Shown here one piece after another: positions 1-43,328 of a DNA stretch of 43,328 bases (positions are counted from its first letter, which is position 1; each line of letters starts with the position of its first letter). The position numbers and the translations under genes are program-made. The notes beneath the pieces are model-generated. The model saw only the letters and a list, made by a program, of their open reading frames with translations. It ran no database searches and was not told the origin of the DNA. This stretch comes from Chloroflexota bacterium (GTDB lineage Bacteria > Chloroflexota > Limnocylindria > Limnocylindrales > CSP1-4): NCBI GenBank assembly GCA_003152995.1, contig PMBR01000127.1, positions 2,106 through 45,433 of the forward strand. Reading direction: 5' to 3'.

Positions 1-1781
1 TCGAGGATGAGGATCTCCGGGTCGGCCAGGAACGCTCGCGCGATCGTCAGCAGCTGCTTCTCGCCCTGCGAGAGGTTCGAAGCGTCGTCGTCGATCACCG
101 TGTCATAGCCGTGCGGCATAGTTCGCACGAAATGGTCGACGTGAGCGGCCTTCGCTGCGGCGACGATCTCATCCTCGGTGGCGTTCTCGCGGCCGTAGGC
201 AATGTTCTCGCGGACGGTGCCGCCGAACAGCCAGGTGTCCTGGAGGACCATGCCGAAGGTTCGACGCAGGTTGTCGCGAGTGAGATCTCGGATGTCGATG
301 CCGTCGATCTTGATGCTGCCTCCGTCGATCTCGTAGAAGCGCATCAGCAGGTTGACGACAGTGGTCTTGCCTGCGCCCGTCGGACCGACGATCGCCAGCA
401 CCTCGCCCGAGCGGACGTCGACGCTGAGGTTGTCGATGAGAGGTGTCTCGGGGACGTACCGGAACGATACGTTCTCGAGGGTTACGTGGCCGGTCGCGTG
501 TTCGAGCACGCGAGGCTGCTTCGCATCGGCCAGTTCCTCCGGCTCGTCCAGGAGCTCGAAGACGCGCTCGGCCGACGCCATCGTGGATTGCATGAGATTC
601 ATGATGCTGGCCACCTGCGTGATCGGCATCGTGAACGAGCGCGAGTACTGGATAAAGGCCTGTACGTCGCCCAGTGACATGCCTCCGGTGGCCACCTGGA
701 CGCCGCCGAGAACGCCGATCGCGACGTAGTTCAAGTTGCTCACGAAGGTCATTACCGGCATGATCAAGCCCGAGATGAACTGCGCCTTGAAGCTCGCCTC
801 GTAGACCTTCTGATTCTCTTCATCGAAACGTCGAATGGCGTCTTCCTGATGGCCGAACACCTTCACGACGCTGTGGCCGGTGTGGGATTCCTCGACGTGG
901 CCATTCAAGACGCCGGTCATCTTCCATTGCGCCGCGAATTGCTTCTGCGATCGGCGTGCGATCAGCATCGTGAGGATGGCCGCGGTCGGTAGTACTAGCA
1001 GAGATATGGCCGCCAGCATCGGGCTGATCCAGAACATCATCGCCAGCACGCCGATGATCGTGGCGAACGAAGTGATGATCTGCGTCAGGCTCTGCTGAAG
1101 AGTGTTGGCGATATTGTCGATGTCATTTGTTACGCGGCTGAGTGTGTCGCCGCGCGGATGGGTGTCGAAGTACTTCAGGGGCAGGCGGGCGAGTTTCTGG
1201 TCGACTTCGCGTCGCAGCCGGTAGACGGTTCGCTGCGCGACGCCGGCCATGGTGTACCAGGCCACCCAGCTGAAGAATGTCGCCGCGAGGTACAGACCGG
1301 CGAGCCCGAGCAGAACCATGCCCAGTACCCCGAAATCGACACCGACGCCCGGGATGGCAGTGGTGGAGGACACCACGTCCGCCAGGGGGCTGTGGGCGTC
1401 GCGGAGGGCCTGGACCGCCTGGGCGTGAGTTGTTCCGAGCGGGAAGAACTGGCCGAGCGTCTTGCCGACCAGGCCGTCCATCAGCTGGTTGATGCCGTTG
1501 CCGAGGATCTTGGGGCCAAAGACCTGGCCCGCAGTGCTGAGGAATGCCACAGCGACGACCAGGAGGATCTTTGGTCGTTCCGGCCGCAGTTCGCCCACCA
1601 GCCGCCGGAGAGCGCCACGGAAGTCCTTGGGCTTTTCGGCCGGCATGGCCAAGCCGCCCATCGGCCCCATGCCGCCGCCCATCGGGCCGCGGCCGCGGCC
1701 TCCCGGACCGCCCATCGGCGGACGCTGGGCTCCGGCAGCGGCGCCGCCTGGCCTGGTGTTGCCGCTCGCAGGCCCGCTCAT
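1..1781 (-). CDS. ABC exporter half-transporter, second subunit (partial, runs off left edge)
   Basis: Membrane-spanning domain plus nucleotide-binding domain of a multidrug/lipid-type exporter, probably the partner of the gene just upstream. The ATG at 1781 overlaps the upstream stop (ATGA), so the two are translationally coupled. A Gly/Pro/Met-rich N-terminus of about 45 residues precedes the transmembrane region. The Walker A motif GPTGAGKTT is near residue 465, and the signature reads LSQGEK rather than LSGGQ. The window ends at codon 594, at the Walker B aspartate, so the catalytic glutamate position cannot be seen. In TM287/288-type heterodimers this partner carries the consensus ATPase site; that is family knowledge, not visible here. 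About 593 codons are present and only the C-terminus is missing. Confidence 0.93.
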   Translation of the reverse strand, partial: MSGPASGNTRPGGAAAGAQRPPMGGPGGRGRGPMGGGMGPMGGLAMPAEKPKDFRGALRRLVGELRPERPKILLVVAVAFLSTAGQVFGPKILGNGINQLMDGLVGKTLGQFFPLGTTHAQAVQALRDAHSPLADVVSSTTAIPGVGVDFGVLGMVLLGLAGLYLAATFFSWVAWYTMAGVAQRTVYRLRREVDQKLARLPLKYFDTHPRGDTLSRVTNDIDNIANTLQQSLTQIITSFATIIGVLAMMFWISPMLAAISLLVLPTAAILTMLIARRSQKQFAAQWKMTGVLNGHVEESHTGHSVVKVFGHQEDAIRRFDEENQKVYEASFKAQFISGLIMPVMTFVSNLNYVAIGVLGGVQVATGGMSLGDVQAFIQYSRSFTMPITQVASIMNLMQSTMASAERVFELLDEPEELADAKQPRVLEHATGHVTLENVSFRYVPETPLIDNLSVDVRSGEVLAIVGPTGAGKTTVVNLLMRFYEIDGGSIKIDGIDIRDLTRDNLRRTFGMVLQDTWLFGGTVRENIAYGRENATEDEIVAAAKAAHVDHFVRTMPHGYDTVIDDDASNLSQGEKQLLTIARAFLADPEILIL

Positions 1782-3508
1782 GCCACTTCCTCCCGGGTCA
1801 ACTGCGAGTACACGATCTCCTGGTACGTCTCGCACGTCTTCATCAACTCTGAGTGCGTCCCGATGCCGGCCACGTTGCCGCCGTCCAGGACGATGATCTG
1901 GTCGGCATGGAGGACCGTGCCCACGCGCTGGGCCACGATGATGACCGTCGCCCCCTGGATCTCGTGCTTGAGCGCCGCTCGGAGCATCTGGTCGGTCTTG
2001 AAATCGAGCGCCGAGAAGCTGTCGTCGAAGATGAAGACCTTCGGCTTCTTCACGATCGCCCGCGCGATTGCGAGGCGTTGGCGCTGACCGCCGGAGACGT
2101 TGGTGCCGCCCTGGTCGATCTCGGCCTCGAGCTGGCCCGTCATCTCGGACACGAATTCGCGGGCCTGCGCTATCTCGAGCGCATGCCACAGCTCGTCGTC
2201 GGTGGCTTTCTCATCGCCATACCGAAGATTGCTGGCGACGGTTCCGTTGAAGAGGAAAGCCTTCTGCGGAGTGAGGCCGATCAGGGACCAGAGATCCTCC
2301 TGGCGCATCTTCCGGACGTCGACGCCGTCAATGCTGACGCTGCCCGAGGTCACGTCGTAGAAGCGCGGGATCAGATTGGCCAGCGTCGTCTTGCCCGAGC
2401 CGGTGCTGCCGACGATGGCCGTGGTCTGTCCGGGCCGGGCCGTGAACGAGATGCTGCAGAGAACGGGCTCCTCGGCGCCCGGATATCCGAACTCGACATG
2501 GTCGAATTCGACTTCGCCGGCCGGGTCGACGATCTCAACCGGAACGTCCGGGTCGCACAACTCCGCCTCGGAGTCGAGGACCTGCTGGATCCGCTCGGCG
2601 GCGGCCGCAGCTCGCGGAACCATGACGAACATGAGCGCGGCCATCATCACCGCGAACAGAATCTGCATCACGTACTGCAGGAATGCCGAAAGGTTGCCGA
2701 TCTGCATCCCGCCCGAATCGATGCGCAGGCCGCCGAACCACACGATGGCAACGGTCGAGAGATTCATGATCCCGAATAGGAACGGGATCATCATCGCGAA
2801 CAGGTGGTTGACTCGGACGGCGTTGTCCGTCAGTTCGAGATTTGCCTGATCAAATCGAGCTTCATCATGATCCGTGCGCACGAAGGCCCGGATCACGCGC
2901 ATACCGCTTAGAGTCTCGCGCATGACCTGATTGATCCGGTCGGTCCGCTTCTGCATGGATCGGAAGAGTGGCAGAGCTCGTGTGGCCAGGAGGCCGATCA
3001 CGATCAGAACCAGAGGGATGATCACGATCAGCAACCCGGAGAGCGGAACATCTTCCCGGAGAGCCATGATGATGCCGCCGACGCACATGATCGGGGCGAT
3101 GATCATGACGTTGAAGGCCATGACCAGGACCATCTGAACCTGCTGGACATCATTCGTGTTCCGGGTGATGAGCGACGGCGTGCCAAACACGTTCGTCTCC
3201 TTCTGGGAGAAGCTCATCACCTGGCGGAAGATGGCGCTTCGAACGTCACGTCCAAACGCCATCGCGGTCATCGATCCGAAGTAGACCGCCACGATGGCGC
3301 ACACACTCAGCAGGAGTGTTATCAGCAGCATGATTACGCCGGTGCGCATGATGTAACCGGTGTCGCCCTTGACGACGCCGTTGTTGATGATGTCCGCGTT
3401 GAGGTTCGGCAGGTACAGGTTGGCTATCGCCTGGACCGTGACGAGGGCGAACACAACGGCAAGCTGACGGCGATATGGCCGCAGGTATTTGGCGAGCAAT
3501 CTGATCAT
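1778..3508 (-). CDS. ABC exporter half-transporter, first subunit with degenerate ATP site
   Basis: 576-residue membrane exporter half. Six transmembrane segments occupy roughly residues 1-310 and the ATPase domain the rest. Walker A (GSTGSGKTT) and the signature (NVSGGQRQR) are intact, but Walker B reads FIFDDSFSALD, with aspartate where the catalytic glutamate normally sits. That substitution marks the degenerate-site subunit of heterodimeric exporters such as TM287/288, LmrCD or BmrCD. The next gene starts inside its stop codon. The MarR-family gene upstream is separated by 147 bp, so drug- or lipid-responsive control by that repressor is likely. The substrate cannot be told from sequence. 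Confidence 0.93.
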   Translation of the reverse strand: MIRLLAKYLRPYRRQLAVVFALVTVQAIANLYLPNLNADIINNGVVKGDTGYIMRTGVIMLLITLLLSVCAIVAVYFGSMTAMAFGRDVRSAIFRQVMSFSQKETNVFGTPSLITRNTNDVQQVQMVLVMAFNVMIIAPIMCVGGIIMALREDVPLSGLLIVIIPLVLIVIGLLATRALPLFRSMQKRTDRINQVMRETLSGMRVIRAFVRTDHDEARFDQANLELTDNAVRVNHLFAMMIPFLFGIMNLSTVAIVWFGGLRIDSGGMQIGNLSAFLQYVMQILFAVMMAALMFVMVPRAAAAAERIQQVLDSEAELCDPDVPVEIVDPAGEVEFDHVEFGYPGAEEPVLCSISFTARPGQTTAIVGSTGSGKTTLANLIPRFYDVTSGSVSIDGVDVRKMRQEDLWSLIGLTPQKAFLFNGTVASNLRYGDEKATDDELWHALEIAQAREFVSEMTGQLEAEIDQGGTNVSGGQRQRLAIARAIVKKPKVFIFDDSFSALDFKTDQMLRAALKHEIQGATVIIVAQRVGTVLHADQIIVLDGGNVAGIGTHSELMKTCETYQEIVYSQLTREEVA

Positions 3509-3655
3509 GCGTGCGGGTCCTGTCTCTTCATCGTCGCGGGATCCTCAAGGCGGCAGTTTGATGGTCTGTGGTAGGCCGGCAGGCCCTGGCGGCCAGATTG
3601 GCCGGGGATTGTGAATTGGCGGTGAAGGTGCCTCGGAGGAGTGATGAGGGCGCTT

Positions 3656-4198
3656 TCACCCGCTCGAACTCGCCGCGCCGCGGTCTGCGACGGCGGAGTC
3701 TTCATCCGCGAACAACCGGCGACGGGCCGCGTGGATCGCACGCATGCCGACGAGCAGGGCCGCCATCTGTTCCTCGGTGAGCTCCTCGAGCACCCTCGAC
3801 AGCGAGCTTCGCCGATGGGCGGCCATGTCCTGGAAGACCTGGCCGCCGGCTTGAGTGGCATAGACCAGGACCGTCCGGCGGTCCTCGGTGCCGTGGCGGC
3901 GTTCGACGATGCCGCGCTTCTCCATCCGATCGACTATGCCGGTGGCGCTCGCGTCCGACACGTCCAGCGCCTCGGCCAGCCGCTTCATCGGCAGCGGGCC
4001 CTCGGCCTCGAGGGCGGTCAGAACGTTCAAATGCACCAGGCTGAGCGCGTGGCGGTGCCAGGCCTTGAACGCCCCACCGAAGTCGCGCGGGGACCAGCCC
4101 GTCATCTCGTCGAGCAGCTCCCTTTGCAGCGACTGGCGGTCCGCCGCCACGGTCTCAGCCTCGGCGCCGGTGCTCAGCGTGTCAGATATATTCTGCAT
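3656..4198 (-). CDS. MarR-family transcriptional regulator
   Basis: 180-residue winged-helix repressor. The DNA-recognition region is around MKRLAEALDVSDASATGIVD, followed by the MarR wing motif with basic residues and TEDRRTVLV. An in-frame ATG nine codons upstream (4225) exists, but the ATG at 4198 is preferred: a -10 box (TATACT) ends exactly 7 nt before it and no Shine-Dalgarno sequence is present, suggesting a leaderless mRNA starting at this codon. It lies 147 bp upstream of the ABC exporter pair in the same direction, the usual arrangement for a repressor of its own efflux operon. Confidence 0.9.
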   Translation of the reverse strand: MQNISDTLSTGAEAETVAADRQSLQRELLDEMTGWSPRDFGGAFKAWHRHALSLVHLNVLTALEAEGPLPMKRLAEALDVSDASATGIVDRMEKRGIVERRHGTEDRRTVLVYATQAGGQVFQDMAAHRRSSLSRVLEELTEEQMAALLVGMRAIHAARRRLFADEDSAVADRGAASSSG

Positions 4199-4213
4199 GA
4201 CGTGTAGTATATC
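4185..4213 (-). promoter_or_regulatory. Leaderless promoter and possible MarR operator
   Basis: The minus strand carries TATACT (4206-4211) followed by 7 nt and the ATG at 4198. An inverted repeat GATATA-N17-TATATC (4185-4190 and 4208-4213) is centred on the start codon and could be the autoregulatory MarR site. No convincing -35 was found. The operator role is inference. Confidence 0.5.
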
Positions 4214-4314
4214 GCGGCCGCGCAATCCCTCCGATTCAGTAGGCCGGCTCGTACAATCTGGGTGGCCGTTGACCGGCCGAGTGCCGGCCGTCGCGTTGCT
4301 GGAGGGCTTGGAAA

Positions 4315-4806
4315 ATGTCTGAGACGGTACTGGGGGTCATTCCCGACGCTCGGATCAAGACCGGCATGCTCAAGTCGGAGACCTGGGTGCTGATAGTCAC
4401 CGATCAGCGGCTGCTCGCCGCCCGCACGACTGACGAGCTCATCAAGAACGTCGCGATGGCTGCCCGGGCGCAGGCGAAGGCGTCGGGGAGCGGTTTCTTC
4501 GGCCAGTGGGGGGCGCAGATCAAGGCCAGCCTTGCGGTCGCACAGCGCTATGGCGCCATGACCCCGGAGGCAATCCTGGCCGAAACGCCGGGCAACTGGG
4601 CGCTCTGGCCGGGCCAGGCCAGCTCGATCAAGGTCGAGCGCAAGTCGCGCAGCGCCGGGGGCGACGACGAGTCGTCGATCGACTACCTCAAGATCACGAT
4701 CGAGGCGGCCGGGGGCAAGGGCGTCTACGAGACGAACGACGACAAGCCGAGCCAGCGCGAAGTCCAGGCTCTGCTGGCCCGAATCTTTGGGCCGATCGTG
4801 AGGTAG
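4315..4806 (+). CDS. Hypothetical protein, PH-like domain
   Basis: 163 residues, no signal peptide or membrane segment. The opening (about residues 1-40) has a beta-hairpin pattern with WVLIVTDQRLLAAR, typical of bacterial PH-like or GRAM-like folds that begin with 'turn on membrane-bound/cytosolic sensor' strands. A helical middle (residues 42-85) follows, and the last third alternates strands with charged residues, including IDYLKITIEA. The start is supported by a GGAGG at 4301-4305. A -10-like TACAAT lies at 4252-4257. No function can be assigned. Confidence 0.8.
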   Translation: MSETVLGVIPDARIKTGMLKSETWVLIVTDQRLLAARTTDELIKNVAMAARAQAKASGSGFFGQWGAQIKASLAVAQRYGAMTPEAILAETPGNWALWPGQASSIKVERKSRSAGGDDESSIDYLKITIEAAGGKGVYETNDDKPSQREVQALLARIFGPIVR

Positions 4807-4901
4807 GGAGGCGCGGCCCGGAACCGAGCCGCGACGGGTTCGAGTGGGCGCGACCGCACCGCGGATCGATCCGTCGGGCGATACACGATCGGGCGGGTAG
4901 C

Positions 4902-4938
4902 TTGACGGCGGGGGCGCCGTCGCGTGCAATGGTGAGCG
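4902..4938 (+). promoter_or_regulatory. Candidate sigma-70 promoter of the lipoprotein gene
   Basis: TTGACG (4902-4907), a 17-nt spacer and TGCAAT (4925-4930) lie 8 nt before the ATG at 4939. The start site would fall almost on the ATG, giving a leaderless or near-leaderless message. GGTGAG (4931-4936) could alternatively act as a weak ribosome binding site. Confidence 0.4.
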
Positions 4939-5487
4939 ATGCGCTTGTTTATTGCCGCTGCACGAGTACTGGTGGTCGCGGCCTTCGTTGCCGCTTGCGG
5001 TGGCTCGTCCGGCGCCGGGCCGAGTGGGCCGGGCCCGGCCGCGAGCCCATCGGTCGCCCCGGTCCCGGGTAACTCGGTAATGGCCCCGCTGCCAACCGAT
5101 GCGCCGGCGTCGGTTCGGGCGCTGGCGCAACTGCCGTCGTGCGGCGCCGAGGTCCTGTTCGAGGAAGACGTCGACATAACCCCGGTCCCAACTCCGCCGG
5201 GGCCGACCACCAACGCGACCGACAACCAGCAGGCGACCGATTGCCTGATCGCTGCCTGGAACGGCGGAGCTTCGGCGCAACTCGAGATCTTCGAAGCGAC
5301 CGACGAGGCCGACCAGGTCTTCTCCCTCTACAGGCTGCCCGGTGACGGAACGGTCGAGCTGGTGACGCGCGTGCTGTCTCACGCCGACCAGACGATCACC
5401 TGGACCCAGACGACGTGCCGTCAGCTGACCGTCCAGGATGGAACGCTGACCCCGGCTGATTGCCAGTCCGAGACGACCATAGGCTGA
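4939..5487 (+). CDS. Small secreted lipoprotein, function unknown
   Basis: 182 residues. A short basic N-terminus and hydrophobic stretch end in the lipobox FVAAC at about residue 20, predicting diacylglyceryl modification and anchoring on the outer face of the membrane. A Gly/Ser/Pro-rich tether follows. The mature domain contains four more cysteines (CGAEVLF, DCLIAAW, TCRQLTV, DCQSE), probably two disulfides. No enzyme motif is recognised. It lies just upstream of a secreted phosphoesterase with a long intervening leader. Confidence 0.78.
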   Translation: MRLFIAAARVLVVAAFVAACGGSSGAGPSGPGPAASPSVAPVPGNSVMAPLPTDAPASVRALAQLPSCGAEVLFEEDVDITPVPTPPGPTTNATDNQQATDCLIAAWNGGASAQLEIFEATDEADQVFSLYRLPGDGTVELVTRVLSHADQTITWTQTTCRQLTVQDGTLTPADCQSETTIG

Positions 5488-5848
5488 TTCCGACTCGGCC
5501 GGCGGCCCGGATTGCCGTAACGCGGGGCTCGATAGACCGGGCGGAATTGGTCCGACCCATCCCTTGGGGTTGGCTCCGATTGACTATACGAATGGGGGGT
5601 CGTAGGTCGGCCGGATGGGCCTGACGGCGGGGTACATGCTCGCCATCGACTTGCGGCCGGGCGTGCCGCAGGATTGTTGGCGTCTCGGAATGTCGGCTCC
5701 CTGGCCGGCGTCCATCACCGCAGGCAGACAGGGACCGCCGTCACGGCGTGCTCCGCGGGTCTTCACCCGCCCGCGCCCGGCCCTCCCGTCCGTCCCCAAC
5801 CGCGTCGCCCGGACTTTCCTTGTCGTGCGAGCGGGAAAGGAGGAACGA
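5488..5848 (+). other. 361-nt non-coding leader upstream of the phosphoesterase gene
   Basis: No gene is supported here. A TTGACT hexamer at 5579-5584 could be a -35. Two small perfect hairpins follow each other: CGCCG-TCA-CGGCG (5736-5748) and GCGGGT-CTTC-ACCCGC (5755-5770). A strong ribosome binding site (AAAGGAGGA, 5837-5843) ends the region. A structured 5' UTR is possible; no known riboswitch class was recognised. Confidence 0.35.
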
Positions 5849-7117
5849 ATGTCCAGAAGCCTCGTTTCTTTGTCGCCGAGTTCCATGTCCCGGGTTCGCT
5901 CGACTCGCGTCCTGCGGCTTGCCACTCTCACTGCCGGAGTCATCCTGGCCATGTCAGTGGTCCTGACCGCGAGTGCCGCCAGCGCCTCCGTCTCAGCACC
6001 CGCGACGGCCGCGCCAGGTAGCGTCATTACGGTCAAAGGCGCCGGATTGGTCTCCGCCCAAAAGGGCAACCTCACCTACAACGGCGGCGTCGTGACGACC
6101 TTCACTGCCTCCGCGACCGGGTCGTTCAGCGTTCCCTTCACAATCCCGAGCACCGCGGCCATCGGCAGCACCGGTCGAATCTCCGCCAAGACCACGACCG
6201 GGACCGTGATCGCGACCACCACGCTGACGATCGGGACCGGCACGCCCGGGCCGAGCCCCACGGCAAAGCCGACCGCCGGCGCGACGCACACCCCGGCTCC
6301 CGCCCCCACTGCTCCTCCGTCGACCAAGGTACCCAACTTCAGCCACGTCTACGTGATCATCTTCGAGAACAAGGAGTACTCGAGCATCGTCGGCTCGAGC
6401 CAGGCTCCGTACATCAACTCGCTGGTCGCGAAGTACGGCCTCTCGACAGGTTTCACGGCTGAGCGGCATCCGTCCGAGCCCAACTACATCGCTCTCACCT
6501 CGGGCAGCACGCAGGGCATCGCCGACGACGGCGTGTACAACCTGAGCGTGAACAACCTCTTCGATCAGGTCACCGCCTCGGGCCGAACCTGGCACGCGTA
6601 CCAGCAGGGCTATCCGGGCAACTGCTTCACCGGCTCTTCGTCGTCGGCCGTCGTCGATGGCGTCGGCAAATCGGGCGCTTACGTGCGCAAGCACAACCCG
6701 GCTATCAGCTACAAGAGCATCAGCGGCAGCAGCACCAAGTGCGCCAATATCACCAACCTGGCCGGCTTCAACCCGGCCGCAGCCAACTTCGAGTTCATCA
6801 CGCCGAACATGATCAACGACATGCATGACGGGACAGTTGCCGACGGCGACAACTTCCTGAAGGCCTTCCTGCCCAAGATCACCACCAGCACCGCCTTTGC
6901 CAACTCGGTCGTCTTCGTCACCTTCGACGAGGGCACCAGCGCGGTGAACGGCGGCGGCCACATCGTCACCATCGCAATCACGCCGAAGATGACGGCTGGC
7001 TACAAGACCAGCGCGGCTTACACCCACTACTCGATGCTCCGCACCGTCGAGCAGGCATGGGGTCTCTCGTGCCTGGGGAGCGCTGCCTCGGCTACGCCGA
7101 TGAGCCTCCCTTACTGA
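5849..7117 (+). CDS. Secreted phosphoesterase (PF04185, acid phosphatase/phospholipase C type)
   Basis: 422 residues from the ATG at 5849, chosen because an ideal AAAGGAGGA sits 5 nt upstream; in-frame upstream starts lack this. A signal peptide (to about residue 50, ending SAASA) leads into a small beta-rich domain of about 80 residues. A Thr/Pro/Ala linker (TPGPSPTAKPTAGATHTPA...) follows, then the catalytic domain. That domain opens with HVYVIIFENKEYSSI and carries HPSEPNYIALTSG and FVTFDEGTSAVNGGGH, the metal-binding pattern of the PF04185 phosphoesterase family. It probably hydrolyses phosphate esters outside the cell. The Thr-rich linker is a plausible O-mannosylation target for the nearby GT39 enzymes. 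Confidence 0.9.
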   Translation: MSRSLVSLSPSSMSRVRSTRVLRLATLTAGVILAMSVVLTASAASASVSAPATAAPGSVITVKGAGLVSAQKGNLTYNGGVVTTFTASATGSFSVPFTIPSTAAIGSTGRISAKTTTGTVIATTTLTIGTGTPGPSPTAKPTAGATHTPAPAPTAPPSTKVPNFSHVYVIIFENKEYSSIVGSSQAPYINSLVAKYGLSTGFTAERHPSEPNYIALTSGSTQGIADDGVYNLSVNNLFDQVTASGRTWHAYQQGYPGNCFTGSSSSAVVDGVGKSGAYVRKHNPAISYKSISGSSTKCANITNLAGFNPAAANFEFITPNMINDMHDGTVADGDNFLKAFLPKITTSTAFANSVVFVTFDEGTSAVNGGGHIVTIAITPKMTAGYKTSAAYTHYSMLRTVEQAWGLSCLGSAASATPMSLPY

Positions 7118-7147
7118 GCCGATCGCCCCAAGCGGCAACGCAAGATC

Positions 7148-7186
7148 AAACGGCCGACCGGGAAACCGGTCGGCCGTTTCTGTTTG
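7148..7186. terminator. Strong intrinsic terminator between convergent genes
   Basis: A perfect 14-bp stem (7148-7161 with 7166-7179) is closed by a GAAA tetraloop. TTT is the end of the stem and TTTCTGTTTG follows on the plus strand; AAA precedes the stem, so it can also work on the minus strand. It lies 30 nt after the phosphoesterase stop and just beyond the stop of the convergent gene. Confidence 0.95.
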
Positions 7187-7188
7187 GG

Positions 7189-7677
7189 TCAGCGGCCCGG
7201 CTCGACCCCGAGCGCGAAACTGCCGATTAGTCGCTCGTAGCCGAAGAGGTTGCCGGTGATCGAGCCGCGCATCCCGCCGGCGCCGCCCGGCGCGAGCGCC
7301 ACGCAGTCCAATACGGTCTGGAAGTCGTCCAGGCGCATCGTCGTCTCGGGCGCATTGGTGCCCGAGTCGGTGTCGGATTGGTCGATCGGCACGACGGTGG
7401 AATCCTCCGGTTCGGCCGGGACTTCTTCGATGGCCTGCTCGACTTCCATCTCATCGGCCGCCATCTCGGCGCCGTCCTCGTCGTACAGCCGCACCTTGAT
7501 GCGATAGGACACTTCGACCCGACCCTCGGCCTGACCGAGGAGACCGGGCGCGGCCCGGCCGAGCACATACATGCCCGCCTGCGTCACGGCATCGAGGGCC
7601 GCACCGACACAGGCCGGACAACCGTCGAAAGCCTGGGCCGGGTACGATCGGCACGGCACCGCGATCACGTTGCCCAT
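7189..7677 (-). CDS. Hypothetical acidic protein
   Basis: 162 residues. The start at 7677 is preferred over an in-frame ATG at 7716 because AGAGGAG lies 6 nt upstream. The N-terminus contains CRSYPAQAFDGCPACVGAA (three Cys), a helix, then a strand-rich segment (VEVSYRIKVRLYDEDG). A very acidic region follows (EMEVEQAIEEVPAEPEDS). No signal peptide is evident and no family was recognised. The gene is divergent from the GH99 lipoprotein gene, with only about 25 bp between the two starts, so their promoters must overlap one another's coding region. Confidence 0.7.
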   Translation of the reverse strand: MGNVIAVPCRSYPAQAFDGCPACVGAALDAVTQAGMYVLGRAAPGLLGQAEGRVEVSYRIKVRLYDEDGAEMAADEMEVEQAIEEVPAEPEDSTVVPIDQSDTDSGTNAPETTMRLDDFQTVLDCVALAPGGAGGMRGSITGNLFGYERLIGSFALGVEPGR

Positions 7678-7702
7678 TGTCTGCTCCTCTGAGCCATAAA
7701 TC

Positions 7703-8986
7703 ATGAGTCGAACCATAGGCGATTCGTGTCAACGGCGCGTGAACGCTTCGTTACCGTTTGTCGGTGGCTCGGGAAGCCCGCGGAGTTCGCGAAAGCCGGT
7801 CCGCCCCGGGAGACCGGCCGTCCGAGCCATTCTGGTGCTCGCAATGGCGGCCACCGTCGGCCTCGCGGCGTGCGGCCCAAGTGTGACCGTGGTCCCGCTG
7901 GCGACCTCCACGGCTTCAATCGCGTCGAGTGCGTCGGCGGCGCCTTCTGCTTCGATCTCTCCCGACTCGGGCGCCAGCCAGAGCCTCACACCGCTTCCGC
8001 CCGCGTCCGATCGAGTGACCGCGTTCTTCTACCTCTGGTACGGGACGCAGGAGCACGACGGCGCGTGGCGCCATTGGAACCAGAACGCCCACGTGCCTCC
8101 CGGCGATATCGCCTCCCAGTATTACCCGGAGCGCGGTCCCTACAGCTCGCGAGATCCCGAAGTCCTGGCGGCCCAGATGGCCGATCTACGCTCCGCTCGG
8201 ATCGGTGTGATTGCCGTCAGCTGGTGGGGCAAGGGCGAATGGGACGACCAATCGCTCGACGCCCTGTTCGCTGCGGCGGAGGTTGCGGGCGTGAAGATCG
8301 CCTTCCACCTCGAGCCGTACAGCGGCCAGACGGCGACCTCGGTCGTCGCCGACATCCGCTACTTGCTCGGCCGCTTCGGCTCGTCGCCGGCGCTGTATCG
8401 CGTCTCCCGGCCCACCTCCGCCAGCGCTTCGACGGCGGCGAGGCCGGTCTTCTACCTCTTCGCCCCGAGCCGAATGCCGGCCGCGGAACTCAAGACCGCG
8501 CTGGGAGGCCTGCGCGGCACGGCCGACGACTCGGTCGTGATGATCCACTCGCCCAACGCCGTCTCCGCGGTGAGAGACGGCGGCGACGGCGTCTATACCT
8601 ACGATCCCCTGGCGTCGCCGGACAGCTTTGCCGCGTTCGTGGCCGGCTGCAAGGCCGACAACCTGATCTGCAGCCCGGACGTCAACCCGGGGTTCGACAA
8701 CCGGCAGGCGGTCACGACACCCCAGCAGGTGATCGACCGCCAGAACGGCGCCCGCTACGACTCGATGTGGCAGGCCGCCATCGCGACCACGCCCGAGTGG
8801 ATCGGGATCGTCTCGTTCGATGAATGGCACGAAGGCACGCAGATCGAGCCGGCCAGGGACTTCACCTCGGGGACGCGTACCTACACCGGCTACGAAGGAG
8901 CGTGGGGGACGACCGGGGCGGACGCGCCCGATGCCTACCTGAACCGGACGGCGTTCTGGGTGCAGAAGTACGCCCCGGGGAGCTAG
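7703..8986 (+). CDS. GH99 family lipoprotein (endo-alpha-mannosidase/mannanase type)
   Basis: 427 residues. A lipobox GLAAC at Cys57 anchors the enzyme outside the membrane. The family signature is clear: FFYLWYGTQEHDGAWRHWN, then YYPERGPYSSRDPEV, the substrate-cleft segment FHLEPYSG, and near the C-terminus SFDEWHEGTQIEP. In characterised GH99 enzymes the two glutamates of the E-W-H-E motif (here E374 and E377) are the catalytic pair. GH99 members cleave internal alpha-mannosidic bonds, which fits a locus rich in mannosylation genes. The ATG at 7703 has no ribosome binding site and the long N-region before the lipobox makes the exact start uncertain. The stop overlaps the convergent gene within a shared CTAG. 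Confidence 0.88.
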   Translation: MSRTIGDSCQRRVNASLPFVGGSGSPRSSRKPVRPGRPAVRAILVLAMAATVGLAACGPSVTVVPLATSTASIASSASAAPSASISPDSGASQSLTPLPPASDRVTAFFYLWYGTQEHDGAWRHWNQNAHVPPGDIASQYYPERGPYSSRDPEVLAAQMADLRSARIGVIAVSWWGKGEWDDQSLDALFAAAEVAGVKIAFHLEPYSGQTATSVVADIRYLLGRFGSSPALYRVSRPTSASASTAARPVFYLFAPSRMPAAELKTALGGLRGTADDSVVMIHSPNAVSAVRDGGDGVYTYDPLASPDSFAAFVAGCKADNLICSPDVNPGFDNRQAVTTPQQVIDRQNGARYDSMWQAAIATTPEWIGIVSFDEWHEGTQIEPARDFTSGTRTYTGYEGAWGTTGADAPDAYLNRTAFWVQKYAPGS

Positions 8987-9657
8987 TGCTGGAGCGCACT
9001 CGATGGAGCCGGCAGCTCGGTCGGCGGCCCAAGCGGGTCGACGCCACCGTCGAGGGCGATGGGCACCAGTGGGCTTGCGACGCCGTAGGCCCAGACGCGC
9101 AGGTAGTAGACGGCGGCCGCGAGCGGGGCCCCGGTAGCATCGAGCAGGCTGAAGCCGGCCGTTGAACCGGTCAGGTCGTGCCGTGACGCGCCGCTGGGAA
9201 CAACCGCGGCGCCGGCCGCCGAGCCGCCACCGACCGGCGAGTCCGACCCTTCCTCGAGTGCCGGATCGTCGACGCTGGTCTGCCAGACGCGAATCATGGC
9301 GCCGGCCGAGTCGCGCCGGTAGACCGCGGCCTGGTAGGCGGCCCCGTCGGTGCCTACGACCACATCGAGCGGGTAGTGGTTGACGATCTCGACGCCGACG
9401 TCGAGGGCGCCGGCCTGTACGGGGGCACGTCCGGCGATGGTGATCGTCGGCCCGGTCGCGGAAGCGCGTGCGGCCACCAGCGCCCGGACTTCGACGAAGG
9501 CCGGACCGGCCATGTTTGGCAGCGCCCAGACGGCGACGAAGGCTCCGATGAGCAGGGCGCCGACGGCGAGAAGGACGATGCGACCGGCCCTCGACCGGGC
9601 GAAGCCGCGGAAGCCCGGGCGAGATCCGAGGGAACCGGGCGAACCGCCATCAGCCAT
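8983..9657 (-). CDS. Membrane-anchored hypothetical protein
   Basis: 224 residues from the ATG at 9657, whose ATGGCTGA overlap with the upstream stop indicates coupling; a GTG ten codons earlier (9687) is an alternative. A Gly/Arg-rich N-terminus leads to one transmembrane helix (IVLLAVGALLIGAFVAVWAL) and an extracytoplasmic beta-rich domain of about 150 residues (TITIAGRAPV, DVGVEIVNHYPLDVVV, YYLRVWAYG). The domain resembles immunoglobulin-like accessory modules but no family is certain. It is the last gene of the minus-strand mannosylation operon and converges with the GH99 gene. Confidence 0.72.
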   Translation of the reverse strand: MADGGSPGSLGSRPGFRGFARSRAGRIVLLAVGALLIGAFVAVWALPNMAGPAFVEVRALVAARASATGPTITIAGRAPVQAGALDVGVEIVNHYPLDVVVGTDGAAYQAAVYRRDSAGAMIRVWQTSVDDPALEEGSDSPVGGGSAAGAAVVPSGASRHDLTGSTAGFSLLDATGAPLAAAVYYLRVWAYGVASPLVPIALDGGVDPLGPPTELPAPSSALQH

Positions 9658-10927
9658 CGGACGATCCGTCGGCATCTGCCCTGCCACCGGGCTCGGCGGC
9701 CCGGGCCCGCAGGCGCAGGTTGACGCCGAAGAACGCCAGGGCGCCGATCAGCAGGAACGCGACGGCGAGCGAAGCCCAGCCTTCGTAGGGCGCGGATCCG
9801 CGGCCGATCGAGCCACCGTAGTTCGGGCCACTCTGTCCCGGAGCGGAGCCGGGCGAGATGGAGGATGTGGCGGGCGTCGGCGATGTGGCGGCCGGCGAGG
9901 CAGACGGCCCTGCTACTCCGACCGGCCCGGGAGCGCCCGTAAGACCTGCGAGCACCTGGAGGTAGCGCAGTCCGTAGTTGCTGCTCGGCTCAACGTATGA
10001 GGCTTCGGTGAACTCGTTCCAGCTGATCACGGCCATACCGTCGGGGTTTGTCGCCTTAGCATCATTCCAGGCCGCAGTAAGGGTCGCGCCGTTGCGCCTG
10101 TCGACTACCGTCGTCCCGCCGTTGAGCTGGCCGTCGAAACCGACCGACGCCGGGGCGAGCCACAGTCCGTTGCTCGAATGGACGGCCGCCGCGAGCGCGG
10201 TCAAGCGGCTCTCGTAACCGGGCGTCGTCAGCGGGTCCGCAGAGGACCAGTAGTAGGCGTCGCCGTCGAAGAGGCTCGCCCGGGCCTGGTACGAGGCGGC
10301 GTCCTTCTCCGAGCCGAGCAGCAGCAACCGGGCCGGGGCGCCGAGCTGAGCGCGCACCGTGGCGATCTGAGCGTCGGTGAACCGCCAGCTGCCGGACCAG
10401 ATGACCGCGGGCTTGCCGTAGAGATCGAAGACCGGGTCGGAGCCGTAGCTGTCGAGGAACCAGGCCAGGTCGGCGGCGACGTCGGCGACCGGTATCGGGT
10501 TGCGGTTGACGTCCAGGCCTTCGTAGATGAGTACCAGTTTGAGGCCCTGGCGACGGCATTCGGCGACGAGGTCGGCCAGGGCCTGGTCGAGTTGCGGAGT
10601 GTTCTTCCAGCTCGCGATGAAGGCGGTGACGCCACTTGCCCGGGCCCAGGTCACGTGCTGCGCGATCACCGCCGGATCGGTGCTCGTGTACGGGCCGAGC
10701 GACGGCGCATCGTTCTTGTTGTGTGTCCAGCTGACCGAGTTGAACCACATGTAGTAGTAGGCCAGGACGGGAGTGGGGGCGCTTCCTGCTGCCGGAGTGG
10801 AGGGCGCCGCCGCCCGTGCGGGCGGCGGCGCCGCGGCCGGCAAGAGGAGTGCGCCCGCCAGCGCGGCCGCCACGGCCAGCGTGGCTGCCATCCGGATCGG
10901 GCGACTCAATCGATCGAGAGGGTGCAT
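9650..10927 (-). CDS. GH99/GH71-like secreted hydrolase with C-terminal membrane anchor
   Basis: 425 residues. A signal peptide (to about residue 40, PARAAA) is followed by a TIM-barrel-like domain opening with VLAYYYMWFNSVSW and LGPYTSTDPAVIAQH. The domain ends with ISWNEFTEASYVEP, where E305 and E308 occupy the same E-x-x-E spacing as the catalytic pair of GH99. Overall identity to the GH99 lipoprotein at 7.7 kb looks low, so the substrate may differ. A Pro/Ser/Thr linker (about residues 335-375) leads to a transmembrane helix (LAVAFLLIGALAFFGV) and basic tail, anchoring the enzyme on the outer surface. It follows the stalk protein by 19 nt in the same operon. Confidence 0.8.
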   Translation of the reverse strand: MHPLDRLSRPIRMAATLAVAAALAGALLLPAAAPPPARAAAPSTPAAGSAPTPVLAYYYMWFNSVSWTHNKNDAPSLGPYTSTDPAVIAQHVTWARASGVTAFIASWKNTPQLDQALADLVAECRRQGLKLVLIYEGLDVNRNPIPVADVAADLAWFLDSYGSDPVFDLYGKPAVIWSGSWRFTDAQIATVRAQLGAPARLLLLGSEKDAASYQARASLFDGDAYYWSSADPLTTPGYESRLTALAAAVHSSNGLWLAPASVGFDGQLNGGTTVVDRRNGATLTAAWNDAKATNPDGMAVISWNEFTEASYVEPSSNYGLRYLQVLAGLTGAPGPVGVAGPSASPAATSPTPATSSISPGSAPGQSGPNYGGSIGRGSAPYEGWASLAVAFLLIGALAFFGVNLRLRARAAEPGGRADADGSSDG

Positions 10928-10946
10928 GGCGACGCGTGGCGGCGGA

Positions 10947-12680
10947 TCAGGTGGTCGGCTCGCCCGCGACGGCCGGCTCGTCGATGGTGGCCGGCTCGTC
11001 GATTGGTGCCGGTCCGCCCAGGGCTCGCCGCGCCGCTTTCCTCCGGCCGCGACCCCAGATGAGCGACCACCGTCCGATCAGACCCAGCAGCAAGGTAACC
11101 CCGAGCAGGAGCCCGGCCGCCAGCCCTATGTCGGTCATTGTTATCACTCGGAGGGTCGCGTCCTGGGGCTTGGACAGGGCGACGGGTGTGGGCGGCGTGA
11201 ACGCCGACGACGCCAGCTTCAACTGGTACTGGCCCCTTGGCAGGTTGTAGAAGTTGACGGTTCCGTTGCTGCCGATGGCTTGGGTAGTGACGTAGCCGTC
11301 GGGGTAGGTGAGCTGGAGCCTGCCCGAAACCGGCGATCCGAACAGCGCGTCGCGAGTCTGAACGGTCATCCCATACAGGAGCACCTGGATCGTCCACGTT
11401 GCGTTTTCGGCCGGTGTCCAGGATTGCTGGCCCCGGTTGATCACTTCGGCGCCGTGGATCTGGACTGAAAGGGCGCGGTAGGTGATCGGCGAGACGACCA
11501 GCTGGCCGCCGGCGCGGATGGTCGTGGACGCCGTCCACCACACGTCCGTCGCCCCGGTCTGCTGGTTGAGGACGACGTCGTCGGCGCCGGTCCCGTTGCT
11601 GAACTGGGCCTGCTCGACGAGGGTCGGGTCCACGGGTTGGTTGCTCAAATCCACGAAGTTGACGGCCGCCCGATAGGCAACTCGAAGGCCGATGGTGTAG
11701 GTGGCCGGGCCGACTATGTCGACGGTGCGGTTGGCAGTGAAGACGTCATCGAGCCAGCGCACGAAGCTGGCCCTGATCGAAGGGTCGACCGAACTGCCGT
11801 TGAGGTCTGAACTCAGCTGGTAGATCCCCGATTGCGGAACGGGCAAGGCCGCGACACCGTCGGGCCCCGTCAGGGCCGAGGCGCTCCCGAGAGTGAACCT
11901 GAGGCCGGGCAAGGGCGGGACGGTCACGATCTGGATAGCCGCCGTCAGGATTGTCAGCGTGTCCTTCGCCGTGGAGCCCGCCCACCCGTGTGAGCCGCCG
12001 AACAGGACTCCGACGGCGTAGTTACGAGCCTGTTCGAGCTTCTTGCCCTGAACGGTGAACGAGACCTGGCCGTTGGTGTCGGTCAGGGCGCTGTGGATCT
12101 CCTGGCCATCGAGGAAGAGGCTCAGGTGCTGACTCGGAACCGGCGTTCCGAAACGATCCTTGAGGATCGCGACGACCACCACATCCTTGCCGATCACGCT
12201 GCCGGTGGGGATCTCCACCGAGACTCGAGTAGTGAGGCCGCCGGTCACTGCGGGCTTGGGCAGCGGCGGGATCGGCGTCGCGACGGGCGTGGGAACCGGC
12301 GTTGGCGCCAGTGTGGGAACCGGCGTTGGCGCCAGTGTGGGAACCGGCGTTGGCGCCGCGGTCGGAGCGAGAGTTGGGACGGCAGTCGGCGCCGGCGTCG
12401 GAGCAAGAGTCGGTGCGGCAGTCGGCGCCGGGGTCGGTGCGGCAGTCGGCGCCGGGGTCGGAGCGGCAGTCGGCGCCGGGGTCGGAGCGGCAGTTGGAGC
12501 CGCCGTCGGCGCCTGGGTGGGCGCGGCGGTCGGAGCGGCCGTGGCCAACGGGGAGGGCGTGGCCAGGGCGGCCATGGCCGCGGGCGCCGTGATCAATATC
12601 GCGACGACGATGATGGCCATGAAGACCAGCCGCGGTCTCGTCCACCCCATGCGCAACCAGCGATTCGATTCAGGGTTCAC
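10947..12680 (-). CDS. Surface stalk protein: Thr/Pro/Ala repeat, Ig-like domains, C-terminal TM
   Basis: 577 residues, GTG start inside the upstream stop (GTGA). A signal/anchor helix (about residues 17-38) precedes a 98-residue stalk (about 41-138) of APT, APTP and VPT units. Next comes an Ig-like repeat domain ([22 protein letters not shown]...) with the bacterial Ig-like feature [11 protein letters not shown]. Further beta-rich domains follow, including a carboxypeptidase-regulatory-like [18 protein letters not shown] transmembrane helix (about 516-538) and a basic cytoplasmic tail end the protein. The threonine-dense stalk is the most obvious candidate substrate for the operon's mannosyltransferase; that is inference from position and composition. 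Confidence 0.85.
12283..12560 (-). repeat. Tandem repeats encoding the Thr/Pro/Ala stalk
   Basis: Short in-frame units (12-24 bp) encode APT/APTP/VPT. Between about 12290 and 12356 a 24-bp unit containing GTGGGAACCGGCGTTGG is repeated three times almost perfectly, a recent slippage array. Length variation between strains would be expected. Confidence 0.85.
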
Positions 12681-14176
12681 TTCTGGGCCTCGCGCTTGAT
12701 CCAGCCCCCCGCGCTACCAGGGCGCTTCAGGAGAAGAGTGCCGCAAAGGATCGCCAGCGCGACCACGACGGCGTAGATGGCTAGCAGGAGCGGGCGGTTG
12801 TGGGTGTCCAACGAGACTTGCGTCGGATAGGTCTGCGCCGGGAAGACCGGGGCCGCCGGCGTTCTGGTCAGATCGAGGGCGTCTGCGATGCTGTTGGCCG
12901 TTGCGTCGCGACCGGTCAGCGGCGCCAGCGACCAGTTGTCCTCGATGAACTTCAAGACCGACGTGAAGTCATAGGTGGTGTTGTCGATGGTGCCCGTCTT
13001 CGCATAGGGCGAAACGAAGATCGCGGGGACTCTGAAGCCGTAGCCGTCGGCATCCACCTGCGGGGGCGCAACGTGGTCATACCAGCCGCCCCAGTCATCC
13101 CAGCTGAGGGTGAACAGGCTGCTGCTCCAGGCCGAGCTGCGCATCAACGATGTGACAGTTGCCGCGCCGAATGACTGGCCGACGGTGATGTCTCCGGGCG
13201 GGTGCTCCGACAGGCCGCTCGGGGCCAGGTAAGCGACTGCAGGGAGCGTGCCGTCGTTGAGGTCGGTGTAGTACTGCGACATGTCGACGATGTGTGAGGA
13301 AAGGGCCGGGTCGTCGATGAAACGACCGAAGTTGAGCATCGGGGCCCAGATCAGCTGGGCCGATTTCGCGGCCGCGGGGTCGTGGTTTCGGAAGTTGATC
13401 GCCGGGTCGTAGTTCTGAACGTAGAACTTCCACGACACGCCGGCCGCCTGGAGGCGGTCGAAGATGGTCGGGAAGTCATACCCGGTGGCGGGCAACGGCC
13501 CCCCGCCACGCGCGGCGATGGCGTACATGTGGTTGATCTCGCTCGAGCCCCAGGCCGAGCTGAAGAACCGCTGGGCCAGAACGTAGTTGCTCGCGAGGTT
13601 GTAATACAGCGGCAGGTCCGAGCCGTCGTAGTAGCCCATGCTCAGGTTCAGGGGCAGGTTGTATTGGGCCTGCGCGGCCGAGAAACCGTCCATCTTGCCG
13701 TTGTCATAAGCGCGCAGGGCCGCCGGCGTGCCGTGGTTCAGATCTACAGTGCGATGGCTCGAAAGATGGAACCTCGGGTAGCAGGTGCTGGCAGACGGGA
13801 CCGGCGTGGGCGACGGCGTAGGACTCGGCGTCGCCCTGGACTTGGAGCTTGGCGCGGGGGCAGGAGTCGTCGGCGTCGCGGTCGGCGTCGCGAGCGGGTC
13901 CGGCGTTCGCGTCGGGGCGGGCGTAGGGGTCGGAATCCAGTTGGGCTGGCAGGTCGACGGCGGCTGCTCCACGCCCGGGAAGGCGGAGAAGTAGTTGTCG
14001 AAGGTGTGGTTCTCCTGCATCAGGAAGACCACGTGCTGGATCGGCTTATCGGAGGCGGCCACCTGGCCGGCGAACGCTAGGGGTGCGACGGCGAGGCCGA
14101 CAGCGGCAGCCACGCCGGCCGCGACGCGAGCGAGCCGTGGGCGGTGCGTCAGGAACCCGGGGGCGAAGCCACTCAC
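12677..14176 (-). CDS. Secreted phosphoesterase, phospholipase C-like (PF04185), membrane-anchored
   Basis: 499 residues from a GTG at 14176 that overlaps the upstream stop (GTGA); the frame stays open further upstream only as a shadow of the neighbouring gene. After a signal peptide (to about residue 41), the catalytic domain starts [21 protein letters not shown], where E55, N56 and H57 match the metal site of PF04185 enzymes. Later motifs are [26 protein letters not shown] and [14 protein letters not shown] Thr/Pro linker of about 50 residues is inserted after residue 75, inside the domain, which is unusual. A C-terminal helix ([19 protein letters not shown]) anchors it. Probable role: hydrolysis of phospholipid or phosphorylated-polymer esters outside the cell. 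Confidence 0.87.
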
Positions 14177-17100
14177 GGCCGGACCTCGTAGATCTGGATG
14201 ACGACCTCGGTCGAGACGTTGCCAGAGTAGTCGCGCACCTGGGCGCGCTGCTGATACACAAGCGAGCCGTGGTAGCGGCTGATGTAGCGCCTCAGAAGAC
14301 CGTCGAAGAAGGGCGAGCGCTGGGCCGACCAGATGTCGGTGGCGATGTACTGGATCTGGTTGAGCTGGAGAGCTCGGTCGGGGTTCGGTATCGGGTCGTA
14401 GGCGGGATTGCGGCGGAGTGGATTTGGGCTGACCGAGAGTCCGTAGGCGCGCCGCTGGCCGTAATACTCGACGATGTTGGCCAGCGTCGGCCCTTCGGTG
14501 AGAAAGGTCCCACCCAGGGGGACGTTGTCCCTGATCCACATCCCGGCCTCGCGGCCGCCGGGCAGACCGCCTGTGCCGGCGAGTGAGCTGGTCATGGTCG
14601 TCGTGTTGACCGCGAGTGCAGTCGGGACGGCGATGCTGCCCACCGTCACGACCAGCAAGGCCGCGGCAGCGCCGACGAGGGCGAGGCGCGGCGGCACGAA
14701 CCGGCCACTATCCGACGGTTCGGCCCGCCTGTCGCCATCCGGCCTGGCCGCAAAGCGGATGAGGCGGTCAAAAGCCAGGCCGACCAGGATTGCGACCGCC
14801 GGGGCGATGGGCATCAGGTACTGATAGCCCTTCACCGGCCAAAGCTCGAAGAAGGCTATCGGCACGGCGAGCCAGGCAATCAGCAACCGATCCTCCCAAT
14901 GGGCGCGTCGCACCGCGATGATCAGCCCCATGGCCGCAGTGACTACGACCAGCGGCCCCATCGCCCCCGGCAGGACGTCCGCGTAGAAGGTCCAGGTGTG
15001 ATTGGGCTGGCGAAGAATCTCCCAGACCGCAAATGACTGGGCCGCGCCGGTTCCCTTGCCGATCAGAATCGCCGCCGGGTAGGGGCTGAACGCCACGACG
15101 AAGATGACGGCGGAGACGAGCAGCCGGCGAAGACCGATCCGGATCTGGGGCGTGAGCAGCAGGAACGCACCGACGACCGGTATGAGGAGGATCGCCGTCT
15201 CTTTTGCGAGCACTGTCAGGCCGCCTGCAAAGGCTGCCGTATACAGCCAGCGAGCCCGGCCGCCGGCGGAGTAGCGAGCCAGAAGGTAGATCGTGAGAAC
15301 GAAGAGCGTGGTCTCGGGACCGTCCAGAAGGGCCTGTCGGGTGACGATGACGTGGTACGGCATCAATGCCAGCACAGTTGCCGCAATGAGCCCGGCGCGC
15401 CGACCGTACAGGAGGTTGGCCGTGGCGTAGCACAGTGCCACGCCGGCCAGCCCGAAGGCGACGGCGATCAGCCGTGGCGTCACGTCGTTCACCCCGAAGA
15501 CGCGATAGGGCAGCGAGAACAGGAACTGCACGAGCAGCGGATGAGCGCGGAAGATCGCGAATAGCGAGCTGTAGAGCGGATCGCCGGCCAGGGCGGCGCC
15601 CTGGCCGGCATACACGGCTTCGTCGTTGTTCAGCCCGACGGTCGTGATGGCCCACAGTCGGACAATGGCGCCGGCAAACAGGATGCCAGCCAGCAGCACC
15701 GACGTTCGGACGTCAGCGAGGTCCGAGATCCGGGTGCGAGTGGCGATCGTCGGAGTGAAGATCGCCGTCCGCGGGATTCTCATCGATGGGAGCTGGCTGG
15801 CCGACAGAAAAGGGCGGTAAGGGCTCATTGCTATGACGTCCGCCTCGAATTGGGCGACCGTACGTGCGGGGAATATGGGCTCCGACCGCCTCCCGCGCGT
15901 CGAGCGAGCCGCGGGATGAGCCAGGTAATTGGACGTGACGGCGGCCGCCGAGGGCGAAGACCTGGGAGGGCCTTGGTCTCGACCGTAGGACTCCCCCAGG
16001 TACCGGTCTCGGCCGAAATCGCCTGGCTGCCTGGCGGTGTAGGACTCCGCCCCGTAGGACTCCGCCGAATAGCTTTCCGGCGCCCGGGATCCGAACGCGG
16101 CGGCCGGGACATATGCCGTATCGAAGACCATTACGGACTGCTCTTCGGGCTCGATCGGGATGCCGACCGGCTCACGATCCTGTGTCTCGATAGGGATGCC
16201 TATGGGCTCGCGACCCCCGTCGCCCAGGATAAGACGCGGCAGGAGCTCGCCCCATTCGTGGCCGCGCACTCGTAGCCGCCAGATCGTGACGTTGGCCATG
16301 GCCTGAGTCAGGAGTTCGCGCTCACGGGCCCGAAGCTGCTCGTAGTTGCGGCCGTCCATCAGGAACTGGGGCGCCAGGGTGGCGAATGGCGGGAAGCCAT
16401 ACGCGTCGTCGGTGTTTTCGATCAGCTGGTCGATCGCGGCTTCCAGAGGAACGCGTTCCTGGATGGGCTCGCCACGCTCCATGAGAAAGACGTTGGCGAT
16501 CGGCGCCTCGGCCGCGATATGTGCGGGCAGGAGTGAGGTGATGTGGTACTTGGGCGGAGGAACGATGATCTGGAGGACGCTGTTGATCGACATGATCGGC
16601 ACGTTCAGCGAGCCCAGGCCCTTGCCCACCGTGCGCCCGCTCTTGGAATGCACGCGGCTCTGGACCTGCAGCTGCAGGCGCTTCTTCGGACTGAGCGTGT
16701 TGACGTCTACCGCCCGGGTCATGGTGTGATAGGAAAGGGTCATCGGCTTGGGGAAGGTGAGGACCTTGCCGGCCGGGTCGATGATCGCCATGTCGTCGGA
16801 GATGAAGCGCCAGTGGCGTTCTCGGACCAGGTTGATGACCGTGCTGGTCTTGCCCGTATCGGTCTGGGCGGAGAGCAGCGTGGCCTTTCCCTCGACCTCC
16901 AAACCCGCGGAGTGGAGCAGCACGTAGCCCTTCGAGACCAGCACGAACCGCAGCAGCGCCTCGATCACGTTGGTGTAGAGGACGTGACGCGACAGCGAAA
17001 GCAGCGGCGATGCTTCGACTTCGATCGGATGTCCCATGGTCACGTTGAAGTCGGCGCCCAGGACGCCCAGATGCTCGCGGTAGGTGACGCGATCGCCATC

Positions 17101-17736
17101 GCGACGCAGGCGCACGCGGGTCGAGAACAGGGCCGCCACTCGGCGAGTGCGGATCCTGATGTCCGGTGGCGTCGTCATGCCCGTGCGGAAGTAGGAGAGC
17201 TCGGGCAGCTCGGAGTCCGAATCCAGACGTAGCAAGCCGCCGATGTCGTAGCGATACTCCGGAACGTCCACCCCCGAAGCGCCGGATTCGACCGCGTATG
17301 GGTCGGCCGCCTTCTTGCGCCAGACCCAACCGTCGGAAACCGCGAACCGCAGCGCGAACAGCGCTCCGAGCGCGATCAGGTTCGACCACGCCGGGCCTAT
17401 GTGGGCCAGATCTGTGAGCAGCCACAGCATCGGCACGCGCAGCAGCAACAACGCGTTGTTCATGCCCGCGTAAGCCAGGTATCGAACCCAGGCGTGGCCA
17501 TGAAACCGCCGTCCGGAGAAGGCCCAGAACTCGTTGCCGAGGAAGTTCCAGGTCGTCGACGCCTCCGTCGAGATGATTGCGGCAAGAACGAACCACACCG
17601 CTAGTTTGTCGACCAGGCCCACATAGACGAACTCGTTCACGGCGATGCCGGTGAACCCGACGAAGAGGAACTTGGCGAGGGCGAGGAGGCGCGGCGGTGT
17701 CAGCACACCGGCCTTGCCGAGCGTTTCAGCCTTCAT
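14173..17736 (-). CDS. Trifunctional membrane protein: GtrA + P-loop kinase-like domain + GT39 mannosyltransferase
   Basis: 1187 residues from the ATG at 17736 (GGAGT nine nt upstream; an ATG ten codons earlier lacks one). Residues 15-140 are a four-helix GtrA domain ([33 protein letters not shown]). Residues about 180-500 form a soluble HprK/PEPCK-like domain with Walker A AQTDTGKT (290-297) and an acidic FISDDMAII (311-319). A low-complexity linker (530-650) with four ESY units follows. Residues 675-1050 are a polytopic GT39/PMT-type transferase with the luminal NNDEAVYAG motif (Asp705, Glu706), ending in an extracytoplasmic domain. GtrA proteins are linked to moving polyprenyl-phosphate sugars across membranes, and GT39 enzymes transfer mannose from them. 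The gene follows the mannose-donor synthase gene. The role of the P-loop domain is unknown. Confidence 0.88.
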
Positions 17737-17833
17737 ATCCGTAACTCCGTGTTGGGCGCGTCCCATCGCGCCAAGGGAGCAGGGCTATCGGGTCTGCGTG
17801 ACCCGCGTGCCCCGTGGGCGTTCGGGCGACCGA

Positions 17834-18592
17834 TCAGAGGCGGCCCGGCTTCGTTGCCGGCACCTGACCTCGAGCGGCCGCCCAGCGGAGCGCGAGAACT
17901 ACTTTGAGAGCCTCCAGGACAATTCCCCGACTCATCTTCGAAGCGCCTTCACGACGCTCCTCGAACGTGATCGGGACCTCGACGATGCGACTGCCCAGCC
18001 TGTAGGCGCGGTAGGTCATCTCGATCTGAAAGGCGTACCCGCCGGCATGTACGGCATCGAGGTCGATCGACTGCAGTACCTGCGACCGGATTGCTTTGAA
18101 GCCGCCCGTGAGGTCCCGATAGGGCAACCGCAGGACGATGCGGGCGAAGAGGCTGCCGCCCTTGCTGATGAACCTGCGCACAGGATTCCAGCGCGGGATG
18201 ACCCCGCCCGGCACGTACCGACTACCCAGCGCCATGTCGGCCTGGCCGGTCAGAAGGGGTTCGAGCAGGGCGGGCAGATAACGAACCGGATGGCTGAAGT
18301 CGGCGTCCATCTGGACGACGATCTCGGCGCCCCGGGCGGAGACGTTGCAGAAGCCGTCGACGTAGGCTCGTCCGAGGCCCTCCTTGGCCTCCCTGTGGAG
18401 GACGGCCACGTTGGACCGCTCGGCCGCCAGTTCGTCAGCGATCGCGCCCGTCCCATCGGGCGAGTTGTCGTCAACGATCAGAACGGAAGCCTCCGGTATC
18501 GTGGCCAGGATCGCCTCGATGATCGGCCGCACGTTGTCTTTCTCGTTGTATGTCGGGAGCACGAACCAGATGCGGGGCATCGAGGTGGACAT
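17834..18592 (-). CDS. Polyprenyl-phosphate mannose synthase (GT2, DPM1/Ppm1-like)
   Basis: 252 residues. The start at 18592 is fixed by GGAGGAG 8 nt upstream. Single GT-A domain: VLPTYNEKDNV at the N-terminus, DDNSPDGT (41-48), the metal-binding DADFSH (96-101), GSRYVPGG, and RDLTGGFKAI, the classical dolichyl-phosphate mannosyltransferase signature. VEVPITFEERREGASKMS near the end is also typical. It lacks the C-terminal membrane anchor of some homologues. It makes polyprenyl-phosphate-mannose from GDP-mannose at the inner membrane face, the donor needed by GT39 enzymes. First gene of the six-gene minus-strand operon, 97 nt before the fusion protein. Confidence 0.93.
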   Translation of the reverse strand: MSTSMPRIWFVLPTYNEKDNVRPIIEAILATIPEASVLIVDDNSPDGTGAIADELAAERSNVAVLHREAKEGLGRAYVDGFCNVSARGAEIVVQMDADFSHPVRYLPALLEPLLTGQADMALGSRYVPGGVIPRWNPVRRFISKGGSLFARIVLRLPYRDLTGGFKAIRSQVLQSIDLDAVHAGGYAFQIEMTYRAYRLGSRIVEVPITFEERREGASKMSRGIVLEALKVVLALRWAAARGQVPATKPGRL

Positions 18593-19104
18593 GCAATAGC
18601 TCCTCCGATCGGGCGACGGCGACTGCCAGGCGCGGCACTGTACCGCTCGCCCGGTCGGCCGGCGAAGCCCCGTTCCAGGTTTAGGGCCATCGCCTTGAAA
18701 CCGTTGCGGCAGGCGGAAGGAGTCCGCGAGTGGGCCTACCGAAGCCGACGGGACGAGCCGTGCGTTCGGGTCGGCGGTCGCCCTACTCGATCGGTCCTGC
18801 CCGAATAGGTCGGCGGGCATTGCGCAGACGTTGCACGGACGTCACATGCCCACCCTTTGGGATTGGCCCTTTCGGCCAGGGTCGGTAATCGGACGGCCTT
18901 GTGACAAGCGTCCAGCCGAGCTGCCAGGTTGGCGCGCGATAGTCGCGGTTTCCGCGTCGCGGATCGGGGAGCCCGCCAGGCAGGACGTCGCTACTAATTA
19001 GTACCACCCTACTCCAGTATATCGGCGCAATCGTCCACCGCCCTCGGGGCCCCCGCAGGGTGGATGTCCGCCCGGATTTCATGCGAATCGCAGAGGGAAA
19101 TCGA
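18593..19104. promoter_or_regulatory. Divergent intergenic region with 12-bp palindrome
   Basis: 512 bp without a supported gene, between the divergent mannose-synthase operon and the metallophosphoesterase gene. The only AT-rich patch is at 18992-19023: a perfect palindrome TACTAATTAGTA (18992-19003) followed by TATATC (19018-19023). It is the likely site of one or both promoters and of a regulator. The mannose-synthase mRNA would then have a leader of about 400 nt. No riboswitch was recognised. Confidence 0.5.
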
Positions 19105-20934
19105 ATGCGGCAAGGCGATCCCGCCGCCCGCCCCAATGACCCACCGAAGGTTTCGGTCGGTCGGGCATCCAGGTCGCGGCGTTCGCGCCGCACGGGTCTC
19201 CTTCTGATCGCTTCGACGGTGCTGGCCTGGCTGGTGATCGTCCCGGCGACGCCGCGCCCGGTGGCAGCGGCCGGCGATCCAGTAATCGCCGCCGCAGGAG
19301 ACATCGCCTGCGACCCGGCGGACGCCCATTTCAACGGCTCCACAAGCTCCTTATGCCAGCAGAGGGCGACCGCGAACCTGCTCGCAAACGGCAACTTCGC
19401 CGCGGTGCTGTCGTTGGGCGACAACCAGTACTACTGCGGAAGCCTGGCCGCGTATCAGCAGTCGTACGACCTGAGCTGGGGCCGGGTGAAGGCCATCACC
19501 CACCCCGTGGTCGGCAATCACGAGTACCTGACCCACGGAGGAACCACTCCTTCGACGGGCTGCGACACGACCAACAACAACGCCGCCGGCTATTTTGCCT
19601 ACTTCGGGTCGGCCGCAGGTCCCCAGGGAAAGGGCTACTACAGCTTCAACGTCGGCGCGTGGCACCTCATCGCGCTCAATACCAACTGCAGCAGCGTCGG
19701 AGGCTGTTCTACCTCTTCCCCCCAGGGCAAGTGGCTGGCTGCGGACCTCGCCGCCCACGCCAATCAGTGCACGCTGGCCTACTGGCACATCCCGCTGTTC
19801 AGTTCGGGCGGCCGGGCCAACAACAACAGCTCAGGTTTCTGGCAGCTGCTGTACGCCGCGCACGCCGACATCGTGCTGGACGGCCACGACCACCTCTACG
19901 AGCGCTTCGCGCCTCAGACCCCGGCCGGAGTAGCCGATCCGACGAAGGGCATACTGGAGATCACGGTGGGCACCGGCGGCGCGGACCACACTTCCGTAAC
20001 CACTGTCGCTGCCAACAGCGTCGTTCGGAATTCGACCACTTTCGGCGTTCTGGCGCTGACGCTGCACGCGGGCAGCTACGCCTGGGCGTTCAAGCCGACA
20101 GCGGGGACCTTCACCGACAGCGGCTCGGCCACGTGCCATAGTGCGACCGCCGCCCCGACGCCGACTCCGACCGCCGCCCCCACGGCTACCCCGACCGCTA
20201 CGCCGGTGGCAACGGCCACGCCCGCCCCCGCCACGACGACATTCGCTCCCGCCGCAGACAGCTACGTGGACGCGTCCGCGCCTACCACCACGCACGGCAC
20301 CGCGACGGCTTTGCGCGTCGACGCATCGCCGGTCGTGCGGTCCCTCCTTCGGTTCAACGTGACCGGCCTGACCGGGACCCTGACCAGAGCGACCCTTCGC
20401 GTCTGGGCCACCAGCGCCCAAGCGACCGGCTACGACGCCTATTCGGTGGCGGATAACACGTGGGTCGAAACCACGGTCGACGACGCCAACGCGCCGCCTT
20501 TCGGTGTCAAGCTCGGCAGTTCCGGCGCAGTTGCCGCCGGCACCTGGACCAGCGTGGACGTCACTTCCGACGTCACCGGCGACGGGACCTACAGCCTCGG
20601 CCTATCGACTACCAACAGCACGGCGCTGGCACTCTCGTCGCGTGAGGGCACCAACCCACCTCAGCTGGTGATAACGACGACAGGTGGCGCGGCCGTGCTC
20701 CCGCCCGTGCCCCCAAGCCGTCCCAACCCGCCCAACCCGATACTTCCCGCTCTGTATCTTCTGATCCCGGTTATGGTCCCGAGTCTTCTGGCCGTGGACC
20801 GGCTGACCGGCCGGCGATTCCTGGGCGGCCCGCGAAAGGGAAACGGCACGCCGGCGCCGGGGCTCCTGGCGCTCGCCCAGATGGCATTCTCGCGTCGAAG
20901 TCTGGCCCGTCGGGCTCTCGGGCTCAAGACCTGA
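19105..20934 (+). CDS. Secreted metallophosphoesterase with DNRLRE-type domain and C-terminal TM
   Basis: 609 residues from the ATG at 19105 (GAGGG nine nt upstream). The signal peptide ends near residue 56. The calcineurin-like domain has all the metal motifs: GDIACD (65-70), LGDNQYY (104-110), GNHEY (137-141), YWHIPLF and DGHDHLYERF. The intervening spacing is like purple-acid-phosphatase-type extracellular enzymes. A Thr/Pro/Ala linker (PTPTPTAAPTATPTATPV) leads to a jelly-roll domain of about 150 residues (FAPAADSYVDASAP..., SLLRFNVTGL, TWVETTVDDAN) of the DNRLRE/CBM96 type, a possible glycan-binding module. A transmembrane helix (YLLIPVMVPSLLAV) and basic tail retain it on the surface. 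Confidence 0.9.
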   Translation: MRQGDPAARPNDPPKVSVGRASRSRRSRRTGLLLIASTVLAWLVIVPATPRPVAAAGDPVIAAAGDIACDPADAHFNGSTSSLCQQRATANLLANGNFAAVLSLGDNQYYCGSLAAYQQSYDLSWGRVKAITHPVVGNHEYLTHGGTTPSTGCDTTNNNAAGYFAYFGSAAGPQGKGYYSFNVGAWHLIALNTNCSSVGGCSTSSPQGKWLAADLAAHANQCTLAYWHIPLFSSGGRANNNSSGFWQLLYAAHADIVLDGHDHLYERFAPQTPAGVADPTKGILEITVGTGGADHTSVTTVAANSVVRNSTTFGVLALTLHAGSYAWAFKPTAGTFTDSGSATCHSATAAPTPTPTAAPTATPTATPVATATPAPATTTFAPAADSYVDASAPTTTHGTATALRVDASPVVRSLLRFNVTGLTGTLTRATLRVWATSAQATGYDAYSVADNTWVETTVDDANAPPFGVKLGSSGAVAAGTWTSVDVTSDVTGDGTYSLGLSTTNSTALALSSREGTNPPQLVITTTGGAAVLPPVPPSRPNPPNPILPALYLLIPVMVPSLLAVDRLTGRRFLGGPRKGNGTPAPGLLALAQMAFSRRSLARRALGLKT

Positions 20935-20989
20935 TCGACCGCGCCGGGGTGGCGTATCTCCGCGGCGCCATATCCCGGCGTGCGGACGC

Positions 20990-21031
20990 GTAACCAGTTC
21001 GAAAGGCTCACCGGCCGAAAGTGCCGGCATG
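20990..21031 (+). promoter_or_regulatory. Conserved 42-bp element, copy A (upstream of gtrA-like gene)
   Basis: Begins GTAACC and ends at the ATG (21029-21031) of the GtrA-like gene. Aligned without gaps to copies at 23576 and 25832, 22 of the 39 columns before the ATG are identical in all three: TAA-N-C, TTCGA-N-AG, CCGG-N2-GAA-N2-T. GAANNT sits 6 nt before the ATG, in the place of a -10 hexamer. The downstream gene has no ribosome binding site, consistent with a leaderless start. Promoter function is inference. Confidence 0.6.
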
Positions 21032-21556
21032 AACGACAACCGCGCTCCTCATGGCCTCCGCCCGGGCGCGTCCGGGCCGCTCGCACATCTATCCAGAGCC
21101 GCCACGAAGCAGATCGGCAGCTTCGCGGCCATCGGCGTCGTGTCCACGGCGGCCTACGTCGGGCTGTATGCCGCGCTGCGAAACCTCCTGCCGGCGGCCG
21201 CCGCCAACGTCGTGGCGCTCGTGATCACGGCTGTGGCAAACACCGCTGCGAACCGGCGCCTGACTTTCGACGTTCGAGGTCGCGACGGCCTCGCCCGTCA
21301 CCACGTCGCGGGTCTGGTCGCCCTGGCCGTGGCCCTGGTCATGACCTCGGCGTCGCTCGCCACGCTCGGCGTCGTCGCTCCGCGGCACGGCCGTGTGACG
21401 GAGATAACCGTCCTCGTCGCCGCGAACGCGGCCGCGACGCTCGTTCGTTTCCTGTTGCTCCGCCTCGCCATCGAGCGGGCTTCGGGCGTCCGCCGGCCGG
21501 CCGAACCGGCCCCTGCATTCGCTACTCTCTCAACGTCGGAAAGGACACGAGGATGA
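21029..21556 (+). CDS. GtrA-family membrane protein
   Basis: 175 residues. Four predicted transmembrane helices begin with IGSFAAIGVVSTAAYVGLYA, followed by the family-typical NVVALVITAVANTAANRRLTF. A poorly conserved 28-residue N-terminus precedes them. GtrA proteins act with membrane glycosyltransferases and are thought to help present or flip polyprenyl-phosphate sugars. The stop overlaps the start of the GT39 gene (ATGA), so the pair is made together; it parallels the GtrA and GT39 domains fused in the 1187-residue protein nearby. The start codon is the last codon of the conserved 42-bp element. Confidence 0.88.
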   Translation: MNDNRAPHGLRPGASGPLAHLSRAATKQIGSFAAIGVVSTAAYVGLYAALRNLLPAAAANVVALVITAVANTAANRRLTFDVRGRDGLARHHVAGLVALAVALVMTSASLATLGVVAPRHGRVTEITVLVAANAAATLVRFLLLRLAIERASGVRRPAEPAPAFATLSTSERTRG

Positions 21557-23535
21557 CCGCCATCGCCAGACCAGCATTCATGCCGCGCATCCGGCCGGCG
21601 GAAGGCCTCCGCAGTTTTGTCCGCGGCAACATCGACGAAGCCGTCTGGGTTCGCCCGGTCTTCTTCGGAGTCCTGACCCTCGCGGCCGTGCTGTACCTGT
21701 GGAATCTGACGGTCAGCGGCTATGCCAATACGTACTACTCGGCAGCCGCCCTTGCCGGCTCGCAGAGCTGGTCGGCCTGGTTCTTCGGCAGCTTCGACGC
21801 TTCCAACTTCATCACCGTCGACAAGCCGCCGCTCTCCACGATGGTCATGGGCCTCTCGGTCCGGATCTTCGGCCTGAGCTCGTGGAGCGTTCTCGCGCCC
21901 GAGGCGTTCGCCGGCGTGGCCACCGTCGGCGTGCTGTTCCTGGCAGTCAAGCGGTCGTTCGGCCCGGTTGCCGCGCTCATCGCCGCGGTCGTCATGGCTC
22001 TGACGCCGGCCGCAGTCCTGATCTTCCGCTTCAACAACCCCGATGCGCTGCTGACGCTTCTGCTGGTGACGGCCGCCTGGGCGCTGCTCCGCTCGCTCGA
22101 ACACGGCAGCTATCGCTGGATGACACTGGCGGCGGCGTGCGTCGGCCTGGCTTTCCTGACCAAGTACCTGCAGGCCTACCTCGTGCTGCCGGGCTTTGCG
22201 CTCGTCTTCGGTTTCGCCGCCGACACGACCCTGCGGCGCCGTCTCATCGGTCTGGTCGTGGCGTTCGCGACGGTCCTGGCGGCGAGCGGCTGGTGGGTCG
22301 CGATCGAGGAGCTCCTTCCGGCAGGCAGCAAGCCGTTCATCGGCGGCAGCACGACTGGTTCGGCCCTGGACCTGATCTTCGGCTACGACGGTCTCGGCCG
22401 AATCTTCGGCGCCAGCGGGCCCGGTGGGGGCGGTCTTGGGGCGGGCGGTTTCAGCGGCGATGTCGGCCTGCTGCGCCTCTTCAACGACCAGCTATTCGGC
22501 GAGATCGCGTGGCTCATTCCGCTCGCTCTCATATGCCTCGTCGTTGGGTTGGGGATGCGCCGCTGGGCCCATCGGACCGACGCGGGCCTGGCCGGCTACC
22601 TGCTGTGGGGCGGCTGGTTCGTCGTGACGGCGATCGTCTTCAGCTACATGTCGGGTGTCATCCACTCCTACTACGCAGTCGCACTCGCGCCGGCCATCGC
22701 CGCTCTCGTCGGCGCAGGTCTGGTGGACTTGTGGTCGCTCCGGGCGCGGGTCTGGCTCGGCGGCATTGCCGTCGGATTGGTCTGCCTTGGGTCGGCCTGG
22801 TTCGGATCGACCTTGCTCGATCGAACGCCGAGCTTCGAGCCGGGGCTCGGGGCGGCGGCGATCCTGCTCGCGGCGATCGCCCTGACCGCGCTCGTCGTCG
22901 CGTCGCTGCCGCGGCTCGCGGGCAACGTGGCCGTGAAGCGGGTTGCGGTCGGGGCCGCGGCGCTGGGCATCTGCGCCACGCTGATCGCTCCGGCCGCCTA
23001 CGCGCTCGACACTACCGGCACGGCCTACGGCGGCGGCGATCCCCATCCCGGTCCCGCGACGACCTCCGGGTTCGGCGGCGGCTTTGGTGGCGTGGGCGGC
23101 CCGGGCGGCGGCCTGTCGGCGGGTCAGACGGCGGGTCAGCCTGCCGGTTTGCCCGGCGACGGCGGCGGACTCGGCGGCAACAGCTCCGATTCGGCGCTGC
23201 TCAGCTATCTCGTTGCCAATCGGGGCGCGGCGACATGGATCGTCGCGGCCAACTCCGCCCAGGAGGCGGGTTCTATCGAGCTCGCGACGGGCCTCCCCGT
23301 CATGGCCATGGGCGGTTTCACCGGCTCGGATCCGGCGCCGACGCTGGACCAGCTCAAGAGCTACATCGCTTCGGGCAAGCTCCGGTTCGTGCTGGCCGGC
23401 GGCGGAATCGGCGGCGGGGGTGGCTTCGGCGGCTCTGGCGACAGCTCGAGCCGGACCTCGTGGGTGACGGGCACCTGCAAGCTCGTCGACTATGGAGGAT
23501 CCGCGAGCCTGTACGACTGCGCCGGCGCGGCGTAG
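21553..23535 (+). CDS. GT39/ArnT-like membrane glycosyltransferase
   Basis: 660 residues from the ATG at 21553, overlapping the gtrA-like stop; the same frame is open further upstream only as a shadow. About 11-13 transmembrane helices. The family's first luminal loop carries GYANTYYSAAALAGSQSW and the second segment ITVDKPPLSTMVMG. A Gly-rich insertion (GGGGLGAGG, then about residues 505-560 rich in GG) and a C-terminal extracytoplasmic domain with WIVAANSAQEAGSIEL are typical of actinobacterial-type members. Probable activity: transfer of a sugar from polyprenyl-phosphate to a lipid, polymer or protein on the outer face. Acceptor unknown. Confidence 0.9.
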   Translation: MTAIARPAFMPRIRPAEGLRSFVRGNIDEAVWVRPVFFGVLTLAAVLYLWNLTVSGYANTYYSAAALAGSQSWSAWFFGSFDASNFITVDKPPLSTMVMGLSVRIFGLSSWSVLAPEAFAGVATVGVLFLAVKRSFGPVAALIAAVVMALTPAAVLIFRFNNPDALLTLLLVTAAWALLRSLEHGSYRWMTLAAACVGLAFLTKYLQAYLVLPGFALVFGFAADTTLRRRLIGLVVAFATVLAASGWWVAIEELLPAGSKPFIGGSTTGSALDLIFGYDGLGRIFGASGPGGGGLGAGGFSGDVGLLRLFNDQLFGEIAWLIPLALICLVVGLGMRRWAHRTDAGLAGYLLWGGWFVVTAIVFSYMSGVIHSYYAVALAPAIAALVGAGLVDLWSLRARVWLGGIAVGLVCLGSAWFGSTLLDRTPSFEPGLGAAAILLAAIALTALVVASLPRLAGNVAVKRVAVGAAALGICATLIAPAAYALDTTGTAYGGGDPHPGPATTSGFGGGFGGVGGPGGGLSAGQTAGQPAGLPGDGGGLGGNSSDSALLSYLVANRGAATWIVAANSAQEAGSIELATGLPVMAMGGFTGSDPAPTLDQLKSYIASGKLRFVLAGGGIGGGGGFGGSGDSSSRTSWVTGTCKLVDYGGSASLYDCAGAA

Positions 23536-23575
23536 TCGGTCGACGCAGCGGCGCAGCGGCGCCAACGGGGGCGCC

Positions 23576-23617
23576 ATAACCGTTTCGACAGGAGCGCCGG
23601 CAGAACATCCCGTCATG
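23576..23617 (+). promoter_or_regulatory. Conserved 42-bp element, copy C (upstream of two-component system)
   Basis: Begins ATAACC and ends at an ATG at 23615-23617, exactly the spacing seen in copies A and B. It retains TTCGA-N-AG, CCGG-N2-GAA and the T six nt before the ATG. It lies 41 nt after the GT39 stop and 189 nt before the response-regulator start, so a message starting here would carry a leader or a short leader ORF. Confidence 0.55.
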
Positions 23618-23821
23618 CTCCTCCGTGCCGCGATCGTCGCCATCCGCGCGGTGCCGCCTCGCTCGGTCTTCCCCTTTCCGGGCGGGGCGGCGCCGGATTC
23701 CAACTTCGTTCCGACGTGGGCCGGCGGACGCACCGGCGGTACGATGAGGGGGCGGTTGCTGCCGGCCGCGGCGGGTGCCGCTCCGACATTCGGTAGGGAG
23801 ACTCGATGCGCGTGCTCGTAG
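23615..23821 (+). CDS. Possible 68-residue leader ORF before the response regulator
   Basis: Starts at the ATG that ends conserved element C and runs 16 nt into the response-regulator gene. The product (MLLRAAIVAIRAVPPRSV...) has no recognisable domain. Coding is supported only by the position of the ATG; it may be untranslated leader RNA. Confidence 0.2.
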   Translation: MLLRAAIVAIRAVPPRSVFPFPGGAAPDSNFVPTWAGGRTGGTMRGRLLPAAAGAAPTFGRETRCACS

Positions 23822-24474
23822 CCGAGGACGATCCCGGCCTGCGCGAAGTCCTGGTCCTCGGCCTCGAAGACCACGGCTATCAGGTCGACGCGGCCGAACG
23901 CGGCGACGATGCCATCGACCTTCTCAAGTTCTACGACTACGACGTCGCCGTCGTCGACTGGCGGATGCCCGGCGTGGAGGGGATCGACGTCGTCGCCTGG
24001 GCTCGCAAGCATGGCAAGCCAACGGCGATCCTGATGCTCACCGCTCGCGACGCACCGCCGGACAGGATCCGCGGCCTCGACGCGGGTGCCGACGACTACC
24101 TGGTCAAACCCTTCGACTTCGGGGAGCTTCTGGCCCGGATCCGTGCCTTGCAGCGGCGGCCGCGCGGCGTGGATGCCCCGGTAATCGTGCGCGGCTCTCT
24201 GGCCCTGGACCCTGTCCGCCGCGAAGTCACCGTCGGCGATCGACCGCTCGGGATCACCGCCACGGAGTTCAACATCCTCGAGCTGCTCATGCGGCGCTCG
24301 CCTGCGGTCGTCGACCGGAAGGCGATCGCCGAGCACGCCTGGCGCGACGAGACCGACCCGCTCGGCTCGAACGCGATCGACGTCCAGCTCAGCCGGCTGC
24401 GGGCCAAGCTTCCGGCCGCCGGGGTTCGAATCGTGACCGTCCGCGGCGCCGGCTACAGGCTGGAGGAAGCATGA
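23806..24474 (+). CDS. OmpR/PhoB-family response regulator
   Basis: 222 residues. Receiver domain 1-115 with the acidic pocket E7-D8-D9, phospho-acceptor D51 (VVDWRMPG), T79 and K101 (LVKPFD). The winged-helix DNA-binding domain (about 125-222) has ITATEFNILELLMRRSP and SNAIDVQLSRLRAKL. GTAGGGAG nine nt upstream serves as the ribosome binding site. The stop overlaps the kinase start (ATGA). The conserved 42-bp element lies upstream of this gene and of both flanking transcription units, making them candidate targets. Confidence 0.95.
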   Translation: MRVLVAEDDPGLREVLVLGLEDHGYQVDAAERGDDAIDLLKFYDYDVAVVDWRMPGVEGIDVVAWARKHGKPTAILMLTARDAPPDRIRGLDAGADDYLVKPFDFGELLARIRALQRRPRGVDAPVIVRGSLALDPVRREVTVGDRPLGITATEFNILELLMRRSPAVVDRKAIAEHAWRDETDPLGSNAIDVQLSRLRAKLPAAGVRIVTVRGAGYRLEEA

Positions 24475-25760
24475 GGACGTTCGGTCGGGGAGGCGGAAAC
24501 AGCCGCCCCCAGAGCAGCCAGGGCCCGTCCGTGGCGATGATCACCATCCGCGTGGCCATGGCCGCCAGCGCGATCGTCGGCATCGCCTATCTCGTGATCG
24601 CCGTGGTGGTCATCATCTTCGTCACCAACAACCTGACGTCGGACATCGACAACCGCCTCAACCAGGCCCTTGCCCCGGTGCCGATCCAGCCCGGCCCGGA
24701 TCAGCCATTCGGACCGGCCGGCTCGCCAAACCGACCGTTCGGGCCTCCGGTCCTGCTGTGGCGGATCAACCCGACCGGTTCGGTGGAGAGCTTCAACACC
24801 TCGAACGTCGATCTGCCGGTCGCCTACCGCAATGCCGTCGGACCGGAGACGGTCTCGATCAGCGGCGTCGACGTCCGGATCCAGGGAGCCTCTCGCGGCA
24901 CCGACTACGTCGTCGTCGGGTTGACGATGGACAACTTCACCCAGACCCAGTCGACTCTGATCGTGGCCGAGTTCGGGATCGGCTGCGCGTTGCTGATGGT
25001 CGTCTTTCTGGGCGCGGTGGCGGTCGGCCAGAGAGTCGCGCTGCCGATCGATCGAGCACGCCGCCGCCAGCTCGAATTCGCGGCCGACGCCTCGCACGAG
25101 CTGCGGACGCCTCTTTCGGTCATCGAAGCCCAAACGAGCCTGGCTCTCGCGAGAGAGCGAGATCAGGGCCGGGATTCGAACGCTTTCAAGCGGATCGACT
25201 CCGAGCTGCAGCGAACCCGCCGGCTGGTGGACGACATGCTCTGGCTGGCCCGGTTCGACTCAACTGGTGGGCAGCCCGACGCCGAACCGGTCGACCTCGG
25301 CGTACTGGCCGCTCAGGCGGCCGACCGATTCGGGGCGGTGGCGGAGGCCCGGCATCAGAAGCTGACCGTGAACGCCGCGGCGGGCGCGGAGGGGGTCATC
25401 GTGACCGCCTCGCCCGAGTGGCTCGATCGGCTTCTCGGTGTGCTGCTCGACAACGCCTGCAAGTACTCGCCGGAGGGCGGCGCCATCCAGGTCACGGTTG
25501 CCGGAGAGGGACGCCGCGTGCGCCTCACCGTCGACGATTCGGGTCCCGGAATCCCGGCCGAGGAGAGGAGCCGGGTCTTCGACCGCTTCCATCGGGTGAC
25601 GGACGCTCCCGGCGGCGCCGGCCTGGGCCTCGCCATCGCCGATGCCATCGTCCACGCCACCGGCGGCCGCTGGACGATCGCGACGTCTCCCGCCGGCGGC
25701 GCGAGCATCTCCGCCAACTGGCCCCGTTCGGTCTCAGGCCGGCGCGAAATCCGAGCCTGA
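24471..25760 (+). CDS. Membrane sensor histidine kinase
   Basis: 429 residues from the ATG overlapping the regulator stop. TM1 is about 25-53, an extracytoplasmic Pro/Gly-rich sensor region 54-160, TM2 about 163-187. The dimerisation/phospho-acceptor helix contains ASHELRTPLSV with His209. The ATPase domain has the N box LLDNACKYSPEGG (326-337), G1 DDSGPGIP (355-362), F box FDRFHR and G2 GGAGLGLAIA (381-390). There is no obvious HAMP domain between TM2 and the H box, so the coupling segment is short. The sensed signal is unknown; the setting suggests cell-envelope state. Confidence 0.94.
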   Translation: MRTFGRGGGNSRPQSSQGPSVAMITIRVAMAASAIVGIAYLVIAVVVIIFVTNNLTSDIDNRLNQALAPVPIQPGPDQPFGPAGSPNRPFGPPVLLWRINPTGSVESFNTSNVDLPVAYRNAVGPETVSISGVDVRIQGASRGTDYVVVGLTMDNFTQTQSTLIVAEFGIGCALLMVVFLGAVAVGQRVALPIDRARRRQLEFAADASHELRTPLSVIEAQTSLALARERDQGRDSNAFKRIDSELQRTRRLVDDMLWLARFDSTGGQPDAEPVDLGVLAAQAADRFGAVAEARHQKLTVNAAAGAEGVIVTASPEWLDRLLGVLLDNACKYSPEGGAIQVTVAGEGRRVRLTVDDSGPGIPAEERSRVFDRFHRVTDAPGGAGLGLAIADAIVHATGGRWTIATSPAGGASISANWPRSVSGRREIRA

Positions 25761-25831
25761 TCGGTCGGGAGTCCGGGTCGCTTGCATTCACCTGGATATG
25801 GCGACCTTGCCGGCGGGATGAGTTCGCGGCC

Positions 25832-25873
25832 GTAATCCGTTCGAAAGCATGTCCGGTCGAAGCTTCGGCCATG
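25832..25873 (+). promoter_or_regulatory. Conserved 42-bp element, copy B (upstream of DUF5666-like gene)
   Basis: Begins GTAATC and ends at an ATG (25871-25873) at the same offset as copies A and C. It keeps GTTCGAAAG and CCGG-N2-GAA-N2-T. The ATG opens a 39-codon frame whose stop overlaps the next gene's start. Confidence 0.6.
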
Positions 25874-25990
25874 ACAGCGAACCGCCGCTCCGGCGCCACC
25901 GGCCACACCTCCAGACAACGCGTGTGGCTGAGGCGTGACGGGGCCGCGGCCCGCTTTGCTTGCCCCTCGACCAAGGAGTACGACCAATGA
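25871..25990 (+). CDS. Possible 39-residue leader peptide
   Basis: The ATG is the last codon of conserved element B. The frame (MTANRRSGATGHTSRQRVW...) ends in TGA overlapping the ATG of the next gene (ATGA at 25987-25990), as expected for a translationally coupled leader peptide. It is Arg-rich and has no family match that I recognise. Without comparative data it may be only an untranslated leader. Confidence 0.3.
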   Translation: MTANRRSGATGHTSRQRVWLRRDGAAARFACPSTKEYDQ

Positions 25991-26592
25991 ACACGCCCTT
26001 CGTTGCTGCCGGCACCGGCTCGGCTGAGCCGCCCGTGTGGGCGCCCGGCCTCGAGCAAGACGCTGCCGACGAGGCCCCGGAGATCGAAGTCGTGACGGCC
26101 CCCATTTCGAGGTCCACCGCCCGCAACCGACCTCGTCGCGCCAATTCGACGAGCGCACTGCTCGTAGTCGCCGCGCTAGTCGCCTTTGGCGGAGTTGGGT
26201 TCGCCGTTGGCCATGCCACCGCCAGCGGCCAGGCTGCGGCCAGCACCCAGAACGGCAACGCTGCTGCCGGCCAGTTCGGGCCGAACGCGAGCGGTCCTCC
26301 GGACGGCGGTCTTCGCGGCGGCTTCGGGGCTGCGACGGTGACCGGAACCGTAATCAGCGTCGCAACGGATTCGATCACGGTCAAGCTGGCAAGCGGTCAG
26401 ACGGTGACCGTCGCCACGGGCTCATCGACCACGTATCACAATCAGACGGCCGGCTCGAGCACCGATCTCGCGGCGGGACAGACGGTTCAGGTGCAGACGT
26501 CGAACGGGACGAATCCCGACGCGAACGCAAGCGCCAGCCCGGGGACGCAGACCACTCGGACGGCAACCGAAGTGACGATCACATCTAAGTGA
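25987..26592 (+). CDS. Single-pass membrane protein with DUF5666-like domain
   Basis: 201 residues. AAGGAG (25974-25979) lies 7 nt before the ATG. An acidic cytoplasmic N-terminus with Arg-rich stop-transfer (about residues 42-53) is followed by one transmembrane helix (ALLVVAALVAFGGVGFAVGH). An Ala/Asn/Gln-rich tether comes next. The outer domain, ATVTGTVISVATDSITVKLA and TVTVATGSSTTYH, has the small beta-barrel pattern of DUF5666 proteins. Function unknown. It sits directly after the two-component system with its own copy of the 42-bp element, so it may be a target or accessory of that system. Confidence 0.82.
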   Translation: MNTPFVAAGTGSAEPPVWAPGLEQDAADEAPEIEVVTAPISRSTARNRPRRANSTSALLVVAALVAFGGVGFAVGHATASGQAAASTQNGNAAAGQFGPNASGPPDGGLRGGFGAATVTGTVISVATDSITVKLASGQTVTVATGSSTTYHNQTAGSSTDLAAGQTVQVQTSNGTNPDANASASPGTQTTRTATEVTITSK

Positions 26593-26601
26593 CCCACTCA
26601 T

Positions 26602-26639
26602 GCGGGCGCGGTCGGCCTGGTAGGGCCGCTCGCACCCGC
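26602..26639. terminator. Candidate hairpin terminator between convergent genes
   Basis: A 16-bp imperfect stem (arms starting GCGGG at 26602 and ending CCCGC at 26639) has a 6-nt loop. It lies 10 nt after the DUF5666-like stop and before the convergent RDD gene. No U-tract is present, so termination efficiency is uncertain. Confidence 0.45.
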
Positions 26640-26640
26640 G

Positions 26641-26699
26641 CCACCACGCGGCCCGCGGGAAAGCAGCCCGCGCTACCTCGTCCACCACGCGGCCCGCGG
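26641..26699. repeat. 18-bp direct repeat in convergent intergenic region
   Basis: CCACCACGCGGCCCGCGG occurs at 26641-26658 and again at 26682-26699 (41-bp period). It lies between the ends of two convergent genes; no function is evident. Confidence 0.7.
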
Positions 26700-26737
26700 C
26701 AGGCTTTCGGCGGCGGGCCAGCCGGCCGTCCCCGGGC

Positions 26738-27724
26738 TCAGACCCGGCGGACCACTACGGACCCGGCAGCGTCGTCCCACCACGCGCGTTTCATCGGATT
26801 GTCTTGCGCCATGATCGCGGCGATTACGCCCGGGATCACCGGTAGAGTGCAGACGGCCCAAATGAGGAAGCGCAGCGTCGTAGATCCGACTCCCAGTGAC
26901 GCGCCATCGGCCAGACGAACCACTCGCAGCCCCAGCACGCGCTGCCCGACTGTGCCCTGGAAGGCCCACCAGCATGTGGGCGGATAGGCGACGGCAAGGA
27001 TGCACCAGGTCAGATAGGAGGCCGTAGCGCCGGTGGAGTAGACGTCGTGAGTGACGTAGTGCTGGACTCCAAATGCCTCCGCCACGAGCGCGGCGACCAT
27101 GAGCGCTATGACCATGAACACGAGATCGAGGAGCATGGCGCCGATCCGGGGGCCGATGCCGCCCCAGACCAATCCGGGAACGGGTCCGAACTGCATCGGC
27201 GCGCCCGGCCACGTGGCCATCGGATAGCCGAAGCCGGAAGGGACAGGGGGCGGCCAGACGCCGCCCGGTGCGTACCCCGGCGCCGGTGAGTAACCCGGGG
27301 CTGCAGGGTAGCCAGGGACCGGCGGGTACCCCGGTGCCGGTGAGTAGCCCGGTGCCGGTGAGTAGCCCGGTGCCGGCGGATATCCGGGTGCCGGCGGATA
27401 GCCCGGTGCCGGCGGATAGCCCGGCTGGGGACCGAATCCGGGAGTTACCGGGGGTTGCCATGAGCCCGGCCCGAAGCCCTGCCGCGGCGCGTATCCCGGT
27501 GCCGGCATAGAGCCCGGAGCAGGTACATAGCCCGGAGCCGGTGATTCGGGCGCCGCGGGTCCCCAGGGCGGCGGGTTCGTCCCCTGTGCCGCGATCGATT
27601 GCTGGGGCGGCAGTTGCTGCTGCGGCGGCAGCCCCACGGCATCCACGGGATCGGACGAAGACTCAGGCGCTGGAAGGGCCGACCAATCGGCGTTCGATCC
27701 CTCGTCCTGACCATCCGTCGTCAT
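26738..27724 (-). CDS. RDD-family membrane protein with PGY-repeat N-terminus
   Basis: 328 residues from the ATG at 27724 (GGAGG seven nt upstream). An acidic start leads into about 150 residues of Pro/Gly/Tyr repeats (APGYPPAPGYSPAPGY...), a cytoplasmic low-complexity tail type seen in many actinobacterial and Chloroflexota membrane proteins. The C-terminal RDD domain has three or four helices (GPRIGAMLLDLVFMVIAL, then GQRVLGLRVVRLADG). The name-giving Arg-Asp-Asp appears here as R-x4-LLD. Function unknown; RDD proteins have been linked to transport or protein assembly at the membrane. Confidence 0.85.
   Translation of the reverse strand: MTTDGQDEGSNADWSALPAPESSSDPVDAVGLPPQQQLPPQQSIAAQGTNPPPWGPAAPESPAPGYVPAPGSMPAPGYAPRQGFGPGSWQPPVTPGFGPQPGYPPAPGYPPAPGYPPAPGYSPAPGYSPAPGYPPVPGYPAAPGYSPAPGYAPGGVWPPPVPSGFGYPMATWPGAPMQFGPVPGLVWGGIGPRIGAMLLDLVFMVIALMVAALVAEAFGVQHYVTHDVYSTGATASYLTWCILAVAYPPTCWWAFQGTVGQRVLGLRVVRLADGASLGVGSTTLRFLIWAVCTLPVIPGVIAAIMAQDNPMKRAWWDDAAGSVVVRRV
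27268..27440 (-). repeat. Tandem 18-bp repeats coding for PGY units
   Basis: Units such as CCGGTGCCGGTGAGTAG recur with an 18-bp period in frame with the RDD gene, each encoding about six residues (P-A-P-G-Y-S/P). Likely variable by slippage. Confidence 0.8.
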
Positions 27725-27983
27725 CGCCGTTCCTCCGACACTCCCCGGCGCGCTTTCGCGATCCGGCATGTGGTCGCTGATCGGGCCCGGTTCCGGCGCC
27801 GTCTGCGCGGCCGCCTCCATCGTAGCAGCGGCTCGGGACCCCGGCGGGGCCTGCAGGCTCTCTGCTGCACGGCTCCGCAGGTTGCGGCCAGTCCCCACCG
27901 ATCGGCCGGGGAGGCTTTCGAGGCATTCAGAGCCGCTTCAGTCTTTGGCGGCACGATCGAGAAAACAAGGTTGGGTGGTTGAG

Positions 27984-28367
27984 ATGAATCGCACCGGCGC
28001 AAGGCGCCTTGTCTTCCTGCTTCTCGTAGTTGCGGCAGTGGCCGTCGTCGGCGCCGCAGCGTACAACGTCGGCCTGGGTGCCCATGACGGAGTGGCCCGC
28101 CCGATCTTCGGAATGGGCCGCGGCTACGGCGGCGGGATGGGCTTTGGAACCGGCTTCAGCCTCTTCGGGTTGTTCGGGGCGCTGCTGATCGGCTTTCTCG
28201 TGGTCTGGCTTTTCGTGGCGCTCCTGTCCGGATCCGCCGGCGCCGGGCGATTGCCCACCGACCCGGTAGCCGTCGACAGACTCCGCGAACTCGCTGAGAT
28301 GCACGACAAGGGCACCCTCACGGACGACGAGTTCACTGCGGCGAAGCGCAAGATGCTCGGCCTCTGA
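27984..28367 (+). CDS. SHOCT-domain membrane protein
   Basis: 127 residues. TM1 (LVFLLLVVAAVAVVGAAAYNV), a Gly-rich loop (GMGRGYGGGMGFGTG), TM2 (LFGALLIGFLVVWLFVALL) and a C-terminal SHOCT motif (DRLRELAEMHDKGTLTDDEFTAAKRKML). SHOCT motifs are short oligomerisation-type C-termini. AAGG lies 13 nt upstream of this ATG; an in-frame GTG at 27975 has better spacing and could be the true start. Function unknown. Confidence 0.85.
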   Translation: MNRTGARRLVFLLLVVAAVAVVGAAAYNVGLGAHDGVARPIFGMGRGYGGGMGFGTGFSLFGLFGALLIGFLVVWLFVALLSGSAGAGRLPTDPVAVDRLRELAEMHDKGTLTDDEFTAAKRKMLGL

Positions 28368-28491
28368 CAGACCCGCACGCACCGAACGGCGATCTTCTCC
28401 GCGACGTTCCGGCCGCTTTTGAATATGCTGGGCGACGGCGCCGCTGACGGACGCCGGCTCGGGATGGTCGATGCAGCGGAGGTGGCTTTCT

Positions 28492-28890
28492 GTGTCCGGC
28501 TTCAAGGCTTTTCTGGTCAAGACCAACGCTCTGGCTCTGGCGGTCGGCGTGATCATCGGAGTGGCGATGGGCAACGTCGTCACGTCGCTGGTCAACGACA
28601 TCATCATGCCGCCCATCGGCATGGCTCTCGGCAGCCTGGACTTCTCGCAGATGAAGATCGTGCTCAAGGCGACCGGCGATCCCAAGACGGAGGTGGCGAT
28701 CCGCTACGGCAACTTCGTCAACATCATCATCGCCTTCGTCGTGATCGCGCTTGTCGTCTACGTTGTCGCGTCCCTCTTGCTCCGCGACGCCCCCGCGGAC
28801 CCCGAGCCCCCGACCAAGACCTGCCCCTTCTGCAAGGAGACCGTGCCCGCCGACGCGACCAAATGCCGCGCCTGCACGAGCGCCATCTGA
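28492..28890 (+). CDS. mscL: Large-conductance mechanosensitive channel with C-terminal zinc ribbon
   Basis: 132 residues from a GTG at 28492 (GGAGG 7 nt upstream); an ATG seven codons earlier lacks such a site. The opening FKAFLVKTNALALAVGVIIG and the VTSLVNDIIMPPIG segment are diagnostic of MscL, with the two transmembrane helices and periplasmic loop (SLDFSQMKIVLKATGD) in between. Instead of the usual charged helical bundle, the C-terminus ends in a CPFC-x11-CRAC zinc ribbon. The channel opens under membrane tension during osmotic downshock; the ribbon's role is not known. Confidence 0.93.
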   Translation: MSGFKAFLVKTNALALAVGVIIGVAMGNVVTSLVNDIIMPPIGMALGSLDFSQMKIVLKATGDPKTEVAIRYGNFVNIIIAFVVIALVVYVVASLLLRDAPADPEPPTKTCPFCKETVPADATKCRACTSAI

Positions 28891-28922
28891 CGGCTGCGCG
28901 CGGTGGCTCGCCTGCGCTGAGC

Positions 28923-29705
28923 TCAGGCGCCGGCGGCCGAGAGCACGAAGTCCGTGCCGAAGGCGACCAGCAGCCCGATGGTCAGCGATAGACCGGTGAC
29001 CATCGGCAGCGAGAAACGACGAGAGGCGGCCATCATCTCGTTGAAGACGAATATCAGCGCCCCCGCAGCCAGGCCCAGGAACAGGATCGAGAGCACGGGC
29101 GAGACAAAGACATAGCCGGCCAGACTGCCCATGAACGTCGGCCCGCCACCCACGACTCCGGCCAGGCCCAGGAATCCCCAGCTCGGCCGCTCGCCCATTC
29201 CGAGCGGCGCGCCGATCGCGAACCCCTCCGTCGCGTTGTGCAGCGCGAATCCGATGACCAGTATCAGCGCCAGGCTCGTGGCCCCGGTCGCGGCCGATTG
29301 CCCGATCGCCAGGCCCTCCGAGAAGTTGTGCAGACCCAGGCCCGTCGCCGTTCCGATGGCCACTTGACGAGGCGTGAGCGCGACTTTCTGGCCGCGGCCG
29401 TGCATCCGCTGCGTCAGGTACGTGACCGACAACAGGCCGAAGGCGACGCTTCCGCATAGAGTCGCGCCGTCCACGGCGAAGTCCGATACGCCCGAACCGG
29501 CACGGGCCGCCTCGAGGGCGGCGTTCACCGGCCGGATTGCCTGCGACAGCACGTCATAGATGAGGAACAGGACAACGCCCGCGGCGGCGGTGGTCAGAGC
29601 GGCGCGGGCGCTCGGGGAGAGGCCGCGGAGCCTGCCCACCGGCAATCCCAGGAAGATCGTTCCCCCGGCGAACGCCGCCAGGGCTACGGTCTGGGCAAAG
29701 CTCAT
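28923..29705 (-). CDS. ZIP-family metal transporter
   Basis: 260 residues with about eight transmembrane helices. The metal-binding signatures of ZIP helices 4 and 5 are clear: GLHNFSEGLAIG and ALHNATEGFAIGAPLG. A basic loop (QRMHGRGQKVALTPRQ) replaces the His-rich loop of some ZIPs. Likely imports or exchanges zinc or another divalent cation across the cytoplasmic membrane. An AGAGAGG upstream of the ATG at 29705 supports the start. A near-perfect inverted repeat at 29726-29763 lies in its promoter region. Confidence 0.88.
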   Translation of the reverse strand: MSFAQTVALAAFAGGTIFLGLPVGRLRGLSPSARAALTTAAAGVVLFLIYDVLSQAIRPVNAALEAARAGSGVSDFAVDGATLCGSVAFGLLSVTYLTQRMHGRGQKVALTPRQVAIGTATGLGLHNFSEGLAIGQSAATGATSLALILVIGFALHNATEGFAIGAPLGMGERPSWGFLGLAGVVGGGPTFMGSLAGYVFVSPVLSILFLGLAAGALIFVFNEMMAASRRFSLPMVTGLSLTIGLLVAFGTDFVLSAAGA

Positions 29706-29725
29706 CGGGCCTCTCTGGGGTATTG

Positions 29726-29763
29726 GACCGCAATTCTGAGTTAGTTAGTCGGAATTGGCGGTC
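29726..29763. promoter_or_regulatory. Inverted repeat upstream of the ZIP gene
   Basis: GACCGCAATTC (29726-29736) and GAATTGGCGGTC (29752-29763) pair with one bulge. It lies about 20 nt before the ZIP start on the minus strand. With no T-tract, an operator is more likely than a terminator. Confidence 0.45.
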
Positions 29764-29932
29764 ATGCTACCGGCAGCGTCGCGGCCGGTCAAGATCGGCG
29801 TCGGTCGCGGCCGCGAGGCGGCACAGGCACCGCGACGGAGCCGCGCCGCAGCCGAGCCCCGAGCCCGAGCCGAGCCGGAGCCAACCCGACTGCCGGCGCC
29901 GAAAGGCGAGCCCGAGCAGAAGCGACTTGCGC

Positions 29933-30796
29933 TCAGCGGACCTGGAAGGAACGCTTGGCCAGGCCGAGCCAGTAGCCGTCGATGGTGAACCTGGGTGCAT
30001 CGCCGGGCTCGGTGGCCGCCCCCAGCGCCACGAAGAGCGGCGCGAAATGCTCGACCGTTGGGTGCGCGTACGGCATCCCGGGCGCTCGAACGCGGAAGTC
30101 GAACAGCGCGTCGAGATCGCCCCGCGCCAGCGTGTCGGCGGCCCAGAGATCGAATTCGACCGACCATTCGGGGGCGCCCGCCCGGCCGTCCCAATACTCG
30201 TGGAGGAAGGGCAGACCGTGGGTCATGAACCCGCTGCCCATGATCAGCACGCCCTCGTCGCGCAGGGGCGCCAGGCGCCGGCCCAACTCGAACAAGTGCG
30301 CCGGCGCCAGGTCGGGCATCGAGATCTGGAGGACCGGAATGTCGGCCTCCGGGTACATCGGGATGAGGGGCACGTAGGCGCCATGGTCCAGGCCACGTTC
30401 CGGCCGTTCCGCGACAGGCTCGCCGGGCGGCATCAGGGCCTTGACCCGCGCCGCCAGATCGGGCGCGCCGGGGGAGTCGTAGCGGACGCGGTAGTAGCGC
30501 TCCGGGAAACCGTAGAAGTCGTAGACGAGAGGAACGGGCGTCGTGGCGCCGAGCGTCAGGGGCGCCGACTGCCAGTGGGCGCTGACGGTGAGAATGGCCC
30601 TGGGTCGCGGCAGCGCCCTGGCCCAGGCGGCCAGTTCGACGGGCCACGTCTCGTCGTCCAGCATTGTCGGCGCGCCGTGGCCGAGGTAGAGGGCCGGCAT
30701 CCGACCGGGTTCGGCGGCGTCGGGCTGCGCGGCCGCGCCCGGCTCGTCGGTCGCCGACTCGGACGGCTCGACGACTGGATCATTCGAATCACGCAT
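29933..30796 (-). CDS. LigB/DODA-type extradiol ring-cleavage dioxygenase
   Basis: 287 residues. A disordered acidic N-terminus of about 32 residues precedes MPALYLGHGAPTML, the first metal-site motif of the 4,5-DOPA-dioxygenase-like family. Further motifs are TVSAHW, LDHGAYVPLIPMYPE, IMGSGFMTHGLPF and HPTVEHFAPLFVALGA, together giving the His ligands of the catalytic iron or zinc. These enzymes open catechol-type rings; YgiD-like members are common in bacteria. The start overlaps the stop of the MarR gene (ATGCGTGA), so the two form one operon. Natural substrate unknown. Confidence 0.9.
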   Translation of the reverse strand: MRDSNDPVVEPSESATDEPGAAAQPDAAEPGRMPALYLGHGAPTMLDDETWPVELAAWARALPRPRAILTVSAHWQSAPLTLGATTPVPLVYDFYGFPERYYRVRYDSPGAPDLAARVKALMPPGEPVAERPERGLDHGAYVPLIPMYPEADIPVLQISMPDLAPAHLFELGRRLAPLRDEGVLIMGSGFMTHGLPFLHEYWDGRAGAPEWSVEFDLWAADTLARGDLDALFDFRVRAPGMPYAHPTVEHFAPLFVALGAATEPGDAPRFTIDGYWLGLAKRSFQVR

Positions 30797-31313
30797 CGGA
30801 GGCGTCCCCGGCAGCGGTCGAGCAACCCGCCTCGGCGTTCATTCGCCTGGAGAGGGTCGCGAGCACGCGCGAGAGCGTGCGCTGATCCTCGACCGTCAGG
30901 ACATCGAACAGGCGCTCGATCGAGCCCTGGTACGTCTGGAACTGCGCGGCGACGCGCTCTTGACTGCAGGTCAGCTCGACGAGCGTGACCCGCCGGTCCG
31001 TGGAGTGGGGCACGCGCCGGACCAGGCCCTCGCTCTCCAGCCCATCGACGAGCGCCGTCACGTTGCGGGGCGTGACGGCCAGTTCGCCTGCCAGGTCCGC
31101 CATCTTCTGCGGCCCGTGGCAATGGACGGCGTACAGCAACCGCAGGCGCGGAACGCTGGCCCCCGCTTCGACGGCCTTCCGGCCGGCCCAGCGGCCGAAG
31201 GCGTCCGCGAACGCCCCTGTCTGCAGAACCAGAGCCGCGACCGGCGACTCCGAATCGCTGCGGGGCGTTGTCATCCCGGCCTGCTGTGCCGGCTCAGAAG
31301 ATGGTGTAGACAT
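30789..31313 (-). CDS. MarR-family transcriptional regulator
   Basis: 174 residues. Winged-helix core: PRLRLLYAVHCHGPQKMADLAGELAVTPRNVTALVDGLESEGLV, then the wing RRVPHSTDRRVTLVELT. First gene of a two-gene operon with the ring-cleavage dioxygenase, which it probably controls together with itself in response to a phenolic ligand (inference). No strong ribosome binding site is seen. The palindrome GTTAC-CACA-GTAAC at 31348-31361 is a candidate operator. Confidence 0.9.
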   Translation of the reverse strand: MSTPSSEPAQQAGMTTPRSDSESPVAALVLQTGAFADAFGRWAGRKAVEAGASVPRLRLLYAVHCHGPQKMADLAGELAVTPRNVTALVDGLESEGLVRRVPHSTDRRVTLVELTCSQERVAAQFQTYQGSIERLFDVLTVEDQRTLSRVLATLSRRMNAEAGCSTAAGDASDA

Positions 31314-31347
31314 TCACTATGTTCCTTGGTATGGTTGCCGAGACAAG

Positions 31348-31361
31348 GTTACCACAGTAAC
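31348..31361. promoter_or_regulatory. Palindromic candidate operator between MarR and LUD genes
   Basis: GTTAC-CACA-GTAAC lies 35 nt upstream of the MarR start. On the plus strand TTACCA (31349-31354), a 17-nt spacer and TACATC form a possible promoter toward the LUD gene, so one site could control both directions. Confidence 0.4.
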
Positions 31362-31471
31362 GGTGAATAGCTACATCATAGCGGGCGGTACGAAGCCGAC
31401 AAGCTGCCCTTGCCGAATCCACGGCTTGCCCCCGAAGTGCGGACTCGGAGCCCGGCAGCTGGAACACATGA

Positions 31472-31576
31472 AGGAAGCGCAAATATCCAAACGCCATCTT
31501 CAACGTCGTCCTGGCTGTCTTCGCTTTCGCGATTGCTCTGGGCCCGTTCGTCGTCAGTCCGTACCAGCTCAACTGA
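31472..31576 (+). pseudogene. Possible remnant or unannotated small membrane ORF
   Basis: This 34-codon frame reads RKRKYPNAIFNVVLAVFAFA and continues to PYQLN and a TGA, a convincing transmembrane helix with basic lead-in. It has no start codon and is preceded in frame by a TGA at 31469-31471. An ATG in another frame (31468) with AAGGAAG nearby suggests a frameshift may have separated start from body. It lies just upstream of the LUD gene. Confidence 0.3.
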
Positions 31577-31598
31577 TTCGATTCCGGGAGCTTGCACC

Positions 31599-32246
31599 AT
31601 GACAGAGAACAGAACGATCGAACGCCTGCCGGTGAACGAGGCGTTCGCCGTGCCGGCGAGCCCCGACGCGGTCGACCGGGCCGCGGAGGCGCTGCGCACT
31701 CACGGGATCGACGCCCGAATCGTCGATGACGGCGCCCAGGCCCGCGAGTTGTTGCTGAGCCTGGTGCCGGAGGGTGTCGAGGTCGGGGAGGGCGCTTCGG
31801 AGACGCTCGACCGGATCGGCGTGACCGAAATCATCGAGAAGAGCGGACGCTTCGACGCCATCCGGCCACGGACGCGGTCGATGGATCGGGCGACCCAGAT
31901 GCGCGAGATCCGCAAGCTCGGCGCCGCCCCGGATGTGCAGATCAACAGTGTCGCCGCCGTGACCGAGGACGGTCGAATCGTGATCGCGTCCATGACGGGC
32001 AGCCAGCTCGGGCCGATCGTGTTCGGGGCCGGCCGCGTGATCCTGGTGATCGGCTCGCAGAAGGTCGTTCCCGACCTGGCCACGGCTTTCCGTCGGGTGG
32101 AGGAGTACAGCTATCCGATCGAAGACGCCAAGATCCAGGAGGCCAGCGGGCGGCACAGCGCGATCAACAAGATGCTGATCCTCAACGCTGAGTTCGCACC
32201 GGGTCGAATCACGGCAATCCTGGTACGGCAGCCGGTCGGAGTCTGA
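31599..32246 (+). CDS. LUD-domain protein (LutC/YkgG-like)
   Basis: 215 residues; GGGAG nine nt upstream of the ATG supports the start. It matches the LUD (DUF162) family of lactate-utilisation proteins in overall pattern: an N-terminal Rossmann-like part (GIDARIVDDGAQARELL), EVGEGASETLDRIG, and a second half with INSVAAVTEDGRIVIASMTGSQLGPIVFGAGRVILVIG and the end PGRITAILVRQPVG. LutC acts with LutA and LutB in L-lactate oxidation, but neither partner is present here, so a stand-alone role is possible. Confidence 0.85.
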   Translation: MTENRTIERLPVNEAFAVPASPDAVDRAAEALRTHGIDARIVDDGAQARELLLSLVPEGVEVGEGASETLDRIGVTEIIEKSGRFDAIRPRTRSMDRATQMREIRKLGAAPDVQINSVAAVTEDGRIVIASMTGSQLGPIVFGAGRVILVIGSQKVVPDLATAFRRVEEYSYPIEDAKIQEASGRHSAINKMLILNAEFAPGRITAILVRQPVGV

Positions 32247-32360
32247 AGCCGCGCTCCGGAACTGTGGCGAGCCGTCTGCCGCTCCGGCCGGGGAGCGACC
32301 GCAGCACGGGATCGCCCCGACGTGGCCGAGAGGGGATGCGCTTCTCGTCCGCACGGACTA

Positions 32361-32389
32361 TTGCGACTGAGTCTCAACTCTGGTATCGT
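32361..32389 (+). promoter_or_regulatory. Promoter of the metal uptake operon with Fur-like operator
   Basis: TTGCGA (32361-32366), 17-nt spacer and TATCGT (32384-32389). The spacer contains the inverted repeat TGAG-T-CTCA (32368-32376), well placed for repression by the Fur/Zur-like protein encoded downstream. The mRNA would have a leader of about 110 nt. Confidence 0.5.
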
Positions 32390-32505
32390 CCGGCCCTGCG
32401 GCAGGTCCGGCCGTGGCGGAGATTCCCGCCCGGTCCAGCGCGTGCCCCCCGTGGCACGAGGCGTTCGAGGCCGCGGCGATCGCATAGAGTGTCGGAGCTG
32501 GCGAG

Positions 32506-33429
32506 ATGTTCGGTCGGGACCATGGAGTGAGACTGAGTCGCCTGACTGCGACCGCGCTGGCTACAGCCGCGATCGCAGCCGGATGCGTCGGCGCCCCGAC
32601 AATTGGCGAACCCGGGAAACTGACCGTCGTTACCACCACGACGGTGTTCGCCGACCTCGTCTCCAACGTCGGCGGCGACCTGGTCTCAGCCACCAGCCTC
32701 GTGCCCAAGAATGCCGACGTCCACACTTTCGAGCCCCGACCGGCGGACGTCAGAACGATCGCTTCGGCGAAGTTGCTGGTGATGAACGGCCTGGGCCTGG
32801 ACGACTGGCTGCGCAAGACGATCACGAACGCAGCGGCCGAGGGAACACCGCTGCTCCAACTTGGTGTCGACCTGCCCGGCGCGGCACTCCTGCCGGGTGA
32901 CACTTCGGGCACGCAGAACCCGCATCTGTTCATGGATGTGAAGTACGCGGAGTTGTACGTGGACAGGATCGCCGCGGCTCTTGCGTCGGCCGATCCGGGG
33001 CACTCGACCGCATACGGTTTGCAGGCGGCTGCATACAAGCAGCAGCTCGAAACGCTGGACGGCTGGGTCCGAGCCCAAATCGCGACGATCCCCGAGCCGA
33101 ATCGACGGATCGTGACCTTCCACGACGCATTTCCGTACTACGCCCGCGAGTACGGCATTACGATCGTCGGCGTCGCCGTGGAGGCTCCGGGCCAGGATCC
33201 CAACGCGGGCTATACGGCCCAACTCGTCGCGGCCATCAAGAACGCAGGAGTGAAGGCCATCTTCAGCGAGAGCCAGTTCCCCACCAAGCTCATCGATCAA
33301 CTGGCGGCGGAGGCGAACTGCAAGGTCGTGGCCAATCTCTACGACGACGCGCTGGGCGATCCGCCGGTGTCGACGTATGAGGGATTGATCCGCTGGGACA
33401 CCACGCAACTCGTGCAGGGGCTGAGCTGA
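32506..33429 (+). CDS. Zinc/manganese ABC transporter substrate-binding lipoprotein
   Basis: 307 residues of the cluster A-I (ZnuA/TroA/PsaA) family. Lipobox IAAGC at Cys27. Putative metal ligands: H73 (DVHTFEP), H140 (NPHLFMD), H206 (TFHDAFPYYA) and D280 (LYDDALG). Three His plus Asp resembles TroA/zinc-type sites rather than the His2-Glu-Asp manganese site. The His-rich loop of many ZnuA proteins is absent. SESQFPTKLI is the usual late motif. A GTG at 32527 is an alternative start. Its stop overlaps the ATPase start. Confidence 0.9.
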   Translation: MFGRDHGVRLSRLTATALATAAIAAGCVGAPTIGEPGKLTVVTTTTVFADLVSNVGGDLVSATSLVPKNADVHTFEPRPADVRTIASAKLLVMNGLGLDDWLRKTITNAAAEGTPLLQLGVDLPGAALLPGDTSGTQNPHLFMDVKYAELYVDRIAAALASADPGHSTAYGLQAAAYKQQLETLDGWVRAQIATIPEPNRRIVTFHDAFPYYAREYGITIVGVAVEAPGQDPNAGYTAQLVAAIKNAGVKAIFSESQFPTKLIDQLAAEANCKVVANLYDDALGDPPVSTYEGLIRWDTTQLVQGLS

Positions 33430-34403
33430 TGAGCGGCTCGATCGGCGGTTCTCCGGCATCTGCGGGCTCGCCCCCCACTCCCGCCGCCCCGATCACTCCC
33501 GCCGCCCCGGCGGCCCCGGCGCCGCAGGCCCACGATCACGCGACGGGGCCCAAGGCCGGTGGGCCGATGGAGGCCGTCGGCGTCCCGGTTCCGGCGATCC
33601 GTCTGGCGGGGGTCACGGCCGGCTATGGCGATCGGGTGGCGCTCGAGGACGTCGATCTCGAGATTCCGGCCGGGGCCCTGGTTGCGGTCGTGGGGCCGAA
33701 CGGCGGCGGCAAGTCCACGCTGCTCAAGCTGATCGCCGGAGTCCTGAAGCCCTGGACCGGCACGGTCGAGGTGTTGGGCGCCCCGGCTGGGCGCGAGGCT
33801 CACCGCGTGGCGTACGTGCCCCAGGCGGAGCTCGTCGATTGGTCGTTCCCCGTCAACGTCTGGAACGTGGCGATGATGGGCCGCTATCCACGCCTGGGGC
33901 CGCTGCGCCAGCCGGGCCGGGCCGATCACGAGGCGGTCGCGGCGGCGCTGGAAAGAGTGGGCATGCTGGACCGGGCCCGCACACCGATCGGCGCGCTCTC
34001 GGGCGGCCAGCGGCGCCGCGCTTTCCTGGCCCGGGCAATGGCCGCCGAAGTGGACCTGTACCTTCTCGACGAGCCGGTCACCGGCGTCGACGTGCCGACC
34101 CAGGAGGCGATCATGGAGCTCCTCACCGCGGAGGCGGAGAAGGGCAAGGCCGTCGTCGCAACTACGCACGATCTCGGCGCCGCTGTGCGGCACTTCAGAT
34201 CGATCGTGGCCGTCAATCGCCGCATCGTGGCGTCGGGTCCGGCGGCGCTGCTGACCAACCCCGAGATCCTGTCGCAGACCTACGGCGGCCATCTCCTCGT
34301 GCTGGGCGACAACCTGGGCATTCTGGACGACTCGCATCACCACGACGACCCTGCTGGTTCCGAGCGGCATTTCCACGACGATCAGCGGGGGGGCCGGTCG
34401 TGA
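33429..34403 (+). CDS. Metal ABC transporter ATPase with His-rich tail
   Basis: 324 residues. Walker A GPNGGGKST (89-97), signature ALSGGQRRR, Walker B LYLLDEPVTGVD, and the switch His in TTHDLG; all intact. A Ser/Pro/Ala-rich N-terminal extension of about 50 residues (with AHDHATG) and a C-terminal tail DDSHHHDDPAGSERHFHDD are unusual additions that may bind or sense zinc. Start and stop overlap both neighbours (TGATG and GTGA), so SBP, ATPase and permease are translated as a unit. Confidence 0.93.
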   Translation: MSGSIGGSPASAGSPPTPAAPITPAAPAAPAPQAHDHATGPKAGGPMEAVGVPVPAIRLAGVTAGYGDRVALEDVDLEIPAGALVAVVGPNGGGKSTLLKLIAGVLKPWTGTVEVLGAPAGREAHRVAYVPQAELVDWSFPVNVWNVAMMGRYPRLGPLRQPGRADHEAVAAALERVGMLDRARTPIGALSGGQRRRAFLARAMAAEVDLYLLDEPVTGVDVPTQEAIMELLTAEAEKGKAVVATTHDLGAAVRHFRSIVAVNRRIVASGPAALLTNPEILSQTYGGHLLVLGDNLGILDDSHHHDDPAGSERHFHDDQRGGRS

Positions 34404-35245
34404 ACATCGTCCTCGATCCGCTTTCGTACCCGTTCTTCGTGCGGGCGGTGGTGGCCTCGTCGATCGTCGGGCTTGTGTGCGCCACGGTCGGCAGCTACAT
34501 GGTTCTGCGAGGGCTGGCGTTCATGGGCGACGCTCTGAGCCACTCCGCGTTTCCTGGGGTCGTGGTGGCGTACCTGATAAAGGTGCCTTTCTACTTCGGT
34601 GCGTCGATCGCGGCTGTGGGGACGGCTCTGGCGATAGGCTGGGTCACCCGGCAGGGCAAGCTTCGCAGCGACACCGCCACGGGCGTTCTGTTCGCCGGGA
34701 TGTTCGCCCTCGGGGTCTTCCTGTTCAGCCTGATCCCCAACTACGTCGGCGATCTCTTCGGGTTTCTCTTTGGCGAGGTGCTGGGCATAGGCTTGAGCGA
34801 CTTGATCTCGCTGGCGGTCCTCGCGGCGCTGGTGCTCGGCACGCTGGTGCTGCTCTGGAAGGAGCTCCTGTACGCCACGTTCGATCCGCTCGGCGCCGCC
34901 GCGTCGGGGTTGCCGGTCGGGCGCCTGGACTACCTGCTGCTCGCCCTGATCGCGCTCACGATCGTCATCAGCCTCCAGTCGGTAGGGATCATCCTGGTCG
35001 TGGCGATGCTGGTCACGCCCGCGGCAACGGCCCAGCTGATCTCGAAGAGCTTCGGCCGCCTCGTCGGGATAGCCGGCGCGATCGGCGTGTTCTGCCCGAT
35101 CGTGGGGCTGTACGGCAGCTACTGGCTCAATTCGGCGAGCGGCGCGACGGTGGTGCTGGTCGAGAGCGCGGTTTTCTGCATCGTCCTGGCGGTCACCCTC
35201 GTGGTCGAGCGGGTCGGGCATCCGTCGGCGCCGGCAGGCGTCTAA
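34400..35245 (+). CDS. Metal ABC transporter permease (ZnuB family)
   Basis: 281 residues from a GTG overlapping the ATPase stop. About eight transmembrane helices with the family's conserved MVLRGLAFMGDALSHSAFPGVVVAYL near the start, and VGIILVVAMLVTPAATAQLIS in the EAA-like coupling region. Completes the zinc/manganese uptake system. The convergent Fur-family gene follows 61 bp downstream. Confidence 0.93.
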   Translation: MNIVLDPLSYPFFVRAVVASSIVGLVCATVGSYMVLRGLAFMGDALSHSAFPGVVVAYLIKVPFYFGASIAAVGTALAIGWVTRQGKLRSDTATGVLFAGMFALGVFLFSLIPNYVGDLFGFLFGEVLGIGLSDLISLAVLAALVLGTLVLLWKELLYATFDPLGAAASGLPVGRLDYLLLALIALTIVISLQSVGIILVVAMLVTPAATAQLISKSFGRLVGIAGAIGVFCPIVGLYGSYWLNSASGATVVLVESAVFCIVLAVTLVVERVGHPSAPAGV

Positions 35246-35306
35246 CCGATCGGCCGGCGTCCCCGAGTTGGCGCCTCGGACCGACCGCCGGCCCGGCCCG
35301 CGCGGC

Positions 35307-35768
35307 TCAGGCCGAAGTTGCCGCCTGACAGGCCGGGCACAGACCGAAGAGCTCGACCCTGTGGCGGTCGACTTTGTAGCCGGTCTGGCGCTCGACCTCG
35401 GCGATGATCGGCGTCATGCCCAGCCCTTCCAGATCGACCGCGCGCTGGCAGCGGGTGCAGACCAGGTGGTGGTGATGGCGCGTCGTCTCGCACCGGACGT
35501 ACGAGTGAGCCCCGGTCGGGAGGTCCAGCCGCTCCACTGCGCCCAGGCCCACGAGCAACTCGAGAGTTCGAAAGACGGTCGCGCGCGCCACCCCCAGCTT
35601 GCGTCTCTTCGAGTCGGCGACGAGGTCCGCGGTTTCGAAGGCTCCATCTCGAGTTGCGATCAGCTCTGCGACGGCGCGTCGGGACCCGGTCATGCGATGC
35701 CCGGCGTCCTCGAGCGCGTGAACCAGCTCGGCGGCACGCGGATCGTCGATCGATGGTCGAGTCTGCAT
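35307..35768 (-). CDS. Fur-family regulator (probably Zur-like)
   Basis: 153 residues from the ATG at 35768; ATGs at 35777 and 35789 are also in frame. Winged helix (AGHRMTGSRRAVAELIATRDGAFE... RATVFRTLELLVGLGAV) and a dimerisation domain with HHHHLVCTRCQRAVDLEG and CPAC, giving the HHHxH and CxxC structural zinc sites. The neighbouring zinc-type uptake operon suggests Zur function, but iron or manganese specificity cannot be excluded. TATCAT (35776-35781) ends 7 nt before the ATG at 35768, suggesting a leaderless message. Confidence 0.9.
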   Translation of the reverse strand: MQTRPSIDDPRAAELVHALEDAGHRMTGSRRAVAELIATRDGAFETADLVADSKRRKLGVARATVFRTLELLVGLGAVERLDLPTGAHSYVRCETTRHHHHLVCTRCQRAVDLEGLGMTPIIAEVERQTGYKVDRHRVELFGLCPACQAATSA

Positions 35769-35775
35769 GCGGGCC

Positions 35776-35781
35776 ATGATA
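35776..35781 (-). promoter_or_regulatory. -10 box for leaderless fur-family transcript
   Basis: TATCAT on the minus strand, then 7 nt, then the ATG at 35768. No good -35 is present. The geometry matches the MarR promoter at 4206-4211. Confidence 0.45.
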
Positions 35782-35799
35782 GGCCGCAAGCATCGGGAC

Positions 35800-35915
35800 C
35801 GGCCCGGCGAGCCACCCGCCCCGGCGCCACATCGGCCCGGCGAGCCACCCCGGCCCGGCGCACCGCACCGGCCCGGCGAGCCATACCCGCCCGGGCGCCA
35901 CCCCGGCCCGGCGCG
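35800..35915. repeat. GC-rich direct repeats upstream of the Fur-family gene
   Basis: CGGCCCGGCG recurs at 35800, 35833, 35851, 35869 and 35904 (spacings about 18 or its double); three copies extend to CGGCCCGGCGAGCCA. It fills the space between the Fur promoter and the small Cys-rich gene. Confidence 0.75.
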
Positions 35916-35970
35916 CTACAGTTGAGTCGCCGGATCGGGCTGCACTCGCCCGCGGCACAGGAGATGCGGA

Positions 35971-36189
35971 ATGCGACGATCGATGTTGGCCGGCGCGCTG
36001 GGCGGAATCGCCGCCGTGGCCGTCATGGCAGTGCTCGCCGCCGCGCTGATGCGGCGGATGATGGCCTGTGGGTGCTGCTCCGAGAAGATGGGCGCCTGCA
36101 TGGAGAAGTGCGGCTGCGGCCGGCCCGAGGAGCCCGATCAGGCCGACCGCAGCGAAGATTCGGAACTGGGTAGTGAGCCCGGCTCCTAG
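35971..36189 (+). CDS. Small Cys-rich membrane protein of the arsenic island
   Basis: 72 residues with AGGAG ten nt before the ATG. One transmembrane helix (MLAGALGGIAAVAVMAVLAAALM) is followed by a cysteine cluster (MACGCCSEKMGACMEKCGCG, six Cys) and an acidic tail. The cysteines look suited to bind a soft metal or metalloid. It converges with the ArsN2-like gene and the two stops share CTAG (36186-36189). No family recognised; a link to arsenic is inferred from location and Cys content. Confidence 0.7.
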   Translation: MRRSMLAGALGGIAAVAVMAVLAAALMRRMMACGCCSEKMGACMEKCGCGRPEEPDQADRSEDSELGSEPGS

Positions 36190-36638
36190 GCGACGATAGC
36201 GGAGCGACTCAGTCGCTTGCGAAGAAGCGCGGCGCCGATCGGACAAGCGCCCGTGAACTCGGGCGAGGTCTGGAGCGGGGCCGGAGCGGACTCCCGGCGA
36301 CCGGGCCGGTAGCCGAGCCGCGGGAACCACTCGGCGGCCGTCTCGGTCAGAAGGAACAGTTCGTCTACGCCGGACTGTCGGGCCAGTGCTTCCGCCTGTT
36401 CGACGAGGCGGCGGCCCAGGCCGATCCCACGATGGTCCGGCTCGACGCAGACGGATCGAAGCAGGCCGTCCGAACCGTAGATCTCGACCGCGGCGAAGCC
36501 GACGATGCCGGCATCCCCGCGCGCGACGAGGGCCGCTCCAAGGGCGAACTCGAGCCCGGCTTCGGGCAGGCCGTTCGCCGCCAGGAGGCCTTCGATCGCC
36601 ATTCGATCGGTCGGTCGGGCGCGCTCGATCTCGATCAT
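36186..36638 (-). CDS. arsN2: ArsN2-like GNAT acetyltransferase
   Basis: 150 residues. The ATG at 36638 overlaps the arsM stop (ATGA). GNAT fold: early ERARPTDRMAIEGLLAANGLP, the acetyl-CoA loop VEPDHRGIGLGRRLVEQAEALA, then LFLLTETAAEWFPRLGYRP, and TSPEFTGACPIGAALLRKRL, the C-terminal pattern typical of ArsN2. The related ArsN1 acetylates arsinothricin; the ArsN2 substrate is less well known. Being coupled to arsM supports a role in arsenic handling. Confidence 0.85.
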   Translation of the reverse strand: MIEIERARPTDRMAIEGLLAANGLPEAGLEFALGAALVARGDAGIVGFAAVEIYGSDGLLRSVCVEPDHRGIGLGRRLVEQAEALARQSGVDELFLLTETAAEWFPRLGYRPGRRESAPAPLQTSPEFTGACPIGAALLRKRLSRSAIVA

Positions 36639-37435
36639 CCGCAGTTCCCGTTGCAGCCGCACGATCGCGCCGCAGTGCCGGTCGGCGCGATCGCCGGAAC
36701 GGTCGCCGCCGCGCCATCTACCGGCTTCGTGGCCTTGACGATCACGCTGTACATGCCGTCGGCGACCTCATGGCTGACTTTCAGCGAGATGTCCGTCAGG
36801 CCCACCGCTTCGAGCCCCGAACCGAATTCGGAGAAGGAGAGCGCCCCGGCGATGCAGCCGGCATAGGAGCCGCGTGCGGCGCGTTCTTCGGGCGTCAGGC
36901 TGTCGCTGGCGACGATGTCGGTGATGCCGATCCGGCCGCCCGGCCGAAGGACGCGCGCGATTTCGCGGAAGACCGACGGCTTGTCGGCGGCGAGGTTCAC
37001 CACGCAGTTGCTTATGACCACGTCGACCGACGCGGCAGGCAGTGGGATCGCCTCGATGTGGCCTTTGAGGAACTCCACGTTGGTGGCTCCGGCCTCGGCC
37101 GCGTTCCGCTGAGCGAGGGCCAGCATCTCGTCGGTCATGTCCAGGCCGAAAGCGCGGCCCGTGGACCCGACGCGCTTCGCGGAAAGCAGCACGTCGATGC
37201 CGCCGCCCGAGCCGAGATCGAGGACGCGCTCGCCCTCACGAAGCTCCGCCACGGCGATCGGGTTGCCGCAGCCGAGCGAAGCCATTACGGCGGCGTTCGG
37301 CAGCTCGTCGCGCTCGAGAGCGGAGTAGAGCTCGGCCCCGTAGTCGGCGGAGTCGTTGCAGCAACTTTCGCCGTTGAGCACGCCGAGCGCGGCCTGGGCG
37401 TAGCGGAGACGGACGGTTTCGTGGATCTCTGTCAT
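36635..37435 (-). CDS. arsM: Arsenite S-adenosylmethionine methyltransferase
   Basis: 266 residues. SAM-binding motif VLDLGSGGGIDVLLSA (71-86), acidic loop GLDMTDEML, and the ArsM-type segments HIEAIPLP, VVISNCVVNLAADK and VLRPGGRIGITDIV. Cys144 and Cys194 have the same 50-residue spacing as the two arsenite-binding cysteines of CmArsM (C174, C224); C25-C26 and C56 can supply the others. An extra C-terminal SCGCNGNCG adds four cysteines. It methylates trivalent arsenic in the cytoplasm. The methylated product could leave through ArsP, encoded 3 kb away. Confidence 0.94.
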   Translation of the reverse strand: MTEIHETVRLRYAQAALGVLNGESCCNDSADYGAELYSALERDELPNAAVMASLGCGNPIAVAELREGERVLDLGSGGGIDVLLSAKRVGSTGRAFGLDMTDEMLALAQRNAAEAGATNVEFLKGHIEAIPLPAASVDVVISNCVVNLAADKPSVFREIARVLRPGGRIGITDIVASDSLTPEERAARGSYAGCIAGALSFSEFGSGLEAVGLTDISLKVSHEVADGMYSVIVKATKPVDGAAATVPAIAPTGTAARSCGCNGNCG

Positions 37436-37448
37436 CGGAGCGACTCTC

Positions 37449-37628
37449 CTAGCACGCGCAGGTGGTTGGGGCCGGCTGCCGGACGAGCAGGCGGCGGAGT
37501 TGGTCGGCCAGCTGTGGGCGCCGCGTGGCGTGGACGCTGCGGGTGCCGGCCAGACGGGCTCGCTGGATTTCGCGGATGCGCTCGTCGTTGAGCACTTTGA
37601 CGATCTCGGGGCTGTAGTACATCGACAT
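37449..37628 (-). CDS. Small protein upstream of arsM
   Basis: 59 residues (MSMYYSPEIVKVLNDERIRE... ending PAPTTCAC), with GGAG eight nt before the ATG. It is helical and Arg-rich with a terminal Cys-Ala-Cys. It is the first gene of the minus-strand arsM operon, divergent from arsR, and the next gene starts 13 nt after its stop. No known family was recognised; the C-x-C end could bind arsenite. It is missed easily because longer frames overlap it. Confidence 0.7.
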   Translation of the reverse strand: MSMYYSPEIVKVLNDERIREIQRARLAGTRSVHATRRPQLADQLRRLLVRQPAPTTCAC

Positions 37629-37660
37629 GTGTTGATCTCCTTTGTGGCGTCAAGATAGGA

Positions 37661-37702
37661 TAGATATCGAGACTTGTCAATATCTATTGCGGTCGATATT
37701 CT
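37661..37702 (+). promoter_or_regulatory. arsR promoter and ArsR operator (divergent)
   Basis: TTGTCA (37674-37679), 17-nt spacer, TATTCT (37697-37702), then 6 nt to the ATG at 37709: a leaderless promoter. The inverted repeat TAGATAT-N12-ATATCTA (37661-37667, 37680-37686) overlaps the -35 and is a strong candidate ArsR site controlling both arsR and the divergent arsM operon. Confidence 0.75.
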
Positions 37703-37708
37703 GACGGC

Positions 37709-38068
37709 ATGAAGCGCGCTACCGACCCCGACATCCTGCTTCTCCAGGCGACCGCCGATCCCACCCGGCTTTCGATCCTGCGCCAGTTGAGCACCGACGG
37801 AGAGGTCTGCGCCTGCGACTTCTCCGATTGCTGCGGCATCGGGCAGCCCACGGTGTCCCACCACCTCAAGGTCCTTCGGGAGGCAGGCTGGGTGACATCG
37901 GAGCGGCGCGGAACGTGGATCTGGTACAGCATCCGGCCGGAGGCGGTGGCTCGTTTCCGGGAGCTCGCGGGGCAACTGACCGCGGGTCAGGCTCGGCCGG
38001 CGGCCGCTCTCCTGGGCAGGGCGGCTCCCCTGACTCTTCTTCCCGCCGATCAGACCGGCCCAAGTTAG
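37709..38068 (+). CDS. arsR: ArsR-family arsenic-responsive repressor
   Basis: 119 residues. SmtB/ArsR winged helix: ADPTRLSILRQLSTDGEVCACDFSDCCGIGQPTVSHHLKVLREAGWV. The sensor C34-A-C36-D in the recognition region is the classic As(III) site (E-L-C-V-C-D-L in E. coli ArsR); C41 and C42 add further thiols. It overlies a palindromic promoter it probably represses, derepressing arsM when arsenite binds. No ribosome binding site; see the leaderless promoter. Confidence 0.93.
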   Translation: MKRATDPDILLLQATADPTRLSILRQLSTDGEVCACDFSDCCGIGQPTVSHHLKVLREAGWVTSERRGTWIWYSIRPEAVARFRELAGQLTAGQARPAAALLGRAAPLTLLPADQTGPS

Positions 38069-38108
38069 GGCTCGGCGGCGTCTCGGCCGCTGAACTCCCC
38101 GGCACTCC

Positions 38109-38145
38109 TTGACCTTCAAGCCACTTGAAGGTGTAGGGTGCGCGC
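38109..38145 (+). promoter_or_regulatory. MerR-type promoter with 19-bp spacer and palindrome
   Basis: TTGACC (38109-38114), 19-nt spacer, TAGGGT (38134-38139), then 6 nt to the ATG. A perfect 9-bp inverted repeat ACCTTCAAG-CCA-CTTGAAGGT (38112-38132) fills the spacer. The overlong spacer with a dyad is the hallmark of promoters that MerR proteins activate by DNA distortion. The message appears leaderless. Confidence 0.8.
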
Positions 38146-38979
38146 ATGAAGGTTTCCGAGCTTGCCAGGCGCGCGGGAGTGGCCCCATCGGCGGTCCGCT
38201 TCTACGAGGAGATGGGCGTTCTGCCGGCCGCGCCGCGCCGAGCCAACGGCTACCGCGAGTACGGGTCGGCGGAACTCGCCCGCCTGCGGCTGGTCGTGGC
38301 CCTGCGACGACTCGGACTCGCTCCGGTCGATGCCGGCAGGTTGGCGGCCCTGTGCGTGGAGCGCGGCGAGGTGGACCTGGATCTCGCGCCGCTCATCGCC
38401 TCCCAGCGGTCCGCCATCGAACGGCAGCGATCCGACCTCGATCGCGTTGACGCGGAGTTAACAGACCTGGAGTTGACTATCGCCGCCGCCGGCCGAGCCC
38501 GGCGCATCAAGGAGAAAGCTATGACTGCCCCGATTCGGGTCCTCTTCGTATGTACCGGCAACTCGGCCAGAAGCCAGATCGCGGAAGCCCTGCTGCGCGA
38601 CTTCGGCGGCGCCGACTTTCAGGTCTTCTCCGCCGGGACCGAGCCCAAGGGCGTGAACCCATACACGATCAGGGTCCTCGCCGAGATCGACCTCGACTGG
38701 TCCGCCGCGCGGAGCAAGTCCGTGACGGAGTTCCTGGGTCAGCCGTTCGACTACGTCATAACCGTCTGCGATCGCGCTCGCCAGACCTGCCCGGTCTTCC
38801 CCGGCGATCACAACACGCTGCATTGGGGCCTCGACGATCCGGCCGAGGCCGAGGGCACCGACGAGCACAAGCTCGAGGCCTTCAGGCGCACCCGAACTGA
38901 GGTCGCCACCCGACTGCGGCCTTTCGTCGAGCTGGCCCGCCGGGCGCAGAGCGCCAGGTCCGAGGTCGCGACCGCCTGA
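38146..38979 (+). CDS. MerR regulator fused to thioredoxin-type arsenate reductase (ArsC)
   Basis: 277 residues. Residues 1-75 are a MerR DNA-binding domain (MKVSELARRAGVAPSAVRFYEEMGVLP, GYREYG), then a dimerisation helix (86-120). From Met126 an LMW-phosphatase-fold ArsC begins: FVCTGNSARSQIAEAL with the CX5R loop (C136-R142), and resolving Cys208 and Cys215 (VCDRARQTCPVFPG). The C-x6-C spacing equals that of S. aureus ArsC. AAGGAGA (38509-38515) six nt before the in-frame ATG at 38521 could also give free ArsC. ArsC reduces arsenate to arsenite; the regulator half probably controls its own promoter. Confidence 0.92.
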   Translation: MKVSELARRAGVAPSAVRFYEEMGVLPAAPRRANGYREYGSAELARLRLVVALRRLGLAPVDAGRLAALCVERGEVDLDLAPLIASQRSAIERQRSDLDRVDAELTDLELTIAAAGRARRIKEKAMTAPIRVLFVCTGNSARSQIAEALLRDFGGADFQVFSAGTEPKGVNPYTIRVLAEIDLDWSAARSKSVTEFLGQPFDYVITVCDRARQTCPVFPGDHNTLHWGLDDPAEAEGTDEHKLEAFRRTRTEVATRLRPFVELARRAQSARSEVATA

Positions 38980-38981
38980 GC

Positions 38982-39011
38982 CCGAGCGCGCTACAGATCA
39001 GCCGCGCTCGG
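38982..39011. terminator. Hairpin between convergent arsC fusion and thioredoxin-like gene
   Basis: Perfect 9-bp arms CCGAGCGCG (38982-38990) and CGCGCTCGG (39003-39011) with a 12-nt loop. It overlaps the last codons of the convergent gene. No U-tract, so intrinsic termination is only possible. Confidence 0.4.
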
Positions 39012-39240
39012 TCAGCCAGAGGGCGATGTCACCGGCCGAAGGGATACGGCCCGCGGACACGACCTCGCCATCGATGACGAGACCGGGCGTGCTCATGACG
39101 CCGCGGCCGACGATCTCACGCGGATCGGTCACGTGGAGGACCTCCGCCTCGACGCCGGCAATAGCTACGGCCTCGCGAGCGTTGGCTTCCAGGCGGCGGC
39201 AGTTGGAGCAGCCGGAGCCCAGGACTTCGATCGTTCGCAT
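38998..39240 (-). CDS. Small thioredoxin-like protein (redox-active disulfide family)
   Basis: 80 residues: MRTIEVLGSGCSNCRRLEANAREAV..., ending in a single thioredoxin-like fold of the thioredoxin_3 / MTH895 type. The active-site CSNC (residues 11-14) sits after the first strand, and STPGLVIDGEVVSAGR provides the cis-proline segment. AAGGAG six nt upstream. It is the third gene of the arsR-arsP-trx operon. It could reduce the ArsC disulfide or handle arsenic-thiol exchange for ArsP; neither can be proven here. Confidence 0.88.
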   Translation of the reverse strand: MRTIEVLGSGCSNCRRLEANAREAVAIAGVEAEVLHVTDPREIVGRGVMSTPGLVIDGEVVSAGRIPSAGDIALWLTERG

Positions 39241-39271
39241 CGTCTTCTCCTTGGATGAGAGTGGCCGGCGT

Positions 39272-40315
39272 TCAGCCGATCAGGATGTTGAAGAGGAATC
39301 CGATGGCGAGGATTCCGGTGGTCACGACGCCGGCGAAAACCGCCAGCAGCGGCGGCTTGATGACTCGCCGCAGGATCACGAACTCGGGCAGGCTGATGGC
39401 GGTGACGGCCATCATGAAAGCCAGGGTGGTGCCGAGAGGAAGGCCCTTGCCGAGCAGCGCCTGGACGATGGGGATCGTGCCGGCGGCGTTCGAGTACATC
39501 GGGACCGCGAGCAGAACCACGAGCGGAACTGCCAGCAGATTGGACTTGCCGCCGATCGAGGCGACGAGGTCCGTCGGGACGTAGCCGTGGATCAGCGCAC
39601 CGAGCCCGATGCCTGCCAGCAGATACGGGAAGATCTTGCGAACCAGCGCCGAGGTGTACGCCCAGGCATCGTTCAAGCGGTCGGCCCAGGTCAGGCGGAT
39701 CGCGATCGGGCGAACGGCTTTGCCCTGCAGCTCCCAGACGTAGTCCTCGACGTATCGCTCCAGGCGCATCCGTCCGATGAGCAGGCCGCCGGCGATCGCG
39801 ACCGTCAGGCCCGCCGCCATGTACGCGAGCGCGATGCCCGGCCCAAAGAGACCCCACAGCAGGACGAGCGCGACTTCGTTGACCATCGGCGAGCTGATCA
39901 GGAAGGCGAAGGTGACGCCCAGCGGTACGCCTGCCTCGACGAAGCCGATGAACAGCGGCACGGCCGAGCACGAGCAGAAAGGAGTCACGATGCCGAGACC
40001 CGCCGCCGCGAACGAGCCGGGCACCAGGCCGCGACCGGCGAGCATCGGCCGGATGCGCTCCGGCGGGAAGAACCCGCGAATGAGCGTGACGACGGTCACG
40101 ATGCCCAGTAGGAGCAGCAGGACCTTGGGCAGATCTTCGAGGAAGAAGGCAACGGTTTCTCCGAGGTGCGTGTCCGGTTGGAGACGAAGGACGGTGAAGG
40201 CCAGCCAATCCGCTGCCGGAGCCTCCGCGAACCAGGCGACGATCCAGGCCAGCACGGCCGCGCCCGCCACGACGGGGAGTGGCACCGTCGGGCGCCGCAG
40301 CGTGATTGTGGTCAT
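39272..40315 (-). CDS. arsP: ArsP/SO_0444-type permease for (organo)arsenicals
   Basis: 347 residues, ATG overlapping the arsR stop (ATGA). Eight or more helices. Hallmark TPFCSCSAVPLFIGF (C114, C116), followed by FAFLISSPMVNEVAL, then a second repeat half with AVPMYSNAAGTIPIVQALLGKG and FMMAVTAISLPEFVILRRVIKPPLL. ArsP proteins export trivalent methylated and aromatic arsenicals; that fits the ArsM encoded nearby. Operon order arsR-arsP-trx. Confidence 0.92.
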   Translation of the reverse strand: MTTITLRRPTVPLPVVAGAAVLAWIVAWFAEAPAADWLAFTVLRLQPDTHLGETVAFFLEDLPKVLLLLLGIVTVVTLIRGFFPPERIRPMLAGRGLVPGSFAAAGLGIVTPFCSCSAVPLFIGFVEAGVPLGVTFAFLISSPMVNEVALVLLWGLFGPGIALAYMAAGLTVAIAGGLLIGRMRLERYVEDYVWELQGKAVRPIAIRLTWADRLNDAWAYTSALVRKIFPYLLAGIGLGALIHGYVPTDLVASIGGKSNLLAVPLVVLLAVPMYSNAAGTIPIVQALLGKGLPLGTTLAFMMAVTAISLPEFVILRRVIKPPLLAVFAGVVTTGILAIGFLFNILIG

Positions 40316-40719
40316 CGGAGTAGATCCGTGAGGGAGGCGGCGGCTGCCGCGCAACGCTCGTTGTCGCGTTCGTAGAACATCCAGCGGGCGTCGCCGGAGT
40401 GGCGGACGGCGCGGACAAGCCCGGCCTCGCGCAGGCGCGCCAGATGCATCGAAACGTTGTTCTGCTTCTCGCCGAGCGCCGCGGCCAGCTCGCACACGCA
40501 AAGCGGGCCATCGGCCAGCATCCGGACGATACCGGCTCGGGTCCGATCGGCCAGGAGCGCGGCCGTGGCCACGGCGTCGGCCACTTCGGGGGCCGGCAGG
40601 TCAAGCCGAGGCTCCGGCGGGAGTTGTGTGGGAGCGGGGCCGGCCCCGTCACAGCAAGGAGCGGTCCCGGTCGCAGTCTCTGCCGGGGCCTTGGTCGTGG
40701 GCGCGGTCATCGGGCTCAT
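40312..40719 (-). CDS. ArsR-family repressor of the arsP operon
   Basis: 135 residues from the ATG at 40719; an ATG at 40710 and a TTG at 40764 are alternatives, and none has a ribosome binding site. The N-terminal tail carries C22-C23. The winged helix (ADRTRAGIVRMLADGPLCVCELAAALGEKQNNVSMHLARLREAGLV) has the As(III)-binding C74-V-C76-E. It differs from the arsR at 37.7 kb, so the island has two sensors. The stop overlaps the arsP start. Confidence 0.9.
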   Translation of the reverse strand: MSPMTAPTTKAPAETATGTAPCCDGAGPAPTQLPPEPRLDLPAPEVADAVATAALLADRTRAGIVRMLADGPLCVCELAAALGEKQNNVSMHLARLREAGLVRAVRHSGDARWMFYERDNERCAAAAASLTDLLR

Positions 40720-40733
40720 ATCAACGGATACTG

Positions 40734-40751
40734 TCTCAATAGACACTGAGA
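40734..40751. promoter_or_regulatory. Candidate ArsR operator upstream of the arsP operon
   Basis: Inverted repeat TCTCA-N8-TGAGA (40734-40738 and 40747-40751) sits in the only AT-rich patch upstream of this arsR. Exact -10/-35 elements are not clear. Confidence 0.45.
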
Positions 40752-40792
40752 TATACCAGGCCAATCAGTACCGAATGCCCGGGCCGACTGGC

Positions 40793-40858
40793 CCTGACCG
40801 CCAGCCCCGACCGCCAGGCCGACCGCCAGCCCCGACCGCCAGCCCCAACCGCCAGGCC
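40793..40858. repeat. 13-bp tandem repeat
   Basis: ACCGCCAG recurs at 40797, 40810, 40822, 40835 and 40848 (period 12-13 bp, unit about CGACCGCCAGCCC). It lies between the arsP-operon promoter and the peptidase gene. Confidence 0.85.
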
Positions 40859-40955
40859 GCCGCTCGTGATGGGTGACCCGACGGCCCGGGCTCCTCCTGT
40901 CGCGACGATGGGTCGACTGTACGCTTGCGCTTCGAGCGGGGGAGGGCCACCCTGA

Positions 40956-43067
40956 GTGGCCATGGTGCAAGTCCGGCCTCGTCTCGTTGATCCCGCCCGA
41001 TTCTTGATCGCGTTGGGGCTCGTGGCGCTTGTTGCCGGCGTCGAGGCGCCGCCGATCCAGGCGGCGGGGGCGCAGTCCGGCACGGCTCTCGGGTCATCGC
41101 GGGTTTCCACCGAACGTCTCGGCGGCGCGGACCAGTACGCCGTTGCCGTGGCCATCTCCGCGCGCCTCTTCCCACATGGCGCCGCGCCGGTGGTGTATCT
41201 CGCCGCGGGCGACAACTTCGCCGACGCCCTCGCTGCGGGGCCGATCGCGGCCCGCGCAGGCGGCGCGATCCTCTACACCAGCAGCTCGTCGCTGCCGTCC
41301 GCGGTGGGCCTGGAACTCGTCCGGCTGGCTCCGGCTCGAGTCGAAGTGCTGGGCGGGACCGCGGTCATCAGCGCGGCCGTGGTGGCCAACGTGACCGGGC
41401 TGCTCGCCCCCGGCACGATTGTGGAGCGCGTCGCCGGGTCGGACGCAGCCGGGACCGCGGCGGCTCTCTCGGCCCGATCCTTCAAGCCCGGCTCTGCGCC
41501 GACCGTCTTCGTGGCAGGGGCTGGAAGCGCCGCGGACGCGATCGCCGCAGGGCCGGCGGCCGCCCAGCTCGGCGGGCCGCTTCTGCTCGCCGCCGCCGCC
41601 ACCCTGCCGTCCGCGACCGCCGCCGAGCTCTCGCGGCTCAAGCCCGGCCGGGTCGTCGTCGTCGGCGCCACCAGCTCCGTGTCCGATGCGGTCCTCGCCC
41701 AGATCGCCCAGATAGTCCCGAAGGTGGAGCGGGTTTCAGGCGCGGATGCCTATGCCTCGGCGGCGGCCGTCGCCGCGCGGTTCCTTCCAATCGCCGCCAC
41801 TGAGGTCGTGGCCAGCGGCCCGGGGTACGCAAACGGCCTGGTCGCCGTGCCGCTCGCCGCGGCGCGCCACGCCTCGATCCTGTTCGCGCAGCCCACGGAC
41901 ATGCTGCCGACGGCCACTCGCGACAGGTTGATCGCGACCCGGCCGACGACGATCGTGATCGCCGGCTCGGTGTCGGAAGTGGTTCGGGCCCAGCTCGTGG
42001 GCTTTGCGGATGGACGGCTGACCGTGCCGGCGCCGACGCCGGCCTACCCCGCGACCGACTCGGCCTACCACGACTACGGCGAGATGGTCACGCTCATCAA
42101 GGCCACCGAGATCGCATATCCGACGTTGGTCCACGTCTTCTCGATCGGGAAGAGCTACCAGGGCCGCGACATCTGGGCCGCCAAAGTCTCAGACAACGTC
42201 TCGGTCGACGAGAACGAGCCCGAAGTGCTGGTCGACGCGCTCCACCACGCCGACGAGCACCTGGGCGTCGAGCAGGCGCTGTATCTCCTGTCGACTCTCA
42301 CGTCCGAGTACTCGACCAATGCGTACGTCCACCGGCTGGTCAACGAGCGCGAGATCTTCATCGTCTTTGCCCTGAACCCCGATGGCTGGGCCTACGACCT
42401 GTCCGGCGGCACGTACCACTACTGGCGCAAGAACCGTCAGCCAAACGGCGGCTACATCGGCACGGATATCAACCGCAACTACGGGTACAAGTGGGGCTGC
42501 TGCGGCGGATCATCGTCCAGCGCATCTGCGTGGAACTACCGAGGAACCTCCGCGTTCAGCACGCCCGAGGCCCGCGCGCTCCGCGACTTCGTGGCCAGTC
42601 GCGTGGTCGGCGGCGTCCAGCAGATCAAGACCCACGTCACGCTCCACGTCAACGGCGAGCTGATCCTCTATCCCTACGGCTACACGAAGACGGGACTCCC
42701 GGCGGACATGACGGCCGATGACCACGCCGTCTTCCTCTCGATGGCCCAGACGATGGCCGGCATGAACGGCTACACGGCCGAACAATCGAGCCGGCTTTAC
42801 GTCACCGACGGCGACGAGATCGACTGGATGTACCACCAGTACAGGATCTTCTCGTTCACGTTCGAGCTCTACCCACTGGACCAGAACATCCTGTACAGGG
42901 ACGTCTATCCGCCCTATTCCGTGGTAGCGGCCCAGACTGCCCGCAACCGTGGCGCGCTCCTGTACCTCATCGATACCGCCGCCTGCCCGTACCGCGTCAT
43001 CAACAAGGCCGCCCAATATTGCTCCGCCGCCCCGATCCTCCCTGCGCCGTCGGGACTGCTGCCTTAG
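40956..43067 (+). CDS. Secreted M14 zinc carboxypeptidase with three CWB2 repeats
   Basis: 703 residues. GTG at 40956 (GGAGG ten nt upstream); ATG two codons later is an alternative. A signal peptide (to about 37) leads to three cell-wall-binding-repeat-2 units (about 50-145, 155-245, 255-350), each with the R-h-x-G-x-D-x-Y/A start and AxxGPIAA-like core. After a Pro-rich hinge the M14 domain (about 370-680) shows zinc ligands H431 and E434 (HADE), H564, substrate-binding R507 (DINRNYG), and catalytic E637 (FTFELYP). It probably trims peptides or cell-wall peptides while bound to the envelope. Confidence 0.93.
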
Positions 43068-43308
43068 GCGGCCCTCGCGCTCCCCAACACTCCCCGTGGG
43101 AGTACAAACTCGAAGGGGCCGCGTCCGAGCCAGCCCCAAACGGCCCAACTGCCCCGCTGGCGGCGCCTGGCGATCATGCAAAGCCCCGATTCGTGTCCAT
43201 CTCCCACCGAACCGGGCGTACACAGGAATCCCACCCGCCCGCGGCGCCGTCCATCGCCCGCCCCCGCGCCGAGGCGGTATCATCGCCCGGCCGCTCTGCG
43301 CGGCCCGC

Positions 43309-43328
43309 GCGCCCGTAGCTCAGTGGAT
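43309..43328 (+). tRNA. 5' end of a tRNA gene (partial, possibly tRNA-Arg)
   Basis: GCGCCCG (acceptor strand), T8, A9, then GCTC of the D stem and AGTGGAT of the D loop. The sequence is cut by the window edge before the anticodon. The start resembles bacterial tRNA-Arg, but identity cannot be assigned. TATCAT at 43278-43283 is a candidate -10. The 241 bp before it hold no gene. Confidence 0.8.

Follow-up and report, generated by a model that had tools for sequence, protein, structure and literature searches.

The window analysed here is a stretch of 43,328 nucleotides from a Chloroflexota MAG of 3,047,450 bases in 140 contigs (73% complete). It carries three gene units: gtrA with a gene for a GT39-type glycosyltransferase, a response regulator (RR) gene with a histidine kinase (HK) gene, and a gene for a DUF5666-like protein. 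Each unit is preceded by a copy of a repeated element consisting of a box, a -10-like hexamer and an ATG (Table 1). Pfam bore out the names gtrA, GT39, RR and HK that the original prediction had given to these genes from the letters of the DNA, but not the name DUF5666. The protein encoded at 25987 has no DUF5666 match in Pfam; the one match there, to ProQ_C, is marginal (24.5 bits, cut-off 23.3), and "DUF5666-like" therefore stays the label of that prediction. The RR belongs to the OmpR/PhoB family, with 102.6 bits for Response_reg (cut-off 30.2) and 67 bits for Trans_reg_C (cut-off 26.2). In an alignment of 80 sequences, made up of the window RR and 79 of the best 80 of 244 orthologues, the phosphoacceptor site residues D51 (in DWRMP) and K101 (in KPF) are kept throughout, as is the recognition-helix segment GSNxIDVxxSR.

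Table 1. Genes, open reading frames and element parts at the locus (positions in the window)
Feature	Position	Strand	Remarks
Site 1 box, GTAAC-N6-GAAAG	20990..21005	+	putative RR operator of gtrA-GT39
Site 1 -10-like hexamer GAAAGT	21017..21022	+	
gtrA (GtrA_DPMS_TM)	21029..21556	+	Pfam, 40 bits (cut-off 26.1); predicted leaderless, ATG at predicted +1
GT39-type glycosyltransferase (PMT_2, YkcB_C)	21553..23535	+	Pfam; overlaps gtrA stop (ATGA)
Site 2 box, ATAAC-N6-GACAG	23576..23591	+	putative autoregulatory operator
Site 2 -10-like hexamer GAACAT	23603..23608	+	
68-codon ORF from site 2 ATG at predicted +1	23615..23821	+	
OmpR/PhoB-family response regulator (RR; Response_reg + Trans_reg_C)	23806..24474	+	Pfam, NCBIfam, alignment
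Histidine kinase (HK; HisKA + HATPase_c)	24471..25760	+	Pfam
Site 3 box, GTAAT-N6-GAAAG	25832..25847	+	putative operator of DUF5666-like gene
Site 3 -10-like hexamer GAAGCT	25859..25864	+	
39-codon ORF from site 3 ATG at predicted +1	25871..25990	+	stop overlaps DUF5666-like start
DUF5666-like protein, one apparent N-terminal membrane segment	25987..26592	+	name from the original prediction

A recount of the three elements, which start at 20990, 23576 and 25832, gave the coordinates, the 22 of 39 columns common to all three and the ATG at offset 39 in each, all as originally described. According to the gene map of the window all three are intergenic: the first lies between the stop of the preceding ORF at 20934 and the gtrA start at 21029, the second between the GT39 stop at 23535 and the RR start at 23806, and the third between the HK stop at 25760 and the DUF5666-like start at 25987. 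The likeness had been called far above chance. A single random triple has a probability of 4e-14 of reaching at least 22 identical columns out of 39. Since the two strands of the window together allow about 1e14 triples, the in-window statistic alone is not decisive. It is the scan of the host's own genome and the conservation in relatives that decide the matter, and on these grounds the three repeated elements are real and the observation is confirmed.

In the host MAG, the pattern RTAAYCNNTTCGANAGNNNNNCCGGNNGAA at up to two mismatches was found at these three places alone, and the reversed control gave none. The motif is thus not scattered in coding regions of the host at this stringency, which is the outcome that would have told against the original prediction, and a dispersed repeat is rejected, with three matches in 3.05 Mb, all of them intergenic. 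A family-wide scan with the same pattern at up to two mismatches found matches in 17 of 107 genomes, 12 of the 17 in the host's genus (n=21), with no match of the reversed control in any of the 107. In the loci retrieved from relatives, gtrA-GT39, RR-HK and the DUF5666-like gene follow one another as in the window, with the element ahead of them; it is this conservation, and not the in-window statistic, by which a chance match is rejected. Across 18 genomes of the genus, at a matrix threshold of 15, boxes were found at 14 of 14 gtrA, 15 of 15 DUF5666-like and 12 of 16 RR loci that could be scored, a locus being left out where the gene was absent or a contig end interrupted it. The RR genes without a box within reach are those of G037, G040, G043 and G044. 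The small regulon first proposed is supported.

Further targets appear in relatives. A MacA-like adaptor gene follows the box in four genomes (L038, L043, L044 and L045); its label is a candidate one, taken from the sequence and from an ABC-ATPase-like ORF that follows the host homologue, with Pfam support below the cut-off (Biotin_lipoyl_2, 18.3 against 29.8 bits). The MacA-like gene of the host itself (C52:26468, 67% identity) has no good box, the best one scoring 9.0 and lying far upstream. Other genes with boxes are ferric-reductase-like (L215), ApbE (L171) and GT2 (L172 and L175), and weak boxes precede an HlyD-type adaptor gene (L202, 15.3) and a YceI gene (L210, 15.1). Judged by their sequences, the theme of these putative targets is the cell envelope and extracytoplasmic redox. 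In a search for more targets in the host, a relaxed pattern, GTMAY-N5-CGAMAG, gave 13 matches, 9 forward and 4 reverse as against 5 and 0 for the control, among them sites 1 and 3, with site 2 (ATAAC) falling outside it. None of the other 11 showed, on inspection by eye, a NANNNT at the expected place or 1 bp from it.

The core of the element consists of two half-sites, GTAAY-N6-GAMAG, which span 16 bp and lie 11 bp apart, with a weaker CCGG between the core and the -10-like NANNNT. The site alignment has a sharp left border and reads C-GTAACC-n-GTTC-GAMAG, then CCGG, an A at column 29, a T at column 33 and an ATG near column 40; the information profile was drawn from 29 of 32 sites, the three MacA-like class X sites being left out. 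A longer operator with an extra upstream half-site is rejected, as no information lies upstream of column 0. In the loci (768 kb) of the best 80 of 244 RR orthologues, the half-sites occur 73 times at the N6 spacing and at most twice at each other spacing from 0 to 15. In reversed order they occur never at N6 and at most three times at any other spacing, and 72 of the 73 N6 boxes are carried on the RR strand. Regulators of the OmpR family bind head to tail to half-sites that follow each other in tandem at a distance of about 11 bp, and tandem half-sites with such a period are what is found here. The two half-sites are unlike each other, GTAAC as against GAAAG. Site 2 begins with ATAAC, and nearly all other sites with GTAAC.

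A matrix of 17 columns with a threshold of 15 was trained on 72 sites from these RR loci, which share some genomes with the count made in the genus, a training set that overlaps part of the sites scored with it. Among the best 80 of 244 RR loci, 59 have a box above 15 and 21 have none; for those of them titled Dormibacterota or Dormibacter the count is 5 of 15, one of which (L202) passes barely, at 15.3. The box turns into GTCAC-N6-GAAAGG at distant RR loci, and the form that covers the wider relatives is GTMAY-N6-GAMAG. When RR residues were compared for co-variation with GTAAC or GTCAC, only W195 L/M differed (groups of 45 and 12), a weak signal confounded by descent. The block originally proposed is recast here: the conserved core is a 16-bp pair of half-sites plus a -10-like NANNNT.

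The hexamer lay outside the 17-column search matrix. Of the 72 sites scoring at least 20, 66 have it at one fixed place, five have it shifted by 1 and one lacks it, so that 71 of the 72 have it there or 1 bp away. The -10 assignment of the original prediction, with A second, T sixth and the hexamer 6 nt before the ATG, is supported. Only the A and the T are strong positions; at -12, the 71 sites with a hexamer have G in 39, C in 27, A in 3 and T in 2. The likeness to leaderless arsR (37709, TATTCT-6 nt-ATG) and merR (38146, TAGGGT-6 nt-ATG) was correct when checked. Among 1238 ORF starts in the window and the best 80 of 244 RR loci, an ordinary TANNNT stands 6 nt before 25 starts and 7 nt before 10; gaps of 3-5, 8 and 10-12 nt have 0 to 3 each, and a gap of 9 nt has 10. 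At gtrA the NANNNT ends 6 nt before the ATG, the same gap as the peak for ordinary TANNNT.

All three units had been taken to be leaderless, a reading that fits gtrA but not the RR and DUF5666-like genes, both of which have 5' leaders. The ATG of the element is the gene start at site 1 only. At site 2 it opens the 68-codon ORF, which overlaps the RR start in a different frame; the RR start, 191 nt past this ATG, is preceded by a ribosome-binding-like GGTAGGGAG. The site 3 ATG begins the 39-codon ORF, which ends on the ATGA of the DUF5666-like start; that start lies 116 nt past the site 3 ATG and follows another ribosome-binding-like sequence, AAGGAG. Thus, among the three targets in the window, only gtrA appears to be leaderless. 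Over the relatives, an ATG falls within offsets 36-43 in 22 of 23 gtrA sites, 12 of 30 RR sites, 7 of 13 DUF5666 sites, 20 of 27 sites at other targets and the single GT39-assigned site. Of the ATGs at the gtrA sites, inspected by eye, 17 begin an ORF running on into gtrA, two begin a GT2 (GtrB-like) ORF and three begin other ORFs. Because of these counts per target, the module is taken to yield leaderless genes often, with the ATG lying outside the operator.

The co-occurrence of box and regulator was counted over the family, an RR orthologue being called at E ≤ 1e-60 (46 of 107 genomes RR+). A sequence model of 32 sites, R1, was searched in the 107 genomes with matches taken at E ≤ 1e-3; weak matches were lost because the search ran with stricter filters. 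R1 matches were found in 31 of 46 RR+ and 4 of 61 RR- genomes (Fisher 2e-11, with related genomes taken as independent and assembly gaps ignored). Outside the host's own genus the counts are 16 of 29 and 4 of 57 (Fisher 1.6e-6, genomes again taken as independent). The remaining 15 RR+ genomes lack an R1 match at that threshold.

GT39 loci were also compared with and without the RR. No box above 13 was found at 10 of 11 RR-less GT39 loci, the exception being that of G015, a weak test because gtrA was found only in G015, contig ends cut some loci and many of the GT39s are 40-60% identical. The cleanest RR-less case is G036, a genome of the same genus (92% complete), which keeps the GT39 (79%) with an adjoining 49-residue RR-like remnant; no HK, gtrA or DUF5666-like match and no box were found in it. 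In RR+ genomes, GT39 genes without an adjoining RR have no box at G009:C70, G021:C397, G007:C28 and G024:C104, of which the first three are probably paralogues. In G025, where the RR is present, no box above 13 was found at the gtrA-GT39 locus (G025:C130).

What the computation shows is the box with its spacing, place and conservation, and the fact that it co-occurs with the RR gene. The element is very probably (about 0.85) a promoter module in which an operator of the window's OmpR/PhoB-family RR is joined to a -10 element. The operator would consist of two 5-bp half-sites repeated directly in tandem, at -39 to -24 from a start placed at the position of the ATG. A dimer of the phosphorylated RR would bind it head to tail in place of a -35 region and recruit RNA polymerase with the principal sigma factor to the NANNNT -10, a class II-type arrangement. 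RR binding, phosphorylation, activation and the start sites are all inferred from sequence. In the window the RR would control gtrA-GT39, predicted to be leaderless, its own RR-HK operon and the DUF5666-like gene. Because of the position of the box, and of that only, activation of these three targets is considered most likely, rather than repression. The RR had already been named as a possible recogniser, and the tandem half-sites at 11 bp, the co-occurrence with the RR gene and the self-adjacency support this choice; the alternative sigma factor named beside it is less likely.

Such a sigma factor, of the ECF type, would read GTAAC as its -35 element and a CGAA/GAGACT-like sequence as its -10. 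It would suit such a factor that AAC is common in ECF -35 elements, that the block begins at around -39 and that only 2 of 71 sites have T at -12. ECF promoters, however, have a short -35, a spacer of about 16-17 bp and a cognate sigma gene, and the distance from the start of GTAAC to the -10 is about 26-27 bp here as against about 22-23 bp for the corresponding distance in ECF promoters. GAMAG equals GTAAC in conservation and stands in a region where base contacts by ECF factors are few, the hexamer is strong only at A and T, and the box goes with the RR gene, which together make this reading improbable. It is also quite improbable that the adjoining RR is only a target and that the box is read by some other transcription factor, such as another regulator of the OmpR family. 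Boxes do remain in four genomes where the RR was not found, and ten RR- genomes that were checked hold other OmpR-family RRs, the next best reaching only 2.1e-48 and at most 46% identity. These four, however, are MAGs of 61-91% completeness (G015, 79%; G063, 91%; G068, 61%; G081, 81%), and in G081 the HK orthologue is present, close to the end of a contig. The family-wide co-occurrence with this RR and the autogenous position of a box likewise argue against another factor.

It is highly improbable that the conserved unit works instead in RNA or translation, in which case the leaderless leader peptides begun by the ATG at +1 of sites 2 and 3 would control the gene that follows. The proportion of RR and DUF5666 sites with an ATG is above the expectation from base composition, and the stop of the site 3 ORF overlaps the start that follows. 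On the other hand, the ORFs vary in sequence and in length (21 to more than 200 codons), some run into the gene, they are absent at many orthologous promoters, and the core block lies upstream of the predicted start. For the same variation in length and sequence, the idea that sites 2 and 3 encode a small protein under conservation is rejected. The 68-codon ORF has no Pfam or NCBIfam match and, varying among relatives, probably does not encode a conserved protein; the 39-codon ORF is not kept in relatives.

Control by the RR of its own operon is an ordinary kind of regulation: this is very probably a self-regulated two-component system, here a new instance with a well-conserved site. A bolder version of the promoter module is possible, though doubtful. 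A single RR would serve a rigid unit of operator, -10 and start codon whose geometry is kept from Chloroflexota to genomes titled Dormibacterota; the RR would replace the -35 and permit the loss of the T otherwise typical of -12. At targets that are not leaderless, the ATG at +1 would open leaderless regulatory ORFs, and one signal would set the transcription as well as the translation of a regulon for envelope remodelling (GtrA/GtrB/GT39, DUF5666-like and MacA-like, in some relatives also ferric-reductase-like and ApbE). A search of the open-access PMC literature found nothing on this system. For a two-component system whose bacteria are known here from MAGs alone, the analysis names an operator, a regulator and targets that can be put to the test. 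It also provides a ready candidate case of a leaderless promoter at which a regulator of the OmpR family acts. With the box, the regulon can be read straight from the sequence of related genomes.

Among known systems, PmrA/BasR controls surface modification genes, including an ArnT-type transferase, and its box is a direct repeat different from the one described here. The OmpR-family RRs 8jo2 and 4s04 are among the nearest solved sequences, and the window RR stays below the NCBIfam PmrA cut-off (165.1 vs 330 bits), as it does below that of RppA (NF041734, 185.3 vs 250 bits) and of MtrA (NF040689, 145.9 vs 300 bits). Its best PDB sequence match is 7lz9, titled 'putative two-component system response regulator', which we take to be a CutR. 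The CutR site as given in the accessible part of the source, TAWATAAA (PMC12802291), differs from the box. For MtrA, the accessible part of the source gives the operator GtnAcC-n5-GTnAcn and a site at -34 of its own operon (PMC13189361). To that extent the MtrAB system resembles the present one in its direct repeat, its 11-bp period and a site at its own operon; unlike MtrA, the RR has gtrA-GT39 and the DUF5666-like gene as neighbours, not lpqB.

The GlnR box of actinomycetes, as described in the accessible parts of the sources, reads gTnAc-n6-GaAAc in S. coelicolor (PMC3087709), GTnAC-n6-GTnAC in S. venezuelae and t/gTAAC-n6-Gc/aAAC in M. smegmatis (PMC3087709, PMC10704036). The same accessible parts describe GlnR as an orphan regulator whose activation complex holds four DNA-binding domains head to tail (PMC10704036). 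The box in the window shares with these forms two 5-bp half-sites, the 6 bp between them and the first half-site. The second half-site, unlike the GlnR b-site (GaAAc), ends in G (GAMAG), in 72 of 72 sites found with a search pattern that demanded this G, and the G is also invariant in the 32-site set, which was chosen mainly by a looser pattern. As far as the accessible parts of the sources describe GlnR, the RR further differs from it in having a single 16-bp box, an adjoining kinase (24471-25760), an intact phosphoacceptor site and putative targets among envelope rather than nitrogen genes.

In five relatives' loci a box (scores 17-24) is found about 700 bp upstream of the response regulator (RR) gene and in front of a gene for a ferric-reductase-like membrane protein; in two others, L171 and L178, an ApbE-like gene has a box before it. 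These boxes suggest a redox branch of the regulon. In a further locus, L214, two divergent boxes spaced 60 bp lie between the RR gene and an oppositely oriented gene with a MacA-like N-terminus. In the host genome GTCACCCGTTCGAAAG stands in front of a ferredoxin-like ORF at a distance of 51 bp, without a -10 at the usual place.

Besides those of arsR and merR, three leaderless-like starts (TANNNT-N5-7-ATG) occur in the window, and the one at 35768 may belong to a Fur-family regulator. TANNNT showed a second peak 9 nt before ORF starts (10/1238; 81 sources, the window and 80 RR loci), perhaps because some of the copies are homologous or because starts lie 3 nt further downstream.

The genus member G036 is one in which the whole system decayed: no match turned up there for the box, the histidine kinase, gtrA or the DUF5666-like gene, and a 49-residue RR-like remnant lies immediately 3' of GT39.

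Positions of boxes, starts and the remnant
Feature	Position	Strand
Box, ferric-reductase-like	L215:5296	
Box, ferric-reductase-like	L201:5298	
Box, ferric-reductase-like	L204:2638	
Box, ferric-reductase-like	L182:5297	
Box, ferric-reductase-like	L205:1892	
Divergent box	L214:4511	-
Divergent box	L214:4571	+
Sequence before ferredoxin-like ORF	G000:C30:6054 (L254)	
Leaderless-like start	window 35768	-
Leaderless-like start	window 7704	-
Leaderless-like start	window 4198	-
RR-like remnant	L230:6616-6759 (G036:C24)
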